Below are positions 1-64,000 of a stretch of 64,000 nt of DNA, in pieces (positions within the stretch are counted from its first letter, which is position 1; each line of letters starts with the position of its first letter). The translations under genes were made by a program, and so were the position numbers. The DNA is from an uncultured Eubacteriales bacterium (GTDB taxonomy: Bacteria; Bacillota; Clostridia; Christensenellales; CAG-138), in the NCBI GenBank assembly GCA_902761365.1, contig CACWJZ010000012.1, positions 1 to 64,000 on the forward strand, given 5' to 3'. The notes under the pieces are model-generated. The model saw nothing but the letters and a program-made list of their open reading frames with translations. It was not told the DNA's origin and made no database searches.

Positions 1-9
1 ATCCGCTTC

Positions 10-30
10 AACCTTGTGCTATAGTAGGTT
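10..30. promoter_or_regulatory. candidate Rrf2 operator over the regulator's own promoter
   Basis: The sequence reads AACCT, 11 bases, AGGTT, a perfect 5-bp inverted repeat. The 11-base spacer ends in TATAGT (20-25), a good -10 box for the regulator that starts at 53. The same arms and the same spacing recur at 462-482 before the desulfurase gene. Autoregulation by the encoded Rrf2 protein is an inference from this repetition. Confidence 0.5.
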
Positions 31-52
31 TATCGGAAAGGAGGCGACGGCC

Positions 53-463
53 ATGATGATCTCCACCAGGGGGCGGTACGCCCTGCGGGTGATGCTGGAT
101 TTGGCTATGGACGGGACGGGGACCTACGTGCCCCTGGATTCCATCGCCCGGCGGGAGGGCATATCGGAAAAGTATCTCGAAAGCATCATCGTGTGCCTGA
201 GCCGGGCGGGGCTCGTGAAGGCCCTCCGGGGCAAGGGCGGCGGCTACCGGCTGACCCGGAAGCCCGAGGAATACCCCATCGGCGAGATTTTGCGGCTGAC
301 GGAGAAGAGCCTGGCCCCCGTGACCTGCCTGGAGGAGGGCATGGACTGCCCCCAGGCCGAGAGCTGCCCCACCCTGCCCCTTTGGCAGGGCCTGGACCGG
401 GTCATCGAGGAGTACCTGATGGGCCGGACGTTGGCCGATCTGCTGCCCCCGGAAAAGCAATAA
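53..463 (+). CDS. Rrf2 family transcriptional regulator (IscR-like)
   Basis: Winged-helix DNA-binding regulator of about 137 residues, the normal length for Rrf2. The N-terminus STRGRYALRVMLDLA and the wing segment GKGGGYRLTR are typical of the family. Three cysteines (about residues 92, 99 and 105, spacing C-x6-C-x5-C) match the Fe-S ligand region of IscR-type members, so cluster sensing is likely. I chose ATG 53 because AAAGGAGG lies at 37-44; ATG 56 is also possible. It precedes a cysteine desulfurase and a scaffold gene, the usual arrangement for a regulator of Fe-S cluster assembly. CymR, which controls cysteine metabolism in the same family, is an alternative role. Confidence 0.9.
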   Translation: MMISTRGRYALRVMLDLAMDGTGTYVPLDSIARREGISEKYLESIIVCLSRAGLVKALRGKGGGYRLTRKPEEYPIGEILRLTEKSLAPVTCLEEGMDCPQAESCPTLPLWQGLDRVIEEYLMGRTLADLLPPEKQ

Positions 464-482
464 CCTATTGACAAGGTAGGCT
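462..482. promoter_or_regulatory. second copy of the candidate Rrf2 operator
   Basis: AACCT, 11 bases, AGGCT. It begins inside the regulator's stop codon and covers the -35 box (TTGACA) of the desulfurase promoter, a position where binding would block transcription. One base differs from the copy at 10-30. Confidence 0.5.
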
Positions 483-495
483 TTTATGCTATACT
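468..495 (+). promoter_or_regulatory. sigma-A promoter of the cysteine desulfurase operon
   Basis: TTGACA (468-473), 16-bp spacer, TATACT (490-495), 31 bases before the ATG at 526. It gives the nifS-iscU pair a transcript separate from the regulator's. Confidence 0.75.
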
Positions 496-525
496 GAAAC
501 CGAATGAAATAGCGAGGTATTCTAC

Positions 526-1710
526 ATGATTTACGCCGACAACGCGGCCACCACCCGCCTGAGCCCCCACGCCCTGGAGGTCATGACGGACGTGGCCCGG
601 AACACCTGGGGCAACCCCTCCAGCCTCTACGAGCTGGGGCAGCGGGCCCAGGAGACCCTCAGCGACGCCCGGGCCCGCATGGCCCGCATCTTGGGCGCGG
701 AGCCGAAGGAGATCTACTTCACCTCCGGCGGCAGCGAGGGGGACAACCAAGCCATCCGCTCCTGCGCCCGATTGGGCGCGGCCAAGGACAAGCGCCACAT
801 CGTTTCCACCGCCTTCGAGCACCACGCCGTACTCCACACCTTGAAGCGCCTGGAAAAGGAGGGCTATGAGGTCACCTACCTGCCGGTCCACGAGAACGGC
901 ATCGTGACGGCGGAGGAGGTAAAAGCCGCCATCCGGCCCGACACCTGCCTGGTCACCATCATGTTCGCCAACAACGAGATCGGCACCATCCAGCCCATCC
1001 GGGAGATCGGCGCGGTGTGCCGGGCGGCCAAGGTGCCCTTCCACACGGACGCGGTCCAGGCGGCGGGCCATATCCCCATCGACGTGAAGGAGATGAACAT
1101 CGACCTTCTCTCCCTCTCCGCCCACAAGTTCCACGGTCCCCGGGGCGTGGGCGCCCTCTATTGCCGGACGGGCCTGCCCCTCTACCCCCTCATCGAGGGC
1201 GGCGCCCAGGAGCGCAACCGCCGGGCGGGCACGGAGAACGTGGCGGGCATTTGCGCCATGGTGACGGCCCTGGAGGACATGGTGGCCAACATGGACCAGA
1301 ACAGGGCCTATGTGAGCGCCCTCAGGGACAGGCTCATGGCCGGCCTTGAGACCATCCCCCACAGCGCCCTGAACGGGGATCGGGCGCGTCGCCTCCCCGG
1401 CAACGTGAACTTCTGCTTCGAGGGCATTGAGGGGGAAAGCCTGCTGCTCCTCTTAGACCAGGCGGGCATCTGCGCCAGCTCCGGCTCCGCCTGCACCTCC
1501 GGGTCCCTGGACCCCAGCCACGTGCTCCTGGCCATCGGGCGGCCCCACGAGGTAGCCCACGGCTCGTTGCGCCTGACCCTCTCTGAGGAGAACACCGAGG
1601 CGGACGTGGACGAGATTTTGAAAGAGGTCCCCCGGATCGTCGAATACCTACGGGGCTTCTCCCCCATCTGGCAGGATTTGGAAAGCGGCCGTCGGGCCCA
1701 TATGCTATAA
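526..1710 (+). CDS. cysteine desulfurase (NifS/IscS family)
   Basis: PLP enzyme that takes sulfur from L-cysteine, leaving alanine, and passes it as a persulfide to a scaffold. At 394 residues it has the usual length. The N-terminus MIYADNAATT is characteristic. The PLP lysine is in LSAHKFHGPRG (about residue 201) and the persulfide cysteine in SSGSACTSG (about residue 323), within the flexible loop of group I desulfurases. The adjacent iscU-like gene 17 bases downstream supplies the scaffold. The symbol could be nifS or iscS; the sequence alone does not decide. Confidence 0.95.
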   Translation: MIYADNAATTRLSPHALEVMTDVARNTWGNPSSLYELGQRAQETLSDARARMARILGAEPKEIYFTSGGSEGDNQAIRSCARLGAAKDKRHIVSTAFEHHAVLHTLKRLEKEGYEVTYLPVHENGIVTAEEVKAAIRPDTCLVTIMFANNEIGTIQPIREIGAVCRAAKVPFHTDAVQAAGHIPIDVKEMNIDLLSLSAHKFHGPRGVGALYCRTGLPLYPLIEGGAQERNRRAGTENVAGICAMVTALEDMVANMDQNRAYVSALRDRLMAGLETIPHSALNGDRARRLPGNVNFCFEGIEGESLLLLLDQAGICASSGSACTSGSLDPSHVLLAIGRPHEVAHGSLRLTLSEENTEADVDEILKEVPRIVEYLRGFSPIWQDLESGRRAHML

Positions 1711-1727
1711 GCGGAAAGGACGAAAAA

Positions 1728-2162
1728 ATGGCTTTATACAGTGAAAAAGTGATGGATCATTTCCTCCACCCCCGGAACGTGGGCGTCATCGAGGACGCGG
1801 ACGGCGTGGGCGAGGTGGGCAACGCCAAGTGCGGCGACATCATGAAGATATTCCTGAAGATCGACGACGGCATCGTCACCGACGCCAAGTTCTCCACCTT
1901 CGGCTGCGGCAGCGCCATCGCCTCCAGCTCCATGGCTACGGAGATGATCAAGGGCCAGCCCATCGACAAAGTCATGGAGCTGACCAACAAGGCCGTGGTG
2001 GAGGCCCTGGACGGGCTCCCCGCCTACAAGCTCCACTGCTCAGTCCTGGCGGAGGAGGCCGTGAAGGCCGCTCTCAAGGATTACTTCGACAAGAACAACA
2101 TCCCCTACGACCCCGCCCAGTTCCCCGACGCCCCCTCCTGCGCCTCCTGCGAGATGCACTGA
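1728..2162 (+). CDS. Fe-S cluster scaffold, IscU/NifU N-terminal type
   Basis: 144 residues. The three ligand cysteines are visible: GNAKCGD (about 35), FGCGSA (about 60) and KLHCSVLA (about 104), with the conserved Asp two residues after the first. This is the platform on which sulfur from the upstream desulfurase and iron are assembled into a cluster. The C-terminus carries two extra cysteines in a CASCEMH tail, seen in several clostridial IscU proteins. It sits 17 bases after the desulfurase, so the two are one transcription unit, ended by the hairpin at 2189-2216. Confidence 0.93.
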   Translation: MALYSEKVMDHFLHPRNVGVIEDADGVGEVGNAKCGDIMKIFLKIDDGIVTDAKFSTFGCGSAIASSSMATEMIKGQPIDKVMELTNKAVVEALDGLPAYKLHCSVLAEEAVKAALKDYFDKNNIPYDPAQFPDAPSCASCEMH

Positions 2163-2188
2163 CCATAAAAAAGAGCGATCAACAAATC

Positions 2189-2216
2189 AAAAGAGCACGG
2201 GAAACCGTGCTCTTTT
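2189..2216. terminator. bidirectional terminator between convergent genes
   Basis: A perfect 12-bp stem (arm AAAAGAGCACGG) closes a GAAA tetraloop. The A-tract and T-tract in the arms let it work in both directions, for the scaffold gene (+) and the MBOAT gene (-). Confidence 0.85.
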
Positions 2217-2229
2217 CGTGTGGAAAGGA

Positions 2230-3792
2230 TCAGAACTGCCCGTAGATGAAGTCCGAGGCCGTGTAGCCGGGGCCGTAGGCCCCCAGGAGCAGGCAGAGGA
2301 GAAGGAGCAGCCCGGCGATAGTCCAAAGGCGCGCCGGGGTGTTGAGATACCTGGTGCGGAAGGAGCCATCACCCTTTTGGAGGGAAACGAAGAGCATCAG
2401 GGCCGCCATACAAAGGACGATGACCCACGCGCTCAGGGACAGGCCCAGGGCGTCAAGGCCCGAGAGCGCCGCGTCGCCGTTGAAGACGGTGAACAGGGAC
2501 GAGAAGGCCCGCCACACGCCCCCTGGGCCCTGGTAGCAGTCCCACAGGCGGATGAGGCACATGAGGAGGAAGGTGCGCAGGATCTCAAAGGCCCCGTAGG
2601 CCTTCTTTTCTTTCAGACTCGGGAAGCGCCGGTGGAACCGGTCATACAAGGGCTTGAGGGTGAGGGAGAGGATGATGACCACCCCGTTGGTGAGGCCCCA
2701 GAGGGCGTAGTTCCAGCCCGCCCCGTGCCAGACGCCCGTAGCAAGCCAGGTAATGAGGGTGGCGGTATAGAGGGGCAGACGGGACAGGAAGCTGTCGCCG
2801 AATTTCGTGCGGAGCCGCTTGGTCCACTTTAGGAAGGGCTTCGATACGTTCAGGGGGTAGAACACGTAGTCCCTGAACCAGCCGCCCATGGTCATGTGCC
2901 AGCGGGTCCAGTATTCCTCGATGTTTTTGGAGAGGTAGGGCCGATCGAAGTTCTCCGGCAGGATCACGCCGAAGAGCTCGCCCACGCCCAGGGCCATGTC
3001 GATGCCGCCGGTGAAGTCGGCGTAGAGCCGCAGGGCGTAAAGGACCATGCCGAGGAACACCCAGCTCCCCCGGTAGTTGCCCGCCTCGGCCCCGAAGAGG
3101 AGCCCCAGGGCGGGGGCCAGCCGGTCCGCCACGATCAGCTTCTTGGCCGCGCCCCAGGCGATGCGCACCAGGCCCCGGCCCAGGCGGTCCATATCGAAGT
3201 CCGCGCCTTCGTACAGGGTTTTGCTCAGCATATCATAGCGGCTGATGGGCCCCTGGATCATCTGGGGGAAGAAGGAGGCGAAGAGGGCGTATCTCAGGAA
3301 ATTTTTCTCCGGCGGGTACTTGCCCCGCTTCACGTCGATGAGATAGCCCACGGACTGGAAGGTGTAGAAGGAGATCCCAAGCGGCAGCACCCAATGGACC
3401 TCCCAGGGGGCGCGGAAGGCCGAGAGCAAAAAGCCCGTGTATTTGAGGGCCCCCAACAGGCCCAGGTTGATGAGCAGGCAGACCAAGAAGATCGCCGTGC
3501 GCCTGCGCCCCTCCCCCTTCTTATAGGCCCCCAGGGCCTCCTTGGTGAGCTCCGTTTTGTGCGCCGCCACATAGGCCTTCTGCTTCTCCAGGCTCCGGCC
3601 CAGGAGCCGGGCGGCGCCGTAGATCGTGACCACGGTAATGGTCAAAAAGGGCAGGTAGGCCCGGCCCGCCAGGGCATAGAAAACCACGCTCCCCGCCAGC
3701 AAGGCAAGATAGCGGAAGCGCTTGGGCAGCACATAGTAGGTTATGAGCAGGGCCCCCACCAGCAGGAGGAAGCCGGAGGAAAGAAAGGTCAT
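2230..3792 (-). CDS. MBOAT family membrane O-acyltransferase (DltB/AlgI-like)
   Basis: Polytopic membrane protein of about 520 residues. It carries the MBOAT signature around GVWHGAGWNYALWG, whose His is the catalytic residue, and the upstream motif NIEEYWTRWHMTMGGWFRDY. Family members pass an acyl group through the membrane to an extracellular polymer. A GTG start at 3825 would fall inside a palindromic repeat and add an unusual leader. ATG 3792 gives the standard first segment TFLSSGFLLLVGALLITYYV, so I prefer it, although I see no clear ribosome binding site. It is the last gene of the 9573-2230 operon, behind the carrier protein and adenylating enzyme that would charge its substrate. Confidence 0.88.
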   Translation of the reverse strand: MTFLSSGFLLLVGALLITYYVLPKRFRYLALLAGSVVFYALAGRAYLPFLTITVVTIYGAARLLGRSLEKQKAYVAAHKTELTKEALGAYKKGEGRRRTAIFLVCLLINLGLLGALKYTGFLLSAFRAPWEVHWVLPLGISFYTFQSVGYLIDVKRGKYPPEKNFLRYALFASFFPQMIQGPISRYDMLSKTLYEGADFDMDRLGRGLVRIAWGAAKKLIVADRLAPALGLLFGAEAGNYRGSWVFLGMVLYALRLYADFTGGIDMALGVGELFGVILPENFDRPYLSKNIEEYWTRWHMTMGGWFRDYVFYPLNVSKPFLKWTKRLRTKFGDSFLSRLPLYTATLITWLATGVWHGAGWNYALWGLTNGVVIILSLTLKPLYDRFHRRFPSLKEKKAYGAFEILRTFLLMCLIRLWDCYQGPGGVWRAFSSLFTVFNGDAALSGLDALGLSLSAWVIVLCMAALMLFVSLQKGDGSFRTRYLNTPARLWTIAGLLLLLCLLLGAYGPGYTASDFIYGQF

Positions 3793-3825
3793 GGACGGTT
3801 TATCAACAGGCAGGGTTCGTTTCAC

Positions 3826-3845
3826 GGGAGGGGCAAGCCCCTCCC
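3826..3845. repeat. REP-like palindrome, copy 1
   Basis: Perfect 9-bp stem GGGAGGGGC with a 2-base AA loop, followed by CTACGG. Read on the minus strand it begins CGTAGGGGAGGGGC. It is an inverted copy of the element at 3876-3895. Confidence 0.75.
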
Positions 3846-3875
3846 CTACGGGGAATTTGCCTTGCGGCGTTGTAG

Positions 3876-3895
3876 GGGACGGGCTTGCCCGTCCC
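3876..3895. repeat. REP-like palindrome, copy 2 (inverted)
   Basis: Perfect 9-bp stem GGGACGGGC with a TT loop, preceded by TGTAG. In the same orientation, copy 1 has G where this copy has C at stem position 5, and the partner base changes too, so pairing is kept. The pair lies between the carrier protein and MBOAT genes of one operon, where it may set mRNA stability or relative expression. Confidence 0.75.
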
Positions 3896-3897
3896 GT

Positions 3898-4131
3898 TTA
3901 TTCGTTTTCGATCCGCTGGATCAGGGCGAAGAGGGCCCGGGCGCTGTTGAAGTTTTCGGGCACGATGTCCACGGCCCCCAGCTCCACGTCGTAGGTTTCG
4001 CTGAGCTCCGCCACGATGGAGACCACATCGAAGGAGGTCAAAACCTTGTGGTCGATGAGGCCCTCGGCGGTTTCAAAGTCGATGTCGGGATGCAGGTCCC
4101 GGAGGATGTCCAAAAGCTGTGCAAAGGTCAT
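3898..4131 (-). CDS. acyl carrier protein (DltC-like)
   Basis: 77 residues, the standard carrier protein length. The phosphopantetheine-accepting Ser is expected at about residue 33 in the segment HKVLTSFDVVSIVAEL, which matches the LDSF motif of carrier proteins except for Thr in place of Asp before Ser. The start overlaps the stop of the adenylating enzyme by 4 bases, showing translational coupling. The adenylating enzyme would load an acyl or aminoacyl group here for delivery to the MBOAT protein. D-alanyl carrier protein is the nearest named family, but the cargo is not proven. Confidence 0.85.
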   Translation of the reverse strand: MTFAQLLDILRDLHPDIDFETAEGLIDHKVLTSFDVVSIVAELSETYDVELGAVDIVPENFNSARALFALIQRIENE

Positions 4132-5621
4132 TTTCCATACTCCTTTTGTTCGATGGCGCGCCGGTCGATCTTCCCGTTGGGGAGGTGCGGCAGTTCCGAG
4201 CGCTGCTCGGTCCGGCTGGGGGTCATGTACCCGGGCAGCTTCACCTTCAGGCCCACCACCAGGTCCCAGGGCTGAGCCGGGCCCGTGTAGAAAAGGTCGA
4301 TCCGCTGCCGGTCCGCCACGTACATGCAGACGGCCTCGTGGACCCCCTTGAGGCTCAAAGCGGCGGCTTCGATCTCGCCCAGCTCCACCCGGTGCCCCAT
4401 GTGCTTGATCTGCTGGTCCCGACGGCCCACGAAAATGAGGTCCCCGTTCTCGTCCAGGCGGCCGTGGTCGCCCGTGCGGTAGCAGAGCTCGCCGTGCTCC
4501 GGGTCCACGGGGTCCGGGATCAGGGCGGCGGCGGTGCGGACCGGGTCCTTATAGTAGCCTGCCATGACGCAGGGGCCTCCGATGACGATCTCGCCCTCCT
4601 TCGAGGGCTGCCCCTCGTCGTCCAGCAGGTACAACCTGGTGCCGGGGAAGGGCTTGCCCACGGGCACGGGCTTGGCCGGGTCCTGGGGCCCCGCCACGGG
4701 ATGATAGAAGCTCATGCCTGTGCACTCCGTGGCCCCGTAGAGCTGGAAAACGCGGGCGTCGGGGCAGGCCTTCTGCCAGGCGGTGAGCTGCTTCACGGGC
4801 AACACCTCGCTGCCGAAGCACATGAGCTTGAGATGCTCGGGCACCACGGCGTAGAAGGTGCGCAGCCGCGACACCAAGCTGAAGGCCGAAGACACCCAGC
4901 AGAGGGCGTTGATCTGGCGCTCGTTGATGTACTGGATCAGGGACACCGGGTTCACGAACAGCTCCCGGGGCAAGAGGTACGCCGTGGCACCCTTCACGAT
5001 CACGCCCAGAAGCTCTTTGAGCCAGGCGTCGAAGTAGAGGGGCGACTGGATGCCGAAGATCAAACTGTCGTCGAAGCTCAGCGCCTCGGGCAGGGTGGCC
5101 GCGTAGTCGAGAAGGCTGCTCTCCCGGATGCTGACCCCCTTGGGTTCCCCGGTGGAGCCGGAGGTGAAGACCACGTAGGCAAGGCCGTCCGCCGCGGATT
5201 CGTCCCGCAGCCGGTCAGGTCCGGGGAAGGCGGCCGCGCCGGTGTACAGCAAATGCTCCGCCGCCGGGCACAGGCCCTCCGCCGCGGTCAGGTTCTTCCG
5301 GTCCGTGAGGATGAACCGAGGGCACAGGGTGCGGACGATCCGATCAAGGCGCTCCCGGGGCATCTGCTCGTCCAGGGGCACGTAGAAGCAACCCGCCTCC
5401 AGCACGCCCAAAAAGGCGGCAATCTCCGGGGCGCCCCGCTCCATGAGCACGCCCACGGGCTCCGCCTTGGCGCCGCTGTGGCGGAGGCAGGCCCCTACGT
5501 TGGCCGCGGCCTGCCGCAGCTCCCGGAAGGTGAGCCCCTGCTCCCCGTCGGAGAAGGCCAGCTTGTCCGGCAGCAGGTCCGCCGTCTGATTCAAATAGGA
5601 TAAGAAGCTTTTCATATACAT
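4128..5621 (-). CDS. amino acid/acyl adenylating ligase (DltA-like)
   Basis: About 497 residues of the AMP-forming adenylation superfamily, the length of D-alanine:carrier protein ligase. The P-loop motif VFTSGSTGEPKG, LYGATECTG, the YRTGD motif (CYRTGDHGRLDENG) and the core GRRDQQIKHMGHRVELGEIE are all visible, with the late lysine in LPNGKIDRRAI. In known DltA enzymes the segment before LP reads FCGEELP, where Cys helps select D-alanine; here it reads CFGSEVLP, so a different residue faces the substrate. I chose ATG 5621 because AAGGA lies 6 bases upstream. It is coupled to the carrier protein gene. D-alanine is the default substrate guess, with reservation. Confidence 0.87.
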   Translation of the reverse strand: MYMKSFLSYLNQTADLLPDKLAFSDGEQGLTFRELRQAAANVGACLRHSGAKAEPVGVLMERGAPEIAAFLGVLEAGCFYVPLDEQMPRERLDRIVRTLCPRFILTDRKNLTAAEGLCPAAEHLLYTGAAAFPGPDRLRDESAADGLAYVVFTSGSTGEPKGVSIRESSLLDYAATLPEALSFDDSLIFGIQSPLYFDAWLKELLGVIVKGATAYLLPRELFVNPVSLIQYINERQINALCWVSSAFSLVSRLRTFYAVVPEHLKLMCFGSEVLPVKQLTAWQKACPDARVFQLYGATECTGMSFYHPVAGPQDPAKPVPVGKPFPGTRLYLLDDEGQPSKEGEIVIGGPCVMAGYYKDPVRTAAALIPDPVDPEHGELCYRTGDHGRLDENGDLIFVGRRDQQIKHMGHRVELGEIEAAALSLKGVHEAVCMYVADRQRIDLFYTGPAQPWDLVVGLKVKLPGYMTPSRTEQRSELPHLPNGKIDRRAIEQKEYGK

Positions 5622-5732
5622 CCCCATTCCTTTTGGTAGTTTTGCCGGTTTCGCTTGCGAAATTGCTGCGCCGATCCGCAGCAAAGGCACAAACTACGGT
5701 AGGGTGAAAACAACGTTTTTCACCCGGCCTCC

Positions 5733-6407
5733 TCACTGATCCACCGCCACCTGATACTCCATGAACGAGATCCGCCGGCCGTCGTCCCCGGCGTCCTTCA
5801 CCTGGACGACCAGCATGGTCTGACCGCTCCGATAGGTGTACACGCCATTCTCGTCCGTGCCGCCCAGCAGATCCAGGAGCTTTTCCTCCTCGTCGAAGAT
5901 CCTGAGTCCCTGGGGGATGGTCACGGTATCGTCCGTCACCATGATGACGGTGATCCGCGCTACGCCCTCCACCTCGTTCACCGTCAGCTGGACGCCGGGG
6001 TAAGCGTAGAACAGGTCCTTGCCGATGTAGGCGCAGCTGTCGGCCTCGAAGGCCTGCAACGGCTCGCCCAGGGCCGCAAGCACCGGCGCCGCCTCCATCA
6101 TGGGTTCGATGCGCACGCCCCGATATTCAAAGTACAGGTCCAGGGGGGCTTGGGGCGCCTCCCCCTCCTCCGGGGCGGGCGATTCCGCGGGAGCTGGGGC
6201 CGGCTCCTGCTCCGGAGCCTGTTCCGGGACGACCGGGGCGTCCGTGGGGCTCGCCGCCGGGGCGGCCGTGGGGGCCTTGGCTGCGTTGGGGTCCACATAG
6301 ACCACCCCCGGCTTCTGCGCCGGCGAGGTCTCTGTGGGGCCGCAGGCCGCCAGGGCCAGCAGCACCATGACGCTCAAAGCGAGCGCCGTCCATCTTGTAC
6401 CGTTCAT
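5733..6407 (-). CDS. secreted lipoprotein of unknown function
   Basis: 224 residues. A signal peptide ends in LALAAC (lipobox, Cys at about 22). A low-complexity Pro/Ala/Glu linker runs from about residue 40 to 88, then a roughly 130-residue globular C-terminal domain rich in beta strands begins at LDLYFEYRGVRIEPMM. Its start overlaps the end of the SGNH gene by 4 bases (ATGA), so the two are coupled. I do not recognise the C-terminal domain. Its position between the SGNH protein and the adenylating ligase points to a role at the outer membrane face in the same surface-modification pathway. Confidence 0.75.
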   Translation of the reverse strand: MNGTRWTALALSVMVLLALAACGPTETSPAQKPGVVYVDPNAAKAPTAAPAASPTDAPVVPEQAPEQEPAPAPAESPAPEEGEAPQAPLDLYFEYRGVRIEPMMEAAPVLAALGEPLQAFEADSCAYIGKDLFYAYPGVQLTVNEVEGVARITVIMVTDDTVTIPQGLRIFDEEEKLLDLLGGTDENGVYTYRSGQTMLVVQVKDAGDDGRRISFMEYQVAVDQ

Positions 6408-7483
6408 TCGTTCCCCTCCGTCCTTCTCTGTTTCTCCCGCTCGTATCGGCGGCCCAGATCCTCATACCGGGCGGCCGCCACCGGGTCCTGCCGCTGGTCC
6501 TCGATGAGCCCTCGCTCGCTCAAATATGCGCCCAGCCAGCGGGTGTACTTCTCCGCCCCGTAGACGTTCAGGTGGATGCCGCCATCGTAGGTGTCGGTGG
6601 CCCAGTCGATCCCCATATCGTCCGTCAGCTTCATGGCGTTGAGGTAGGTCACGCCCTGGTCCGCGGCGTAATCTTCGAGCCAAGCGTCCCATTCCTCGTA
6701 CCAGGCCGGATACAGGCAGGGGCCCTTCACCAAAATGAGGGCGATCCCCTTCTCCCGGCACAGGTCCACGATCCTCGTGAGATACTCTACCGGCTTTTCC
6801 CCAAAGTTCGCATCCTTCAGCAGGGGCGCCGCCGGCAGCCAGGTGAAGGGCACCTGCTCCGTGCGCATGAGGTAGCCGTGGTAGGTGAGCTCCGGCCCCG
6901 AGAACAGATACCGGGCGTCCTCCGCCGTGAGCTCGAAGATGCGGTCGTGATACCGGAGCAAAGGCACGTAGTAGCTGAGCTCGCTCTCCCCCTCCATGAG
7001 GGAGGCGCGGACCGCCTCCACCTTCTCCCGGCTCAGGCGCATGCCGTCCAAGGTCATGCGGTTGTAGGCCTCGTTCTGGGGCTCGGCGTACCGCAGGGAG
7101 CAGATGGACAGGACCACCGCTCGGGGCGTCTCAGTCTTCAGGGCCTCCCGCAGCAGGTAATAGCTCTGCCACATGAGCTGCTGGGCGCTGCCCCGGATGT
7201 AGCTGGTGGCGCCGTATTCCCTAAACAGGGTCACCGGGGAGAAGCTTTCGTATACCTCGCAGTCGCCGATGAACAGGACCTGGTGTCCCTCCTTGGCGTG
7301 GGCATACCAGTTCTCCACCATGGACCCCTCCAGGGTGATGCCGGAGGCGTATTTGGGCCGCACCAGCCGCCCGAGGCCCCAGATGAGGAGTCCCGTCAGC
7401 ACCAGCACGCACAGGGGCGCGAACCAATTTTTTCTCTTCTTGCCTTTCTCCATAGCCTCCATTCCCTGCGCTCCAGGCGCCAT
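6404..7483 (-). CDS. membrane-anchored SGNH-like protein (DltD-like position)
   Basis: About 359 residues with one N-terminal membrane segment (FAPLCVLVLTGLLIWGLG) and an extracellular SGNH-hydrolase-like domain. The first block reads VLFIGDCEVYESFSP: the residue where SGNH enzymes usually have the nucleophilic Ser is Cys. The last block DGGIHLNVYGAEKY has the expected Asp-x-x-His arrangement. In dlt and alginate acetylation systems a protein of this fold (DltD, AlgJ, AlgX) cooperates with the MBOAT protein to finish acyl transfer. ATG 7483 is chosen for the AAGGGA site 5-6 bases upstream. Confidence 0.8.
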   Translation of the reverse strand: MAPGAQGMEAMEKGKKRKNWFAPLCVLVLTGLLIWGLGRLVRPKYASGITLEGSMVENWYAHAKEGHQVLFIGDCEVYESFSPVTLFREYGATSYIRGSAQQLMWQSYYLLREALKTETPRAVVLSICSLRYAEPQNEAYNRMTLDGMRLSREKVEAVRASLMEGESELSYYVPLLRYHDRIFELTAEDARYLFSGPELTYHGYLMRTEQVPFTWLPAAPLLKDANFGEKPVEYLTRIVDLCREKGIALILVKGPCLYPAWYEEWDAWLEDYAADQGVTYLNAMKLTDDMGIDWATDTYDGGIHLNVYGAEKYTRWLGAYLSERGLIEDQRQDPVAAARYEDLGRRYEREKQRRTEGNE

Positions 7484-7494
7484 TTCATTCCCTT

Positions 7495-9573
7495 CTACCA
7501 ATCCCTCTGGAAGGGGACCGTGGGCGTGTCGGGATAGACCCTGTGGTCGTACCGCCAGAAGAAGTGGTACAAGCCGTTGGTTTCCTCCGTGGTGAGCATG
7601 AAGCACTCGAACCGGCGGCTGGGGCCGCTGTTCAGGGGGTCGAAGTGGTACCAGCCCGTGCCCACGTTCACCATGAGCCAATAGTGCCGATAGCCGCTGT
7701 CTCGTTGGATGAACATCACCTGAGCCCCCACGCCCTCCAGCAGGACGCGGGCCGCCGCGTCGTAGGTGAAGCAATCCCCGTGACGGCGGGTCAAGCCTCG
7801 CCAGGCCTCGTACTTCCAGTCCCGCTTGTTGGAGGTGTAGCCGAAGGTGAAGTTGTCGTGGACATATCGGAAGATGGCCCAGGCCTTCTGGCCCATGGTC
7901 ATGTCGTCGGTCACGATCTTCGAAAGGACCTCCTGCACCTTGGCCTGGAGCTTCTCCTCGGACACGGTGGGTTTGAGGAAGTAGAGCCGCACCTTCTTCT
8001 GGGCGGTGTTGCCCGCCCGGTCCGTAGCCGTGTAGGTCACGTTGTAACCGCCGGCCTGGTACATGTTGACGGCGGCATTGTCCACCGTGAGGGTCACGTC
8101 CTCCGGCTCATCGGCATTGTCCGTGACGGAGACCTGGGCAAAGTAGGCCACGGGCTCGCCCACGTACACGTACCGGTTGGTCGCGCCGAAGATCTTGGGC
8201 GGCTCCGTGTCCGGGACCATGTCCACCGTTCCCGAGATCTCGGTCCGGTTCCCCGCGGCGTCCACCGCCGCGATGGTCACGGGCTGGGGGCCCGCCTGGG
8301 ACCAGTCGGGCTCCGTCACGTAGGAAAGGGTGATAGCCGTCTCGTCCTCCGCCGTCGCCAGCAGGTCCCTGGGGGACTGGGGATGATCGAGATAGGCAGT
8401 GAGCGTCTTGAAAAACGACAGCCGGGGCGCGGTAGTATCCACCACGTACAGCCGCTGGATGCAGGGCTCCTCGTCCACCATGGCGTTCACATCGTAGCAG
8501 CCCGGGCTCCGGGGCACGAACCGGGCGATCTTCACCTCGCCCGAAAAGCTTTCGTCCAGGGCCTTCTGCCGATCGGCCACCGTAGGCCCCGCCACGCTCC
8601 GGCGGCTGGCCTCCCACACCAGGGGCTGCAGATCGGAGATGAGGACCGTGACCTGGCCCTTGGTCGTGTTGCCGCCTGCGTCCGTGACGGTGACGGTCAG
8701 CTGCTGATAGCCCTGCTTCTGCCAGTCGGGGGCGGGATCGAAGCCGTAGGTCAGGGCGGAAACGTCGCTGGCGCTCCCCACCAGGCTCTCCGGCGCCAGG
8801 GCCTGGCCCGTCCGGACATAGGGGATCGTGTTGACGAAGGAACACACCGGCGGCACCGTGTCGGTGACCGTGAGGGCCGTCTCGTACACCTGGCCTTGGG
8901 CCTCCACCTCGATGATGTGGACCCCGGGCACGGCGGTGTCCACGGTGGTCACGTCCGTCACGAACCGGCCCGTCATGGTGTCGGTGGGCAAAAAGGCCGT
9001 CAGGGGCGGCACCGCCTCCCCCGCCTCGATGGACAGCCGCGATACCGGCCCCAGGATGGTGCAGACGGTCTCGACGAAGGCCACGTTTCCCGACAGGTCC
9101 TCCAGCCGGATGACGACGGGCCACTCCCCCGCCTCATGGAAGGTCGGCGCCTGCTCGAAGGACACGCCCACCAGCTGGGCGTCCGTAAGGTCCTCGATGA
9201 ACCCGTCCGGCCCCAGCTCCTCGTCCACGCCCAACGTCCGGGCGACGCCTCGAGCCGTGGGGGCCGTGGTGTCCTGCTGGCGGACCAGGGCGATCCGGGG
9301 CCCGCCGCTGCCGGCAACCCGCACCACTGCGTCCCCGGGCCGGGTCCAGTCGATCTTGCGGGTGTCGAAGGCGTAGGACGCCTCGCCCCCGTCCTTCATC
9401 AGGGCGGAGGCCGGCGGGCAACTGCCCGTCATCTCCCACACCGTCACAGGGCGCACCTGCCGATACAGCAGGAAAAAGGCGCCGACGGGCAGCCCCACCA
9501 GGAGCAACAGCCCCTCCAGCAGGAGCCAGAACCAATGGACCCTATGCACTTGTGGCCGTTCCGTTTGCTCCAC
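7495..9573 (-). CDS. membrane-anchored transglutaminase-like protein with Ig-like domains
   Basis: 692 residues. A single N-terminal membrane helix (about 14-36) precedes several Ig-like/HYR-like beta domains, recognisable by repeated DTTAP, DTVPP, DTEPP and DAAGN/DRAGN motifs, from about 100 to 520. A transglutaminase-core domain ends the protein. The catalytic triad is intact by eye: Cys about 601 (GDCFTYDAAARVL), His about 630 (GYRHYWLMV) and Asp about 645 (YHFDPLNSG). It starts with GTG, supported by GGAGG 8 bases upstream. It is the first gene of the operon and probably acts on cell-wall or surface protein substrates; protease or transpeptidase chemistry is equally possible for this fold. 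Confidence 0.85.
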   Translation of the reverse strand: MEQTERPQVHRVHWFWLLLEGLLLLVGLPVGAFFLLYRQVRPVTVWEMTGSCPPASALMKDGGEASYAFDTRKIDWTRPGDAVVRVAGSGGPRIALVRQQDTTAPTARGVARTLGVDEELGPDGFIEDLTDAQLVGVSFEQAPTFHEAGEWPVVIRLEDLSGNVAFVETVCTILGPVSRLSIEAGEAVPPLTAFLPTDTMTGRFVTDVTTVDTAVPGVHIIEVEAQGQVYETALTVTDTVPPVCSFVNTIPYVRTGQALAPESLVGSASDVSALTYGFDPAPDWQKQGYQQLTVTVTDAGGNTTKGQVTVLISDLQPLVWEASRRSVAGPTVADRQKALDESFSGEVKIARFVPRSPGCYDVNAMVDEEPCIQRLYVVDTTAPRLSFFKTLTAYLDHPQSPRDLLATAEDETAITLSYVTEPDWSQAGPQPVTIAAVDAAGNRTEISGTVDMVPDTEPPKIFGATNRYVYVGEPVAYFAQVSVTDNADEPEDVTLTVDNAAVNMYQAGGYNVTYTATDRAGNTAQKKVRLYFLKPTVSEEKLQAKVQEVLSKIVTDDMTMGQKAWAIFRYVHDNFTFGYTSNKRDWKYEAWRGLTRRHGDCFTYDAAARVLLEGVGAQVMFIQRDSGYRHYWLMVNVGTGWYHFDPLNSGPSRRFECFMLTTEETNGLYHFFWRYDHRVYPDTPTVPFQRDW

Positions 9574-9601
9574 CGCCGCGCCTCCATAAATATACGTTCA
9601 T

Positions 9602-9630
9602 ATCATAGAAGAAAACGGCCCCCTTGTCAA
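9602..9630 (-). promoter_or_regulatory. sigma-A promoter of the dlt-like operon
   Basis: On the minus strand: TTGACA (9630-9625), 17-bp spacer, TATGAT (9607-9602), 28 bases before the GTG at 9573. Promoter-like boxes are not obvious inside the downstream operon, so this probably drives all six genes. Confidence 0.8.
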
Positions 9631-9674
9631 TAAACCGGCAAAAGCTGACTTGTAAAAACATGGTGTCGGCCCCG

Positions 9675-9703
9675 TTGAAACCGGGCCGAAAAGGGCGTAT
9701 ACT
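9675..9703 (+). promoter_or_regulatory. sigma-A promoter of the C69 dipeptidase
   Basis: TTGAAA (9675-9680), 17-bp spacer, TATACT (9698-9703); ATG is at 9737 behind an AAGGAGG site. Confidence 0.8.
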
Positions 9704-9736
9704 GATGGGAAGAATAGCTATACAAGGAGGCCAGCC

Positions 9737-11200
9737 ATGCCCTGCACCACCATCCTGGTCGGCAAGAACGCCAGCAACGATTGCTCCACCATGATCGCCC
9801 GGACCGACGACGGCCACTTCGACGTGAAGAAGCTCGTCGTCGTGGAGCCCAAGGACCAGCCCAAGACCTATAGGAGCGTCATCTCCCACGTGGAGGTCCC
9901 CCTGCCGGAAGCACCCCTCCGGTACACCGCCTGCCCCAGCGTCAATCGGACCCACGGCATCTGGGCCGCCACGGGCATCAACGCCGCCAACGTGGGCATG
10001 ACCGCCACCGAGACCATCTCCACCAACCCCCGCGTCCTGGCGGCAGACCCCCTGGTGGTCTATCAAAAAGCCAAGAAGCGGGGCGAGAAGGACGTTCCCG
10101 GCGGCATCGGCGAGGAGGACATCGTGGTGCTGGTGCTGCCCTATATCCGCACCGCCCGGGAGGGCGTGCTGCGCCTGGGGGCCCTGCTGGAGCAGTACGG
10201 CACCTATGAAAGCAACGGCATCGCCTTCAACGACGAGAACGAGGTCTGGTGGATGGAGACCGTGGGCGGCCACCACTGGCTGGCAAGGCGGGTGCCCGAT
10301 GATCGGTGCGTCATCGCCCCCAACCAGTTCGCCATGGACGGCTTCGACCTGGCTGACGCCCTGGGCGAGGGGAAGGATCACCTGTGCTCGGCGGACCTGA
10401 AGGAGTTTATCGACCGGAATCATCTGGATCGGAACCAGAACGGTGTCTTCGATCCTCGGGCCGTGTTCGGCTCCCGCCGGGACCTGGATCATATCTACAA
10501 CACGCCCCGGGCCTGGTTCATGGGCCGGTATCTCTGTCCCCTGTCCCACCGCTGGGACGGCCCCGACGCCGAATTCGGGCCCGAGAGCGACAACATCCCC
10601 TGGTCGCTGGTGCCGGATCGGAAGGTGAGCGTGGAGGACGTGAAGTACCTGCTGTCCAGCCACTACCAGGGCACGGACTACGACCCCTACATCCATCGGG
10701 ACACGGGCAAGCGGGGCATGTACCGATCCATCGGCATCAACCGCACCGGCGTGGCCGCCCTGTGCCAGATCCGCAGCCATGTGCCCGATCCCATCAAGGG
10801 CCTCGAATGGGTTTGCTTCGGCCCCACCACCTTTGACGCGCTGCTGCCCGTCTACCCCAACGTCCCGAAGATGCCCGCCTATCTCTCCCGGGTCACCGAG
10901 GACGTGTCCACGGATAACTTCTATTGGGCCAGCCGGCTCCTGGGCGTCCTGGCCGACCCCCACTTCGCTGCCGCCGCCCAGCCCATGGAGCGGTATGAGG
11001 CCGCCATCATGGCCCGGGGAAGGCAGTTGGTCCTGGAATACGATCGGAAAATGGCTGAGACCGGTGATTTCTCCCTGACCGCCGCCGCCAACGAGGCCCT
11101 TTGCAGCATGGCCCGGGAGGAGACGCAAAAGGTCCTCAACACCCTGGTCCAGATCGCCAGCGAAAAGATGAAGAACGGCTACGACCGGGCGGACAATTGA
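9737..11200 (+). CDS. C69 (U34) family dipeptidase
   Basis: 487 residues, the family's usual length. The N-terminus MPCTTILVGKNASNDCSTMI is diagnostic: after removal of the first residues the Cys becomes the N-terminal nucleophile of an Ntn-hydrolase. The conserved TDDGHFDVKKLVVV and GNRTHG-like (VNRTHGIWAATGINAANVGM) segments follow. These enzymes cleave dipeptides in the cytoplasm, with no signal peptide present here. It is a single gene with its own promoter and a composite palindromic terminator region downstream. Confidence 0.9.
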   Translation: MPCTTILVGKNASNDCSTMIARTDDGHFDVKKLVVVEPKDQPKTYRSVISHVEVPLPEAPLRYTACPSVNRTHGIWAATGINAANVGMTATETISTNPRVLAADPLVVYQKAKKRGEKDVPGGIGEEDIVVLVLPYIRTAREGVLRLGALLEQYGTYESNGIAFNDENEVWWMETVGGHHWLARRVPDDRCVIAPNQFAMDGFDLADALGEGKDHLCSADLKEFIDRNHLDRNQNGVFDPRAVFGSRRDLDHIYNTPRAWFMGRYLCPLSHRWDGPDAEFGPESDNIPWSLVPDRKVSVEDVKYLLSSHYQGTDYDPYIHRDTGKRGMYRSIGINRTGVAALCQIRSHVPDPIKGLEWVCFGPTTFDALLPVYPNVPKMPAYLSRVTEDVSTDNFYWASRLLGVLADPHFAAAAQPMERYEAAIMARGRQLVLEYDRKMAETGDFSLTAAANEALCSMAREETQKVLNTLVQIASEKMKNGYDRADN

Positions 11201-11221
11201 GTGGAAGGAATGAAAGCATCT

Positions 11222-11358
11222 GTGCCTTTTCTTTGCAAAGAAAAGACACCCAAAAGAAACACAAATGGGAAGTACTGTTCACGTGGTACTTCCCATTTAT
11301 TATTCTTGTGCTTTTCTTTTTGTGCGACTTTTTCTTTTCACCGAAAAGAAAAAGTCGC
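11222..11358. repeat. composite palindromic element, copy 1 (three hairpins)
   Basis: It holds three hairpins in a row. The first is 11222-11249 around CTTTTCTTT/AAAGAAAAG. The second has perfect 13-bp arms, 11263-11275 and 11286-11298 (AAATGGGAAGTAC). The third has perfect 16-bp arms, 11324-11339 and 11343-11358, around a 3-base ACC loop. It lies between the convergent dipeptidase and epimerase genes and probably terminates both. Related units are at about 47.8, 50.6, 55.6 and 59.5 kb. Confidence 0.8.
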
Positions 11359-11371
11359 AAAAGAAATAGGT

Positions 11372-12817
11372 TTACACATCCGTCCCCGCCGTCAAAATGC
11401 GCACGTGCTTGCCCAGGTGGCGGACCAGGGCGGCGTAGTAGGCCTCCTCGTGGGCGGCCATGGTGGCGAAGAAGGCGTCGCGGAACCAGGGCTGATCGAG
11501 GAGCAGGCCGTAGGCGATGTGGACCGTCTGCCGGGCGGCGGGCAGGTTCATGTATTCGGGGAGATACGCGTCGTTCTCCAGGTCGATGTTGGGGATCGTG
11601 TTGGGGTCTGTGGACACGTGGTAGTACTTCTCTGCCTCGGGCCGATGCTCGATGGCGAATTTGTGGGCCTTGCGATAGAGGTCCGGGTCCGCTTCGGCGA
11701 CGACCCGCATGGCCTCCAGCCAGCTGGTGCCGGCGGTCTTCACGTGTACGTGGCCCTTGGTGACCCGACCCACGGTGGAGAACACGGCAAACTTGTCGGA
11801 GCCGGAGTGCAGGGACAGCTTGTAGCCAAAGTGGTCCGCGATCTGTTGATGGACCACGAAATCCCGGGCGAAGGCGTTGAGGTCGCCTGCGTACTCGATG
11901 CCCTTCTCGAAGGCGCCGGAGAAGTGAGGGGCGCAACTGATGGGCGTGACGCCCGCGTCGTGGAGCTCGTTCCCCACCACGAAGTGCTCCGCGGGGGTGG
12001 TGATGGTCAGGGTCTCGTCGATGGACAGCTCAAAGTCCACGGCCACGGTCTTGATCTCGTCGATGTACCGATAGCACTCGATGGCGTGGCGGATGCCCTT
12101 CCAGAACACGATCACGATCCGGCGCAGCTCCGGGGCGGAAAGGCAGCCGATGATGGGCAGCTCTCTATCGAGGTACACGCCCTCGTAGTGGGCGCGCACG
12201 TCCGCGGGAAGCTGGGCGTACAGGGCGTCGATTTGATCCTGAGGGTAGGTGACGGCCTGCTGGTCGATCTGCTCAGAGCAGTCCAACGTGACCATGGTGC
12301 AGCCGGATTCCAGGGCGTACTTGATCTCATCCTTGGTCTTCAAATGGTCCCCGTCGGCGCCGTAGCCCTTCCTGTACCCCTCCTGGAACACGTTGAAGGC
12401 CGCGGCGGAAATTACGTCGGCGAAGGTCCGGTGGGTCAAATTCAGCTCCCGGATGGACTGCTGGGCCAGGACCGGGTAGATGTCGTGGTCCCCGATGGCC
12501 CGGATATGGCCGGGGCTCGCCAGGCCCAGCCGATCGCCGAAGCCCATGGTGAACCGGTGCCCCTTGTGGCTCCTGGGCTTCGTATAGGGGAAGAGCTGCA
12601 TGAGCGCTCGGGCGTTCTCATTGGTCAGGGGGCAGAGCTTCAGGCCCTTTTCCTCGGTGCCGGCGAAGGTCTCCGCCTGCTTCCCCGCCACCGCCAGAAG
12701 CTTTTCAAGGTCCCGGCGGACCAGGGCGGCCACGGTGCCGTCGTTTTCGTCCACGGAACGCTCGTACACAAAGAGGTCGGTGTTGCTGAGCAGCGCACGG
12801 AATGCATCCACGGTCAT
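11372..12817 (-). CDS. uxaE: tagaturonate epimerase family protein (UxaE-like)
   Basis: 481 residues, close to the length of UxaE, the enzyme that interconverts D-tagaturonate and D-fructuronate in hexuronate breakdown. The whole-protein look, including GHRFTMGFGDRLGLASPGH, LHSGSDKFAVFSTVGR and VHVKTAGTSWLEAMR with several metal-ligand-like His/Asp/Glu, is that of this family. No other hexuronate genes are present in the window. The cupin divergent from it shares the promoter region and may be co-controlled. The exact sugar is inferred from the family. AAAGGAGA stands before the ATG. Confidence 0.75.
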   Translation of the reverse strand: MTVDAFRALLSNTDLFVYERSVDENDGTVAALVRRDLEKLLAVAGKQAETFAGTEEKGLKLCPLTNENARALMQLFPYTKPRSHKGHRFTMGFGDRLGLASPGHIRAIGDHDIYPVLAQQSIRELNLTHRTFADVISAAAFNVFQEGYRKGYGADGDHLKTKDEIKYALESGCTMVTLDCSEQIDQQAVTYPQDQIDALYAQLPADVRAHYEGVYLDRELPIIGCLSAPELRRIVIVFWKGIRHAIECYRYIDEIKTVAVDFELSIDETLTITTPAEHFVVGNELHDAGVTPISCAPHFSGAFEKGIEYAGDLNAFARDFVVHQQIADHFGYKLSLHSGSDKFAVFSTVGRVTKGHVHVKTAGTSWLEAMRVVAEADPDLYRKAHKFAIEHRPEAEKYYHVSTDPNTIPNIDLENDAYLPEYMNLPAARQTVHIAYGLLLDQPWFRDAFFATMAAHEEAYYAALVRHLGKHVRILTAGTDV

Positions 12818-12852
12818 GGTATTTCTCCTTTATGGTTCGATATGTCATGCTC

Positions 12853-12881
12853 AGTATATGGATTTCGACGGGCAAAGTCAA
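12853..12881 (-). promoter_or_regulatory. sigma-A promoter of the uxaE-like gene
   Basis: Minus strand: TTGACT (12881-12876), 17-bp spacer, TATACT (12858-12853). Its -35 box is only 6 bp from the -35 box of the opposite cupin promoter. Confidence 0.8.
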
Positions 12882-12887
12882 GCCGTA

Positions 12888-12917
12888 TTGACAGGGGCCC
12901 CGGTTCCTACGTATACT
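12888..12917 (+). promoter_or_regulatory. sigma-A promoter of the cupin gene
   Basis: TTGACA (12888-12893), 18-bp spacer, TATACT (12912-12917), with ATG at 12949 after AAAGGAGA. Back to back with the leftward promoter at 12853-12881. Confidence 0.8.
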
Positions 12918-12948
12918 GTGCAAAAAGGGATAAAGGAGAGAGAAGCAC

Positions 12949-13299
12949 ATGATCCGCAGAAGCAGCGAACGCATCATCGACCGGCCTCACCACAAGTTCG
13001 GCGCGCCGGGAGAGCTGACCGTCCGGAACCTGATCAACGCCCCCGAGGAGCTCCTGGGCAAGGGCCGCGCCTTTGCCCACACCACCGTGCATCCCGGCAG
13101 CGGCATCGGCTACCACGTCCACGCGGGCGACGGGGAGATCTACTTCGTCCTCAGCGGCAGGGGCGAATACAGCGACAACGGCACCGTTACCACCGTCGAA
13201 GCCGGGGACGTGACCTTCTGCCCGCCCGGCCAGGGCCACAGCATCCTGTGCCTGGGGGACGAGCCGCTGGAGCTCATCACGCTGATATTGTTTGAATAA
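12949..13299 (+). CDS. small cupin domain protein
   Basis: 116 residues forming one cupin barrel. Motif 1 reads GSGIGYHVHAGDGEIYFVLSG, giving His-x-His-x(4)-Glu metal ligands. Motif 2 reads AGDVTFCPPGQGHSILCLG with the fourth ligand His. A metal-dependent isomerase or a sugar/acid binding role is typical for such single-domain cupins. Sharing a divergent promoter region with the uxaE-like gene suggests, but does not show, a link to sugar acid metabolism. Confidence 0.88.
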   Translation: MIRRSSERIIDRPHHKFGAPGELTVRNLINAPEELLGKGRAFAHTTVHPGSGIGYHVHAGDGEIYFVLSGRGEYSDNGTVTTVEAGDVTFCPPGQGHSILCLGDEPLELITLILFE

Positions 13300-13342
13300 T
13301 TTGGATGAATCGTCGAACCAAACGCAAGGCGTAGAGGCTTGG

Positions 13343-13379
13343 ATTGCACCTTTCTTTGCAAGAGAGGTGCAATTTTTTT
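13343..13379. terminator. terminator after the cupin gene
   Basis: 9-bp arms (ATTGCACCT 13343-13351 and AGGTGCAAT 13365-13373) followed by a run of seven T. The loop TTCTTTGCAAGAG resembles the first hairpin of the composite palindromic elements. The T-run touches the stop codon of the convergent M20 gene. Confidence 0.85.
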
Positions 13380-14622
13380 ATGCATTACTGCTGCCCAGCC
13401 AATTTTTCAGATACGCTGCCTTTCGCGCCTCGAACCCCTCCCGGCCGGAGACGGGCCGCTCGAACAGGTCCAGGACCGTGCCCGCCAGCACCTTGGGCGG
13501 GCGGAGGCAGGCGTTGGCCTCGTCCACGATGGCGAAGTCGTCCCCGTGGAACCGGCCCGAGACGCCGGTGAACCCGAACTGAATCGTGGGCAGCAGGGCG
13601 GAGAGGTCCCCCACGTCCCCGGACGCGCCGGAGAGGAGGTTTTCCCGGATGTCGCCCTCGTCGGCCAACAGCAACATGTTCTCCTTCACCAGGGCGTTGA
13701 TCTGTTGGTTCTGCACAAGGGGCAAAAACCCCGGGCGGCGGGTGACTTCGGTTTGGATGTCCATGGCCTCGCCGCACCGTTGGAGGCAGGTCCCTACCAG
13801 GTCTGCCGCGGCGAACAGGGCTTCCTGGGTCCGGGCCCGAACGTAGGTCTCCACCACGGCGTGATCGGGCACGATGTTCACGGTCCCGGCGGCCTCGGAG
13901 AGCACGGGCTGCACGTTCACCCCGTCCTGGGGGTTGAACCGGTCCTTGAGGAACGCCACGCCCGTTTGGGCCAGCAGAGCCGCGTGCAGGGCGTTCTTCC
14001 CCGCATAGGGCGCCGCGCCCGCATGGGCGCCCACGCCCCGGTAAACGGTCTTGAAGATCACGAACCCCTTCAGGATGGAGCCCACGTCGAACCGGCAATG
14101 GGGCTCGCCGGAGGCGTGACAGGAGAGCACGCAGTCCACGCCGTCGAAGACGCCGCCCGCGATCATGTCCTGCTTGCCGGAGGGGTAGCGCACCAGGCCC
14201 CAGTCCATGAGGCCCTGGCGATAGTCCAGGTCGATCATCTCCTCCGCCGGGGTGAAGATCACCTTCACCGTGCCCTGCAGAGGCTCGTCCCGCAGCGCCT
14301 CGATGAGCGCCAGGGCCGCCGAGGTCTGGAGGCTGTGGCCGCAGGAGTGGATGCGCCCAGTCCCCGCCCGCCTGGGCAGGCCGTCCATGTCCGCCAGCAC
14401 CGCCACCACGGGCGCGCCCTGGCCCAGGGTGACCAGAAGGCCCGTGTAGCTCACCGGCGCATAGGGCACGCCCCAGGCATCCAGCTGCTCTCGGATCAGC
14501 CGGTTGGTCTCGAACTCCCGATACCCCAGCTCTGGGGTCTCGAAGAGCCGCCGGCTCCGGGCGATGATTTGGTCCCCATTGGCATCGATTTTGCGGAAGA
14601 CCCGCTGCTTTTGCTCGTTCAT
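13378..14622 (-). CDS. M20 family amidohydrolase/peptidase (M20D-like)
   Basis: About 414 residues. Zinc and catalytic motifs are visible: LADMDGLP, IHSCGHSLQTSAA, the PAEEMID Glu pair, LSCHASGEP and a final FHGDDFA. The small dimerisation domain lies in the middle (GVGAHAGAAPYAGKNAL). Members remove acyl groups from amino acids or cleave dipeptides (AbgB, IAA-amino acid hydrolases, N-acyl aminoacylases). The start overlaps the stop of the upstream metallo-beta-lactamase-fold gene (ATGA), so the two are co-translated. ATG 14628 is an alternative start. Confidence 0.87.
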   Translation of the reverse strand: MNEQKQRVFRKIDANGDQIIARSRRLFETPELGYREFETNRLIREQLDAWGVPYAPVSYTGLLVTLGQGAPVVAVLADMDGLPRRAGTGRIHSCGHSLQTSAALALIEALRDEPLQGTVKVIFTPAEEMIDLDYRQGLMDWGLVRYPSGKQDMIAGGVFDGVDCVLSCHASGEPHCRFDVGSILKGFVIFKTVYRGVGAHAGAAPYAGKNALHAALLAQTGVAFLKDRFNPQDGVNVQPVLSEAAGTVNIVPDHAVVETYVRARTQEALFAAADLVGTCLQRCGEAMDIQTEVTRRPGFLPLVQNQQINALVKENMLLLADEGDIRENLLSGASGDVGDLSALLPTIQFGFTGVSGRFHGDDFAIVDEANACLRPPKVLAGTVLDLFERPVSGREGFEARKAAYLKNWLGSSNA

Positions 14623-15410
14623 ACCCATTCCAGGCCGGTGCCTGTCCCCACTTCTTCGATGTGCATCCGATTCCCCATGGCCACCTTCACGCTGAGCGCC
14701 GTGCAGTGGCAGGGGTACAGGTTCGGGATGTGCTCCCCTTCCAGATAGTCGATGATCCCCTGGGACCGCTCATCCATCTGCCGCACGTGGAACCCGCCGA
14801 TGACGCCCAGGACCCGGTCCATGCCCGTGACCTGCTTCGCCCGCTCGACGATGTTGCCGATGCCGCTGTGGGAGCAGCCGGTGATCACGTAGACCCCCTC
14901 CCGGCCCCGGTAGGCAAGGGCCGTGTCGTCCAACGTCAGATCCGGCCCGTCCTCCCCCTGCCGCTGGGCCTGGTCCGCCTGCTCCGGGAACACCCGGGGG
15001 ATGGCGCCCAAATAGAACAGGTTTTCGGTCAGGGCCAGGGGCTCCGCCGTGAGGCAGAGGTCGAAGTATCGCGCCAGCTTCGCCCGGGTATAGGGGCAGC
15101 CGATGGACAGACCCCGGGACCAAAGCCGCCGGAACAGGGACGGATGGGCCACCAGCTGGGGCTTGGGGCCCTCGGTAAAGAAGGCGGACAGGCCGCGGGT
15201 GTGGTCGTCATGGCAGTGGGAGAGGATCACCCCGTCCACGTCCCGCCAGCGGAGGCCCAGGGCGTCCGCATTTTGGGCGAAGATGCCGAAGTAGCCCGTG
15301 TCCAGCAGGAAGCGTTTGCCCTCCGCCTCCACCAGGCAGGAGAAGCCGGGTTCGCCCAGCAGGTACTGGTCGATCAGCGTGTTGTTGTCGGATAAGATGG
15401 TCAGTTTCAT
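14619..15410 (-). CDS. metallo-beta-lactamase-fold hydrolase
   Basis: 263 residues. The metal site motif is SHCHDDHTRGL (His-x-His-x-Asp-His), with downstream ligands in TGCSHSGIGN and GGFHV. The N-terminus MKLTILSDNNTLIDQYLLGE and overall pattern match the archaeal/bacterial subgroup related to MJ0888, whose members act on phosphorylated pterin-type compounds. The real substrate here is unknown. It is cytoplasmic and coupled to the M20 amidohydrolase. A TATACT box lies close upstream on the minus strand, but without a clear -35. Confidence 0.85.
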   Translation of the reverse strand: MKLTILSDNNTLIDQYLLGEPGFSCLVEAEGKRFLLDTGYFGIFAQNADALGLRWRDVDGVILSHCHDDHTRGLSAFFTEGPKPQLVAHPSLFRRLWSRGLSIGCPYTRAKLARYFDLCLTAEPLALTENLFYLGAIPRVFPEQADQAQRQGEDGPDLTLDDTALAYRGREGVYVITGCSHSGIGNIVERAKQVTGMDRVLGVIGGFHVRQMDERSQGIIDYLEGEHIPNLYPCHCTALSVKVAMGNRMHIEEVGTGTGLEWV

Positions 15411-15506
15411 ACAGGCAGTATACCATGCTTCGGCCCGCCGCGCCATAGGGTCGAGCGATTTTTGTGGGGGATGCGCCGGTTTTGCCGGCAGCCTCGGGGC
15501 GGCGGC

Positions 15507-15536
15507 TTGACAGAGGGCGGGTTTTGCGGGTATCAT
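15507..15536 (+). promoter_or_regulatory. sigma-A promoter of galM
   Basis: TTGACA (15507-15512), 18-bp spacer, TATCAT (15531-15536), 29 bases before the ATG at 15566. Confidence 0.75.
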
Positions 15537-15565
15537 GGAAAAAAACAGGAAAGGGAAGCAAGACT

Positions 15566-16615
15566 ATGGCCGTGACTACGGAAACCTTTGGCACCCTCCG
15601 GGACGGGCGGGAGGCCCGTCTCTTCACCATCTCCACCGCCGCGGGCAGCTCCGTGACGCTGACGGACTTCGGGGCCACGCTGGTGAAGCTCCTCTTCCCC
15701 GACAGCCTGGGGCGGCTCGGGGACGTGGCGCTGGGCTTCGATCAGCTCAGCATGTACGAGCAGGATATAGGGAACTTCGGCGCGGTCTGCGGCCGGTTCG
15801 CGAACCGGCTCAGCCGGGCGTCCCTGCCCCTCGATCGGCGGGTGTACCCCCTGGTGCGCAACGACGGGCCCAACACCCTCCACGGTGGCGCCATAGGGTT
15901 CCACCACCGGCTGTGGGACGCGGAGGTCCTGGGCGAGGACGCCGTCCGGTTCAGCCGCTTCAGCCCCGACGGGGAGGAGGGGTTCCCGGGGGATCTGACC
16001 GTATCGGTCACCTACCGGCTCACGGACGAGGGCGTGCTGTCCCTGGACTACGAGGCCACGGCCGGGGCGAAGAACACCGTGGCGAACCTGACGAACCACA
16101 CCTATTGGAATCTGGACGGGGACACCTTCGGCAGCATCCTCGACCACAGCATCCGCGTCCACGCCTCCCGCTTCACGCCCACCAACGAGTACAACATCCC
16201 CGACGGCCGGCTCCTGCCCGTGAAGGGGGCCTTCGACCTTCGGGCGTACCGGCCCCTGCGCGAGGGGGTCCAGAGCCCGGACGAGCAGATCGTGAAGGTA
16301 AACGGGTACGACCACAACTTCGTCCTGGACGCCTACGACGGGAAGACCCTGGTGAAGGCCGTGGACCTGAAGGCGGCCGTGTCCGGGCGGCGGATGGAGG
16401 TCTGGACCACCATGCCCGGCGTGCAGCTCTACACCGGGAACCACTTTTCGGGCTTCGAGGGCAAGGGCGGCATGCGCTACAACCGCTATGGGGGCGTGGC
16501 CCTCGAGACCCAGTTCTTCCCCGACGCGCCCCGCCACCCCGCCTGGCCCCAGGCCACGGTGAAGGCGGGCGAAACCCAGAGATCGCGGACGGAGTATCGG
16601 TTTTTTGTGGAATAA
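15566..16615 (+). CDS. galM: aldose 1-epimerase
   Basis: 350 residues, standard for mutarotases, which interconvert alpha and beta anomers of galactose or glucose. The substrate His is in NTLHGGAIGFHHRLW (about 106), the catalytic acid His in NLTNHTYWNLDG (about 178) and the catalytic base Glu in GVALETQFFPD (about 314), all intact. No signal peptide, so cytoplasmic. Monocistronic between its own promoter and a hairpin terminator. AGGAAAGGGAAG precedes the ATG. Confidence 0.95.
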   Translation: MAVTTETFGTLRDGREARLFTISTAAGSSVTLTDFGATLVKLLFPDSLGRLGDVALGFDQLSMYEQDIGNFGAVCGRFANRLSRASLPLDRRVYPLVRNDGPNTLHGGAIGFHHRLWDAEVLGEDAVRFSRFSPDGEEGFPGDLTVSVTYRLTDEGVLSLDYEATAGAKNTVANLTNHTYWNLDGDTFGSILDHSIRVHASRFTPTNEYNIPDGRLLPVKGAFDLRAYRPLREGVQSPDEQIVKVNGYDHNFVLDAYDGKTLVKAVDLKAAVSGRRMEVWTTMPGVQLYTGNHFSGFEGKGGMRYNRYGGVALETQFFPDAPRHPAWPQATVKAGETQRSRTEYRFFVE

Positions 16616-16669
16616 TGTATGAATACCACCGGGAAGTGCCGCTGAACCATACTTCCCGATACAAGATTT

Positions 16670-16713
16670 GAGAGCCGGATCTCCGTCAGGAAACCCGGCT
16701 CTCTTTCTTTCTT
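16670..16713 (+). terminator. terminator after galM
   Basis: 9-bp arms GAGAGCCGG (16670-16678) and CCGGCTCTC (16695-16703), then a T-rich tail to 16713. Confidence 0.8.
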
Positions 16714-16735
16714 GCAAGGGCAGGGCATGCTGCCT

Positions 16736-19700
16736 TTATGGATCCCCTGCATCTTTTCTGCTTGCTTCGCGCAGGATCTCCTCCCACTGGACCTCGCTGA
16801 GATGGAACTGGGAGCGGATCTGCTTCTGGATCGCGGCGTGGCGCAGGGCGATCTCCGCCCGCATGGAAGCGATGTACCCCTCCCATTCCTCCATGGACGC
16901 GGGCTTGCCATACAGGGCGATGTGCTGCGCCATCTCGGGCCGCAGGGTCGCCGCCATCTCGTCCAAGAGAGATTGCAGCCGTTCCACGGAAAACTCCGTG
17001 GTGAGGAGCTCTGCGTACCGGTGCACGAACCGGTCGCACCAGGCGGCGTTGTCCCGGAGATGAGCATAAAGGTCCATATTGGCCACTCGGCCCGCCGCCT
17101 GATCGTAAACCACGCCCTTTTTACTGAAATACCCATCAAACAGATTGCTCCGAGAGGAGTTGTCCGTGAAGCACCGGTCGATGTCATAGAACACGGGGCG
17201 CCAACGGATGGCATAGTCATCCGTGGCCCAGTAGCTCTGATTCTTGATGTCGTAGTTGCAGAACAGGGTCTGAGCGATCAGATAATCGGTGATATAGTCC
17301 ACATCCACCCACTGGCTGAAGGTCTCTAATACGGCATCATCGGAAAACCGGTTCTCCCGGGCGAACTTCCGCACCCGCAAAAAGTCGTCGTTTTTCCCAT
17401 ATCTCACGGTGGAGTTCGTGGAAATATGGCTGATTTTCACCGGAGCCACCTGAAAATGGGTCACCAGGTAATCCTGATTCATGCCCTCGTTGAAGTCCAT
17501 GATCCCGTAATAGGTGCCGTTCACATACACGATGACCGGCCTGGTCCGGGCGCTGTCCAGATTCAAGTTCTCCACGGCCCTGAGGGCGAAGGAATCCCGG
17601 AGCCGCGCCTTCATGTAGTCCTGGCTCCCGTTGCGCAGGATCAGCGTCCCATAGTCCGCGGCGGTCCCCAGGCCCCAGAAGGGGTAGTTCACCGATCCCT
17701 GGCCCAAACGGTTCCGAAGATGGATGGAGAAGGATTTCTGGGGGTACTTGATAGACTGGTTGCCCCGAGGGTTGATGTCCGCGGGAAAGGCGGTCCCCAG
17801 GGTCCCATCCGCCTCGTAGAAGGTGATTTGGGCGTCGGTGTGGGGATAGCGGCCGATGCTCTTGAGCTGGGTAAACACCTTAAACTGGCTCGGGTCACAG
17901 GCGATGGTCACCACGGGCAGGGTGTGAGGCTCCCGAAGGAGGTAGGTGACCGTGAAGGTCCGGCTCATGAGATACCCCTCCGCCTGGGCCATGGCCCGGA
18001 TGGTCACGTTCCCGGTCACGGGGATCGGCTCGGAATAGACGGTCGAAGCCGCGGTGGGCTCGCTGCCGTCCAGGGTATACCGGATCACAGCGCCGGGATC
18101 GGCGCAGCGCAAAACAGCGGTGAAGGGCCCGGCATGATACAGGCTCAAGTCCGAGACGATAGGCATAGGGGTTCGGCCGATAGCATATTCAGTCCCGTTG
18201 GCCTCCTGTGGCGTGGGGGCCAGGAAGAACACTCGCTCTGCGGTCCCGTCCAACGAACGGCCGCTGGTGATCCCCTCGCTCAGATCCCCTGTTTCGAACA
18301 CGTCCCTGAGATGCCCCTCGCCATCATACAAAAAAAGGGTCTCCCCTGTGGCGGCGATACCGAAGGCCCTGGGCGTAACCAAAGCGTAGTCTCCCGCCGC
18401 CAGCGTCCCGAAAAGGGCTTCCCGCTTCTCCCCCATCTGGCTATCGGTGAGATACCAACTATCCAAAGAACAACCTTCCGCCGATCCGTTCCTCAACTCC
18501 ACCCAGTCTTCACCGGAGGCGCAGACCTCGCTGATGTGCACGTCCGTCAGGGGGAAGGCCGCGAGGAGCGATACGTCGTCCACGGCGGCGGCGTTGGCGG
18601 TCCCGGGGGTGGGGTACTTGTAATAGAGGATCGTCCCGTCCGGCTTGAGACCCATGGCCGTGTTCTTGGGCACCTGGTCCGACCAGGGCAGCCGTTGAAC
18701 GGTGCGATTGGACCGGTGGAAGAGCTGAAGCCCATCGTCCCCGTCGGACACGGAGAAGGGGGCGTGGACCTCAAAGGCCGTGGATTCCCGGCCCGTCAAA
18801 AAGATCAGATAATATTCCCCGGGCCGGATGACCGCGTCCGGGCAGCGCCATTTCATGGGCCGGTCAAAGTCGTCGCTGAGGTAGTATTCCCCCAGGGCCA
18901 CGGGCTCGGTCCCGGCGTTAAAGAGCTCCACGAAGTCGGCGTGGTCGCCGTAGCTGTCGATGATGGACCAAGTGTTGCGGAAGAGGGCCTCGTTGAGCCG
19001 CAAAGGCTCGCTTTCATCCGCCGGGCGGAGGGGCTCGGCGCCGATGAACGAATCCTCGTTGGCTGCGCCGGGCGTGGGCGCTCCGCAATAGCCGAAGGCG
19101 CCGTCGCGGCTTCGGGCCCAGGATTGGCCGCTCAACAGGGCGGGCACCGTCAGCGTGTCCACCAGGACCTTCTCGCCGTCGAAGAGGTACAGGGTCTCCC
19201 CGTCCGAAGAGATGCCCAGGTTCACCCGTCCCTCCCCCTGGCCCAGGGGCACCGCCGCATATCCCCCTGCCGGGACCGTCAGAGCGGGCAAGGCCGCCTT
19301 GTCCGCTTTATCCGCCCGATCAGACAGGAAGAATCCATGCAAGGAAACGTCCGCCGCCCCGTCGTTATAGAGCTCGATCCAGTCATCGCCCCCGAAGGCC
19401 CCGTCCTTCAGATCGTTGGACGCGACCTCGCTGAACCGCAGCGAAACGCCGGAAGCCTTGGGCCGGTCTTCCTCCGGGCGGGCCGCTGACCTTTCGCCGC
19501 TCTCCGGACAGACATCCGTAATCTCCCCGTCGTTCTCCGCTCCGGGGGTGGGCGCCTGGCAGTAGCCGAAGGTGCCGTCCGCCCGCCGGGCGTAGGACAC
19601 ATCCTGGGGCAGGGCGGGGATCGTTACCAGATCCAAAATGTTGCCGGTGGGATCCAGCAACAGCAGGGTCTCGCCCTTCTTGGACAGGCCAAAGGGCAGC

Positions 19701-20116
19701 ACCATGTCATTCCCCCTGCTGTCAGCATCGGCATACAGGACCACATACCCCCTGGCCGGGATCGGAAGGTTGGGGAGCCGATGCCCCTGAACCAATTCGT
19801 TTGCCTTATCCGTTAGGAAATAATCTTTGAGATCGACCTCCCGGTCGGATAGGTTGTGCAGCTCGATCCAGTCCGGGGAGCCCAGCGTTTTATTGGGATA
19901 AGAATATTTGTTGGAGGTCACCACCTCGTTGATGACGATGGCGCCCTCCGTAACGGCGTGTTGCGGAGGCTCCTGAAGAACAGACGCCATTGTCACACAG
20001 CCAAAGAGCCCCCACCAAAATGCGAAGGCCAATACCAGCGCGGCAATGCGAAGGGACCGTCTCGGAAGGGGACGGGTCCGCCATATGTGATGTAATTGGG
20101 TGCGTCTGTTCTGCAT
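16736..20116 (-). CDS. secreted CotH-kinase protein with lamin-tail domains
   Basis: 1126 residues. One N-terminal hydrophobic segment (about 24-47) serves as signal or anchor. Four lamin-tail-like beta domains follow, each with an INEV/FSEV/LNEA/ISEV start, a DWIEL/DFVEL/DWVEL core and a YxLTD/FLSD/YLSD strand. The first two end with FGYCQAPTPGAEN and FGYCGAPTPGAAN. A chitobiase-C-like segment (YTLDGSEPTAASTVYSEPI) leads into a CotH kinase domain (about 780-1090). Its putative metal-binding part is PVFYDIDRCF. CotH proteins phosphorylate secreted proteins in spore coats; in this architecture the target is unknown. Confidence 0.85.
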   Translation of the reverse strand: MQNRRTQLHHIWRTRPLPRRSLRIAALVLAFAFWWGLFGCVTMASVLQEPPQHAVTEGAIVINEVVTSNKYSYPNKTLGSPDWIELHNLSDREVDLKDYFLTDKANELVQGHRLPNLPIPARGYVVLYADADSRGNDMVLPFGLSKKGETLLLLDPTGNILDLVTIPALPQDVSYARRADGTFGYCQAPTPGAENDGEITDVCPESGERSAARPEEDRPKASGVSLRFSEVASNDLKDGAFGGDDWIELYNDGAADVSLHGFFLSDRADKADKAALPALTVPAGGYAAVPLGQGEGRVNLGISSDGETLYLFDGEKVLVDTLTVPALLSGQSWARSRDGAFGYCGAPTPGAANEDSFIGAEPLRPADESEPLRLNEALFRNTWSIIDSYGDHADFVELFNAGTEPVALGEYYLSDDFDRPMKWRCPDAVIRPGEYYLIFLTGRESTAFEVHAPFSVSDGDDGLQLFHRSNRTVQRLPWSDQVPKNTAMGLKPDGTILYYKYPTPGTANAAAVDDVSLLAAFPLTDVHISEVCASGEDWVELRNGSAEGCSLDSWYLTDSQMGEKREALFGTLAAGDYALVTPRAFGIAATGETLFLYDGEGHLRDVFETGDLSEGITSGRSLDGTAERVFFLAPTPQEANGTEYAIGRTPMPIVSDLSLYHAGPFTAVLRCADPGAVIRYTLDGSEPTAASTVYSEPIPVTGNVTIRAMAQAEGYLMSRTFTVTYLLREPHTLPVVTIACDPSQFKVFTQLKSIGRYPHTDAQITFYEADGTLGTAFPADINPRGNQSIKYPQKSFSIHLRNRLGQGSVNYPFWGLGTAADYGTLILRNGSQDYMKARLRDSFALRAVENLNLDSARTRPVIVYVNGTYYGIMDFNEGMNQDYLVTHFQVAPVKISHISTNSTVRYGKNDDFLRVRKFARENRFSDDAVLETFSQWVDVDYITDYLIAQTLFCNYDIKNQSYWATDDYAIRWRPVFYDIDRCFTDNSSRSNLFDGYFSKKGVVYDQAAGRVANMDLYAHLRDNAAWCDRFVHRYAELLTTEFSVERLQSLLDEMAATLRPEMAQHIALYGKPASMEEWEGYIASMRAEIALRHAAIQKQIRSQFHLSEVQWEEILREASRKDAGDP

Positions 20117-20132
20117 GGGACCTCCTGTACAG

Positions 20133-20161
20133 GTTCCGGCCCGGGTCAGGCGGGCCGGAAC
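20133..20161 (-). terminator. hairpin after the nucleoside operon
   Basis: 11-bp perfect arms (GTTCCGGCCCG 20133-20143; CGGGCCGGAAC 20151-20161) with a 7-base loop, between the last nucleoside hydrolase stop and the CotH gene start. No T-run follows on the minus strand, so it may protect the mRNA end or pause polymerase rather than terminate strongly. Confidence 0.55.
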
Positions 20162-20174
20162 GGGTCGTATTGGG

Positions 20175-21122
20175 TCAGGATCGATACTTGGACAGCAGCT
20201 CCGTCACCGTCTCGAACAGCTTCGGCTTGTCCACTTCCAATGCGACAAGGGCGTTCTTGAAGGGGAACTGCTTGTCGGAATAGAGGTCGGTCACGGTCTT
20301 GCCGTAGGTGATGGTCCCCTTGGTCTCCACCACCACCCCCGCCTCCTCGGCGGAAAAGATGTGGGGGTACAGGGGATAGAGCACGGCGGTGGGGTCATGG
20401 AGGGCCATGCCGTCGATGCCGTGGGCCTGGGAGTAGGCGAGGCCATGCTGGGCCGCGTCGCGAAGGAATTTGCAGACGGGGTTCAGCTCGCCCAGCTTGT
20501 CCAGCTCCGCCGGGGACATGACGGTCTTCAGGGTCATATCGAGGCCGCACATGACGATGGGCACACCGCACTGGAACACGGTGCTGGCCGCCTCCGCGTC
20601 GCAAAAGATGTTGGCCTCCGCGGCCGGCGTGGCGTTGCCGTAGGTGGCGGAACCGCCCATGATGACGATCCGCTTCAGGAGCTTCGGCAGGGAGCCATGC
20701 TTGCTGAGGGCCAGGGCCACGTTGGTCAGAGGCCCGATGGCCACCAGCACCAGCTCGCCCTTCGCAGCCTTGGCCGCCTCATAGAGGGCGTCCCAAGCGG
20801 GCATCTGCTCCACAGGCGCGTCGGATTCGGGCAGGTCCACGTTGCCGAGACCGTTCTCCCCGTGGACAAAATAGGCCGTCCGAGGGGCGCGGAACAGGGG
20901 CTTTTCGGCGCCGGGGTACACGGGCACGTCCTTCCTTCCGAAGAAGGCGGTCAGGTTCCGGGCGTTGCGGAAGGTTTTGGAGAGCTCCACGTTACCGGCC
21001 ACCGCCGAAATGCCTTTCACGTCGTACTCCGGTATGGCGAACAGCAGCGCCATGGCCATGGCGTCGTCCACGCCGGGGTCCGTGTCCAGCCAAATGGGGA
21101 TGCGCGTTTCGTTGTCAATCAT
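20175..21122 (-). CDS. inosine-uridine-type nucleoside hydrolase (first of two)
   Basis: 315 residues. The calcium-binding motif DTDPGVDDAMA at the N-terminus is the family hallmark; the enzyme splits a ribonucleoside into base and ribose. It starts 8 bases before the end of the neighbouring, clearly related hydrolase gene, which makes the pair a coupled tandem. It sits downstream of the BMP-type ABC transporter genes, so it processes imported nucleosides. Purine versus pyrimidine preference cannot be read with confidence. Confidence 0.92.
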   Translation of the reverse strand: MIDNETRIPIWLDTDPGVDDAMAMALLFAIPEYDVKGISAVAGNVELSKTFRNARNLTAFFGRKDVPVYPGAEKPLFRAPRTAYFVHGENGLGNVDLPESDAPVEQMPAWDALYEAAKAAKGELVLVAIGPLTNVALALSKHGSLPKLLKRIVIMGGSATYGNATPAAEANIFCDAEAASTVFQCGVPIVMCGLDMTLKTVMSPAELDKLGELNPVCKFLRDAAQHGLAYSQAHGIDGMALHDPTAVLYPLYPHIFSAEEAGVVVETKGTITYGKTVTDLYSDKQFPFKNALVALEVDKPKLFETVTELLSKYRS

Positions 21123-22050
21123 AGGTCTTCACCGCCTCTACCAGCAGGTCCACAAAGGCCTGTCGATCGATGTTCAGGATGCAGGACGCGTTGGGGGCCT
21201 TGCCGGTCACGCCGTACCAGTCGCCCACGGTGGTGCCCTTGCAGAAATCGCCTGCTGTCTCCACCTGGACGTACAGATCCTTGAAGGTCATGATCTCGGG
21301 CTTGATGAGGGCCGCCACGGCCACCGCGTCGTGGACAGGCGCGCCGGGATAGCCCAGATTCCGATGGAAGCCGTAGAAGAACTCCAGCCAGTCCGCCACC
21401 ACCCGGGCCACCTGGTTGCCCACGGCCCGGATGCGCTCGAAGTCCTCGGGGAAGACCAGGGCCTTCTCCGTCACGTCCAGGCCCGCCATATAGATGGGGA
21501 TGCCGCTCTCGAAGACGACCTTGGCCGCCTCGGGGTCCACCAGGATGTTGAACTCCGCCGCGGGGGTCCAGTTGCCGTAGGCGATGCCGCCGCCCATAAG
21601 GGAGATGCGGGCGATCTTGCTCTTCAGGTCCGGCCGGGTGAGCAGCAGCGCCGCCACGTTGGTGAGAGGGCCCGTGGGCACGATGGTCACAGGGTCCTCG
21701 CTCTCCTCGATGACCTTCTCCATGAGGGCGGGGGCGTCCAGGCCGCAGGGCGCGAAGTCCGGTTCCGGCAGCACCGGGCCGTCCAGGCCGCTCTTGCCGT
21801 GGACCGTGGGCACCACGATGGGCTCCGCCACCAGGGGCCGGGGCCGGCCCACGCCGAAGGGGGCGTGGTTGCCGATGAGGGTGCAGATCCGAAGGGCGTT
21901 GTAGGTGGTCTTCTCGATGGTCTGGTTGCCGCACACGGAGGTGACGGCCTTGATGTCGAGAAGGGGGCTGGACTTGGCCAGGACCCAGGCGATGGCGTCG
22001 TCATGGCCCGGGTCGCCGTCCAGAATGATGGGTATCTTCTTCGTCGCCAT
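21115..22050 (-). CDS. inosine-uridine-type nucleoside hydrolase (second of two)
   Basis: 311 residues with the motif DGDPGHDDAIAWVL in place of the usual DTDPG, which keeps all metal-binding Asp residues. It shares ordering and length with its neighbour but is clearly diverged, suggesting different base specificity. It is 3 bases after the permease gene, so it is part of the same leftward transcript. Confidence 0.92.
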   Translation of the reverse strand: MATKKIPIILDGDPGHDDAIAWVLAKSSPLLDIKAVTSVCGNQTIEKTTYNALRICTLIGNHAPFGVGRPRPLVAEPIVVPTVHGKSGLDGPVLPEPDFAPCGLDAPALMEKVIEESEDPVTIVPTGPLTNVAALLLTRPDLKSKIARISLMGGGIAYGNWTPAAEFNILVDPEAAKVVFESGIPIYMAGLDVTEKALVFPEDFERIRAVGNQVARVVADWLEFFYGFHRNLGYPGAPVHDAVAVAALIKPEIMTFKDLYVQVETAGDFCKGTTVGDWYGVTGKAPNASCILNIDRQAFVDLLVEAVKTYD

Positions 22051-22053
22051 GCT

Positions 22054-23010
22054 TCACTTCTCCTCGCTGGCCTTGCGATGGCGCTTGGCCCGGCGGATGG
22101 TGCTGGCCGCGTAGATCACGAGGCCGACGATGGTGACGATGTAGGGGATGGAGGCCACCAGGTAGTTGTAGCTCGCAAGCCCGGTGAGGCCCGTGACCTT
22201 GTTCTTGAGAGCCTGCGCCAGGCCGAAGAGGAGGCTCGAAAGCATGGCGCCCACCGGCTCGCCCCGGCCCATGGCCTGGGCCGCCAGCGCGATGAAGCCG
22301 CGGCCGGCCACCATGCCGGAGTTCCAGCCCTGGGAGTAGTACATGGACATGAACGCGCCGCCCAGGCCCGCGAAGGCACCGGAGATGCCGATGGCGATGT
22401 AGCGGATCTTGTTGACGGACACGCCCACGCTGGAAGCGGCGTTGGCGTTCTCCCCCACCGCCCGGATGTTGAGGCCCAGGCTGGTCCGATAGAGGAGGAT
22501 CCACACCAGCAGCACGCTCAGAAAGGCCACGTAGGTCAGGACCGAATGGCCGGAGAGCAGGCTCCTGAGCACCGGGATCCTGTCGATCAGGGGGATGTTG
22601 ATGGTGGGGATCAGGATGTTGGCGCTGGAGAGGGACCCGGTGTTGCCCTTCATGTGCACCAGCATGTTCAGCAGGAAGATGGTGCCGCCGCCGCCCAGCA
22701 TGTTGACCGCGATGCCGGCCAGGATGATGTCGGTCTTCAGCTTCAGGTTGAAGAAGCCCATCATAAGGCCCAGCAGGATGCCCACGAGCACCGCCATCAG
22801 CACGCCCAGGACCCAGCTCTGGGTCCAGTAGCTGACCAGCATGCCCAGCAGGGCGGAGATCATCATGGTGCCCTCCAAGCCGATGTTGGTGACGCCGGCC
22901 TTCTCAGCCACCACGGCGCCCAGCGCCGCGAAGAGGATGGGCGCGGTGATGCGGATGATGGAAAACAGGAAGTCCTCCGTGAGGACCATGCTCATTAACT
23001 GACTGAACAT
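22054..23010 (-). CDS. nucleoside ABC transporter permease (NupQ/YufQ-like)
   Basis: About 318 residues with 8-10 hydrophobic segments of the BPD_transp_2 (RbsC/BmpC) fold. The stretch FAALGAVVAEKAGVTNIGLE near the N-terminus and SSVGVSVNKIRYIAIGISG are typical of permeases that work with BMP-family binding proteins. ATG 23010 overlaps the stop of the first permease by one base; longer readings upstream lie in the coding region of that gene. It pairs with the other permease to form the membrane channel. Confidence 0.9.
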   Translation of the reverse strand: MFSQLMSMVLTEDFLFSIIRITAPILFAALGAVVAEKAGVTNIGLEGTMMISALLGMLVSYWTQSWVLGVLMAVLVGILLGLMMGFFNLKLKTDIILAGIAVNMLGGGGTIFLLNMLVHMKGNTGSLSSANILIPTINIPLIDRIPVLRSLLSGHSVLTYVAFLSVLLVWILLYRTSLGLNIRAVGENANAASSVGVSVNKIRYIAIGISGAFAGLGGAFMSMYYSQGWNSGMVAGRGFIALAAQAMGRGEPVGAMLSSLLFGLAQALKNKVTGLTGLASYNYLVASIPYIVTIVGLVIYAASTIRRAKRHRKASEEK

Positions 23011-24152
23011 TATGCTTTCCTCCCTTCCGCAGTCTTCATCAGGTCTGCCCGGGTGTTCTTGACGACCAGCTTCTGCCGATAGCCGGAGAGGAACTGCTCC
23101 GCGGCGAAGAACAGGAAGATGGCGGCCTGGATGATGTCGATCATCTCCGAGGGCACGTTGCAGTAAGTGGACATGAGGGAGCAGCCCTTGTTCAAATAAG
23201 CGATGAAGAAGGCCGCTAACGGTACGAATATGGGGTTGTTCTTGGCCAGGATGGCGATGGTCACGCCCGTCCAGCCGTAGCCCGGCAGCTCCTTCCACAG
23301 GAAGGTGTTGAACCGGCCCATGACCTCGATGCCGCCGCCCATGCCGGCCAGCATGCCGCCCACCACCTGGGAGAGGACGATGGTCCCGCCCACCTTCATG
23401 CCGGAATACTTGGCGAAGGATTGGTTGGCACCGATCATGCGGATGGCATAGCCCCAGCGGGTCCGGTACATGAACAGGGCGGTGAGCACCACGAAGACCA
23501 TGGCGATCACAAAGCCCCAGGTGAGCTTACTGCCGTTGGGGATGATCTCGCCGATCTTGGAGGTGGCCGCGAAGGGGAAGGTCTGGGTGGAGCCCTTGCT
23601 TCTGTCCGCGAAGTGGACGTTCAAAAAGTGCAGCACCACGTACATGATGACATAGTTCATCATCAATGAGGTGACCATCTCGCTGGCCCCCAGCTTCACC
23701 TTCAGCAGGGCGGGGATCAGCATGATGAGAGCGCAGACCGCAGCCGCCACCACGATGCACACCACGGCATGGAGCCCCGTGTTCATCTTCAGGTAGATGC
23801 CGCAGAGGGCTGCCACGAAGCCGCCCGCCATGACGGAGCCCTCGCCTGCCAGGTTGAACTGGTTGGCGGAGAACATGACGCAGGTGGCCAAGCCCGTGAA
23901 CGTGATGGGAATCATGGCCGCCAGGATCTGGAAGAGGCCCATGGTGTTGAAGTCACCGGTCTTCTTGAACAGGGGCCCTATCAGCATGTAGCGCAGAGCT
24001 TCGCCCGTATTCTCCAGGCACTCCCCGAAGGTATAATGCTTCTCGGCCAGGGCGAAGGTCAGAAAGATGAAGACCGTGCCCACGGCCAGGGAAATAAGGA
24101 TGGCCGCGGCGCCCCGAACGAAATTGAATAGGGTCATTCGTTTATCCTTCAT
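23010..24152 (-). CDS. nucleoside ABC transporter permease (NupP/YufP-like)
   Basis: About 380 residues, longer than its partner as is usual for the NupP subunit. It has around 10 membrane segments. The conserved segment CVMFSANQFNLAGEGSVMAG near residue 90 and LKVKLGASEMVTSLMMNYV are signatures of this family. Start chosen at ATG 24152 with AGGAGGG upstream; it overlaps the ATPase gene end by 11 bases. Confidence 0.9.
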   Translation of the reverse strand: MKDKRMTLFNFVRGAAAILISLAVGTVFIFLTFALAEKHYTFGECLENTGEALRYMLIGPLFKKTGDFNTMGLFQILAAMIPITFTGLATCVMFSANQFNLAGEGSVMAGGFVAALCGIYLKMNTGLHAVVCIVVAAAVCALIMLIPALLKVKLGASEMVTSLMMNYVIMYVVLHFLNVHFADRSKGSTQTFPFAATSKIGEIIPNGSKLTWGFVIAMVFVVLTALFMYRTRWGYAIRMIGANQSFAKYSGMKVGGTIVLSQVVGGMLAGMGGGIEVMGRFNTFLWKELPGYGWTGVTIAILAKNNPIFVPLAAFFIAYLNKGCSLMSTYCNVPSEMIDIIQAAIFLFFAAEQFLSGYRQKLVVKNTRADLMKTAEGRKA

Positions 24153-25710
24153 GACAAACCCTCCTGATCTCTTCTTCGCTCTGATGCTTGAGACCCAGCA
24201 TGTACTCGCCCATGATCTCGTCGTTGATGGATGAGGTGTCCTCAAAATACGCGGAGATCTGGCCCCCGTAGAAGACCATCAGGCTGTCGGAAAGCTCGAT
24301 GACCTCGTTGAGGTCCGCGGAGACCAGCAGCACCGCCGCCCCCGCCCGAGAGAGCTCCACCAGCTTCTTACGAATGAACTCCGTGGCGCCCACGTCGATG
24401 CCGCGGGTGGGCTGATCGGCGATGATAAGGATGGGATCGGAGGAGAACTCCCGGGCCACGACCACCTTCTGGATGTTGCCGCCGGAGAGCATCTTCACCT
24501 GCTGCTGGTTGGACTTGCAGAGCACGTCGAACTCGTCGATGAGCCGGTCGCTCTCCTGGTGGATGGCCCGCATGTTGAAGAGCGGACCGATATTGAACTT
24601 CTTCTTGTCGCACCGATCGGAGATCAAATTCTCCTCAATGGTTCCGTCCCCAGCGATGCCGTAGGTCATGCGGTCCTCGGGGATCAGGGACACGCCCATG
24701 GCCCGGATCCTGTCCTGATCCACGCCCAGGATGTTCTTGCCGTTGACCTCGGCGGTGCCGCCGTCGGGCTGGTTCAGATTGAAGAGCATCTCCACCAGCT
24801 CGGCCTGGCCGTTGCCTTCCACGCCGGCGATGCCCAATATCTCGCCCTTGCGCACCGCGAAGGAGACCTTGTTGAGCATCTTCCGGTTCCACTCGTTGGT
24901 GTATTCAAGGTCCTTCACCCGCAGCACCACATCCGTAGGCTGAGCCTGGTCCTTCTCCACGGAGAGGACCACGTCCCGGCCCACCATGAGGCGGGAGATC
25001 TCCTGCTCGGTGGTGTCCTTGGTGTCATAGACGCCCATGGACTTGCCGCCCCGGAGGATGGTCATGCGATCGGTGATCTCCTTGATCTCCTTGAGCTTGT
25101 GAGAGATGAAGATGATGGTGTAGCCCTGATTCTTGAGGTGGATCAGCTCCTTGAAGAGCTCCGCCGTCTCCTGGGTGGTGAGCACCGCAGTGGGCTCGTC
25201 CAGGATAAGGATCTTGGCGCCCCGGACCAGGGCCTTCAGGATCTCCACCTTCTGCTTCATGCCCACGGGGATGTCCATGACCTTGGCGTTGGCGTCCACG
25301 TGCAGGTTGTACTTCTTGGCGTACTCCTCCGTGATCTCCACGGCCTTCTTGTAGTCGATGAAGATCCCCTTGCGGGGCGGGATGCCCAAAACGATGTTCT
25401 CCGCCACGGTCAGGCTGGGCACCAGCATGAAGTGCTGATGGACCATGCCGATGCCGTGGGCGATGGCCACGGTGGGAGAAGTCAGGTGCACCTTTTCGCC
25501 GCGGACGTAGATCTCGCCCTCCGTGGGCTGTTCAAGACCGAAGAGCATCTTCATCAGGGTGGACTTGCCGGCGCCGTTCTCGCCCATGAGGGCGTGGATC
25601 TCGCCTTCCCGCACGTTGAAGTCCACGCTTTGGTTGGCGGCGATGCCGTTCGGATACACCTTGGTGATCCCCTTCATCTGAACCACATATTCGGTGTTGG
25701 TCTTTTCCAT
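24142..25710 (-). CDS. nucleoside ABC transporter ATP-binding protein (NupO/YufO-like)
   Basis: About 522 residues with two fused ATPase domains. Domain 1 has an intact Walker A (GENGAGKST) and Walker B (ILILDEPT). Domain 2 has a degenerate P-loop region (GVEGNGQAELVE) and an intact signature LSGGNIQKVVVAREF with IIADQPTRGID. Such asymmetry is normal for RbsA/NupO-type double ATPases. It powers the two permeases encoded just downstream. Confidence 0.92.
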   Translation of the reverse strand: MEKTNTEYVVQMKGITKVYPNGIAANQSVDFNVREGEIHALMGENGAGKSTLMKMLFGLEQPTEGEIYVRGEKVHLTSPTVAIAHGIGMVHQHFMLVPSLTVAENIVLGIPPRKGIFIDYKKAVEITEEYAKKYNLHVDANAKVMDIPVGMKQKVEILKALVRGAKILILDEPTAVLTTQETAELFKELIHLKNQGYTIIFISHKLKEIKEITDRMTILRGGKSMGVYDTKDTTEQEISRLMVGRDVVLSVEKDQAQPTDVVLRVKDLEYTNEWNRKMLNKVSFAVRKGEILGIAGVEGNGQAELVEMLFNLNQPDGGTAEVNGKNILGVDQDRIRAMGVSLIPEDRMTYGIAGDGTIEENLISDRCDKKKFNIGPLFNMRAIHQESDRLIDEFDVLCKSNQQQVKMLSGGNIQKVVVAREFSSDPILIIADQPTRGIDVGATEFIRKKLVELSRAGAAVLLVSADLNEVIELSDSLMVFYGGQISAYFEDTSSINDEIMGEYMLGLKHQSEEEIRRVCHEG

Positions 25711-25764
25711 ACTGCAAAACTCCCCTATTCGTTTGTCAGTGGGTCCAGCTTTGATTAAAAATGA

Positions 25765-25788
25765 GGGGGAGCATTTGCTCCCCCTTTT
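25765..25788 (-). terminator. intra-operon hairpin between binding protein and ATPase
   Basis: Near-perfect stem of GGGGGAGC and GCTCCCCC with an AT-rich loop; on the minus strand TCATTTTTAATC follows. Such a partial terminator after the binding-protein gene is commonly used to make more binding protein than ATPase. Confidence 0.7.
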
Positions 25789-25834
25789 CGGATGTGATTC
25801 TCGTTGGAGCGCGATCCGTTTTGTGGACGCCAAC

Positions 25835-26968
25835 TTACGGCATCATGGAATCACGCAGGGCCTCGGCGCCCTTGGAGGTGTCGCCGATGGCGGAGGGCAC
25901 GGTGATCTTGCCGGAGGCAACGGCTTCCTGAGCCGCCTTCACCGCATCCTGCACGGCCTGGGGCGCGATGGCGGCGAAGTTCTTGTCGGTCACGATGCCG
26001 ACGCCGCCCTCGTTGAGGCCCAGGTTGACTTCGGTGCCCCAGTGCTCACGGCCTGCATCCAGCTCGTCGATGAGCCAGACCAGGGAGTTGCCCACGTTCT
26101 TGAGGCCGGAGGTCAGGCAGACGGCGCGCTGGTCGGCGGGCAGAGTCAGCTCCTGATCGGAATCGACGCCGATGAACCAGGCCTTGCCGGTTTCGGCAGC
26201 CGCCTCGGCAGCGCCGTTGCCGGACAGACCGGCCACGCCCCAGATGAGGTCAGCGCCGTTGTCGTTGATCATGGAGAGGGCCATCTCCTTGGCGGTGGCA
26301 GTGTCCACGTAGGAGTTGACGTACCGGGTATCCACCTTGACTTCAGGATCGGTGTCCTGAATGCCCTTGAGGAAGCCATAGAGGAAGTCGTTGATGACGG
26401 GGGAATCCACGCCGCCCACGAAGCCGACGACCTTCTTGTCGTTGATGTTGGCCACGGAGGTCTGCGAGGTCATGGAAGCGGCGAACACACCGATGAGGTA
26501 ACCCATGTCGTTCTGACGATAGGTGATGTTCACCACGTTCTTGTTCTCGCCCACGTAGGTGCTGTCATCATAGATGGCGAACTTCTGATCGGGGTACTTG
26601 GTGGCGACTTCCTTCAGGTAGTCAGGCATCTGATAGGTGCCGCAGACGATCAGATCGTACTCACCGGAGCCAGCGACCTCATAGAGGGTCTCCAGCCACT
26701 TAGGCTGATCTTCGTCGGTGCCGCCCATCTCGATGGTCTTATGCTTGATGCGGCCCGCTTCTTCCAGAGCCTTCAGGCCGGACTCGGCGGAATCGAAGAA
26801 GGATTTATCACCCAGGTTGCCGTTGACCAGGTGGACGACGTTGTAGACCTTCTTGGTCTCGGCCGCGGGCTCGGTCTTGGGCTCTTCTGTCTTAGTTTCA
26901 GTCTTCTTGCAGGCTACGATGGAGAGGACCATCAGCAGGCACAGCACGATAGCGATGTACTTTTTCAT
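25835..26968 (-). CDS. BMP family nucleoside-binding lipoprotein
   Basis: 377 residues. The signal peptide ends in the lipobox LSIVAC, then an acidic/Lys linker and the BMP fold (VVHLVNGNLGDKSFFDSAESG, GVAGLSGNGAAEAA, WFIGVDSDQ). This is the surface receptor of the transporter encoded by the next three genes. The PnrA/BmpA family binds purine and pyrimidine nucleosides, and the two hydrolases in the operon fit that. It is the first gene behind the promoter at 27034-27062. Confidence 0.93.
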   Translation of the reverse strand: MKKYIAIVLCLLMVLSIVACKKTETKTEEPKTEPAAETKKVYNVVHLVNGNLGDKSFFDSAESGLKALEEAGRIKHKTIEMGGTDEDQPKWLETLYEVAGSGEYDLIVCGTYQMPDYLKEVATKYPDQKFAIYDDSTYVGENKNVVNITYRQNDMGYLIGVFAASMTSQTSVANINDKKVVGFVGGVDSPVINDFLYGFLKGIQDTDPEVKVDTRYVNSYVDTATAKEMALSMINDNGADLIWGVAGLSGNGAAEAAAETGKAWFIGVDSDQELTLPADQRAVCLTSGLKNVGNSLVWLIDELDAGREHWGTEVNLGLNEGGVGIVTDKNFAAIAPQAVQDAVKAAQEAVASGKITVPSAIGDTSKGAEALRDSMMP

Positions 26969-27033
26969 TCCTTTTTCCTTTCTCTTTGTTGTATTATGCG
27001 GCGGGCTGTTTCAGCTCACCACATATCAAGTGA

Positions 27034-27062
27034 ATCATACCACAACCGACCGATGTAGTCAA
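27034..27062 (-). promoter_or_regulatory. sigma-A promoter of the nucleoside operon
   Basis: Minus strand: TTGACT (27062-27057), 17-bp spacer, TATGAT (27039-27034). The -35 box overlaps the stop codon (27061-27059) of the upstream membrane protein gene. Confidence 0.8.
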
Positions 27063-27769
27063 CTGTTCTCCCCTATATATCCCTCCGGGTCCTCGCTGGC
27101 CCAGCGGGTGAACGCGCGCCTTCTTTTGCGCAAAAAGACGACCAGGATCGCGCCTAGAACCAGCAGTATGATCCCCAGGACCAGCAGCACCGTCACGCCG
27201 ATGCTGTACCGCCCTTCCCGGGCAGAAACCGCCTTAGCGCCCTGGGCAAAACCCGCCCCGAAGGCGTCGGCATAGGTCTCATTGGCAGGGTCGGCGTAGG
27301 CTTTTTCGATGGCAGTCAGGAGCTGGGACACGTCCTCGTCGGTGAGGGCGCTCTCCGCCCCGGCCTCAGCGGCCAGGTAGTAGGTGCCCTCCTCCCACTC
27401 GTCGTAGACCACCAGCAGATGGTCCCCCTCGGCGAACAGGGCCTCGTACTGCTCTCGGGCGAAGAGGTCCAACTCCTTCGGCTCGACGCCGCTCAGGAGG
27501 GACAGGTAGGGCCTGGTCCCTGCCCGCTTCTCGAAGGCCTTCATGCCCCTGACCAGGGCCCTGTCATTGGGGATGAGCCCCAGATCGTCGGCGTACCAGC
27601 CCCCGTCCCACAAGGCGTCGCCCGCCAGGGGCGCAGCCTCCTCCGGATCCGGGCGCAGCAACAGGATCAGGGCCGCCGTCACCGCCGCCACCGCCACCAG
27701 GAAGAGCCCCAGCAGGCGGATCAGGCGGGCGCGCTGCCGCTTCTTTTTCCGAGCACTTCGTTTCGACAT
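27059..27769 (-). CDS. TPM-domain-like membrane protein
   Basis: 236 residues: a very basic N-terminus (RSARKKKRQRARLIR), one membrane segment (about 18-39), an extracytoplasmic domain of about 130 residues, a second segment near 195-215 and a basic tail. The middle domain (LGLIPNDRALVRGMKAFEKR, DHLLVVYDE, TDEDVSQLLTAIEKAY) resembles TPM-type domains, which occur in photosystem repair and in many bacterial surface proteins. It lies 4 bases after the AEC transporter gene, so they are co-transcribed. Function unknown. Confidence 0.72.
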   Translation of the reverse strand: MSKRSARKKKRQRARLIRLLGLFLVAVAAVTAALILLLRPDPEEAAPLAGDALWDGGWYADDLGLIPNDRALVRGMKAFEKRAGTRPYLSLLSGVEPKELDLFAREQYEALFAEGDHLLVVYDEWEEGTYYLAAEAGAESALTDEDVSQLLTAIEKAYADPANETYADAFGAGFAQGAKAVSAREGRYSIGVTVLLVLGIILLVLGAILVVFLRKRRRAFTRWASEDPEGYIGENS

Positions 27770-27773
27770 GGGT

Positions 27774-28700
27774 CTATACCGCTCCCATCAACAGATTCAG
27801 CAACAGGTACACCAGAGGCGTGGTCACCACAGATAGCACGGAGGTCAGAGCCAGGCACTCCCCGGCCAGGATGCTGTTCTTGCCGTACCGGATGCAGAGC
27901 ATCAGGGGGATGCTCCCGGCGGAGAACCCGGAGGACAGGACCACGATGGTGATGAGCCGGGGGTCCACCGGCAGCCAGAAGAGCAGCAGGGCCACCGCCG
28001 CAGGCAGCAGCAGCATCCGCAGGAAGGAGATCTTGTACACCATCAGGTCTTTGAGCCCCCGGCCAAGGTCCGCCCGGGCCACCACGGCCCCGGAGATCAG
28101 CATGGCGAGCGGGGTATGCATGGCGCACAGCTGGTTGAGGGGCGCGGCTACGACCTCCGGCACCAGCAGCCCCAGGGAGAAGCACACGAGACCCACGGCG
28201 ATGGCGATGAGGGCGGGGCTCAGCAGCCGCTTCCCGGTATCGCGCAGATGCCCATGGTCCCCGGACATGACGATGATGCCGTAGGTCCAGATCAGCACGT
28301 TGAACACGGTGATCATGGTGGTGAGGAAGAACACGCCCTCGGTGCCGTAGATGCCCGAGATGAGGGGGATGCCCATGAAGCCCACGTTGGGGAAGGCGCA
28401 CACGATCAAACCTACCTCCCGATCCCGGCTGCCCTTGGGGAAGAACAGATGGGAGATCAGGATCATGGCCAGGAAGGCGGCCGCCGCCAGGGCAAAGCAA
28501 ATGAGGAAATCCCGCAGGAGCCCCCGATCGAAGGCCCGCTGATAGGCCATGAACAGGTACACCGGCTGGATCACCTTCAGCAGCAGGTCCGTCAGCTTCT
28601 TCTCCGCCCCCTCGTCGATGAGGCCCAGCTTGCTGCACAGGAAGCCTATGGCCAGCAGGATCAGCAGGCCCAGCACGGTTTTCAGTATGGTCAGGATCAT
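27774..28700 (-). CDS. AEC (auxin efflux carrier) family transporter
   Basis: About 308 residues with around ten hydrophobic segments. The N-terminus MILTILKTVLGLLILLAIGF with GAEKKLTDLLLKVIQPVYLF, and the mid part FPNVGFMGIPLISGIYG, are family hallmarks. These carriers export or import organic anions such as malate. ATG 28700 follows AGGAAAGG and fits the membrane topology. Confidence 0.9.
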   Translation of the reverse strand: MILTILKTVLGLLILLAIGFLCSKLGLIDEGAEKKLTDLLLKVIQPVYLFMAYQRAFDRGLLRDFLICFALAAAAFLAMILISHLFFPKGSRDREVGLIVCAFPNVGFMGIPLISGIYGTEGVFFLTTMITVFNVLIWTYGIIVMSGDHGHLRDTGKRLLSPALIAIAVGLVCFSLGLLVPEVVAAPLNQLCAMHTPLAMLISGAVVARADLGRGLKDLMVYKISFLRMLLLPAAVALLLFWLPVDPRLITIVVLSSGFSAGSIPLMLCIRYGKNSILAGECLALTSVLSVVTTPLVYLLLNLLMGAV

Positions 28701-28733
28701 AGATACAGCAACCTTTCCTCCGGGTGTACCCCC

Positions 28734-28762
28734 AGTGTAAAGCCTCCTCCCCCTTCCGTCAA
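28734..28762 (-). promoter_or_regulatory. sigma-A promoter of the AEC transporter operon
   Basis: Minus strand: TTGACG (28762-28757), 17-bp spacer, TACACT (28739-28734). Confidence 0.7.
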
Positions 28763-28845
28763 CAAAACTTTGCATGAATACCCATCTGATTTCACAATGG
28801 GTTCAAAATGATGCGCCATACTGGAGCCATCAAACGAGGAATGGG

Positions 28846-29280
28846 ATGAGGAGCATGAAGGAACGTTTGCGCAGGTTCATGGAGGGCCGCTACGGAGCCG
28901 ACGAGCTGAACCGGTTTTTGACCATCTGCGGCTGGGTGCTGCTGCTGGTAGGATTCGTGCTGTCGGGGATCGACAACAAGGCCACCCTGGCTGTGGGCTC
29001 AGTGCTGGTGGGCCTGTCCTGGGCCTTCCTCGTCCTCAGCGTGTTTCGGACCCTGTCGAAGAAGACCGGGCAGCGGGCCGCGGAGAACTACAAATACTTC
29101 GTCTATAAGAACAAGGTCCTGGGCTGGTTCCGCACCCGCAAGATCCGCTGGCAGGATCGGAAGGTCCACCGGTACTTCCGCTGCCCCCAGTGCCACGCCA
29201 CCGTCCGGGTGCCCAAGGGCAAGGGCAAGATCCGCATCACCTGCCCCCATTGCAAACACCAGTTCGTGAAAAAGACCTAA
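28846..29280 (+). CDS. two-helix membrane protein with C-terminal zinc ribbon
   Basis: About 144 residues. A basic start (KERLRRFMEGRYGADELNRF) is followed by two membrane segments (about 24-62). A cytoplasmic tail ends in a zinc ribbon: CPQC and CPHC pairs separated by a basic VRVPKGKGKIRIT stretch. ATG 28846 has GAGGA 5 bases upstream; ATG 28855 is too close to its Shine-Dalgarno sequence. Similar small proteins are common in Clostridia next to unrelated genes; function unknown. Confidence 0.75.
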   Translation: MRSMKERLRRFMEGRYGADELNRFLTICGWVLLLVGFVLSGIDNKATLAVGSVLVGLSWAFLVLSVFRTLSKKTGQRAAENYKYFVYKNKVLGWFRTRKIRWQDRKVHRYFRCPQCHATVRVPKGKGKIRITCPHCKHQFVKKT

Positions 29281-29308
29281 TGCCCTCAGGGCAGATCATT
29301 GGATGATT

Positions 29309-29324
29309 TGACGCTATCGCGTCA
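29309..29324. terminator. small hairpin between convergent genes
   Basis: TGACGC, loop TATC, GCGTCA, followed by TTTC. It overlaps the stop codon of the leftward TfoX gene and follows the stop of the rightward zinc-ribbon gene by 28 bases. A second mini-hairpin (TGCCC/GGGCA) lies just before it. Confidence 0.45.
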
Positions 29325-29618
29325 TTTCACTTCCCCCGCTATCCCCTCCAGCAGTTCCCGCAGGAGGGGTTTGTTGTCCGTCTCCGTCACCAGCAGCATG
29401 GGCTTGGCCCCCGGATAGGGTTCCTCCCGGGGCGCGTCGGGAAGCAGGGCGCAGGCGGACTTCGTGGGCTTCACCAACAGCCTGTCGTCGTAGACGCCGC
29501 CCACCAGCTTGCCCCGGCAGTAGATAAGGTACTCCCCCATCATGGGCCGATACCGCAGGCCCTCCACCTCCGACAGCTGCTCCAAAACATATTCCAAATA
29601 TTCCTTGCTGGATGCCAT
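29322..29618 (-). CDS. TfoX N-terminal domain protein
   Basis: 98 residues. The pattern of an N-terminal YLEYVLEQLSEVEGLRYRPM, the GEYLIYCRGKLVGGVYDDRLLVKPT core and the GAKPMLLV segment is the TfoX/Sxy N-terminal domain, here without the C-terminal half found in competence regulators. It is the last gene of a tight leftward set with an AlkD-like protein (1-base gap) and a GyrI-like protein. Role unclear; such stand-alone domains often travel with AlkD. Confidence 0.87.
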   Translation of the reverse strand: MASSKEYLEYVLEQLSEVEGLRYRPMMGEYLIYCRGKLVGGVYDDRLLVKPTKSACALLPDAPREEPYPGAKPMLLVTETDNKPLLRELLEGIAGEVK

Positions 29619-29619
29619 A

Positions 29620-30312
29620 TCATCTGCTCCTTTTCCGAAGGCGTTTCAAATTCGCCTTCCGTTCGTCCGTGATCCGATAGCTCTCCACCGCCTTTTGGAT
29701 GGCCTTGTTGTGGGTCCAGGGGTCCAGGGCGCCGCCCTCCAGATAGGACACCGCGGCCTCATACTGCTTGGCGAGGGCCGTGGCGAAGTACCAGGCCCGC
29801 ATCATGTTCACGTAGTACTCCTCCGAGCGAAGGTCCGCCACCCAGGAAAGATAGGCAGGATCGAAGTCCTCCTCCAGGTAGTGCTGCATCAGCATCCCCA
29901 CCCCGAAGCGTACGGGGTAGGTCGCCCCGGAGGCCATCCACCTTTGGATGCTGGGCAGCAGCTCTCGCCGATGCTTTTTGAAGCATTTGGGGGAGAGCTG
30001 GTCCGAGGTGGCCCAGTTGTCCACGTAGGGCAAAAACCGCTCCACCTCCATAAGGCACCGGTCGAAATCCTTCATTTCGGAGAGGATGAAGGCGTGCAGC
30101 TGATCCTCGTCGAAGTACCGGTGGGGCAGGGCGTGCAGAAACGCCTCCCCGTCGGGCCTCTTCCCCACCTCCTTGGCCAGCGCGCGCAGGGCCGGGGTCC
30201 GCACGCCGATCATGCGCTCCGGAGCCACGGTGGGGATGATCTTTGCCTGAAGGGTTCGATAGCCCTCGTCCCGAAGTTGAAAAAGCGATCGTTCGATGTC
30301 TTCCATACTCAT
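29620..30312 (-). CDS. AlkD-like DNA alkylation repair protein
   Basis: 230 residues of HEAT-like helices. The N-terminal segment IPTVAPERMIGVRTPALRALAKEV and the later VDNWATSDQLSPKCF are conserved in this AlkD-related group; AlkD glycosylases remove alkylated purines without base flipping. It lies 1 base from both neighbours. The specific lesion is not readable, and some members of the family have lost activity. Confidence 0.85.
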   Translation of the reverse strand: MSMEDIERSLFQLRDEGYRTLQAKIIPTVAPERMIGVRTPALRALAKEVGKRPDGEAFLHALPHRYFDEDQLHAFILSEMKDFDRCLMEVERFLPYVDNWATSDQLSPKCFKKHRRELLPSIQRWMASGATYPVRFGVGMLMQHYLEEDFDPAYLSWVADLRSEEYYVNMMRAWYFATALAKQYEAAVSYLEGGALDPWTHNKAIQKAVESYRITDERKANLKRLRKRSR

Positions 30313-30313
30313 G

Positions 30314-30946
30314 TCATGCCCTCCGGATGGGATGCCGGATCACGGTCTTCAGCTTGGCAGGGTCCCCCCGGCGGGGGTCGCTGAGGTAGATCTCATGGTG
30401 AAGGCGAACATCGGAAAAGTCCGGCGCATACCCCTGCTCCGCGCAGAAGCGGTGCATCCGCGCCACAGTGACGGGCTCCAGATCGTAGGGCCCTATATGC
30501 ATGCACTGGACGCACAGGCCCTCGTCCACGGTCAGCAGCTCCACGGGGCTGAAGTCCAGCTTCTTCTTTTGGGTGGCCGTGTCCACCGCCCAGCGGAAGT
30601 CCTGCTCCCCTACGAAGTCGGGGAGCCGGATCACACTGATCCATCGAAAGTCCCCCTTGCGGGCATAGTCCACGCCCTGCACGCCCTCCTGGAACCAGAA
30701 CCCTTCGAGGGGCGGCACGGCGTACTCGAAGTAACCGTCGATCCTGTGCCCCGTCTTGTAGCTCATTTTCAGGGTGTACGCCACCCCGTACAGCAGGTTC
30801 AGGGCGTGCTGATATGCCCCTTCGGACTCGTTGGGGTCCCCCGCCCCGCGCACGGCGATGAACCGCATGGGCGGGACCGTCACGATGGACGGGACCGTCT
30901 TGGGCTGATATAGGTCCTTGTACTCCTTTTTGAAATCGAACGCCAT
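30314..30946 (-). CDS. GyrI-like small-molecule-binding domain protein
   Basis: 210 residues. The N-terminus FKKEYKDLYQPKTVPSIVTV followed by PPMRFIAVRGAGDPNESEGA is typical of the GyrI-like (SOUL/Rob C-terminal) group of about this length. No DNA-binding domain is present. First gene of the GyrI-AlkD-TfoX trio. Its ribosome binding site (AGGAGG) begins directly after the T-run of the terminator behind the NlpC/P60 gene, leaving no room for a separate promoter downstream of that hairpin. Confidence 0.85.
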   Translation of the reverse strand: MAFDFKKEYKDLYQPKTVPSIVTVPPMRFIAVRGAGDPNESEGAYQHALNLLYGVAYTLKMSYKTGHRIDGYFEYAVPPLEGFWFQEGVQGVDYARKGDFRWISVIRLPDFVGEQDFRWAVDTATQKKKLDFSPVELLTVDEGLCVQCMHIGPYDLEPVTVARMHRFCAEQGYAPDFSDVRLHHEIYLSDPRRGDPAKLKTVIRHPIRRA

Positions 30947-30960
30947 GCACGCCTCCTATA

Positions 30961-30992
30961 AAAAGGGCGTCGGGAAGCTGCTCCCCGACGCC
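30961..30992 (-). terminator. terminator after the NlpC/P60 gene
   Basis: Minus strand: GGCGTCGGG, loop, CCCGACGCC (9-bp arms, 30992-30984 and 30974-30966), then CTTTTTAT. It stands between the NlpC/P60 stop (31006) and the next gene start (30946). Confidence 0.85.
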
Positions 30993-31005
30993 TTGAGTTG
31001 TTCCG

Positions 31006-33105
31006 TTATTTGTAGATCCGATAGGCCATCAAAAAGTGCTGCTTCCAATAGCTGCCGGAGAGGACGGAGTTGGTGATGCGCACCTGGCCCGCACCGGAGC
31101 TGGCGTCGATCATCCTACCGCCGCCCAGATAGATGCCCACGTGGCCCGTGGCCATGGAGTTGCCCTTGAACACCAGGATGTCGCCCCGCTGGATCTGGCT
31201 CATGCTGTTGATCCGAGGGAAGCGGCTGGTGCTCCGCCATCCGATGCTGGTCATATAACCGCCGCTGAAACCTGCCTGCTTCATGCACCAGTAGACGAAG
31301 CCGGAGCAGTCGAACTTGTTGGGGCCCTTGGCGCCGCCCACATAGGGGCAGCCCAGCTTGCTTTGCGCGATGGCGATCAACTTCTCCACGCCCCTCTTGG
31401 CGGGATTCACCGTGGCGGTCGGCTTGGTGGTGGGCTTGTTGGTGGCCTTCTTCGTGGCCTTGGGCGTGGTTTTTGGGGTCTTGCCCGGCTTCTCCGTGGT
31501 TTTCTTCGTGGCCTTGGGCGTGGCCTTGCCCGGCTTCTGGGTGGTCTTCTTGGTAGCCTTAGGGGTCGCCTTGGGCTTGCTGGTAGTCCTGGAGGATTCC
31601 TTTTCTTCCTTCGCCGGGGCCTTGGCCTTCCTGGCGTCCTTGCTGTTCAGCTTCTCCAGGGTCTTGGCGCCCACGGTGCCGTCGTCGTCCAGGCCGTTGC
31701 GCTTCTGAAACTCCTCCACGGCCTCCTCGGTGGAATCGCCATAATAGCCGTCCACCTGGGAATTGCTGGTGAGATACCCCAGGGACTTCAGCTTCTTCTG
31801 GACCGCCTTCACGTCCGACCCCTTCATGCCCAGGGACAGGGTGTAGGCCTTGGCGTTCCTGTCGTCCATAGCACTCATGGTGGTGGGACCGAGGCACCCG
31901 TCGGGGGTCAGGTCGTTATTGTCTTGGAACTTGCGGATGGCGTTGATGGTGGCCTCGTCCATCTTGCCCTTGACCTTGTAGTTGTTGGCCAGATATCCCA
32001 GCTTCTTGAGCCGCTCCTGATAGGTGGCGATGGTGGCGTCCGTATCGCCCTTCTTGAAGAAGTTGCCCACCACCTCGTCGGCATAGAGGATCTCCAATGT
32101 CTCATGGCCCACCATACCGTCGCTGGCAAGGCCGTTGGCCTTCTGGAAGTCGGCCACGGCATCGGTGGTCTTCTCGCCATAGGTACCGGTGATAAAGTTC
32201 TTGCCCAGGTACCCGAGCTCGTAGAGGCGGGTCTGGACGCCCTCCACGTCGTCACCCTCGTCCCCGTCCTGCATGACGCAGGCCTCCACGCCTTCGTTCA
32301 TGAGCAGGAACCAGGTGCCCTCGCCCAATTCGCCGGTGCCCTGGATGTCGTTATGCTTCTGGAAGCGGATGAGGGCCGCCTCGGTGATGCTGCCGAAGTG
32401 CTCTGTGGGCTCGTCGCTGTCCATGTAGCCCAGCTCCATGAGCCGGGTCTGAACGATGGCCACGGTGGGGGAATCGTCCCCCTTCTTCAATATCTTGTTC
32501 TGCAGGGGCTCCGGGACGGGCGTGGGCGAGGCGGGCGCCTTGGGCGCCTCCGTCTCGGTGAGCACGGGCAGGGTGTTGTCCAAGTCCCGGGCAGCCTCCG
32601 CGTTCCGCATGGCCGTGCGGGACACGTGGGCGCTGACCATCAAAGCGATGAGCAGCAGCACCAGCGAGACGCTGACCGCACCGATGCCGATTTGCATGGC
32701 CTTGTTGAGGCTCTTGAAGCGGGTGGCCAGATATCCGGCCCCCGCCTTGACCTTGTCTCCCAGGAAGATGAGGCCCGGCTTCATCCACTGCCACAGCTTG
32801 TGGAACAACGGTCTCACCACCTTCCACACGGCCCGGGCGGCTGCCGCCACGGCGTGAGCGATCTTTTTGCAGACGGGGCTGATCACCGTCCAAATCTTCA
32901 GGAAGAAGGCGGCCACAGCATCGAAAGCAAACCGAACGCTCCGGCAAAAGGCGTTCCGACCTTGAATGAACCGGGCCCGGGCGGGCTCGGTCCTCTGGTA
33001 CATCGTGCGCAGGAAGCGGCGCAAGCCATCCAGGGGCTGTTTTTGTTCGCCCTCGGGGTTGCCTTCCGGCTCAATGATGGGATTTTCCTTGGTTTCCTGG
33101 TCCAT
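31006..33105 (-). CDS. membrane-anchored NlpC/P60 peptidoglycan hydrolase with four PG-binding domains
   Basis: About 699 residues. A cytoplasmic, mildly basic region of about 130 residues precedes one membrane segment (IGIGAVSVSLVLLLIALMVS). Four peptidoglycan-binding type 1 domains follow, each with a VQTRLxELGY-like start and AxxxFQKxNGL-like end. A Lys/Thr/Pro-rich linker with repeated KATKKTTxKPGK units leads to the NlpC/P60 domain. The nucleophile Cys is in KFDCSGFVYW and the His in ATGHVGIYLGGGRMIDASSG. It cleaves peptide stems of the cell wall. ATG 33105 is preferred because earlier ATGs lie too near the promoter. Confidence 0.92.
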   Translation of the reverse strand: MDQETKENPIIEPEGNPEGEQKQPLDGLRRFLRTMYQRTEPARARFIQGRNAFCRSVRFAFDAVAAFFLKIWTVISPVCKKIAHAVAAAARAVWKVVRPLFHKLWQWMKPGLIFLGDKVKAGAGYLATRFKSLNKAMQIGIGAVSVSLVLLLIALMVSAHVSRTAMRNAEAARDLDNTLPVLTETEAPKAPASPTPVPEPLQNKILKKGDDSPTVAIVQTRLMELGYMDSDEPTEHFGSITEAALIRFQKHNDIQGTGELGEGTWFLLMNEGVEACVMQDGDEGDDVEGVQTRLYELGYLGKNFITGTYGEKTTDAVADFQKANGLASDGMVGHETLEILYADEVVGNFFKKGDTDATIATYQERLKKLGYLANNYKVKGKMDEATINAIRKFQDNNDLTPDGCLGPTTMSAMDDRNAKAYTLSLGMKGSDVKAVQKKLKSLGYLTSNSQVDGYYGDSTEEAVEEFQKRNGLDDDGTVGAKTLEKLNSKDARKAKAPAKEEKESSRTTSKPKATPKATKKTTQKPGKATPKATKKTTEKPGKTPKTTPKATKKATNKPTTKPTATVNPAKRGVEKLIAIAQSKLGCPYVGGAKGPNKFDCSGFVYWCMKQAGFSGGYMTSIGWRSTSRFPRINSMSQIQRGDILVFKGNSMATGHVGIYLGGGRMIDASSGAGQVRITNSVLSGSYWKQHFLMAYRIYK

Positions 33106-33146
33106 TCCGCATATACCTCTATGGATACCCATTTTTTGATACACCA

Positions 33147-33175
33147 ATTTTACCTGAGCCGACCGTTTTTTTCAA
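33147..33175 (-). promoter_or_regulatory. sigma-A promoter of the NlpC/P60 gene
   Basis: Minus strand: TTGAAA (33175-33170), 17-bp spacer, TAAAAT (33152-33147). Transcription would begin near 33140, which supports ATG 33105 as the start codon. Confidence 0.7.
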
Positions 33176-33279
33176 CCGTCAACCGGCTCCAAGGTGCGAA
33201 AAAAACGTGTCTTATCTGTAAACTCTATGCCTCTTCCGGAGGCGAATTGGGACATTTTGGTAGAAAACTGGGGAAATAA

Positions 33280-33307
33280 TTGAATTTTTGGGGGATGATG
33301 GTATACT
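33280..33307 (+). promoter_or_regulatory. sigma-A promoter of the membrane protein-phosphotransferase pair
   Basis: TTGAAT (33280-33285), 16-bp spacer, TATACT (33302-33307); the ATG is at 33342 behind CAGGAGGA. Confidence 0.7.
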
Positions 33308-33341
33308 CATGTATATCTCTTTCCCGCAGGAGGAACAGCCT

Positions 33342-34034
33342 ATGGAGGAAGCCAGAAAAACCGACGCGAAAAAGAAGCTGCGCTCCGCTGCCGTCAAGGC
33401 TGCGGGGACGGTGACCGCCGCCGGTATGCTCCTCAACGCCACGGTGGAGCCGGAGGAGCTGCTGACCCGCCCGGAGCAGAAGGCCCAAAGCGCTGACCAC
33501 GCCCACATCCAATTCGCCAGCGCTCCCGTCTACACCGTGAAGGGCACCCGCCTCGAGGCGGTCCCCGCCCCCACCCGGGCGGACCTGCTGCGGGAGAAGG
33601 TCATGGCCCTGCCCGCCCCGGTGAAGGGGCTCCTGCTGCTGCCTCTCTGGACCGTCGGCGCCATCGCCAACTACGCCCTGTCCCTGCTGCTGAACCTCTT
33701 TGCCACGGTCTTCGGCGGGTCCATCCTCACGTTCCTGTTCCAGTTCGCCCTGCTCTTCGGCCTATTCGCCCTGGCCCTTAGATGGCTGTTCCCCCATAAA
33801 AAGCTCCGAGACCTGCTGACGCGGAAGAACCTGCTGTGGATGGCGGTCGCCGCCCTCATTCTCACCACGGCGGACATGCTCCTCAAGACCTGGTACGAGC
33901 CCTACGCCAAGATCCGGAGCCTCATCCTCCTTGTCCTGGCCCTCGTCCTGCTGTCCCTCCTAGCCTGGCGCATTCTCTACAAGCGGAAGAAGCCGGACCC
34001 CGTGCCCCAGGAAGCCACCTACGAGATCATCTGA
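33342..34034 (+). CDS. hypothetical membrane protein
   Basis: About 230 residues. A Lys/Ala-rich start (EEARKTDAKKKLRSAAVKAA) is followed by a soluble stretch to about residue 90. Four hydrophobic segments come next: LLLLPLWTVGAIANYALSLL, a second around SILTFLFQFALLFGLFALAL, and two near the C-terminus. I do not recognise the family. The next gene follows after 3 bases, so they form one unit. Confidence 0.75.
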   Translation: MEEARKTDAKKKLRSAAVKAAGTVTAAGMLLNATVEPEELLTRPEQKAQSADHAHIQFASAPVYTVKGTRLEAVPAPTRADLLREKVMALPAPVKGLLLLPLWTVGAIANYALSLLLNLFATVFGGSILTFLFQFALLFGLFALALRWLFPHKKLRDLLTRKNLLWMAVAALILTTADMLLKTWYEPYAKIRSLILLVLALVLLSLLAWRILYKRKKPDPVPQEATYEII

Positions 34035-34037
34035 CCC

Positions 34038-34907
34038 ATGAAGGACGCTACGCTGCTGAACATCGCCAAACGCATCCAGCCCCTGCTCTCCCCCGCCTCC
34101 GTGACGCGGATGCCCTGGGAGGAGGGGAACGGATACTATTCGGCCTGGAAGATCACGGACGGGCAGGGGACGTACCTGTTGAAGGCCGCCTCCCCCAACG
34201 AGCTTGCCATCTACCGCCGTTTGAACAACCTGAGCGACGCCCTGCCTCGATTCTACGGAACAGCTACTTATTATAAGAAAGACTATATCTTGCTGGAATT
34301 CATCGCGGGGCACAACCTGATGCGCTGCACACGGCAGGATCTGGTGCGGGTGCTGGACGCCATGATCGCCTTGCAGGATGCCTATTGGGGCACCTCCAAA
34401 GAGATCGGCGAAAGCGCAGCCGCCGTCCTGCAGAGCTGTCAAAAGCGGTTGGCCTTCCTCCCGGAGATCGATTGGCAGGCCGTCTTCGATCAGTTCCTGG
34501 ACGCCTACCTCACCCTGCCGCGGACCCTCTGTCACAACGATCTGCTGCCCTTCAACGTTATCGTCAGCGACGCCCGGACGGTGTTCATCGACTGGGAGAC
34601 CGGGGGCATCCTCCCCTACCCCTGTATGCTGGTCCGGCTTCTTGCCCACGGCAGCGAGCAGGGAGAGACGCCCTTCTATATAACCAAGGCGGACAAAGCC
34701 TTTGCTATCCAGTACTATTACTCCCATCTGATTCAAGGCAAAGGCATCTCCCGCGCGGCGTATCGCCAGGCCCTGGAGCTCTTCTGGTTCTTCGAGCTGA
34801 CGGAATGGATCTATGTGTACCGCAAATACCGCCGACCGCCGGACGCCTTGTACGATCACTATCTTCACCAGCTCCAGGCAGGCCTGCCAACGCGCTCCTT
34901 TTTCTAA
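34038..34907 (+). CDS. aminoglycoside phosphotransferase (APH)/choline kinase family protein
   Basis: 289 residues of the protein-kinase-like fold. The catalytic loop reads LCHNDLLPFNVIV (His-Asp-x(4)-Asn pattern) and the metal-binding motif VFIDWETGG. The substrate could be a small alcohol or amine such as choline, a sugar, or a spore-coat component (CotS-like proteins look similar). The glycine-rich loop is weak, as is common here. It is translationally close to the upstream membrane protein gene. Confidence 0.82.
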   Translation: MKDATLLNIAKRIQPLLSPASVTRMPWEEGNGYYSAWKITDGQGTYLLKAASPNELAIYRRLNNLSDALPRFYGTATYYKKDYILLEFIAGHNLMRCTRQDLVRVLDAMIALQDAYWGTSKEIGESAAAVLQSCQKRLAFLPEIDWQAVFDQFLDAYLTLPRTLCHNDLLPFNVIVSDARTVFIDWETGGILPYPCMLVRLLAHGSEQGETPFYITKADKAFAIQYYYSHLIQGKGISRAAYRQALELFWFFELTEWIYVYRKYRRPPDALYDHYLHQLQAGLPTRSFF

Positions 34908-34944
34908 ACAAAAACCAACGAGCCGCCGGATGTCCGGCGGCTCG
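34906..34944 (-). terminator. terminator after the transglutaminase-like repeat protein
   Basis: 12-bp perfect arms (CGAGCCGCCGGA and its complement) with a 2-base gap; on the minus strand TTGGTTTTTGTTT follows. The rightward phosphotransferase ends inside the tail, so it may serve both genes. Confidence 0.8.
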
Positions 34945-34962
34945 TGTCGATTCTATGCGTGT

Positions 34963-35439
34963 TTATTTCTGCCGCAGGGTGGCGGGCTTGGAGTAGACCT
35001 GGCCGTCGGCGTTCTTCGCCAGGCAGCGGAACTGCCAGCCGATGTTGCCCTCTGTGGCGACCACGGTCAGGTTGGCGGAGGTTTCGCCTTCCATCAGGAC
35101 CCACTCGCCGGCCTCGGAGGTGCGGTAATACCACTGGTAGGTCACGTTCTTGCCGCTGGCCTTCACCTTGAACTTGGCCTTGGCCCCGATCTTCACCTTC
35201 GCGTCCTTAGGCTGGGTCTTGATGGTGGGGGCTTCCGGCGTCACCGTCAGGGTGACGGTCACGGAAGTAGCGTCGCCGTCGGCGTTCTTCAGGTAGCAGT
35301 AGTACTGGCTGCCGTTGTTGGCCTTGGATGCCACCACGTTCAGATCCTTCTTGTTTCCGCCTGCAACCGGCTGCCACTCGCTCTCCGCGTTGGCGCGGGT
35401 GAACCACTGATACGTGATGTTCTTCCCGGACGCCTTTTT
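34963..35439 (-). pseudogene. out-of-frame 3' part of the transglutaminase-like repeat protein
   Basis: About 158 residues with two more Ig-like domains (KASGKNITYQWF and KASGKNVTYQWYY cores) that continue the protein encoded upstream, but in the -1 frame. The frame is lost at a run of five A (35439-35435 on the minus strand); adding one A or removing two restores it. The stop at 34963 is followed closely by a strong terminator, so this was the original gene end. Confidence 0.8.
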
Positions 35440-37841
35440 ACGCTGAACTTGACCTTCTTCCCACTCTTGGCCGTCAGGTTCTTGGGCTGGGTCTTGATCA
35501 CCGGCTTCTGGGTCTTCACCGTCAGCGTAGCCGGGTTCGAGAAGGCTTCTGTCTCGTTGGTCACGCCGCAACGGAACTGCCAGCCGTCATTCGCTTTGGA
35601 GGCCGCGACCTGGTAGCTCGCCTTGGTGGCCCCGGGGATCTTGGTCCATTCCTTGGCGCCGGGCGCGCGGTAGTACCACTGGTACGTCACGTGCTTCTCC
35701 TTCACCTTCACCTTGAAGGTGGCCTTGGACCCGCTCTTCACCGTGACGCTCTTGGGCTGGGTCTTGAAGGTCACGTGGATTGGGAGCTTATCGGTCGTCT
35801 TGTGCACCCGGCTCAGTTCCGCGCCGCAGCGAGTGCAATAGACCACTTCGTCGTAGCTGCCCACGTTCTCGGTGGTGGCTGGCACCTCGTTCTCCTTTAC
35901 CGGCTCGCCGGGGGTATGGTGTTTGACCTCGACTTTGTGGGTACGGCTCAGCTCCGCTTTGCAGCGAGTGCAGTACACCACTTCGTCATAGCCGCCGTCT
36001 GTGGTGCAGGTAGCCTCCACCACGTTCTCCTTGACCGGCTCGCCGGGGTTGTGGCCCAGGGCCGGAACGGTCACATGGGTCCGGCTCAGCTCCGCTTTGC
36101 AGCGGATGCAGTAGACCACTTCGTCATAGCTGCCGTCCGTGGTGCAGGTGGCCGTCACTTCGTTTTCCTTCACCGGTTCGCCAGGATTGTGGCCCAGGGC
36201 CGGAACGGTCACATGGGTACGGCTCAGCTCCATGCCGCAGTCGGTGCAGTAGACCACCTCGTCATAGCTGCCGTCTGTGGTGCAGGTGGCCTCCACCACG
36301 TTCTCCCGCACGGGCTCGCCGGGAACATGCTCTCTCACATACAGGGTGGCTGTATCGGTAGCGATCTCGCTGTCAGCGTTCTTCAGCAGGCAACGGTACT
36401 GCCAGCCGTCCATATCTGCGGAGGCGACCAGGGTAAGGGTGTTTGCGGTGGCGCCCTTGACCGCCGTCCAGCTTCCTGCCGCGGAGGTCCTGCTGTACCA
36501 CTGATAGGTAACGGCATCGCCCGTGGCTTCCACTGTAAAGGTGGCTTCGGCCCCTTCGACCACCGTCACATCCTTGGGCTGGGTCATGATCGCGATGGAA
36601 CAAGCCCCGGGTTCGTAATCCCGGCTGCTGAGGGTCAGCTTCTCCTCGCCGTAGAGCCGTTTGGTCTCCTCGCTGTAGGAGCGCGAGCTGCCGTAGAACG
36701 AATACGTGGGATAGGTACCGTCAGCACCAATAAGGAAAAACGCCTCGTTCCCCGACGAACCGTCGCTCCAGGTCACGTCCATGAGATACCGCTTCCCGTC
36801 CTCCATGCGGACCACGTTCCACATATGGCCGCCGCCGGCGTCGCCGGAGACGATGATGCTGTGGATGGTGTCGCTGGTGAAGCTGGTCATGTCGCACAGG
36901 TGCTGGAAGGCCTTGGAATACCCCTCACAGACGATGTTAGTGTTGGGGTCCCCGTCGAAGGCCCAGATGAGCTGCCAGGGATCGCCGTGATCGATGGAAC
37001 CGGTACTACCGAGTTCGTCTACAGCGTCATAATCGTACTCCACCGCGTCGCAGATCTCCTTGTTGTACCCGCGCAGCTTCTCGTAATCGGATTTGCTGGC
37101 ATATTTCTTGACGATGGCCCGGGCGTTGTTCCCGGCGGTGACCACTGTCTGGCCGATGGTCGTATTCACCGAAAATTGATCATCTCCATCCCGATACGCC
37201 TTGTCCACACAAAGGCCGAAATATATCCCGCTGAACTCGACCCACGCACCGCCGTCGCCCAAAGTGCCTATGGCGTTGTAAGAGAAACCACCATTTACTT
37301 CAACTCCTCTAGTCACCTTGTGCCAATAGAGATCATAGGGACAGTCCGCCTTCAAAGCGATATAGAGCATCCTAAAGAACGAGTTCCTAGCAGAACTGAA
37401 GCTAGGGATGCTGTCCATGCCCAGTTCCGCCGCCGTCATGCGGGCAGGCTCGCCCGTTCCCACATCGCTGAGGTAGATTTCGAATTCCGTAGAAGCCCGC
37501 TGGCCGATGGCGACCTGATGGATGCCCGCAAGAATGGCTTCATACGCGACCGCCATCTGTCCTTTGAATGCTTCCCCGGCGCCGGAGACCTTCGCATCCT
37601 CTTTAGGCGCGCGCTTGCCCATCTGCCGTTTGACGAAGCCCTCAAAGCGATCTGCGGAACTCTTCTCGCCGTCGGGTACGGCCATCTGATACGTCTCCGA
37701 CCTGAGATGAGTCCCCGTCGGCTCCTGAGTGGCGGCGGGCTCATTCTCCGGCTGGGATTCTCCCTCTGCCAGGACCGTGACCGGCAGCAGTGAGATCAGC
37801 AGAAGGCTGACCAACAGCAGAGATAGTACTCGTTTCTTCAT
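35340..37841 (-). CDS. secreted transglutaminase-like protein with zinc-ribbon-like and Ig-like repeats (frameshifted)
   Basis: The signal peptide is MKKRVLSLLLVSLLLISLLP. A transglutaminase-like domain follows, with Cys in NIVCEGYSKAFQHL, His in GGGHMWNVV and Asp in YLMDVTWSDG. Next come an Ig-like domain (VTYQWYSRTSAAGSW) and four roughly 50-residue repeats of the form GEPVKENxVxATCTTDGSYDE / VVYCxxCxxELSR. More Ig-like domains end the protein. The last about 30 residues before the stop at 35340 are out of frame (see the 3' part at 34963-35439), so the intact product would run to 34963. Located outside the cell; substrate unknown. Confidence 0.83.
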   Translation of the reverse strand: MKKRVLSLLLVSLLLISLLPVTVLAEGESQPENEPAATQEPTGTHLRSETYQMAVPDGEKSSADRFEGFVKRQMGKRAPKEDAKVSGAGEAFKGQMAVAYEAILAGIHQVAIGQRASTEFEIYLSDVGTGEPARMTAAELGMDSIPSFSSARNSFFRMLYIALKADCPYDLYWHKVTRGVEVNGGFSYNAIGTLGDGGAWVEFSGIYFGLCVDKAYRDGDDQFSVNTTIGQTVVTAGNNARAIVKKYASKSDYEKLRGYNKEICDAVEYDYDAVDELGSTGSIDHGDPWQLIWAFDGDPNTNIVCEGYSKAFQHLCDMTSFTSDTIHSIIVSGDAGGGHMWNVVRMEDGKRYLMDVTWSDGSSGNEAFFLIGADGTYPTYSFYGSSRSYSEETKRLYGEEKLTLSSRDYEPGACSIAIMTQPKDVTVVEGAEATFTVEATGDAVTYQWYSRTSAAGSWTAVKGATANTLTLVASADMDGWQYRCLLKNADSEIATDTATLYVREHVPGEPVRENVVEATCTTDGSYDEVVYCTDCGMELSRTHVTVPALGHNPGEPVKENEVTATCTTDGSYDEVVYCIRCKAELSRTHVTVPALGHNPGEPVKENVVEATCTTDGGYDEVVYCTRCKAELSRTHKVEVKHHTPGEPVKENEVPATTENVGSYDEVVYCTRCGAELSRVHKTTDKLPIHVTFKTQPKSVTVKSGSKATFKVKVKEKHVTYQWYYRAPGAKEWTKIPGATKASYQVAASKANDGWQFRCGVTNETEAFSNPATLTVKTQKPVIKTQPKNLTAKSGKKVKFSVKRRPGRTSRISGSPAPTRRASGSRLQAETRRI

Positions 37842-37900
37842 TACAATAATACTCCTTCCTTACTTTATAAAGATTTATGCAAAAACAAGGATCATTGCCC

Positions 37901-38305
37901 CTATCGTTTGTTGGACTGCCGCCAGATGTTCTGCTTCTCCGCGGCGGCGATGAGCTCCTCCCGGTAGGCCGGGTGCGCAAGATCCACCAGCATGGCCGCC
38001 CGCTCCCAGGTGGTCCGGCCCACCAGGTTGCGGACGCCGTACTCCGTGACCACGTAGTAGGCTTCGCTCCGGGGGGTGGTGACGATGTCGCCGCCGAAGT
38101 GGGGGACGATGCGGGAGTGCATCTGGCCCTTCTTGTCCGTAAAGGTGGAGGTGAGGCAGATGAAGGCCTTGCCGCCCTTGCTCTTCGCGGCGCCGGTCAT
38201 GAAGTCCAGCTGGCCGCCGGTGCCGGAGATATGCCGGGTGCCGGAGCTCTCCGAGGACACCTGGCCGTAGAGGTCCACGCTGATGCAGTTGTTGATGGCC
38301 ACCAT
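37901..38305 (-). pseudogene. out-of-frame 3' part of the CoA-transferase
   Basis: About 134 residues starting near NMVAINNCISVDLYGQ. It contains the ISGTGGQLDFMTGA glycine loop and the YYVVTEYGVRNL motif and joins seamlessly to the upstream frame if one 16-bp copy is removed. Confidence 0.8.
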
Positions 38306-39251
38306 GTTGTCGATGGCGCCGATGAGCTCCGGCGCCGATGAGCTCCGGGGAGTTCACGTATTCGAGGGGGCACACGGACAGGCCCGGGTTGTGATCCAGC
38401 CACGCATAGAGCTTCTTCGTGCCAAAGGCCATGCCGAACATGCCCTTGTTCCGGTGCATGTTGTTCCGGGCGTTGGTCAGCTTCCCGGCGGCATACAGGT
38501 CGTAGTAGGCGTCGGAGCAGAGCTCAGTGTGCATGCTTAGGTCTTTTAGATCGGAGTTGGCGATCATATTGCCCACGGAGTTGGGCATGGACCCGATGCC
38601 CAGCTGCAGGCAGGCCCCGTCCTGGATGTAGGGCACGATGCTGGCCGCGATCTTCTTATCGAGCTCGCTGGGCTCGGCGATGGGCAGCTCGAAGAGGGGC
38701 TCATGCTCCCCTTCCACCACGTAGTCCACCTGGGAGATGTGGACCACCTCGTCGAAGCCCCCGCAGAGCCAGGGCAGATGCTCGTTCACCTCCACGATGA
38801 CGATGTCCGCCTTGTCGATGATGCCCTTGCTGACGCCGGTGGAGCAGCTCAGGTTGAAATAGCCGTGCTTGTCCATGGGCGTGACGCTGACCATGGCCAC
38901 GTTGACGGTGAGGAAATGGGTGTAGTAGGGCACCACGTTTCGGAAGACCATGGGGATGAAGTTGCACAGGCCCCTATCGCAGAGGCTCCGCTCGTAGCCC
39001 GAGCAGTGCCAGGAGTTGTAGATGAAGTGCTCCCGGGTGGGGTCGTTCTCCACGGTCTCCAGCCGGTTGAAGATCAGGTTACCCCGGATCTTCACGTCGA
39101 AGAGCTCGTCCCGGCGACAGCTGAGGGCCCGATCCAGCAGGATGGGAAAGCCCAGCTGGGAGGTGTAGTCGATCCAGTCGCCGCTTTTCACACATTGAAC
39201 GGCTTGCTCCGGGGTCCGGAGCTTGCTTCTGTACTCACTGTAAAAGTCCAT
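37901..39251 (-). CDS. acetyl-CoA hydrolase/transferase family: butyryl-CoA:acetate CoA-transferase-like (frameshifted)
   Basis: When the 16-bp tandem duplication at 38315-38346 is ignored, the gene encodes about 445 residues, full length for the butyryl-CoA:acetate / 4-hydroxybutyrate CoA-transferase group. Conserved parts are LQLGIGSMPNSVGNMIA, MHTELCSDAYYDL (likely catalytic Glu about 243), ISGTGGQLDFMTGA and YYVVTEYGVRNL. The enzyme swaps CoA between acetate and butyryl-CoA or related acids in fermentation. As read, the frame breaks after NSPELIGA and runs on to a stop at 37875. AAGGAG precedes the ATG at 39251. Confidence 0.85.
38315..38346. repeat. 16-bp tandem duplication inside the CoA-transferase gene
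   Basis: GGCGCCGATGAGCTCC occurs twice without a gap (38315-38330 and 38331-38346). Because 16 is not a multiple of 3, it shifts the frame. With one copy the minus strand reads NSPELIGAIDNMVAINNC, which matches the family. Confidence 0.9.
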
Positions 39252-39270
39252 GGGGCACTCCTTCTTTATT

Positions 39271-39415
39271 CAGCCTGTCGAAAAACCATGTTTTTCAACA
39301 GGCTGGTATTTCGCCTGCGGGCGGGTTTTGCAGCTCTTGCCTATAAACCAAAGGTTTACCGGGCGGCAAGAGCTGTAAGGTGTCAAATTCACCGCACATG
39401 TCGCTGAATTTGACA
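39271..39415. repeat. array of three long hairpins
   Basis: Hairpin 1: CAGCCTGT (39271-39278) with ACAGGCTG (39298-39305), inner stem GAAAAA/TTTTTC. Hairpin 2: CAGCTCTTGC (39331-39340) with GCAAGAGCTG (39366-39375), inner TAAACC/GGTTTA. Hairpin 3: TGTCAAATTCA (39381-39391) with TGAATTTGACA (39405-39415). All arms are perfect. It could be a mobile palindromic unit or a structured leader of the CoA-transferase mRNA. Confidence 0.75.
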
Positions 39416-39498
39416 GGAAACTAAGCCAAACGTTCTCTTCTCCAAATCCGTTGCCACATTTCTATGTTTCTTTTTAATTATATCATCCCGCAAAGCCC

Positions 39499-39527
39499 TT
39501 GACAATTCTCACATCCCGGTATATTAT
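39499..39527 (+). promoter_or_regulatory. sigma-A promoter of the YtrA-type ABC operon
   Basis: TTGACA (39499-39504), 17-bp spacer, TATTAT (39522-39527), with AAGGAGG before the ATG at 39570. Confidence 0.85.
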
Positions 39528-39551
39528 TGTGCATATTGAATATACACAATA
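39525..39551. promoter_or_regulatory. 27-bp palindromic operator for the operon's GntR repressor
   Basis: Arms of 13 bases around a central G (39538) with 12 of 13 pairs: TATTGTG-ATATT facing AATAT-CACAATA. It overlaps the -10 box, so a bound protein would block RNA polymerase. The YtrA-type GntR gene at 41097 in the same operon is the obvious ligand-responsive binder. Confidence 0.75.
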
Positions 39552-39569
39552 TGAACAAGGAGGAAAACC

Positions 39570-40433
39570 ATGCAGCTATTGGACGTGCGGGACCTGGAGA
39601 AGCGCTACCCGACCTTCACCCTGGACAAGGTCAGCTTTTCCCTGGAGCCCGGCTATATCATGGGCTTTATCGGCCGGAACGGGGCCGGGAAGACCACCAC
39701 CATGAAGGCCATGCTGAACCTGATCCACCGGGACGGTGGAGAGGTGTTCGTGAACGGCAAGTCCTTCTTCGAGAACGAGCGGGCCTGCAAGGGCGAGATC
39801 GGCTTCGTCATGGGCGAATTCGACTGCTACAGGAACGCCACCCTTCGGACCATCACCGACGTGACCCGGCGCTTCTATCCTGACTGGGATGAAGCCGCCT
39901 ACGAGAAGTACCTGAGCCGCTTCGCGCTGGAGGAGGGGAAGAAGGTGAAGGAGCTGTCCGCGGGCATGCGGGTGAAGTACGCCCTAGCCCTGGCCCTCAG
40001 CCACAGCGCCAAGCTCCTCATCCTGGACGAGCCCACCAGCGGCCTGGACCCCGTGTCCCGGGACGATCTGCTGGACGTGTTCCGGGGCCTCATCGAGGAC
40101 GGCAGCCGCAGCATCCTCTTCTCCACCCACATCATCTCCGATCTTGAGAAGTGCGCGGACTACATCACCTACATCAAGGGTGGCAAGATCTTGGCCTCTA
40201 CAGACGTGCTCTCCTTCCGGGAGGGCTACCGCCTGGTGTCCGGAGACCGGGAGCACCTGGAGGTCCGGCGCAGCAAGCTTATCGGCTGCAAGGAGCACGC
40301 CTTCGGCTTCACGGGTCTCATCCGGGCGAAGGACGAGGCGGCCTTTGCAAGCTGCAAGGTGGCCCCCGCCGACCTCGAATCCATCATGATCTACCACGAA
40401 CAGGAGGACAGCCATGAAACATCTGTTTTATAA
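39570..40433 (+). CDS. ABC transporter ATP-binding protein (YtrB-like)
   Basis: 287 residues. Walker A GRNGAGKTT, signature-like region ELSAGMRVKYALALALSH, Walker B LLILDEPTSGLDPVS and the switch His in FSTHIISDLE. The start MQLLDVRDLEKRYPTFTLDK is typical for YtrB/BcrA-type exporters with an ABC-2 permease. The 3' end overlaps the permease gene by 20 bases. With the downstream GntR regulator this is the layout of stress-responsive exporter operons controlled by cell-envelope antibiotics. Confidence 0.93.
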   Translation: MQLLDVRDLEKRYPTFTLDKVSFSLEPGYIMGFIGRNGAGKTTTMKAMLNLIHRDGGEVFVNGKSFFENERACKGEIGFVMGEFDCYRNATLRTITDVTRRFYPDWDEAAYEKYLSRFALEEGKKVKELSAGMRVKYALALALSHSAKLLILDEPTSGLDPVSRDDLLDVFRGLIEDGSRSILFSTHIISDLEKCADYITYIKGGKILASTDVLSFREGYRLVSGDREHLEVRRSKLIGCKEHAFGFTGLIRAKDEAAFASCKVAPADLESIMIYHEQEDSHETSVL

Positions 40434-41097
40434 GGAACTGAAGCTCTGCCTGCCGCTGCAGGTGCCCCTGTTCTTCCTCTTTGCGGCCATGCTGTTCATC
40501 CCCGCCTACCCCTATCTGGTGGCCTGCTTCTTCACCTGCAACAGCATCTTCTACACGTACAACCAGAGCGTGGGGAACAACGACCTTCTCTTCACCGCCC
40601 TGCTGCCCGTGTCCAAGAAGCAGGTGATCCAATCCCGGGTCCGGTTCACGGTCTTGATCCAGATGGTCATGTTCCTGCTGCTGATCCCCATGATCTTCGT
40701 GAACCACAAGCTGGTCCCCCAGGGGAACCCGGCGGGCACGGACGCAAGCCTCACCTTCCTCGCCGCGGCGCTGGTGCTGTTCACCATCTTCAACGCCGTG
40801 TTCATCCCTGCCTTCTACCGGGATGAGACCAAGTCCGGCAAAAACTTCCTCATCAGCACCATCGCGGTGTTCGTGTGGATCATCCTGTGGGAGGGCTTTA
40901 TGATCACCGCCAGCGCCGCCAAGGGCAGCGTGCCCTTCTTCCGTTGGGTGGCGGAGAACCTGGACGTCTTCCCCGCCACAGACACCGCCTGGCGGACCCA
41001 GTTCGCGGCCCTGGCCATCGGCGCCCTGGTCTACGGCGTGGGGACCTGGCTCGTCAGCCGCAAGGCCGTCCGCATCTTCGAGCGGGTGGACCTTTGA
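40414..41097 (+). CDS. ABC-2 type transporter permease
   Basis: 227 residues, six predicted membrane segments (for example VPLFFLFAAMLFIPAYPYLV, MVMFLLLIPMIFV, FLAAALVLFTIFNAVFIPAF and FAALAIGALVYGVGTWLV). The motif SVGNNDLLFTALLPVSKKQV is typical of the small ABC-2 permeases (ABC2_membrane_5 type) that pair with YtrB-like ATPases. It overlaps both neighbours (ATGA at its end). Confidence 0.9.
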   Translation: MKHLFYKELKLCLPLQVPLFFLFAAMLFIPAYPYLVACFFTCNSIFYTYNQSVGNNDLLFTALLPVSKKQVIQSRVRFTVLIQMVMFLLLIPMIFVNHKLVPQGNPAGTDASLTFLAAALVLFTIFNAVFIPAFYRDETKSGKNFLISTIAVFVWIILWEGFMITASAAKGSVPFFRWVAENLDVFPATDTAWRTQFAALAIGALVYGVGTWLVSRKAVRIFERVDL

Positions 41098-41477
41098 TGG
41101 ACCTGTACCTCTCCGGCAGCTCGCCGCTACCCATCTATCGGCAGCTCTTTGACCAGCTCTGCGCCCAGATCTTGGACGGGCGATTGAAGAGCGGCGACGC
41201 CCTGCCCCCCATCCGCACGGTGGCTCGGGAGCTCAGTATCAGCGTCATCCCCGTGAAGCGGGCCTGGGAGGAGCTGGAAGCGGCTGGCTTCCTCGAGAGC
41301 TTCGTGGGCCGGGGCTGCTTCATCGCGCCCATGAGCGCCGACAAGCTCCAGCGCCTCAAGCGGGAGATGGCCGCCGACAAGCTCTCCGACGCCGCCGCTT
41401 ACTGCCGGAGCCTGGGCATGAGCCTGGCGGAGGCGGAGAGACTGCTCAGCGACGCCTGGGCCTCGCCCGTGGAATAG
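41097..41477 (+). CDS. GntR family regulator, YtrA subfamily
   Basis: 126 residues: an N-terminal winged helix (PLPIYRQLFDQLCAQILDGR, LPPIRTVARELSISVIPVKRAWEEL, FVGRGCFI) and a short helical dimerisation tail, the compact YtrA form. The start codon overlaps the permease stop (TGATG). Readings that begin further upstream lie within the permease gene. It probably represses its own operon through the palindrome at 39525-39551. Confidence 0.93.
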   Translation: MDLYLSGSSPLPIYRQLFDQLCAQILDGRLKSGDALPPIRTVARELSISVIPVKRAWEELEAAGFLESFVGRGCFIAPMSADKLQRLKREMAADKLSDAAAYCRSLGMSLAEAERLLSDAWASPVE

Positions 41478-41486
41478 GAGGAGAAT

Positions 41487-42236
41487 ATGGATCGGAAGCT
41501 GGTCAAGGAATATCTGTTCATCACGTTCGCCCTCATGCTGCTCTTCTGGGGCGGCTGCGTCCTGGCGAGCCGGACGCTGGGTCTGACGGTGGAGGCCCTG
41601 TGGATGCGCATCCCCTACGCTCTGGGCGGCTTTTCCCCCACCGTCGCCTCCTACGTGGCCCTGAAGCGGAGCGGCCGGGTCAAGACCTTCCGGGAATGGC
41701 TCAAGCGGGTGTTCGACCTGCGGCACAGCCTCTGGGTATACGCCGAGGCGCTCCTGTTCGTGCTGGTGTACTATGCTGTGAATTGTCTCGTAAACGGGTT
41801 CACCGCAGGCGCGCCGGTCTTCATGCTGGTCGTCATCGTCCCCCTGATGCTGTTCGGCGGCGGCAACGAGGAGGCCGGCTGGCGCATGGTCCTGCAGCCG
41901 GAGCTGGAGAAGGCCCTGGGCTTCCACGGCGCCACGCTCCTCACCGGCGGGATCTGGTGGGTCTGGCACCTGCCTCTGTTCTTTATCCACGGGACCGCCC
42001 AGGAGTCCATGAACTTCTTCCTGTTCGGCATCCTGTGCCTGGCCCTGTCCTACGCCCTGGCCACGATCCGCAGGACCTCCCGGGGCGTCTTCCCCTGCGT
42101 GCTGACCCACTGCCTCATCAACGGCCTGTCGGCCGTGCTGGTGTTCGAAAGCAGTCTGCTCTCCGCCTGCCTGTGCCTGGGTTTGACCGTGATCCTGTCC
42201 CTGATCCTGCTCAGGGCGAAGATCCCCCAAAAATAA
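41487..42236 (+). CDS. CPBP family intramembrane glutamic endopeptidase
   Basis: 249 residues with about seven membrane segments. The motifs EEAGWR (Glu about 128-129), WHLPLFFIHG (His about 161) and LTHCLINGL (His, Asn) form the active site of the Rce1/CPBP (Abi) family. Members process prenylated proteins or bacteriocin/pheromone precursors, or confer immunity. It follows the GntR gene by 9 bases, so it belongs to the same transcript. Confidence 0.92.
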   Translation: MDRKLVKEYLFITFALMLLFWGGCVLASRTLGLTVEALWMRIPYALGGFSPTVASYVALKRSGRVKTFREWLKRVFDLRHSLWVYAEALLFVLVYYAVNCLVNGFTAGAPVFMLVVIVPLMLFGGGNEEAGWRMVLQPELEKALGFHGATLLTGGIWWVWHLPLFFIHGTAQESMNFFLFGILCLALSYALATIRRTSRGVFPCVLTHCLINGLSAVLVFESSLLSACLCLGLTVILSLILLRAKIPQK

Positions 42237-42287
42237 AGGGGCAAGGTCATTGACGGCTCCGAGAAAACGTGATACGGTATGTACAGC

Positions 42288-42319
42288 GCCCCTGACCACT
42301 TGGGATCAGGGGCATTTTT
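42288..42319 (+). terminator. terminator of the YtrA-type operon
   Basis: 8-bp arms GCCCCTGA and TCAGGGGC, followed by ATTTTT. The ribosome binding site of the MATE gene (AGGAGGCGGG) begins two bases later, so the hairpin also lies in the leader of any longer transcript into the MATE genes. Confidence 0.8.
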
Positions 42320-42331
42320 CAGGAGGCGGGC

Positions 42332-43678
42332 ATGGCGGCGAAGACGCGGGACCTGACGACGGGCAGCATCAAGAAGGTGCTGCTCTCCTTTGCGGCGCCC
42401 CTGTTTCTGAGCCAGCTCTTCCAGCAGCTCTACAACTCCGCCGACGCCCTCATCGTGGGCAACTTTCTGGGCAAGGAGGCATTGGCCGCCGTCAGCTCCT
42501 CGGGCCCCCTCATCCAGCTGTTCATCGGCTTCTTCAACGGCGCCGCCATGGGCGCGGGGGTGGTGATCTCCCGGTACTTCGGCGCTGACGACCGGACGCG
42601 GGTCCGCAAGGCCATCCACACCAACGTGCTCTTCAGCCTGATATGCGGCCTGTTCCTCTCCCTGGTGGGCGTGCTGCTGACGCCCTACATCCTGCGCTGG
42701 ATGGGCACCGACCCCGAGGTGCTGCCCCTGTCGGAATCCTACTTCCGCTGGTACTTTGCCGGCGCGGTGGCCATCGTCATGTACAACGTCCTCAAGGGCA
42801 TCATGACCGCTCTGGGCGACAGCCGCCGGCCCCTCTACTACCTCATCTTCTCCTCGGTGCTGAACGTGCTGCTGGACCTGCTGTTCGTGGGCGTTCTCCA
42901 CGGGGGCGTGGCGGCGGCGGCCCTGGCCACCACCATCTCCCAGGGGCTCAGCGCCCTCCTGTGCCTCCTTCACCTGCTGGAAAAGGACCAGATCTACACC
43001 CTGAAGGCCCGGGAGCTGCGGATCGACGGCCCGATCCTGAAGGAGATCGTGCGCATCGGCCTGCCCACGGGGGTCCAGATGTCGGTGATCTCCATCGCCA
43101 ACGTGCTGGTCCAGAAGAACATCAACTCCTTCGGCGCCGACGCCATGGCCGCCTGCGGCTCCTTCGCCAAGGTGGAGGGCTTCGTATTCCTGCCCATCAC
43201 CTGCTTCTCCCTGGCCCTCACCACCTTCATCAGCCAGAACCTGGGGGCGAGGAAGCTGGACCGGGTCAGGGCCGGCAGCCGGTTCGGGCTCCTGTCCGCG
43301 GTGCTGGCGGCGGAGACCATCGGCGTAATTATCTTCTTCTTCGGCCCCCAGCTCATCTCCCTGTTCAACAGCGACCCGGCGGTGCTGGCCATCGGCCAAA
43401 AGCAATGCCGGATCGAATCTTTGTTCTTCTGCATGCTGGCCCTCAGCCACACCGTGGCGGGCATCTGCCGGGGCGCGGGCAAGGCCACCGTGCCCATGCT
43501 GGTCATGCTGGGCATCTGGTGCGTGCTTCGGATCACCTACATCACCGTGGCCATGCAGATCTCCCACGACATCCGGCTCCTGTTCTGGGCCTACCCCCTG
43601 ACCTGGACCATCAGCGCCGCCATCTTCTTCCTCTACTATAAATATTCCCACTGGCTCGAAATCGCGAAGGAGGCCTGA
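42332..43678 (+). CDS. MATE family efflux transporter (first of tandem pair)
   Basis: 448 residues with 12 membrane segments in two bundles. Motifs such as LTTGSIKKVLLSFAAPLFLS, FQQLYNSADALIVGNFLGKE and ALGDSRRPLYYLIFSSVLNV are typical of the bacterial MATE (DinF/NorM) branch, which exports drugs or metabolites using Na+ or H+. The next gene, also MATE, starts after 3 bases. The two are about as diverged as unrelated members of the family, not recent copies. Confidence 0.93.
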   Translation: MAAKTRDLTTGSIKKVLLSFAAPLFLSQLFQQLYNSADALIVGNFLGKEALAAVSSSGPLIQLFIGFFNGAAMGAGVVISRYFGADDRTRVRKAIHTNVLFSLICGLFLSLVGVLLTPYILRWMGTDPEVLPLSESYFRWYFAGAVAIVMYNVLKGIMTALGDSRRPLYYLIFSSVLNVLLDLLFVGVLHGGVAAAALATTISQGLSALLCLLHLLEKDQIYTLKARELRIDGPILKEIVRIGLPTGVQMSVISIANVLVQKNINSFGADAMAACGSFAKVEGFVFLPITCFSLALTTFISQNLGARKLDRVRAGSRFGLLSAVLAAETIGVIIFFFGPQLISLFNSDPAVLAIGQKQCRIESLFFCMLALSHTVAGICRGAGKATVPMLVMLGIWCVLRITYITVAMQISHDIRLLFWAYPLTWTISAAIFFLYYKYSHWLEIAKEA

Positions 43679-43681
43679 TCC

Positions 43682-45082
43682 ATGGACGCCCGCGCCGACA
43701 AATTTACACGCATGACCACCCAGCCGGTGAAGAAGCTGGTGCTGCGCCTGGCCGGGCCCACCATCGCTTCCATGCTGATCTCGTCCCTCTACAACATGGC
43801 GGACACCTTCTTCGTGGGGCGCATCGGCACCTTCGCCACGGCGGGCGTGGGGCTCATCTTTCCCCTTATGACCGTCATGCAGGCCTTCGGCTTCTTCTTC
43901 GGCCAGGGCTCCGGCAACTACGTGTCCCGGGCCCTGGGGGCCAACAAGATCGAGGATGCCGAGCGCATGGCCGCCACGGGTTTCTTCTGCGCCCTCATGA
44001 TGGGCGCCCTCATCTTCGCCCTGGGCCAGCTCTTCGCCACGCCCGTGCTGCGGGTGCTGGGGGCCGACCCCGCCAGGGTGGCCCAGGAGACCGTGGACCA
44101 CGCCCGGGCCTACTACACGGCCCTGCTCTTCGGGGCGCCCTTCGTGCTGGCCTCCTGCGTGCTCAACAACCAGATGCGCTTCCAGGGCAACGCCTTCTTT
44201 TCCATGATCGGCCTGGTGTCCGGGGCGGTGCTGAACATCGGCCTCGACCCCCTGTTCATCTTCGTGTTCCACATGGGCGTCCGGGGCGCCGCCGCCGCCA
44301 CGGTGGTGAGCCAGGCTTTCAGCTTCTGCGTGCTGTATCTGGGCACCCTGCGGAGCGACACCCTGAAGATACGCTTTAGGAACCTGACCCCCACCGCCCA
44401 CTACCTGAAGAACATCGTGGCCGGGGGCATCCCCTCCCTGCTCCGGCAGGGCTTCGGGAGCGTGGCGACATTGTGCCTCAACGCCGCCGCAGCCGCCGCG
44501 GTGCCCTTGGCGGAGGCGGACGCGGCCATCGCCGCCTTCTCCGTGGTGAGCCGGGTCATGTTCTTCGTGTTCTCCGCCCTGCTGGGCTTCGGCCAGGGGT
44601 TCCAGCCCGTGTGCGGCTACAACTGGGGCGCCCGGCAGTTCGACCGGGTCCGGGAGGCGTACCTGTTCTGCATGAAGATCGGCGTCATCTTCCTGCTGCT
44701 CATCTCCGCCTGCACGTTTTCCTTCGCCGGGCCCATCGTGTCCCTGTTCCGGGACGACCCGGACGTGATCCGCATGGGCACCGTGGCCATGCGCTGCCAG
44801 AGCTGCACCCTGCCGCTGATGGCCGTGGTGGCCATGTCCAACATGCTCTTCCAGACCACGGGCAAGGCCCTTCGGGCCACGGTCCTGGCCATCGCCCGCC
44901 AGGGGCTCACCTTCATCCCCTGCGTGCTGCTGCTGCCCAAGCTCATCGATCCAGCCATCTGGGGCGTGTACCTGTCCCAGCCGGCGGCGGACCTGGTCAC
45001 CTGCCTCATGGCCGTGCCCATGGCTTTGCACATCCTGCCCCGGTTCAAGCGGGCCATGGCGGACTCGGACTTCACCCCATAA
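43682..45082 (+). CDS. MATE family efflux transporter (second of tandem pair)
   Basis: 466 residues, 12 membrane segments. The motifs MLISSLYNMADTFFVGRIGT, FFGQGSGNYVSRALGANKIE, NNQMRFQGNAFFSMIGLVSG and GFQPVCGYNWGARQFDRVRE are conserved in MATE proteins. Tandem MATE genes could act as separate exporters or, less likely, as a heterodimer-like pair; the sequence does not decide. Confidence 0.93.
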   Translation: MDARADKFTRMTTQPVKKLVLRLAGPTIASMLISSLYNMADTFFVGRIGTFATAGVGLIFPLMTVMQAFGFFFGQGSGNYVSRALGANKIEDAERMAATGFFCALMMGALIFALGQLFATPVLRVLGADPARVAQETVDHARAYYTALLFGAPFVLASCVLNNQMRFQGNAFFSMIGLVSGAVLNIGLDPLFIFVFHMGVRGAAAATVVSQAFSFCVLYLGTLRSDTLKIRFRNLTPTAHYLKNIVAGGIPSLLRQGFGSVATLCLNAAAAAAVPLAEADAAIAAFSVVSRVMFFVFSALLGFGQGFQPVCGYNWGARQFDRVREAYLFCMKIGVIFLLLISACTFSFAGPIVSLFRDDPDVIRMGTVAMRCQSCTLPLMAVVAMSNMLFQTTGKALRATVLAIARQGLTFIPCVLLLPKLIDPAIWGVYLSQPAADLVTCLMAVPMALHILPRFKRAMADSDFTP

Positions 45083-45085
45083 CTT

Positions 45086-45101
45086 TGTTGCTGTAGCAAC
45101 A
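45086..45101. promoter_or_regulatory. 16-bp palindrome before the SsuA/TauA-like ABC operon
   Basis: TGTTGCT, GT, AGCAACA: perfect 7-bp arms, 3 bases after the MATE stop. The 5-6-5 geometry equals that of Crp-type sites (TGTGA-N6-TCACA). Its centre is about 41 bases before the start expected from the -10 box at 45123-45128, the class II activator position. Confidence 0.5.
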
Positions 45102-45122
45102 TATTAAACCGAGGGAACTGGC

Positions 45123-45128
45123 TATAAT
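45123..45128 (+). promoter_or_regulatory. -10 box of the SsuA/TauA-like ABC operon
   Basis: TATAAT, a consensus -10 box, without a convincing -35 at the right distance. A 7-bp hairpin (45133-45153, CTGCCTG/CAGGCAG) would form at the very 5' end of the transcript. Confidence 0.55.
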
Positions 45129-45169
45129 AGTCCTGCCTGAGAAACCCAGGCAGAAAGAAGGGCTATCCT

Positions 45170-46294
45170 ATGAAGAAATATATGTCTCTGTTCCTCGCTA
45201 TGCTGATGCTGGCGGCCCTGTTCGCGGGCTGCGCCGGCAAGACTGCCGAGACCGCTCCCGACGCCACCGTCGCGCCTGAGCAGGAGATCAAGAGCCAGGA
45301 AACGCCTGCGGACGTGATCCATGAGCTGCAGCCCCCCGCCGCGGAAGCCACGGCGGAACCCGAGACCGACATCACCTCCAAGCTGGATGCCGCGGTCCCC
45401 GCAGCGCCCGTGGTCATGCGCCTGGGCGGCCTGAAGGGGCCCACCACCATGGGCATGGTGAAGCTCCTCAGCGACAGCGACGCGGGCCTCACCGCCAACA
45501 AGTATGAGTACACCATCGCGGCCGCCGCCGACGAGCTGACGCCCAAGCTGTTGAAGGGCGAGCTCGACATGCTGGCCCTGCCCGTGAACGCCGGCGCCAT
45601 CCTGTACAACAAGTCCAACGGCGGCGTGACCATGCTGGCCGTCAACACCCTGGGCGTGCTGTACATCCTAGAGAAGGGCGGGGAGACCGTCCAGTCCGTG
45701 GCGGATTTGAAGGGCAAGACCATCTACGCCACCGGCAAGGGCACCACCCCCGAGTACGCCCTATCCTACCTGCTCTCCAAGAACGGCCTGGACATCGCCA
45801 CCGACGTGACTATGGAGTGGAAGAGCGAGCCCTCCGAGGTGGTGGCCCAGCTGGCCAAGGAGGAGAGCGCCGTGGCCATGATGCCCCAGCCCTTCGTGAC
45901 CGTGGCCCGGGGCAAGGTGGAAGGTCTGCGGGTGGCCCTTGACATGACCAAGGAGTGGGCCACCGCGGGCGACACCCTCATCACCGCCGGCCTCATCGTG
46001 CGCACCGCCTTCCTGCAGGAGCATCCGGAGGAGGTCAAGACCTTCCTGGAGGAGTACGCCGCCTCCACCGCCTATGCCAACGAGCATGCCGCTGAGGCCG
46101 CCGCGCTGGTGGAGCAGTTCATCGGCGTCAACGCCGCCGTGGCCGAAAAGGCCATCCCCGCCTGCAACATCGTGTGCATCACCGGGGAGGAGATGAAGAA
46201 GGCCGCTGCGGGCTACCTGGCCGTGCTCTTCGGCCTCAATGACAAGGCCGTGGGCGGCGCGCTGCCGGGCGACGACTTCTACTACCTGCCGTGA
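45170..46294 (+). CDS. ABC transporter substrate-binding lipoprotein (SsuA/TauA/NMT1-like)
   Basis: 374 residues. The signal peptide ends in LFAGC (lipobox), then an acidic linker of about 50 residues and the binding fold: RLGGLKGPTTMGMVKLL, GELDMLALPVNAGAILYNKS, TIYATGKGTTPEYALSYLL. Proteins of this type bind sulfonates, thiamine precursors (HMP), nitrate or bicarbonate; the ligand here is open. It is the first gene of a three-gene importer and overlaps the permease start by 4 bases. Confidence 0.88.
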   Translation: MKKYMSLFLAMLMLAALFAGCAGKTAETAPDATVAPEQEIKSQETPADVIHELQPPAAEATAEPETDITSKLDAAVPAAPVVMRLGGLKGPTTMGMVKLLSDSDAGLTANKYEYTIAAAADELTPKLLKGELDMLALPVNAGAILYNKSNGGVTMLAVNTLGVLYILEKGGETVQSVADLKGKTIYATGKGTTPEYALSYLLSKNGLDIATDVTMEWKSEPSEVVAQLAKEESAVAMMPQPFVTVARGKVEGLRVALDMTKEWATAGDTLITAGLIVRTAFLQEHPEEVKTFLEEYAASTAYANEHAAEAAALVEQFIGVNAAVAEKAIPACNIVCITGEEMKKAAAGYLAVLFGLNDKAVGGALPGDDFYYLP

Positions 46295-47052
46295 AGGAGC
46301 TGCTGAAGCAAAAATCCATACAGAAAGCCTTGTCCGTAGCTCTCGCCCTGCTTCTATGGCAGGCGGGAGCTATGGCTTTAGACCTGAACCTGCTGCTGGT
46401 GACGCCGGTGGAGGTGGTCCGGCGGCTCTTCACCCTGGTGGGGGAAAACGACTTCTGGCAGACGCTCCTCTTCTCCTTCAGCCGGATCGTGCTGGGGTTC
46501 GCCCTGGCCTTCGCCCTGGGGTGCCTGCTGGGCGTGCTTTCGGGGAAGTGGCCGCTGCTGGAGACGCTGCTGTGGCCCTACGTCATCACCATCAAGACCG
46601 TGCCCGTGGCGTCGTTCATCATCCTGAGCCTGATCTTCTTCTCGGCCCGGCAGCTGCCCACCTTCATCTCCTTCCTCATGGTGTTCCCCGTGATCTACTC
46701 CAACGTGCTGGAGGGCATCCGCAGCACGGACCGGGAGCTGTTGGAGATGGCGCAGGTGTTCAAGATCAGCTGGTGGCGGCGGCTGGGGTACATCTACCTC
46801 CCCCACCTGAAGCCCTTTTTGTTCTCCGCCTGCTCGGTGGCCCTGGGCATGAGCTGGAAGTCCGGCGTAGCCGCGGAGGTCATCGGTGTGGCCTCTGGGT
46901 CCATCGGCGAGAAGCTGTACGAGTCCAAGGTGTACTTCATCACGGAGGACCTCTTGGCTTGGACCGTGGTCATCGTGCTCATCTCTGTTCTATTTGAAAA
47001 GCTGTTTTTGCGGCTGATGCGGGCGGCCTTCCGCCGCTGGGAGGGGCGCTGA
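46291..47052 (+). CDS. ABC transporter permease (SsuC/TauC-like)
   Basis: 253 residues, six membrane segments of the BPD_transp_1 fold. Start is GTG at 46291, overlapping the binding-protein stop (GTGA). The cytoplasmic coupling region reads EGIRSTDRELLEMAQVFKIS, then WWRRLGYIYLPHLKPFLFSA, as in SsuC/TauC/ThiX permeases. Works with the ATPase encoded 1 base downstream. Confidence 0.9.
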   Translation: MKELLKQKSIQKALSVALALLLWQAGAMALDLNLLLVTPVEVVRRLFTLVGENDFWQTLLFSFSRIVLGFALAFALGCLLGVLSGKWPLLETLLWPYVITIKTVPVASFIILSLIFFSARQLPTFISFLMVFPVIYSNVLEGIRSTDRELLEMAQVFKISWWRRLGYIYLPHLKPFLFSACSVALGMSWKSGVAAEVIGVASGSIGEKLYESKVYFITEDLLAWTVVIVLISVLFEKLFLRLMRAAFRRWEGR

Positions 47053-47053
47053 T

Positions 47054-47623
47054 ATGGCCATCGTCATCCAAAACTTCACCAAATCCTACGGCGACAAGCT
47101 GGCCCTGCCCCCCTTCTCCTGCACTCTGGAGGCGGGCGAGATCGTGTGCCTTTTGGGGCAGTCGGGCTGCGGCAAGACCACGCTGCTCAGGCTCCTGCTG
47201 GGCCTCGAAGCGCCCACGGGCGGCACCGCCTCGGGCCTTCCCGACCGAATCAGCGCCGTGTTTCAGGAGGATCGACTGTGCCCCGCCTTCTCCGCCGTGA
47301 CCAACGTGTCCCTGGCCCTGGGGCGGCAGGCATCCCGGGCGGAGATCGTGGCCCTGCTCACAGAGCTGGGCCTGGGCGACGCGCTCACCAAGCCCGTCCG
47401 GGAGCTGAGCGGCGGTATGCAGCGCAGAGTCGCCATCGCCCGGAGCCTCCTCTGCCCCGCGGACCTGTACCTCATGGACGAGCCCTTCAAGGGCCTGGAC
47501 GAGGACACCCGCAAGGTGGTCATGGACACGGTCCTGACCCGCACCCGGGGCAAGACCCTCCTCCTCGTGACCCACGACCCGGAGGAGGCTGCCTACCTGG
47601 GCAGCCGCGTGGTGAGGATGTAA
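47054..47623 (+). CDS. ABC transporter ATP-binding protein (SsuB/TauB-like, short)
   Basis: 189 residues, shorter than the usual 240-260 because the C-terminal extension is absent, but all motifs are present: Walker A GQSGCGKTT, Q-loop FQEDRL, signature ELSGGMQRRVAIARSLL, Walker B LYLMDEPFKGLD and switch VTHDPEEA. It ends right after the switch region at SRVVRM. Powers the upstream permease. Confidence 0.9.
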   Translation: MAIVIQNFTKSYGDKLALPPFSCTLEAGEIVCLLGQSGCGKTTLLRLLLGLEAPTGGTASGLPDRISAVFQEDRLCPAFSAVTNVSLALGRQASRAEIVALLTELGLGDALTKPVRELSGGMQRRVAIARSLLCPADLYLMDEPFKGLDEDTRKVVMDTVLTRTRGKTLLLVTHDPEEAAYLGSRVVRM

Positions 47624-47639
47624 GGGTTGTGTTTTGTTT

Positions 47640-47739
47640 TGCCGCTTGTTCTCTTTGGACAAGGGTGCGGAGCCGAGCGCTGCCTGAGGCAGATTCAGCG
47701 AGGCGCAGCACGGGCAAAGCAAGGAGAAAGCAAGCGGCA
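47640..47739. repeat. 100-bp long inverted repeat with inner hairpin (possible MITE or structured RNA)
   Basis: Outer arms TGCCGCTTG (47640-47648) and CAAGCGGCA (47731-47739) pair perfectly. After a 2-base bulge, TTCTCTTT (47649-47656) pairs with AAGGAGAA (47721-47728). An inner CTGCC-TGA-GGCAG hairpin lies at 47680-47692. Total helix is about 17 bp around a GC-rich core. It starts 17 bases after the ABC ATPase stop. It matches no RNA family that I know. Confidence 0.65.
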
Positions 47740-47835
47740 GCGTAGCTTCGACTATGTTTTGCCCATGGTAGAAAAAACGGCGGAAAAAGAGAAACTTAAG
47801 GACAATAATAGGAAGTACGGCTATGCCATACTCCC

Positions 47836-47885
47836 CAAATAAAGTTCTTTGGGCCTGAACCCTTTCTTGCAAGAAAGGGTTCGTG
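47836..47885. repeat. composite palindromic element, copy 2 (last hairpin only well kept)
   Basis: AAATAAAGTTCTTTGGG followed by a 12-bp hairpin GAACCCTTTCTT / AAGAAAGGGTTC (47857-47882) and CGTGCTTT. The lead AAAGTTCTTTGGG and the CCCTTTCTT stem recur at 55.7 kb. A degraded middle hairpin precedes it (about 47801-47836). It stands between convergent genes and should end the XRE gene. Confidence 0.75.
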
Positions 47886-47887
47886 CT

Positions 47888-48868
47888 TTATTGATTTCCT
47901 TTCTTCCCCTTGCCGATCTCGCCCACCACGCCGAAGAGGACGCCGGCCACAGGCCAGATGATCCAGGTCATGTCCCAGCGCTGGGTGAGGAAACTGACGG
48001 CCAGATACACCGCCGTGACGATGCTCCAATAGATGCCGCCGTACTTGCTGGTGCTCCGCTTCCTGGCGCGGGTGTAGTCCCCCTGCTCCAGCAGCATCTG
48101 ATATCCGCTCCAGGGGATGCTGGTCTTCACGATGGTGTACACGCCCACGGCAGCCAGGACCAGGATGGCGCTGACGCCCAGGACCCCGTAGAACTCGTCA
48201 TCGCCCCGCCACAGAAGCAGCACGAACAGGGGAATGGCCGCCAGCACGCAGAGGACCACGCCGATGGCGATCCGCCGGTTGTGCTCGCCCTCCTCCCGCT
48301 GCATCCGCTCCTTGACCATGCCAGAAACGCCGTAGGCCGTGTCCAGGACGTTCTTCTCCAGGTACTCGAACCGGTTCCCTTTGAGCCCCGTGAGCACGAA
48401 CAGCAGCACCGCGCCTGCCACCATGAGCAGCAGCACGATCAGCCCGATCATGCTCGCCTGCAGCTCCGTCAACGGCAGCCGCCCGCTCTCCTGGGCCCCG
48501 CCCAAGAGAATCAGCGTGATGGGCGAAAGGATGCACAGAAGCACGCCCAGGGCGATCCGCGGAGTGCTCTCGGCCTTGTAGTCCAGGAACGCGTTGGCCT
48601 CCTCCATGGACACGAAGGTGGTCCCCTCCGCCTCCGGCTCCTCCAACCCGGCCATGGGCTCCGGCGCCTCCAGATTATCCTTCAAAAGGTAGTCCGTGCT
48701 CACCCCGAACAGGGTGGACAGCTGTAAGATCTTATTCATGTCCGGGATGGACTGGGCCCCCTCCCACTTGGAAACGGACTGCCGGCTCACGCCCAGCTTC
48801 TCGGCCAGCTCCTCCTGGGACCAACCCGCCTTCTTCCGCAAATCGATGATCTTGTCTGCAAGGATCAT
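47888..48868 (-). CDS. XRE family regulator fused to a membrane domain
   Basis: About 326 residues. The N-terminal helix-turn-helix (MILADKIIDLRKKAGWSQEE, GVSRQSVSKWEGAQSIPD) spans about 65 residues. A linker and about six membrane segments follow (SPITLILLGG, SMIGLIVLLLMVAGAVLLFV, IAIGVVLCVLAAIPLFVLLL and more). Such membrane-tethered XRE proteins regulate a neighbouring gene in response to envelope signals. The divergent MATE gene and the half-site cluster between them make MATE expression the likely target. ATG 48868 has AAAGGAGA upstream. Confidence 0.88.
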   Translation of the reverse strand: MILADKIIDLRKKAGWSQEELAEKLGVSRQSVSKWEGAQSIPDMNKILQLSTLFGVSTDYLLKDNLEAPEPMAGLEEPEAEGTTFVSMEEANAFLDYKAESTPRIALGVLLCILSPITLILLGGAQESGRLPLTELQASMIGLIVLLLMVAGAVLLFVLTGLKGNRFEYLEKNVLDTAYGVSGMVKERMQREEGEHNRRIAIGVVLCVLAAIPLFVLLLWRGDDEFYGVLGVSAILVLAAVGVYTIVKTSIPWSGYQMLLEQGDYTRARKRSTSKYGGIYWSIVTAVYLAVSFLTQRWDMTWIIWPVAGVLFGVVGEIGKGKKGNQ

Positions 48869-48934
48869 GTGTTTCTCCTTTCCTCCGGCTCCATGGCTCG
48901 GCTCTGTTTTCTGGCCCCATGCTACCCAAAAAGG

Positions 48935-48988
48935 CGGTTGCCTGCTACCAATTTTTCCCGTCAATCTGTCAACCGTCGGTTGCAACCG
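48935..48988. promoter_or_regulatory. cluster of CGGTTG half-sites between XRE and MATE genes
   Basis: CGGTTG at 48935-48940, its complement CAACCG at 48970-48975, and a perfect 12-bp palindrome CGGTTGCAACCG at 48977-48988. A TTGACA box on the minus strand overlaps the middle. It is a candidate operator for the XRE protein. Confidence 0.5.
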
Positions 48989-49100
48989 CCGAAAAAGTGC
49001 CTTTCTGTCCAAAATATGTATCACCGTTGCCCCGTTTTGTCAATCGGTTTGCCCCACAGGACCCGCGGCACGACGCGCAGAGGCTTCGGCGCATTTTCTC

Positions 49101-49129
49101 TCGACTGACGAGGAAAAAGGGAGTATACT
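49101..49129 (+). promoter_or_regulatory. promoter of the third MATE gene
   Basis: TCGACT (49101-49106), 17-bp spacer, TATACT (49124-49129), 31 bases before the ATG. Confidence 0.65.
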
Positions 49130-49160
49130 AAGAGGCAAGAAAGGATTTGGGGGACGTGGA

Positions 49161-50516
49161 ATGGAACGACAGGCCACCATGGTGAAGGATATGACCACGG
49201 GGAAGGTGGTGCCGCTGCTGCTGCGGTTCGCCTTCCCGCTGTTCGTGTCCAACGCCCTGCAGGCGGTGTACAACGTGGTGGATATGGTGGTGGTGGGCAA
49301 CTACATCGGCAAGGCCGGCATGTCCGCCGTGTCCATCGGCGGCGATCTCTTGCACCTGTTGACCTTCGTGGCCATGGGCTTCTGCTCCGCCGGCCAGGTG
49401 ATCATCGCCCGAGCCGTGGGCGAACGGCGGCCCGAGGACATCCAGAAGACCATCGGCACCATGTTCACCTTCCTGCTGTCGGTGTCGGCGGCCATCGCCG
49501 TGGTGTGCTACCTGCTGCGCGCTTCCCTGCTCACTTGGCTCAACACCCCCGCCGCCGCCCGGGATTACGCCATGGACTACCTGGTGACCTGCGTGTGCGG
49601 CCTAATCTTCATCTACGGCTACAACATCGTGAGCGCCATCCTGCGCGGCATGGGCGACAGCAAGCGGCCCTTCCTGTTCATCGCCGTGGCCGCCATCCTG
49701 AACATGGTGCTGGACGTGCTGTTCGTGCAGTATTTCCATATGGAGGTCTTCGGGGCGGCCCTGGCCACGGTCATCGGCCAGGGGGTCAGCTTCCTGGCGT
49801 CCCTGGTCTACCTGTACCGGCGGCGGATCAGCTTCGGCTTCGACTTCAAGCCCGCCAGCTTCCGCATCGACGGGCCCGCCTTTCGGCGGCTGCTGGCCCT
49901 GGGCATCCCCATGGCCATCCAGGCGGCGGCGGTGAACCTGTCCAAGATCGTACTCATGTCCTGGATCAACCTGTTCGACGTGACCTATTCCGCCCTCGCC
50001 GGCATCTTCAACAAGCTGAACACCATGTGCGGCGTCATCTCCCAGTCCTTCACCACGGCGGGCAGCACCATGGTGGGCCAGAACCTGGGCGCCCGGAAGT
50101 ACCGGCGGGTCAACCAAACGCTGTTGACCATCCTGCTCATCGGCCTGGGCTTCGCCACCCTCTTCACGATCGTCATGCTCCTGTGGCCCGCGGGCGTTTA
50201 CGGCATGTTCACCCCGGATGCGGACGTGCTCGGCGTGGCCGCGGTGCTGACCCTCCCCGTCATCCTCAACTTCTTCGGCGCAGGCACCCGGTGCGTGGCC
50301 TTCTCCCTCATCAACGGCTCCGGCAAGGCGAAGCTGAACCTGGCGGTGGCCATCATCGACGGCATGATCAGCCGGATCGGCCTCGCGGCCCTGTTCGGGT
50401 TCGCCCTCCACTGGGACTGCTTCGGGTTTTGGATGGGCGACGCCCTGGCCGGCTTCATGCCCCTGTTGATCGGCGGCGCGTTCTATCTGTTCGGAAGCTG
50501 GAAAACCAAGGAATAA
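49161..50516 (+). CDS. MATE family efflux transporter (third copy)
   Basis: 451 residues with 12 membrane segments. The start MERQATMVKDMTTGKVVPLL and motifs FVSNALQAVYNVVDMVVVGN, ILRGMGDSKRPFLFIAVAAI and VGQNLGARKYRRVNQT fit the MATE family. ATG 49161 is placed after a GGGGGACG-type weak site and the promoter at 49101-49129. It is divergent from the membrane-bound XRE regulator. Confidence 0.92.
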   Translation: MERQATMVKDMTTGKVVPLLLRFAFPLFVSNALQAVYNVVDMVVVGNYIGKAGMSAVSIGGDLLHLLTFVAMGFCSAGQVIIARAVGERRPEDIQKTIGTMFTFLLSVSAAIAVVCYLLRASLLTWLNTPAAARDYAMDYLVTCVCGLIFIYGYNIVSAILRGMGDSKRPFLFIAVAAILNMVLDVLFVQYFHMEVFGAALATVIGQGVSFLASLVYLYRRRISFGFDFKPASFRIDGPAFRRLLALGIPMAIQAAAVNLSKIVLMSWINLFDVTYSALAGIFNKLNTMCGVISQSFTTAGSTMVGQNLGARKYRRVNQTLLTILLIGLGFATLFTIVMLLWPAGVYGMFTPDADVLGVAAVLTLPVILNFFGAGTRCVAFSLINGSGKAKLNLAVAIIDGMISRIGLAALFGFALHWDCFGFWMGDALAGFMPLLIGGAFYLFGSWKTKE

Positions 50517-50520
50517 AAAA

Positions 50521-50656
50521 CACCCTTCTCGTTAGAAAGGGTGCAAGCCAAATAACTATCTATTGGGACAATCTGTTCCCCAACCATACCTATTCTCCCA
50601 ATAGCGCTTTTCTTTTTCGCGCACCTTTTTCTTTTCACCGAAAAGAAAAAGGTGCG
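50521..50656. repeat. composite palindromic element, copy 3
   Basis: Three hairpins as in copy 1: CACCCTT/AAGGGTG near 50525-50548, a middle hairpin CTATTGGGA ... TCCCAATAG (about 50559-50605), and a perfect 17-bp third hairpin with arms 50620-50636 and 50640-50656 around an ACC loop. Compared with copy 1 the outer stem is changed on both strands. Lies between the convergent MATE and YerC genes. Confidence 0.8.
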
Positions 50657-50664
50657 AAAAAACT

Positions 50665-50946
50665 TCATTCCTCCCTACGTATCATCCGCACATACCCCGT
50701 CCCGTGCCGGACACAGCGGGAGACCCGGGACAGGGTGGCCGAGGAGATGTCCACGGCCTCGATGACCTGCAGGTAGGTCTTCCCCTCCAGGAGCAGCCGG
50801 GCCGCCGCCAGGCGCTCGGCCATGTTCTCCACCTCCTTCTCGGTACACAGATCCGCAAAGAAGGCGGCGCAATCCTCCTGGGTGCGCAGCTTCAGAATGG
50901 TGTCGAACAGCTCCGGGATCAGTTCCTCGCTCGATCGCTTATCCAT
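50665..50946 (-). CDS. YerC/YecD family TrpR-related protein
   Basis: 93 residues, all-helical, with the TrpR-like part EVENMAERLAAARLLLEGKT and TYLQVIEAVDISSATLSRVS as helix-turn-helix. This family is widespread in Firmicutes; its members are DNA-binding regulators of unclear ligand. It follows the amino acid ABC ATPase by 34 bases on the same strand, so it may be co-transcribed and could sense the transported amino acid. Confidence 0.92.
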   Translation of the reverse strand: MDKRSSEELIPELFDTILKLRTQEDCAAFFADLCTEKEVENMAERLAAARLLLEGKTYLQVIEAVDISSATLSRVSRCVRHGTGYVRMIRREE

Positions 50947-50980
50947 GGTTCCCTCCCAACCAATGATAGTGTGCGGGGCC

Positions 50981-51715
50981 CTATTGCCGCAAAAACCGCT
51001 GGAGCGCCTCCGTCCTGGGCGCCTCGAATATCTCTTGAGGCGTGCCCAGCTCCGCCACGGTGCCGCCGGACAGGAACGCCACCTGATCGGAGGCCTCCCG
51101 GGCGAAGGCCATCTCGTGGGTGACCACGATCATGGTCCGTCCCTCCGTTCGCAAGAGGCGGATCACATTCAGCACCTCCTTGGTGAGCAGGGGGTCCAGG
51201 GCACTGGTGGGCTCGTCGAAGCAGAGCACGTCCGGCTCCATGGCCAGGGCCCGGGCGATGGCCGCCCGCTGCTGCTGCCCGCCGGAGAGGGTGATGGGGT
51301 AGCTGTTCGCCTTTTCCCTCAGCCCCACCTTCTCGATCAGGTCCAGGGCCTTCTCCCTCAGCTCCGCCTTCGTCCCCCTCTTCGCCAGGGTGGGTGCCAG
51401 CATCACATTCTCCAGCACGGTATACTGCGGAAACAGGTGGAACGCCTGGAACACCAGCCCGAAGGCCCGTTTTGTGGGCTTCTGCCCCCTGGCCCTGACC
51501 CGGGTGGCGTCGAAGAGCGTCTCCCCCTTCAACCGGATTATACCACGATCCGGCGTCTCAAGGAAGTTCAAACAGCGCAAAAATGTGGTTTTTCCCTCGC
51601 CGGAAGGGCCGATCACGGACAAAATCTGCCCCTGCTCCAGGGACAGGTTCACGTCGTGGAGCACGTCCGTCTCGCCGAAGCGCTTGCCCAGGCCCTCTAT
51701 CTCCAAATACGCCAT
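50981..51715 (-). CDS. polar amino acid ABC transporter ATP-binding protein (GlnQ-like)
   Basis: 244 residues, standard for GlnQ/HisP. Walker A GPSGEGKTT (Glu replaces the usual Ser/Cys at the fifth place), Q-loop VFQAFHLFPQYTVLENVMLA, signature LSGGQQQRAAIARALAM, Walker B LCFDEPTSALDP and switch VTHEMAFAREAS. Energises the permease encoded upstream in the operon. Confidence 0.93.
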   Translation of the reverse strand: MAYLEIEGLGKRFGETDVLHDVNLSLEQGQILSVIGPSGEGKTTFLRCLNFLETPDRGIIRLKGETLFDATRVRARGQKPTKRAFGLVFQAFHLFPQYTVLENVMLAPTLAKRGTKAELREKALDLIEKVGLREKANSYPITLSGGQQQRAAIARALAMEPDVLCFDEPTSALDPLLTKEVLNVIRLLRTEGRTMIVVTHEMAFAREASDQVAFLSGGTVAELGTPQEIFEAPRTEALQRFLRQ

Positions 51716-51725
51716 AGGCCCCTCC

Positions 51726-52385
51726 TCACTCGAAATAGCTCAGCCGCTTCTCCTCCCGGCGGAGGAGCCAGGAGAGGAAGCCGGAGAAGAGCAGATAGAA
51801 CACGCCCGTGAGCAGCAGCGGCCAGATGAGGCCGTGGGATTTGATATAGGCCTGGCCCGCGTAGGTCAGCTCGTAGATGGCGATGATGCGGGCCAGGCAG
51901 GTGTCCTTCACCAGGGTGATGATCTCGTTGCCCATGGGCGGCAGGATGCGTTTGTAGACCTGCCGGAGCTGGACCCGGAAGAAGATCTGGCGCCGCGTCA
52001 TGCCCAGGACCTGGCCCGCCTCCCGCTGGCCCCGGGGGATGCTCTCGATGCCGCCCCGGTAGATCTCGGAGAAGTAGCAGGCGTAGTTGATGATGAAGGC
52101 CACCGCCGCCGCGCTCATGCGGCCCGCGGTCCCGCCTCCCCACAGATGGGAGCCGTTGTTGAGCAGGCCGGGGCCATAGTAGACCACGATGAGCTGCAGC
52201 ATGAGGGGCGTGCCCCGGATGACCCAGACCAAGCCCCGGACGGCCTCCCGCAGGGGCCGCCACCGGTTCATGGACCCGAACGCGATCACCAGGCCCAGCG
52301 GCAGGGCCCCCAGGAGCGTGTAGCAGAACAGCTGCAGCGACTGCCCGAAGCCGCCCAGCAGGGAGAGCAGGACTTCCCGCAGCAT
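51726..52385 (-). CDS. polar amino acid ABC transporter permease
   Basis: 219 residues, five membrane segments of the HisM/GlnP type. The coupling motif is RGGIESIPRGQREAGQVLGM followed by TRRQIFFRVQLRQVYKRILP. A homodimer is expected because only one permease gene is present. Confidence 0.93.
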   Translation of the reverse strand: MLREVLLSLLGGFGQSLQLFCYTLLGALPLGLVIAFGSMNRWRPLREAVRGLVWVIRGTPLMLQLIVVYYGPGLLNNGSHLWGGGTAGRMSAAAVAFIINYACYFSEIYRGGIESIPRGQREAGQVLGMTRRQIFFRVQLRQVYKRILPPMGNEIITLVKDTCLARIIAIYELTYAGQAYIKSHGLIWPLLLTGVFYLLFSGFLSWLLRREEKRLSYFE

Positions 52386-52391
52386 GGCGGC

Positions 52392-53174
52392 TTACCGGGC
52401 GATGAGCTTGGTGTCGATGCCGTATTTGACAGCGAGCTCAGCCAGGCTCCCGTCCTTGAACTTGGCGTCCAGGAAGGCGTCCAGCTTGGCGGCCAAATCG
52501 CTCCCCTTGCGGAAGCCCACGCCGTATTCCTCCGCGTTCAGGCCCTCCACCTGGACCAGATCGGGGTAGCTGGTGCCCTCGCCGATCATGGCGCCGGCCA
52601 TGAGCTGGTCGATGATGCAGGCGTCGCTGGCGCCGGAGGCCACCTCCAGCAGGGCGTCGCCCTGGGATTGTATGGAAGCGATCTTCCAGCCCTTCTCCTT
52701 GGCCAGCTCCTCCGCGGCGGACCCTGCCTCCACGGCGAAGGTCAAAGTCCCGTAGTCCAGGCCCGCAGCCTTATCCTTGGGGGCCACCACCACCTGGGCG
52801 TTGCCGCAGTAGGGCTTGCTGGTCTCCATGGCCGCCTTGACGCCGTCGGTCAGCGTCATACCGTTCCAGACGCAGTCGATGTTGCCGGCGTCCAGCTCCA
52901 GGGTCTTGTTGTCCCAGTCGATGACGGTGAACTCCGCCTTGACGCCCAGGCTCTCCGCGAAGGCCTTGGCAAGATCGGCGTCGAAGCCGACCCACTCCCC
53001 GTTTTCGCCCACGAAGTCCATGGGTGCAAAGTCTGTGATGCCGACGATCAGCTTGCCGTTGGCTTTGATGGTGTCAGAATCCGCCTTCTTTGCCGCCTCC
53101 TTGGGCTTCGAGCAGCCCGCCAGGGCCGAGAGGACCAGCAGCACAGCGATCAGAATGGAAAGCATTTTTTTCAT
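52392..53174 (-). CDS. polar amino acid-binding lipoprotein
   Basis: 260 residues. The signal peptide ends in LSALAGC (lipobox), then the SBP_bac_3 fold: LIVGITDFAPMDFVGENGEW, VGFDADLAKAFAESLGV, DWDNKTLELDAGNIDCVWNG and MTLTDGVKAAMETSKPY, matching the ligand-binding Arg/Asp frame poorly enough that the amino acid cannot be named. First gene of the operon behind the promoter at 53207-53235. Confidence 0.93.
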   Translation of the reverse strand: MKKMLSILIAVLLVLSALAGCSKPKEAAKKADSDTIKANGKLIVGITDFAPMDFVGENGEWVGFDADLAKAFAESLGVKAEFTVIDWDNKTLELDAGNIDCVWNGMTLTDGVKAAMETSKPYCGNAQVVVAPKDKAAGLDYGTLTFAVEAGSAAEELAKEKGWKIASIQSQGDALLEVASGASDACIIDQLMAGAMIGEGTSYPDLVQVEGLNAEEYGVGFRKGSDLAAKLDAFLDAKFKDGSLAELAVKYGIDTKLIAR

Positions 53175-53206
53175 TTTGGGTATCTCCTTGCCTGTGTAAT
53201 GACCGT

Positions 53207-53235
53207 AGTATACTTTATTACGCTAAAGTTGTAAA
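53207..53235 (-). promoter_or_regulatory. sigma-A promoter of the amino acid ABC operon
   Basis: Minus strand: TTTACA (53235-53230), 17-bp spacer, TATACT (53212-53207). Confidence 0.75.
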
Positions 53236-53290
53236 GTGTTTTTTGCAAATTTCTTCCATCTTTTTTTCTTCGGTCCCCCAGGACCTCATC

Positions 53291-53319
53291 TTGCAACCGG
53301 GCCGGAAAGCCGATATACT
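53291..53319 (+). promoter_or_regulatory. sigma-A promoter of the thiol peroxidase gene
   Basis: TTGCAA (53291-53296), 17-bp spacer, TATACT (53314-53319); AGGAGGA precedes ATG 53351. Confidence 0.75.
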
Positions 53320-53350
53320 GAGAAAAAGCGATCTGAAGGAGGAAGGATTC

Positions 53351-53815
53351 ATGTTGGAAGCGGGCAAAAAAGCGCCTGAGTTCGCGCTGCCGGACAAGGA
53401 CGGAAACACCGTGAGGCTCTCGGACTATTTGGGCAGGAAGGTGGTGCTGTATTTCTATCCCAAGGACAACACGCCCGGCTGCACCCGTCAGGCATGCGCC
53501 TTCGCCGGGGCCTACGCCGCCTTTCGGGACCGGAACGTGGCCGTGATCGGCGTCAGCAAGGATTCCGTGGCCTCCCATGTCAAGTTTGCAGAGAAATACG
53601 ATCTGCCCTTCGTCCTGCTCTCCGACCCGGAGCGCCAGGCCATCGAGGCTTACGGCGTGTGGCAAGAGAAGAAGAACTACGGCAAGGTCAGCATGGGCGT
53701 GGTCCGCTCCACCTTCCTCATCGACGAAAACGGCATCATCGAAAAGGTCATGCCCAAGGTGAAGCCAGACACCAACGCCGCCGAGATATTGGCGTATCTC
53801 GCCAACGGGAAATGA
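53351..53815 (+). CDS. bcp: thioredoxin-dependent thiol peroxidase (BCP/PrxQ)
   Basis: 154 residues, normal for bacterioferritin comigratory protein. The peroxidatic Cys (about 44) and resolving Cys (about 49) are in TPGCTRQACAF, the atypical two-Cys PrxQ arrangement. VKFAEKYDLPFVLLSDPER and GVVRSTFLIDENG complete the fold. It reduces hydrogen peroxide and organic peroxides in the cytoplasm, useful to an anaerobe exposed to oxygen. The esterase gene follows after 10 bases. Confidence 0.95.
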   Translation: MLEAGKKAPEFALPDKDGNTVRLSDYLGRKVVLYFYPKDNTPGCTRQACAFAGAYAAFRDRNVAVIGVSKDSVASHVKFAEKYDLPFVLLSDPERQAIEAYGVWQEKKNYGKVSMGVVRSTFLIDENGIIEKVMPKVKPDTNAAEILAYLANGK

Positions 53816-53825
53816 GGCATCGGCT

Positions 53826-55592
53826 ATGGTCGGATTCGGGATCGTGACGGGGCTGCTGTTTCTGCTGATGGCGGCGGTGCTGGAGCTGAACAAGAACACC
53901 CTGCCGGGCTTTGGGCTGCTCCTGGCGGCCACGGTGGTCTTCTGGGTCGTGTTCTCGAAATGGCTCCAGGGGGGCAAGTGGTACGGGAAGCTCCTGGGCT
54001 ATGTGGGGTATATAGCCGTCTTCGGACTGATCCTGTTCCTCACCTGGCCGCCCATCCGCGCCGTGCCCGCCTACGAGGGGAAGACGCCGGTGTACACGGG
54101 GACGGTGCACCTTGACCAGGGAGACGTGCGGGGCGTGGTCATTGGGGACGGCGCCGTGGAGCTGTACGCGGGCATCCCCTATGCCCAGCCGCCCGTGGGC
54201 GAGCTTCGGTGGAAGGAGCCCCAGGACCCCCTGCCCTGGGAGGGCCTGCTGACGGCGGATCATTTTGCGCCCATGTGCATGCAGCCCACCCACCTGCCCA
54301 TCTACGACAGCCTGACCCGGATCATCGGGTTCCACGACTATAAGATCTCGCTGCACGACAACTATGTGGCGCCGGTCAGCGAGGACGGGCTCTATGTGAA
54401 CGTGTGGAAGCCCGCCGGGGACGGGCAGGGGCTGCCGGTGCTGGTGTATATCCATGGCGGCACCCTGCAGACTGGCCAGCCCTGGTACGCGGACTACGCG
54501 GGGACGGGCCTCGCCAAGAAAGGGCTGGTGGTGGTGAACCTGGGCTACCGGCTGGGGGTGTTCGGGTATCTGGCCGACGAGGGGCTGGCCGCGGAGTCGG
54601 CCCACGGGACCACGGGCAACTACGGGCTGCTGGATCAGATCAAGGCCCTCGAATGGGTGCGGGACAACGTCGCTGCCTTCGGCGGGGACCCTGGCAACGT
54701 GACCCTGGCCGGGGAGAGCGCCGGGGCCGCCAGCGTCAGCGCTTTGTGCACGTCGCCGCTCGCCAAGGGGCTGTTCCGGCGGGTGATTTTGGAGAGCTCC
54801 ACCGTGGCCAGCGTGGAGCCGCCCCACTCCTTCCGCAGCAGGGAGGACGCCCTCACCTCCGGCAGGGAGCTGAAGGCCCGGTACGGCGCCGAGACCCCGG
54901 CGGAGCTCCGGGCCCTGAGCGCGCAGCGGATCGTGAACGAGGCGTATACCCAGCATTACATGACCGTGGACGGGTACGCGCTCACCGAAACGCCCTACGC
55001 CTCCTATCAAAAGGGCGCGCACAACGAGGAGGCCATCCTCCACGGCTACAACGCGGAGGAGAGCGGGCCGTTCATCCTGTTCGACCATGGGAACCTGAAG
55101 AACTACGAAACGAAGATAAGGACCTATTTCAAGGAGTACGCGGACCAGGTGCTGGCCCTGTACCGCCCCGCCACCGACGGGGAGGCCGACAGCTGCTGGG
55201 CGCAGATCTACGGGGCGGTGTTCTTCAACTACCCCCATTACTGCCTGAATCGGCTGGCCGCCCGCAACGGCATTCCGGCCTATGAGTACTGCTTCAGCAA
55301 GCACAACGGGTGCCTAGGCTGCTGGCACAGCGGCGAGCTGCCCTACTTCTACGGGAACATCCCCGCGGACTCGAAGCTCTTCGACGTGGGGGACCGGGCC
55401 CTTGAACGGACCATCGTGGGGTACGTGAAGAACTTCGCCGCCACCGGCGATCCCAACGGCCCCGGCCTCCCCGCCTGGGCCGCAGACAGCACCAGCGCCA
55501 CGCTCCTCACCCTGGGGGACAGGGTGGAGATGGCGCCGGAGAAGTACCTGCAGCTGTATGAGATCATGGATGAAATGACCGGGTGGGAATAA
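53826..55592 (+). CDS. membrane-anchored type B carboxylesterase/lipase
   Basis: 588 residues. Three N-terminal hydrophobic segments (about 3-80) precede a type B carboxylesterase domain. The oxyanion-hole motif is VYIHGGTLQTG, the nucleophile elbow GESAGAAS (Ser), and the His is in GCWHSGELPYFYGN. Substrate unknown; this family hydrolyses many esters including p-nitrobenzyl esters. The membrane anchor is unusual for the family and places the enzyme at the cell surface. Confidence 0.88.
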   Translation: MVGFGIVTGLLFLLMAAVLELNKNTLPGFGLLLAATVVFWVVFSKWLQGGKWYGKLLGYVGYIAVFGLILFLTWPPIRAVPAYEGKTPVYTGTVHLDQGDVRGVVIGDGAVELYAGIPYAQPPVGELRWKEPQDPLPWEGLLTADHFAPMCMQPTHLPIYDSLTRIIGFHDYKISLHDNYVAPVSEDGLYVNVWKPAGDGQGLPVLVYIHGGTLQTGQPWYADYAGTGLAKKGLVVVNLGYRLGVFGYLADEGLAAESAHGTTGNYGLLDQIKALEWVRDNVAAFGGDPGNVTLAGESAGAASVSALCTSPLAKGLFRRVILESSTVASVEPPHSFRSREDALTSGRELKARYGAETPAELRALSAQRIVNEAYTQHYMTVDGYALTETPYASYQKGAHNEEAILHGYNAEESGPFILFDHGNLKNYETKIRTYFKEYADQVLALYRPATDGEADSCWAQIYGAVFFNYPHYCLNRLAARNGIPAYEYCFSKHNGCLGCWHSGELPYFYGNIPADSKLFDVGDRALERTIVGYVKNFAATGDPNGPGLPAWAADSTSATLLTLGDRVEMAPEKYLQLYEIMDEMTGWE

Positions 55593-55604
55593 GCTTGTTT
55601 ATCC

Positions 55605-55734
55605 GTACTTTTTCTTTTCGGGTGAAAAGAAAAAGTACCAAAAAGAAAAGCCAAATGGGATAAAATGAAGGGTTGACCATTATCTTATCCCATATAAAGT
55701 TCTTTGGGTCTGCACCCTTTCTTTCAAGAAAGGG
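55605..55734. repeat. composite palindromic element, copy 4 (most complete)
   Basis: Hairpin A: perfect 15-bp arms 55605-55619 and 55624-55638 around GGGT. Hairpin B: ATGGGATAA (55655-55663) with TTATCCCAT (55685-55693). Hairpin C: CCCTTTCTT (55715-55723) with AAGAAAGGG (55726-55734), led by AAAGTTCTTTGGG. It fills the gap between two convergent hydrolase genes. Confidence 0.85.
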
Positions 55735-55747
55735 CGCGTGCTTTGTT

Positions 55748-56503
55748 CTATTCCTTCAATAAATACTCCATAAACACCGGGATGCGCTGCTCCCAGTAGG
55801 CTTCGGAGTGCTGGGCGTCGGGGACCACCCGGGCGTCCACGTGGGCGCCCATGCGGGTGAGTCGCTTGGCGGTGTCAAAGAGCCCGGTCAGGACGCTGGT
55901 GTGCTTGCCCGCCTCGCCGGTGCCCATGTCCATATAGATGCGCGTGGGCGAGCGCAGCGGCGCAGCCGCCTGAAGCTCCTTCTCGTGGTGCCGGGTCGCC
56001 CACAAGCTGGGCGACAGGGCCGCCGCCCGGGAGAAGGTGTTGTTGTAGGCCACGGCGGCGTAGATGGCCATGAGCCCGCCCATGGAGCTGCCCGCGATCA
56101 GGGTGCGCTCTCGGTCAGCCAGCGTCCGATATTCTCGGTCGATGCGGGGCTTGAGCTCGTTCACGAACCAGTCCATGGTCAGCTGCCCCCGTGCCGGGAA
56201 CATCAGTTTCCCCTTCCACCAGATGTCGTAGGGCGTGTATTCGCTCATGCGGTTGTCGCCCTCGGGGTTGCATTCCACCGCCACCAGGATCAACGGCAGC
56301 TTCGACTTCTCCAGGTATTCCTTCATGCCCCAGCTCTTGCCGTAGGTGGCGTGGCTGTCGTAGAACACGTTGTGCCCGTCGAACATATAGAGCACCGGGT
56401 AGCGCTCCTCGCTCTGCTCGTACCCCTTGGGGGTGTAGATATACAGCCGCCGGGGTTTCTTGGTGGGCAGGGTGGGGATCTGGATCTTCTCTACGCGGAT
56501 CAT
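55748..56503 (-). CDS. alpha/beta hydrolase, esterase D/Fes-like family
   Basis: 251 residues. The nucleophile motif is AGSSMGGLMA (Ser) and the His lies in PDAQHSEAYW near the C-terminus; MFDGHNVFYDSHATYGKSWG near residue 45 is typical for the putative-esterase (esterase D, enterochelin esterase) group. No signal peptide. It has its own promoter (56539-56567). Confidence 0.88.
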   Translation of the reverse strand: MIRVEKIQIPTLPTKKPRRLYIYTPKGYEQSEERYPVLYMFDGHNVFYDSHATYGKSWGMKEYLEKSKLPLILVAVECNPEGDNRMSEYTPYDIWWKGKLMFPARGQLTMDWFVNELKPRIDREYRTLADRERTLIAGSSMGGLMAIYAAVAYNNTFSRAAALSPSLWATRHHEKELQAAAPLRSPTRIYMDMGTGEAGKHTSVLTGLFDTAKRLTRMGAHVDARVVPDAQHSEAYWEQRIPVFMEYLLKE

Positions 56504-56538
56504 GGGCTTTGTCCTCCCTTCCGTTGTCAGTATACAGT

Positions 56539-56567
56539 ATTGTACTCCCCTTGCGTCGGCCCTGCAA
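56539..56567 (-). promoter_or_regulatory. promoter of the esterase D-like gene
   Basis: Minus strand: TTGCAG (56567-56562), 17-bp spacer, TACAAT (56544-56539). Confidence 0.6.
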
Positions 56568-56574
56568 GAGGCAT

Positions 56575-56599
56575 AAAAAAGGCTCCCCGCAGGAAGCCT
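56575..56599 (-). terminator. terminator after the unknown secreted protein
   Basis: Minus strand: AGGCTTCC, loop TGC, GGGGAGCCT (8 pairs with one wobble), then TTTTTT. Confidence 0.8.
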
Positions 56600-56605
56600 G
56601 AATGC

Positions 56606-57934
56606 TTATGGGATGACGCGAACGATCTCAAAATCCACGTCGCCGCTGCCCTCATGGGCGGTGGTCTCCACGGCGACGCGCCCATCGTCCAGGAAATAGG
56701 CGTTTGAATCCTCGCCCACGATCATGCCCCGTACACCCGTCCCTGGATGGAAATAGGTGCCTTTACCTATCCGATAGCTGTCGGCGATCCCGTGGTCGAT
56801 GGGCTTCGAGCCGCCCCACTGAAGGACCGCGCCGTCCGCGCCGTAGAGCACGTAGGCGTCCGGATAATACACATAGTGCTCGTAGGGAGAGCTGAAATCC
56901 AGCTCAGAGTGGATCATCAGCGTCTGCCCATCCTTGACGAGCCGGGTGAACCAGCCCTCCAAGGCTGGATACTGCGCCTCCATGTCCTTGGTTTCCGTCC
57001 AGCCGTCCCGAACGAGGGCCAGGATCACCGAATCCAGGCTCTTGCCCGGGATATACGCAAGATCCCATTCTCCGTATCGCTGACGGCCTAAGGCAAACTC
57101 ATCTATATCCGTCAGTTTCAGGAGGTCGAAGACGGGGGAAAGGTCCAGGCACACCAGTTCATACCTCGTCCGATCATACCGATCCTCGTCCACCCGGGTC
57201 CGCTCTCCAAAGAAGAGCAGCGCCGGCGCTTCTCCGCTTTCATCCACCAGGGCAAAGCCGTTTTTGTTTCCAAGCAGCGCGCAAGGCCACGCCGTGCCGT
57301 CCGGCATGGTGAGGGCACCGGTCATTGCGCCATCCTCGCCCACGGTGATGCTAAGGTTAGCGTGGTGATGCTCTCCCATATCGAAGTAGCGGAACCACGC
57401 TGTGCCCGGCTCCAGGGGCCCAGAAAAAAAGTTGAAGTCGGGATATTGATACGGGGTATGCTTCTCCTTCGTCAGCACCACCCCATCCAGGCCCGCAAAG
57501 GTCAGTATACTCGCGGGATCGTCAACCGCCTTCAGTTCCACCGTGTCGCCTTCCGCCATGATCTTCACCGTTCCGGCGGGCAGGACGGCGGCGGGCTCCG
57601 TGTCGAAGGGTGTGCGGTACATATCCATTTTCAGAAGAAAACCGTCGCCGCCGGCCTCCAACGTAAATATCTCATTGGCGGTGAACAGATACGCCGCGCC
57701 GTCCTCATAGATCATGAGGCGGACGCCGGCGCCGTCTGACCACATGGTGTTTTTTTGATCTTTCAAGGACAGGGGCTTCGCAGCCTCTTTAGTAAGGGCG
57801 CTCCCCTCCTGCACCAGCGTCACGGACACGGGGAGCCGTTGAGGTTCGGCGATGGAGATGTTATTCTTCGCTTGGATCGCGACCAGGCCGCACAGCAGCA
57901 GCGCGGACAGTAAAAATGATGCCAGCTTCGTCAT
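56606..57934 (-). CDS. secreted protein of unknown function
   Basis: 442 residues. The N-terminal signal peptide (FLLSALLLCGLVAIQA) has no clear lipobox. The rest is rich in beta strands, aromatic and acidic residues, with two parts of similar flavour (LMIYEDGAAYLFTANEIF; FRYFDMGEHHHANLSITVGE; AYVLYGADGAVLQWGG). I do not recognise a known domain. AAAAGGAGGG precedes the ATG at 57934. It stands alone between a terminator and the radical SAM gene, which ends 74 bases upstream. Confidence 0.72.
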   Translation of the reverse strand: MTKLASFLLSALLLCGLVAIQAKNNISIAEPQRLPVSVTLVQEGSALTKEAAKPLSLKDQKNTMWSDGAGVRLMIYEDGAAYLFTANEIFTLEAGGDGFLLKMDMYRTPFDTEPAAVLPAGTVKIMAEGDTVELKAVDDPASILTFAGLDGVVLTKEKHTPYQYPDFNFFSGPLEPGTAWFRYFDMGEHHHANLSITVGEDGAMTGALTMPDGTAWPCALLGNKNGFALVDESGEAPALLFFGERTRVDEDRYDRTRYELVCLDLSPVFDLLKLTDIDEFALGRQRYGEWDLAYIPGKSLDSVILALVRDGWTETKDMEAQYPALEGWFTRLVKDGQTLMIHSELDFSSPYEHYVYYPDAYVLYGADGAVLQWGGSKPIDHGIADSYRIGKGTYFHPGTGVRGMIVGEDSNAYFLDDGRVAVETTAHEGSGDVDFEIVRVIP

Positions 57935-58008
57935 GGATCATCCCTCCTTTTCCTATAGCATACCATAGAGTTGCGTCATACTTGCAACATGGATGTTAAC
58001 AATGGGCC

Positions 58009-59088
58009 TTATTCCAACGTATCCTCTCGATAGTTCAACAAAAATCGGGCGCTTTTCTTCTCGTAGAGCCGGGCGGCCAAATCGTCCGCGATGGGGATGA
58101 GGATCCGCTCGTGCTCGCACTGGACGGGAGCCACGGTGTGCATGTCCCCGGTGAGGCTGAAATTGAGGCAGGCGCAATGGTGCCGGCAGCGGCCCTCGAT
58201 GGCGCAGCCCACGCAGTCCGGCTCCGGGACCAGGGAGGCAGTATAGACAGCCCTCTGTTTCGCCCTGTCCACGCCCGTGGACACATGGCCCATGCGGTAG
58301 TCCTCAAGATGCAAAAACTGGTTGCAGGGATAGATGCTCCCGTCCTCCGCCACAGAGGGCTGGCGCATGCCCAGCATGCACTCCAAGCAGGGCTTGTCGT
58401 TGAGGTATGCGGAGATCTTCACTAGGAAGGGCAGAAACAGCAGGGGCTGCCTGTCGTCGAACCGGGCCTCCATCAGGTCCGCCACAACCTCGTACTGTGC
58501 TTTTAGCACTGCCAGGGAATCATCGCCCCAGCCCGCGTTGGGCCGATAGTCGATGACGGAGTTGATGCGGGTGAACCCCCTGTCATAGAGCCATTTTACG
58601 GACTCGGCCATGCCGCCCACGGTGGCCGTGGTCACGGTCTGCAAGGCCACGGCATTGGGCTGATAGCGAAGGAGCAGGTCCACGATAGGCTCCAGCTTCG
58701 CCCGGGTGGGCCGCCCGTCCCGGGTGAGCCGCTGTTCGTCCTGCAAAAGGCCGTCGTGGCTCAAAGCGATCTCTAAATCGTGGTCGTTGGCGAACTTTAG
58801 GAAATCCTCGTCCAGGAGGGTGCCGTTGGTGGTCATCTTGAACCGGACGCCCACGCCCCGCTTGTCCGCTTCGGCCTTGGCATAGCGGCAGATCCTTTCC
58901 GCCAGGTCCCGCTCCAAAAGGGGCTCGCCGCCGAAGAGGGAGAAGCCGTTGGTTTTGTGCCCATAGGAAAAGACCAGGTCCATCGCCTTTTTGGCCGTGT
59001 CCCAGGTCATATGATCCCTGCAATGGGTCTCGTAGCAATAGCGACAGCGGAGGTTGCAGTCCGCCGTGAGGTGAAGGGTCAGGTTCAT
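58009..59088 (-). CDS. radical SAM/SPASM enzyme, putative peptide maturase
   Basis: 359 residues. The radical SAM cluster motif CNLRCRYC is at residues 11-18 and the S-adenosylmethionine glycine motif at FSLFGGEPLLE. The C-terminal SPASM-like region carries many cysteines (KPCLECMLG, YPCNQF, CVGCAIEGRCRHHCACL), enough for two auxiliary clusters. Enzymes with this build modify sulfatases or ribosomal peptides. It begins 4 bases after a gene for a 108-residue peptide, so that peptide is the likely substrate. No sulfatase is nearby. Confidence 0.9.
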   Translation of the reverse strand: MNLTLHLTADCNLRCRYCYETHCRDHMTWDTAKKAMDLVFSYGHKTNGFSLFGGEPLLERDLAERICRYAKAEADKRGVGVRFKMTTNGTLLDEDFLKFANDHDLEIALSHDGLLQDEQRLTRDGRPTRAKLEPIVDLLLRYQPNAVALQTVTTATVGGMAESVKWLYDRGFTRINSVIDYRPNAGWGDDSLAVLKAQYEVVADLMEARFDDRQPLLFLPFLVKISAYLNDKPCLECMLGMRQPSVAEDGSIYPCNQFLHLEDYRMGHVSTGVDRAKQRAVYTASLVPEPDCVGCAIEGRCRHHCACLNFSLTGDMHTVAPVQCEHERILIPIADDLAARLYEKKSARFLLNYREDTLE

Positions 59089-59092
59089 GGGC

Positions 59093-59419
59093 TCAGGCTT
59101 CGGGGGTGGCGGTGGGCATAAGCAGCACGCCGGTGGTCCTCAGCGGCACCGCCGGGGTGGGGTCCGGGATGGCCACGTCCCCGTCCAGGACCAGCTCCTC
59201 CGTGGGCTCGGGGATGGCCACCTCCCCGTCCGTGACCAGCACCTCCTCAGGCGGCTCCGTCACCGCAACCATGCCCTCGGTCTGGAGCTCCGGCAGCTTC
59301 GGCTGCCGACAGCCCGTGACGCCGCCTACGGCCACCAGGGCCGCCGCGGTCAGGGCCGCGCCCCGCAGGACTTTCTTCGGATAGGTGGGCCGATAGCCGG
59401 TCAGCTGTTGCAGTTTCAT
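59093..59419 (-). CDS. small lipoprotein-like repeat peptide, putative radical SAM substrate
   Basis: 108 residues. The leader MKLQQLTGYRPTYPKKVLRG is followed by a hydrophobic stretch (21-35) and VTGC (Cys 37), a lipobox. The mature part is acidic and Pro-rich with two near-identical units, TDGEVAIPEPT (63-73) and LDGDVAIPDPT (78-88). Apart from the lipobox there is no Cys. AAGGAGG lies before the ATG at 59419; the radical SAM gene follows after 4 bases. I do not know a named family for it; a surface lipoprotein carrying a modified repeat is my reading. Confidence 0.75.
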   Translation of the reverse strand: MKLQQLTGYRPTYPKKVLRGAALTAAALVAVGGVTGCRQPKLPELQTEGMVAVTEPPEEVLVTDGEVAIPEPTEELVLDGDVAIPDPTPAVPLRTTGVLLMPTATPEA

Positions 59420-59504
59420 ATGCGCCTCCTTGGGTCCTTTTGCCCATAACACCTGGAAACGCGGGGTAAAGTTGCAACTCAATAGCAGGATGCCGGTTTT
59501 TTCT

Positions 59505-59625
59505 TTTCAGGGGGAAAAAGCGACGCATACAGAAAAGCAAAATGGGATAAAATGAAAGGTTGGCGATCATCTTATCCCATATAGAAGTTCTTTAAAAACG
59601 CCCCCTTCCGCACAAGAAAGGGGGC
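59505..59625. repeat. composite palindromic element, copy 5
   Basis: Hairpin A is degraded (TTTTCTTTTC without a good partner). Hairpin B is the same as in copy 4: ATGGGATAA (59542-59550) with TTATCCCAT (59572-59580). Hairpin C: GCCCCCTT (59600-59607) with AAGGGGGC (59618-59625), led by GAAGTTCTTT. It follows the ABC ATPase gene end (minus strand) and precedes the peptide gene, so it probably separates two leftward units. Confidence 0.75.
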
Positions 59626-59650
59626 ACCTGTATCCTTCTTACACTGCCGT

Positions 59651-60763
59651 TTACCGCTGGGTGGCGCTGCCGCGGCCCAGCTTCTTGCCGCTCTTCTTGT
59701 CGAAGAGGATCAGGCCCTGGCCGTGGAATTCGAAGCGCATGGGGCTGTTGGCCTTGTAGTCCACGCTGCCGAACTCCACGCTGGTGACCAGCTGGTCGCC
59801 CATGGTCATCTGGACCGTGGTCTCCATGCCGGCGGGCAGGGCCGCGTAGACCTTGCCCTCCATGCCGCCGCTGCCCAGGCGAATGAACTCGGGCCGGACG
59901 CCCAGGACCACGTCCTCGCCCTCGGGCTTGCCCAGAGGCGCGTCGCTCTCGAAGAGGAAGCTGCGGCCCAGGACAGTCACCTCGGCATGGGTCTCATCCA
60001 GGACCCTCGCCGTGCCGGGCAGGAAGTTCATGGTCGGGTTGCCCACGAAGTCGGCCACGAACAGGTTGGCCGGGTTGTTGTAGACCTCCAGAGGCGGATC
60101 GTACTGCTGCAGCACGCCGTCCTTCATAAGGCAGATGCGGGTGGCCAGGGTCATGGCCTCCAACTGGTCGTGGGTCACGTAGACGAAGGTAGAGTCCGTC
60201 TCCGCGTGGAGGCGCTTGAGCTCCGTCCGCATCTCCAGACGAAGCTTGGCGTCCAGGTTGGACAAGGGCTCGTCCATGAACAGCACCTTGGGCTCCGGCG
60301 CCAGGGTCCGGGCGATGGCCACACGCTGCTGCTGACCGCCGGAGAGCTCGCTGGGATAGCGCTTCTCGAACTGCTCGATCTTCAGCATGGCCAGCATCTC
60401 GCTCACCCGCTGGCGGATCCTGTCCTTGGGCCACTTCAGGTTCTCCAGGCCGAAGGAGATGTTCTGATACACCGTCATGTGGGGCCAGAGAGCGTAGTTC
60501 TGGAAGAGGAACCCGATGTCGCGCTTGGCGGGAGAGATGTTGATGTTCTTCTCGGAGTCGAACACCACCGTGTCGCCGATGGTGATGCGGCCCTCCGTGG
60601 GGGTCTCGAGCCCCGCGATCTGGCGCAGAGTCGTGGTCTTGCCGCAGCCGGAGGGGCCCAGCAGGGTGATGAATTCGCGGTCCTCGATGACCATGTTTAG
60701 ATCGTCCACCGCGACGAACTTGTCAAAACGTTTCGTGACGTGTTCCAATATGATTTTCGGCAT
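59651..60763 (-). CDS. ABC transporter ATP-binding protein (PotA/FbpC type)
   Basis: 370 residues: an ATPase domain (Walker A GPSGCGKTT, signature LSGGQQQRVAIARTLA, Walker B VLFMDEPLSNLD, switch VTHDQLEA) and a C-terminal TOBE/OB-fold regulatory domain (about 240-360). This length and domain set is that of ATPases for polyamines, ferric iron, 2-aminoethylphosphonate and sugars. It is coupled to a fused double permease and a binding protein upstream. Confidence 0.92.
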   Translation of the reverse strand: MPKIILEHVTKRFDKFVAVDDLNMVIEDREFITLLGPSGCGKTTTLRQIAGLETPTEGRITIGDTVVFDSEKNINISPAKRDIGFLFQNYALWPHMTVYQNISFGLENLKWPKDRIRQRVSEMLAMLKIEQFEKRYPSELSGGQQQRVAIARTLAPEPKVLFMDEPLSNLDAKLRLEMRTELKRLHAETDSTFVYVTHDQLEAMTLATRICLMKDGVLQQYDPPLEVYNNPANLFVADFVGNPTMNFLPGTARVLDETHAEVTVLGRSFLFESDAPLGKPEGEDVVLGVRPEFIRLGSGGMEGKVYAALPAGMETTVQMTMGDQLVTSVEFGSVDYKANSPMRFEFHGQGLILFDKKSGKKLGRGSATQR

Positions 60764-60768
60764 TTTCC

Positions 60769-62601
60769 TTAACCTCCTACACCTTTGTCGATGCTTGCGC
60801 CGGTGAGCTTGTTGACGGCGAACTGGATGACCAGCACAAAGATGATGATCAGCAGGTTGATCGCGTTGCTCGCCTGATTGAGACCGGTGCGGCTGTATTC
60901 CTGCAGGACCGTGGTGACCAGCGTGGTGTAGCTGGCGGCCAGCAGGACGAATAGGCTCATCTCACGCATGCAGGAGATGAACGGGAGCAGATAACCGCTT
61001 ATGAAGCTGGACTTCTGGATGGGGAACAGGACCCGCGTCATGCGCTTCCACCAGGGCACGCCGATGACGATGGCGGCCTCCTCGATCTCCCCGGAGAGCT
61101 GCAGCATGGCGCTGGTGCCCGTGCGGGAAGCAAAGGGCATGAACTTGATGGAGCCCACCAGTAGCAACAGGATGAACGAGCCGTCCAGCCACGTGAAGCC
61201 CTTGGTATACGACAGTGCCAGATACACGGCGCCGAAGCTCATGGACGGGATGAGGTACGGCAAAAACGCCAGGTCGGAGACCAGCGTGGCGGCCTTGCTG
61301 CCCCGCTTGCGGGCCACAGCGTAGCCGATGAGGATGCCGAAGCTGCCCGCCACCAGCGATACCAGGACGCTCAGCAGCAAGCTTCGGCCCATGGCCTTCC
61401 ACATGGTGGGACTCATCAAAATGCCGATGGTGTCGCCCTTGTTGCTGCCCTCAAAGACCTCCCGGGAGAGCCAGTAGCGCAGGGTGAAGCTGGACCAGTC
61501 GCCGGGGACCTCCAGCAGACTCTCCATGGCGAAGGAGGCCAGGGGCATGATGGCGAAGAAGGCCACGATGATGACCAGGATCACCGCGATGACCTTCCGG
61601 GCCTTCCCCAGCTTGACCAGGGACACCTGGCCGGATTTGCCGGTGACGGTAGTGAAGCTCTTGCGCTTGCCGGTGAACCAGTTGTTCAGCGTCAGGATCC
61701 CGATGGAGAACATCATCAGCACGATGGCGACCACGTAGCCCTGTCCCTTGGTGAAGCCCGTGTTGATCAGGTTCCGCATCTGGACGGAGATGGACACGAA
61801 GTTGTTGCCGGAGTTGATGGAGCTCTTGTTGAGGAAGAAGGGGACGGTGAAGGAGCTGATGGAGCTGGAGAAGACCAGCAGCACCGTGCTCACCAGGGCG
61901 GGCAGGACGATGGGCAGCGTGACCTTGTAGAGGATCTTGAAACGGCTGGCCTTGAGGACCGTGGCCGCCTCCTCCAGATTGGCGTCCATGTTCCGGAGGA
62001 TGCCGCCGATGAGGATGTAGGCAAAGGGCGCGTAGTGGAGCCCCAAGCTCATGGCGCAGGGCACCAGGCCGTAGACCATGGACTCCGGCACGCAGATGCC
62101 GGTGACGGACTGCAGAATGCCCATGCCCGCGTTGATCTCAGTGTTCTTGAAGAAGTTTTCCCAGAACATGGCCATGGACCAGCTGGGCATGATGTAGGGG
62201 AAGACGAAGACGGTGGAGATGAATTTTTTCGCCGGCAGGTCGGAACGGGTGATGAACCAGGCCACCACGCCGCCGAACAGAACGGCGACGACGCAGGCCA
62301 GGGCGGCCATCAGCGCCGAGCCGCCCAGGGGCGCCCAGAACTTGGTGCTGGCGTAGTTGTATTCCTTGCTGGTCAGAAGCTCGATCCAGTGATGGAACGT
62401 CCAGGAACCATCCTCCACGCCGTCCTGATCGATCCAGATGGCCTCCTGATTGCCGTTGACCTTGAACGAGCCGATGAGCAGGGTGCTCAGCGGCAGGACG
62501 ACGGTCAGCAGCAGCACGATCAGGAAGATCACGGTGATCACGTTGGCCGGCTTGGAGAAATAGGCCCTGAGGCTGTTGCCCAGCGTTTTTTTATTGCGCA
62601 T
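60769..62601 (-). CDS. fused double-domain ABC transporter permease (FbpB/PhnU-V type)
   Basis: 610 residues, about 12 membrane segments, with two BPD_transp_1 domains in one chain. The coupling loops are NLEEAATVLKASRFKILYKV (first half) and GEIEEAAIVIGVPWWKRMTR (second half). Such fusions are typical of ferric-iron and 2-aminoethylphosphonate importers. It lies between the ATPase (5-base gap) and the binding protein. Confidence 0.92.
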   Translation of the reverse strand: MRNKKTLGNSLRAYFSKPANVITVIFLIVLLLTVVLPLSTLLIGSFKVNGNQEAIWIDQDGVEDGSWTFHHWIELLTSKEYNYASTKFWAPLGGSALMAALACVVAVLFGGVVAWFITRSDLPAKKFISTVFVFPYIMPSWSMAMFWENFFKNTEINAGMGILQSVTGICVPESMVYGLVPCAMSLGLHYAPFAYILIGGILRNMDANLEEAATVLKASRFKILYKVTLPIVLPALVSTVLLVFSSSISSFTVPFFLNKSSINSGNNFVSISVQMRNLINTGFTKGQGYVVAIVLMMFSIGILTLNNWFTGKRKSFTTVTGKSGQVSLVKLGKARKVIAVILVIIVAFFAIMPLASFAMESLLEVPGDWSSFTLRYWLSREVFEGSNKGDTIGILMSPTMWKAMGRSLLLSVLVSLVAGSFGILIGYAVARKRGSKAATLVSDLAFLPYLIPSMSFGAVYLALSYTKGFTWLDGSFILLLLVGSIKFMPFASRTGTSAMLQLSGEIEEAAIVIGVPWWKRMTRVLFPIQKSSFISGYLLPFISCMREMSLFVLLAASYTTLVTTVLQEYSRTGLNQASNAINLLIIIFVLVIQFAVNKLTGASIDKGVGG

Positions 62602-62646
62602 AAGCGGGCCTCCTTCTTACGAAAGCGTTCTGATTTTCAAATGGGA

Positions 62647-62672
62647 CAGGGGAGGGCCGCAGCCCTCCCCTG
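62647..62672 (-). terminator. intra-operon hairpin between binding protein and permease
   Basis: Perfect 11-bp stem (CAGGGGAGGGC) closing a CGCA loop; no T-run follows on the minus strand. It probably protects the 3' end of the binding-protein mRNA and raises its yield relative to the permease. Confidence 0.7.
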
Positions 62673-62707
62673 CAGTGCAGTTGGTGCTTTATTCGTGGCG
62701 AGGGAGC

Positions 62708-63961
62708 TTATTTGCCCGCCATCTGCATGTTGATGAACTTGACCGCAGAGCGATAGGCGGTGTCGAGGTAGTCCACGTCCTCCACGATGCACTGCTCTTT
62801 CCACACGGCCAGCGCCGGGTCGCCTTCCACGGAGGCGATGTTCTGGTTGCTGCTGTAGTAGCCCAGGATGCCGCCCCAGCCGGCGTTGAAGCCTTCCTCA
62901 GAGAGGAGGTAGTGGATGAACAGGCAGGAGGTGTAGGGCAGCTGCGCGGTCTCGGGGATCAGCATCCACATGTTGTAGACGAAGCCGTCGAAGCCCTCCA
63001 CGTCGTTGTTCCAGCCAGCGGCGGTGACGGTCTTCTTGTAGTACTGATCGGTGTCCTTGTAGTCCTCCTTGTAGTACTCGTAATCCTTCAGCTTGCAGAG
63101 GCCGGCGAAGATGATGCGGCCGTCGTCGGCGTAGTTGTTGATGGCCTTGACTTCCTTGGAGTCGGAGGAATGCCAGTAGCCCACGTTCTTGATGAACTCG
63201 GCCACGAACTTGTAGCCGATGTTGTTGTAGCTCACCTCATCCTCAGCGGGGTTGTAGTCCTTGCCGAAGTAGCTCTTGTAGGCCGCGGTCAGCTTCTCGC
63301 AGGCGGGGTCGCTGGTGAGCATGATGAGGAAGTTCATGTTGATGTCCTCACCCAGGGGGCTCTGGTAGGAGACGTTGTGCAGGCCCTTGAGGGCGACGCC
63401 GTCCACACCGGTCATCTGCCAGACGTTCTTGAGCTGGTCAGCGCCGACCTTGGTGTTGTCATACATGAAGATCTTGTTGAAGGTGACGCCCACTAGGGGG
63501 TTCTGATCGGACTCGGCGATGTTGTACTCATCGCCCTGGGGCACGTAGCTGAGCAGGAAGCCGGTGTCCAGCATGGCGTTCTTCAGGAAGGACGCATCCT
63601 GGATCATGACGAAGTCGGCGATATACTTGCCAGCCTTCTGAGCGGCGACCAGCTTAGGCTGATACTCGCTGCCCTTCTTGCTGTTGTAGGCCACGCGGCC
63701 GGCGGCGAAGGGATACTTCTCTTCAAACTTGGCCAGGGCCTTCTTGACGCCGGAGGTCAGGGAGTCGGCATTGAAGGTCAGGGTGGGGTTGTCCGCCAGC
63801 TCCTTCTGGGCGGCGGCTTCCAGCTCCGCGGCGGTCATGCCCTCGGCAGCCTTGATGGCCTCGGCCACGGTGCTGCCTTCGGCTTTGGCCGTGCCGGTGC
63901 CGATGACCAGGATGGACAGCACCATGGTGAGGGCCAACATCAGAGAGAGGATACGTTTCAT
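62708..63961 (-). CDS. ABC transporter extracellular solute-binding protein
   Basis: About 417 residues. The signal peptide (MKRILSLMLALTMVLSILVI, then GTGTAKAEG) lacks a lipobox, unlike the other binding proteins in the window. The mature part resembles the SBP_bac_1/8 group (ALAKFEEKYPFAAGRVAYNS, QPKLVAAQKAGKYIADFVMI, FIHYLLSEEGFNAGWGGILG). With the fused permease and PotA-like ATPase this suggests iron(III), a phosphonate or a polyamine as solute. ATG 63961 leaves workable spacing to AAAGGAGA; ATG 63970 is too close. Confidence 0.88.
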   Translation of the reverse strand: MKRILSLMLALTMVLSILVIGTGTAKAEGSTVAEAIKAAEGMTAAELEAAAQKELADNPTLTFNADSLTSGVKKALAKFEEKYPFAAGRVAYNSKKGSEYQPKLVAAQKAGKYIADFVMIQDASFLKNAMLDTGFLLSYVPQGDEYNIAESDQNPLVGVTFNKIFMYDNTKVGADQLKNVWQMTGVDGVALKGLHNVSYQSPLGEDINMNFLIMLTSDPACEKLTAAYKSYFGKDYNPAEDEVSYNNIGYKFVAEFIKNVGYWHSSDSKEVKAINNYADDGRIIFAGLCKLKDYEYYKEDYKDTDQYYKKTVTAAGWNNDVEGFDGFVYNMWMLIPETAQLPYTSCLFIHYLLSEEGFNAGWGGILGYYSSNQNIASVEGDPALAVWKEQCIVEDVDYLDTAYRSAVKFINMQMAGK

Positions 63962-64000
63962 GCTTTTCATTCTCCTTTTCTTATTTAGGTTATCTTATCG

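What the first reader, a model, noticed from the sequence alone, without database searches (positions are those of the whole stretch)
58009..59419. Radical SAM/SPASM enzyme paired with a repeat-bearing lipoprotein-like peptide: possible new RiPP class
The 108-residue peptide gene and the radical SAM gene are 4 bases apart on the same strand. The enzyme has the CxxxCxxC site and a cysteine-rich SPASM-like tail as in peptide maturases. The peptide starts with a charged, conserved-looking leader, then a transmembrane-like stretch with a lipobox Cys, then an acidic Pro-rich tail with two copies of the unit (T/L)DG(E/D)VAIP(E/D)PT. Known radical SAM peptides carry a leader and a core, but a precursor that is itself predicted to be lipid-anchored at the surface, with no Cys in its core, does not match any class I can name. 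No transporter or protease gene is nearby, consistent with ordinary Sec/Lsp export of the modified product. Basis: motifs seen; maturase link from family knowledge; substrate and product inferred.
Basis: partly seen in the sequence, partly recalled or inferred. Interest (0 to 1): 0.78.

Follow-up and report, generated by a model that had tools for sequence, protein, structure and literature searches.

The report
Radical-enzyme-modified lipoprotein peptides
Some Clostridia carry a small gene pair in which a radical enzyme very probably chemically alters a repeat-bearing peptide that then uses the ordinary lipoprotein route to become anchored at the cell surface; the pair belongs to a family that I could not find described, and the chemistry still has to be shown at the bench.

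Summary
In detail: a 108-aa lipoprotein-like peptide gene lies 4 bases before a 359-aa radical SAM/SPASM gene. Comparison supports a substrate-enzyme pair. Of 63 distinct enzyme loci (own included), 61 have leader-bearing gene(s) beside them, one (L044) has no upstream DNA and one (L061) truly lacks a partner. In 103 family genomes leader and enzyme co-occur: 38 both, 5 enzyme only, 1 leader only at a contig end, 59 neither. The leader (mostly Y-x-P-x-Y-P) lies in the n-region of a lipoprotein signal peptide; tails carry units like L-x-[LT]-x-G-x-[VI]-x-[VI]. Three paralogues keep the leader and a full or partial unit without lipobox or Cys, so lipidation looks separable and a Cys thioether cannot be general. 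Several distant enzymes pair with larger lipoproteins of the same leader and an unnamed domain. Ten peptides or lipoproteins scanned reach no Pfam or NCBIfam cut-off; the enzyme misses the cut-offs of all 25 NCBIfam models shown of 77. RiPP-lipoprotein hybrids (DAG-RiPPs) were reported in 2025 for MNIO enzymes, so the concept is known; I found no radical SAM version with its leader inside the signal peptide. The modification itself is unproven.

The parts
59093..59419 (-). precursor/lipoprotein peptide gene, 108 aa
   Evidence: ORF; leader-bearing gene beside 61 of 62 assessable enzyme loci
59425..59431 (-). Shine-Dalgarno AAGGAGG of the peptide gene
   Evidence: sequence reading
59372..59419 (-). 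leader (residues 1-16) with the Y-x-P-x-Y-P motif at 59378-59395
   Evidence: Y9, P11, Y13, P14 invariant in 13 chosen leaders, with variants elsewhere; coordinates
59321..59362 (-). hydrophobic h-region of the signal peptide
   Evidence: sequence reading; coordinates
59309..59320 (-). lipobox VTGC (Cys37)
   Evidence: lipobox pattern in 64 of 68 distinct short peptides
59252..59287 (-). core unit 1 LQTEGMVAVTEP (weaker)
   Evidence: reading; coordinates
59204..59239 (-). core unit 2 LVTDGEVAIPEP
59159..59194 (-). core unit 3 LVLDGDVAIPDP
59108..59143 (-). core unit 4 LRTTGVLLMPTA (weaker)
   Evidence: reading; coordinates
58009..59088 (-). radical SAM/SPASM enzyme, 359 aa, without the N-terminal extension of CteB
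   Evidence: AlphaFold2 pLDDT 88.9; nearest solved folds CteB and anSME
59035..59058 (-). CxxxCxxC of the SAM cluster (residues 11-18)
   Evidence: Cys in 62 of 62 clade rows; coordinates
58117..58380 (-). SPASM auxiliary-cluster region (C237 to C324)

Best explanation
A radical SAM-dependent RiPP-lipoprotein system. The enzyme binds the leader Y-x-P-x-Y-P in the n-region of the lipoprotein signal peptide while the precursor is still in the cytosol (inferred). It oxidises the repeat units L-x-[LT]-x-G-x-[VI]-x-[VI]; I think an intra-unit cross-link that needs no Cys is most likely, about -2 Da per unit (inferred, least certain step). The product then goes through Sec, is diacylated by Lgt and cut by LspA before the lipobox Cys. 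Leader and signal are removed in that one cut, leaving a modified acidic peptide anchored at the surface; no dedicated protease or exporter is needed. In several more distant bacteria the same kind of enzyme is paired with larger lipoproteins that carry a conserved domain. Shown: gene pairing, leader and unit conservation, lipobox pattern, Lgt and LspA genes, predicted enzyme fold. Inferred: catalysis on the peptide, leader binding, chemistry, final location, biological role.
For: Partner beside 61 of 62 assessable of 63 distinct enzyme loci. In 50 of the 56 loci found by pattern, the nearest hit ends -4 to +30 nt from the enzyme start. Co-occurrence in 103 genomes 38/5/1/59, Fisher p = 1.5e-21, relatedness not corrected. 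Each of 64 lipobox-type tails has 1-6 hydrophobic-x-G sites; L+2G, G+2V and G+4I/V stand out in a pair count without preset motif. Tails vary in length (39-113 aa) while the part before them is near constant (36.7 +/- 2.9 aa). Three paralogues (L052, L035, L068) keep the leader and a full (L035) or partial unit without lipobox or Cys. Nearest solved folds are the RiPP maturase CteB (TM 0.82), anSME (0.81) and ChlB, solved with its precursor's leader (0.78). Lgt in 12 of 12 and LspA in 10 of 12 genus genomes, own genome included in both. No other gene recurs across lineages as a plausible cluster member.
Against: No modification has been seen; the chemistry is a guess. L061 has an intact CxxxCxxC enzyme, a degenerate SPASM and no leader gene within 4 kb on either side. 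L151, excluded from the count for a broken frame at 31% identity, has only a disrupted leader-like gene. The enzyme lacks the region where CteB has its RRE and no PqqD-type RRE lies on this contig, so leader binding is unexplained. The lipobox -3 position is often A or T (33 of 64). The leader motif itself varies (YKVNYP, YDAPKIP, YKKPLYA). Of four gene pairs compared for synonymous change only L040/L043 had enough gap-free change to compare both parts; leader and tail had the same dN (0.07) there. Leader identity exceeds tail identity only moderately (0.59 vs 0.49, 325 pairs of 26 peptides).
Confidence: 0.72

Rival explanations
1. Ranthipeptide-type maturase: the conserved Cys is the thioether donor to a nearby Asp/Glu, not a lipid site.
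For: Best-scoring curated model is the PapB ranthipeptide maturase (183.8 bits); PapB links Cys to Asp or Glu (PMC9413430, passages read); one Cys is conserved in each lipobox-type precursor.
Against: Score is far under the cut-off of 340. Within the lipobox set the residue before the Cys is G or A in 64 of 64 (the search pattern also allowed S and C). No CX3D/E in this peptide. Three leader-bearing paralogues have no Cys at all.
Confidence: 0.07
2. The lipoprotein is a partner or regulator of the enzyme (scaffold, activator), and the true substrate is another protein.
For: In several distant loci the partner is a 200-320-aa (once 576-aa) lipoprotein with a conserved domain rather than a short core.
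Against: Repeat-unit multiplicity, up to three paralogues per enzyme and variable length are typical of substrates; the leader is kept in paralogues without lipobox; no third gene recurs across lineages as a plausible target.
Confidence: 0.12
3. The enzyme epimerises residues in the units (alternating hydrophobic pattern) rather than cross-linking them.
For: Units alternate hydrophobic residues around a Gly; known peptide epimerases act on such stretches (recalled).
Against: Full seven-Cys SPASM set, which I associate with oxidative reactions (recalled); the solved epimerase EpeE is a poor fold match (TM 0.46-0.48).
Confidence: 0.12
4. Anaerobic sulfatase-maturase-like enzyme acting elsewhere; adjacency is incidental.
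For: anSME is the second-best fold match (TM 0.81).
Against: 69.3 bits vs cut-off 349.45; a leader-bearing gene is adjacent or near in 61 of 62 assessable loci; no sulfatase hit in the four flanking window proteins scanned.
Confidence: 0.03

Closest known systems
DAG-RiPPs (RiPP-lipoprotein hybrids; DybA/DybH, NedA/NedBC), Chen et al. 2025 preprint, PMC12636315 (abstract, sections 12 and 13, and passages read)
   Same: RiPP-type enzyme plus a precursor with a signal-peptidase II signal; cytosolic modification then lipidation by the general lipoprotein pathway
   Different: Those enzymes are MNIOs, and the ChrH-like subfamily reads a C-terminal motif; the authors judge leader-independent pathways most likely. 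Here the enzyme is radical SAM and the conserved leader lies inside the signal peptide. 'Radical SAM' has 0 occurrences in that main text.
PapB ranthipeptide maturase family (NF047865)
   Same: Best-scoring curated enzyme model; aligned over residues 3-317 of 359
   Different: 183.8 bits against a cut-off of 340; no Cys-X3-Asp/Glu motif in this peptide
CteB/SCIFF maturase (TIGR03974; PDB 5wgg, 5why)
   Same: Best sequence and fold match among solved structures
   Different: Query residue 3 aligns to CteB residue 99, so about 96 N-terminal residues are missing (the RRE lies there: recalled); 143.2 bits vs cut-off 425
rSAM_w_lipo / TIGR04133 (system description recalled)
   Same: A radical SAM model named for a lipoprotein partner
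   Different: Not among the three matches in the window's genome at E<=1; 10 peptides or lipoproteins scanned match no NCBIfam model above its cut-off

Membership tests
RiPP system (general) | Precursor gene conserved beside a modifying enzyme | tested here: met
   61 of 62 assessable loci
RiPP system (general) | Conserved leader, variable core | tested here: met
   Y9, P11, Y13, P14 invariant in 13 chosen leaders; leader 0.59, tail 0.49 identity, tail length 39-113. The contrast is moderate, and dN was equal in the one comparable pair
RiPP system (general) | The precursor is chemically modified | not testable with these tools
   needs co-expression and mass spectrometry
DAG-RiPP | Signal-peptidase II lipobox in the precursor | tested here: met
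   64 of 68 distinct short peptides by a loose pattern; no SignalP available
DAG-RiPP | Lgt and LspA in the genome | tested here: met
   12 of 12 and 10 of 12 genus genomes, own included
DAG-RiPP | Lipidated modified product | not testable with these tools
   bench only
PapB ranthipeptide maturase NF047865 | Curated score cut-off 340 | tested here: not met
   183.8 bits
PapB ranthipeptide maturase NF047865 | Cys-X3-Asp/Glu in the core | tested here: not met
   no core Cys in this peptide; 44 of 64 related tails without Cys
SCIFF maturase TIGR03974 | Cut-off 425, and the region before the SAM domain | tested here: not met
   143.2 bits; N-terminal part absent
rSAM_w_lipo TIGR04133 | Cut-off 425 | tested here: not met
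   three matches in the own genome at E<=1, none on contig C12; not among the 25 of 77 models shown
Anaerobic sulfatase maturase TIGR03942 | Cut-off 349.45 | tested here: not met
   69.3 bits

The most novel reading that the evidence does not exclude
A widespread, unnamed radical SAM pathway in Clostridia and relatives for post-translational modification of surface lipoproteins: the leader is built into the signal peptide, the ancestral substrates are domain-bearing lipoproteins, and the short repeat peptides of the window are a reduced, multiplied form. It would be a general cell-envelope modification rather than a natural-product pathway.
Probability: 0.3. Interest if true: 0.82.

Novelty: new variant of a known kind. 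Interest (0 to 1): 0.66.

Why it matters
It would extend RiPP-lipoprotein hybrids from MNIO enzymes to radical SAM enzymes, with one short signal peptide serving both as enzyme leader and as lipid-anchoring signal, whereas the DAG-RiPP authors expected mainly leader-independent pathways. It gives a bounded, testable family: 61 enzyme loci with a partner, with natural variants (no lipobox, no Cys, one to six hydrophobic-x-G sites, large domain-bearing partners). These can separate leader, core and export functions and reveal a chemistry that cannot in general be a Cys thioether. Several of the named source records are from ruminant gut.

Tried and rejected
Family assignment: 77 NCBIfam models hit the enzyme at E<=1; the 25 shown all lie below their cut-offs, so no family name was adopted. 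Thioether and sulfatase readings are kept as rivals. The 442-aa gene downstream (56606-57934) was tested as a third component: among the loci held it was found only in the nearest relative (L039/L010, 93%), so dropped.

Neighbours: 358 ORFs of 90 aa or more around 61 loci, antisense ORFs included, fall into 216 clusters; 19 occur in 4 or more loci and 13 span two or more lineages (one search printed only 14). I named them by reading translations, without a family scan. No cluster reaches more than 3 lineages. Told against my reading: a FeoAB-like transporter (L139, L140, L148, opposite strand), a dipeptidase-like gene (5 loci of genus g23, opposite strand, 1.5-2.5 kb away) and an MFS-like transporter upstream in both g10 loci (L067, L068) do occur, as does the ABC operon beside the window's pair.

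RRE: PqqD-type domains in the own genome lie on C31 and C9, near other radical SAM genes, not on C12. Phylogeny: large and short partner types need 2 changes on the tree, one origin not ruled out; L044 (no partner seen) and L143 (192 aa) were labelled short; the outgroup is very distant, so 'large is ancestral' is inference only.

Rows dropped and choices made: from 72 short (<165 aa) pattern hits, three (L066 55 aa spurious; L062 67 aa and L146 80 aa shortened copies) and one duplicate were dropped, leaving 68; of the 4 without lipobox one (L053) is a chance match. Enzyme hits under 34% identity or 250 aa aligned (L151, L152, SCIFF-like enzymes) were not counted as the family; L144 was left out of the tree (broken frame). 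The pattern was widened with spellings seen by eye; the control used the narrower one. The 61 include L030 (partial gene at a contig start), L065 and L142 (C-terminal fragment at a contig start), read by eye. The blind check used a slightly different pattern. The E<=1e-8 cut for the leader co-occurrence was chosen after seeing the list; at its own limit of 0.01 there are 45 genomes, the six extra being G010 (true, weak) and five partial signal-peptide matches in genomes without the enzyme, giving 39/4/6/54. L019, L038 and L069 have an internal stop in the enzyme frame.

Literature: ten searches listed no radical SAM RiPP-lipoprotein paper; several listings were capped below the number of papers found, and only the open library is held. 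The 2011 Haft and Basu survey (recalled; not held) and the 2022 Clark and Seyedsayamdost survey (seen as a reference) were not read.

Full report
What is there. On the minus strand a 108-aa peptide gene (59419-59093) is followed after 4 bases by a 359-aa radical SAM gene (59088-58009). The peptide starts MKLQQLTGYRPTYPKK, continues into a hydrophobic stretch ending VTGC, and has an acidic tail (net charge -11) in which I read four related units, two of them strong. The window is part of contig C12 of a 69%-complete, 2.3-Mb assembly. The named records with relatives are uncultured Clostridia or related MAGs; several titles name cattle, goat, sheep or reindeer gut.

The enzyme. It passes Pfam Radical_SAM but none of the 25 NCBIfam models shown out of 77 hits; the best is PapB (183.8 bits, cut-off 340), then nif11-type and SCIFF maturases. 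Sequence search and predicted fold agree: CteB first (5wgg E = 4.3e-35; 5why TM 0.82), then anSME (TM 0.81) and ChlB (0.78). The alignment to CteB begins at query residue 3 and CteB residue 99, so the N-terminal part that holds the RRE in CteB (recalled) is missing. The two PqqD-type RREs found in the genome lie on other contigs near other radical SAM genes. All seven SPASM Cys are present.

A discrete family. With a 12-row profile, clade members score 350 bits or more (one broken copy 255) and everything else listed at E <= 1e-45 scores 193 or less, mostly with 430-530-aa SCIFF-like frames. In 396 genomes of the order, clade hits fall only in the window's own family (10 genomes, own included). 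In 391 genomes of the class there are 15 besides the own, counting the broken copy. In 398 genomes of the phylum there are 3 besides the own, two of them outside the class.

The partner gene. I collected 61 distinct enzyme loci, 36-100% identical to the window's. A leader pattern plus a start-codon rule finds a partner in 56. L030, L065 and L142 have one by eye. L044 has no upstream DNA, though the same genome holds such a peptide cut by another contig end. L061 has none. The two out-of-class genomes, fetched afterwards, both have a leader lipoprotein directly upstream. Total: 61 of 62 assessable among 63. Control: 7 of 2518 minus-strand ORFs show the stricter pattern, which finds 52 of the 61 loci. 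Position: in 50 of 56 loci the nearest hit ends between -4 and +30 nt from the enzyme start. L138 and L066 have theirs downstream.

Co-occurrence. A 39-position leader profile (13 chosen leaders) over 103 family genomes gives hits at E <= 1e-8 in 39 genomes, 38 of them among the 43 with the enzyme. The five enzyme genomes missed (G010, G011, G015, G058, G101) have divergent or truncated partners seen directly. The one leader-only genome (G075) has the peptide running off a contig end. Fisher p = 1.5e-21; related genomes are not independent and the cut was set after seeing the list, so this is descriptive (with the 0.01 limit: 39/4/6/54). In the own genome the profile rings once, at this gene.

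Anatomy of the precursors. Of 68 distinct short peptides 64 have a lipobox; -1 is G or A in all 64. Tails average 72 aa (39-113) and -16 charge. Pair counts without a preset motif put L+2G, L+6V, G+3A, L+4G, G+2V and G+4I/V on top (z 11.8 to 20.6): a unit L-x-[LT]-x-G-x-[VI]-x-[VI] in an acidic, Pro-rich setting. Genus g22 often has two paralogues in tandem, and genus g205, in another family, has up to three short lipoproteins with a different spelling of the leader (NYKKPLYA) and similar units. Three extra paralogues (L052, L035, L068) keep a leader (HTPAYP, HAPDYP, YKTEYP) and a unit (full in L035, partial in the others) but have no lipobox and no Cys. This is the best natural evidence that leader plus unit is what the enzyme needs.

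Larger partners. Many enzymes at 36-43% identity, from several families, sit beside 200-320-aa lipoproteins (one of 576 aa) with the same kind of leader, mostly an added LLKxxPxRW segment, a lipobox and a domain with a Gly-rich start before (F/L)(S/T)E(E/Q/D)EA and an end like LRxQVRDFxxWLxxxGII. Nine of these and other partners scanned hit no NCBIfam or Pfam model above a cut-off. Segments such as VVLAGDAYVTLTFAEDEG in L146 resemble the short units; this is a suggestion only. Which partner type came first is not shown.

Mechanism. The simplest reading is cytosolic modification guided by the leader, then Sec export, Lgt diacylation and LspA cleavage, which removes leader and signal together. 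Lgt and LspA are in the own genome. The chemistry is open. A Cys thioether is excluded as a general rule by Cys-free precursors; a SPASM enzyme with all seven Cys suggests an oxidative step (recalled association), so I commit to a Cys-independent intra-unit cross-link at roughly even odds, with desaturation and epimerisation as alternatives. What the anchored product does is unknown; I saw no gene that travels with the pair across lineages.

Against. L061 is a true exception; its SPASM Cys are degenerate, as in L062 and L137, which do have partners. Transporter- or peptidase-like genes occur near some loci (FeoAB-like, dipeptidase-like, MFS-like), so a lineage-specific exporter or protease is not excluded. 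The tail is not freer than the leader in the one comparable pair (dS 0.21, dN 0.07 in the tail; 0.32, 0.07 in leader plus h-region).

Prior art. Chen et al. 2025 (PMC12636315) define DAG-RiPPs and mine them for MNIOs; they name autoinducing peptides as another possible group and judge leader-independent pathways most likely (sections 12, 13 read). PMC12452194 (passages read) says that about 16% of Buf2 bufferins have predicted lipoprotein signals. Searches for radical SAM with lipobox, lipoprotein RiPP or DAG-RiPP listed no radical SAM case. Hence: new variant of a known kind.

Noticed in passing
L061, L062, L137 (enzyme residues equivalent to C237, C255, C305, C307): A subclade keeps CxxxCxxC but has lost three of the seven SPASM Cys plus C307; one of its members (L061) has no partner gene.
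   Followed up: partly
L052, L035, L068 upstream of the enzyme: Leader-bearing peptides without lipobox or Cys but with a full or partial core unit; the first two also contain a (T)xEEALAILRSPA stretch like the domain of the large partners.
   Followed up: partly
L151 (G528), about 4000-5460: Distant enzyme (31%) with a broken frame; just downstream a leader-like start and, in another frame, a hydrophobic stretch with a core-like unit. Described only.
   Followed up: partly
L062 and L146, upstream lipoprotein copies of 67 and 80 aa: Each locus holds a shortened leader lipoprotein copy next to a full-length one.
   Followed up: no
G000:C31:9812-11067 and G000:C9:98188-99446 (own genome, outside the window): Two PqqD-type RRE domains, each within about 0.8 kb of a radical SAM match: probably other RiPP systems.
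   Followed up: no
window 37875-39251, minus strand: Acetyl-CoA hydrolase/transferase-like ORF whose last third reads like out-of-frame sequence, suggesting a frameshift (reading).
   Followed up: no
window 2230-7774, minus strand: DltB-, DltA- and DltD-like genes (teichoic acid D-alanylation), named from my reading of the translations.
   Followed up: no
window 56606-57934, minus strand: 442-aa exported-looking protein with no Pfam or NCBIfam hit at E<=1, found only in the nearest relative among the loci held.
   Followed up: yes
L139, L140, L148; L057, L063, L071, L074, L077; L067, L068: FeoAB-like, dipeptidase-like and MFS-like genes near the enzyme in some lineages, named by reading only.
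   Followed up: partly
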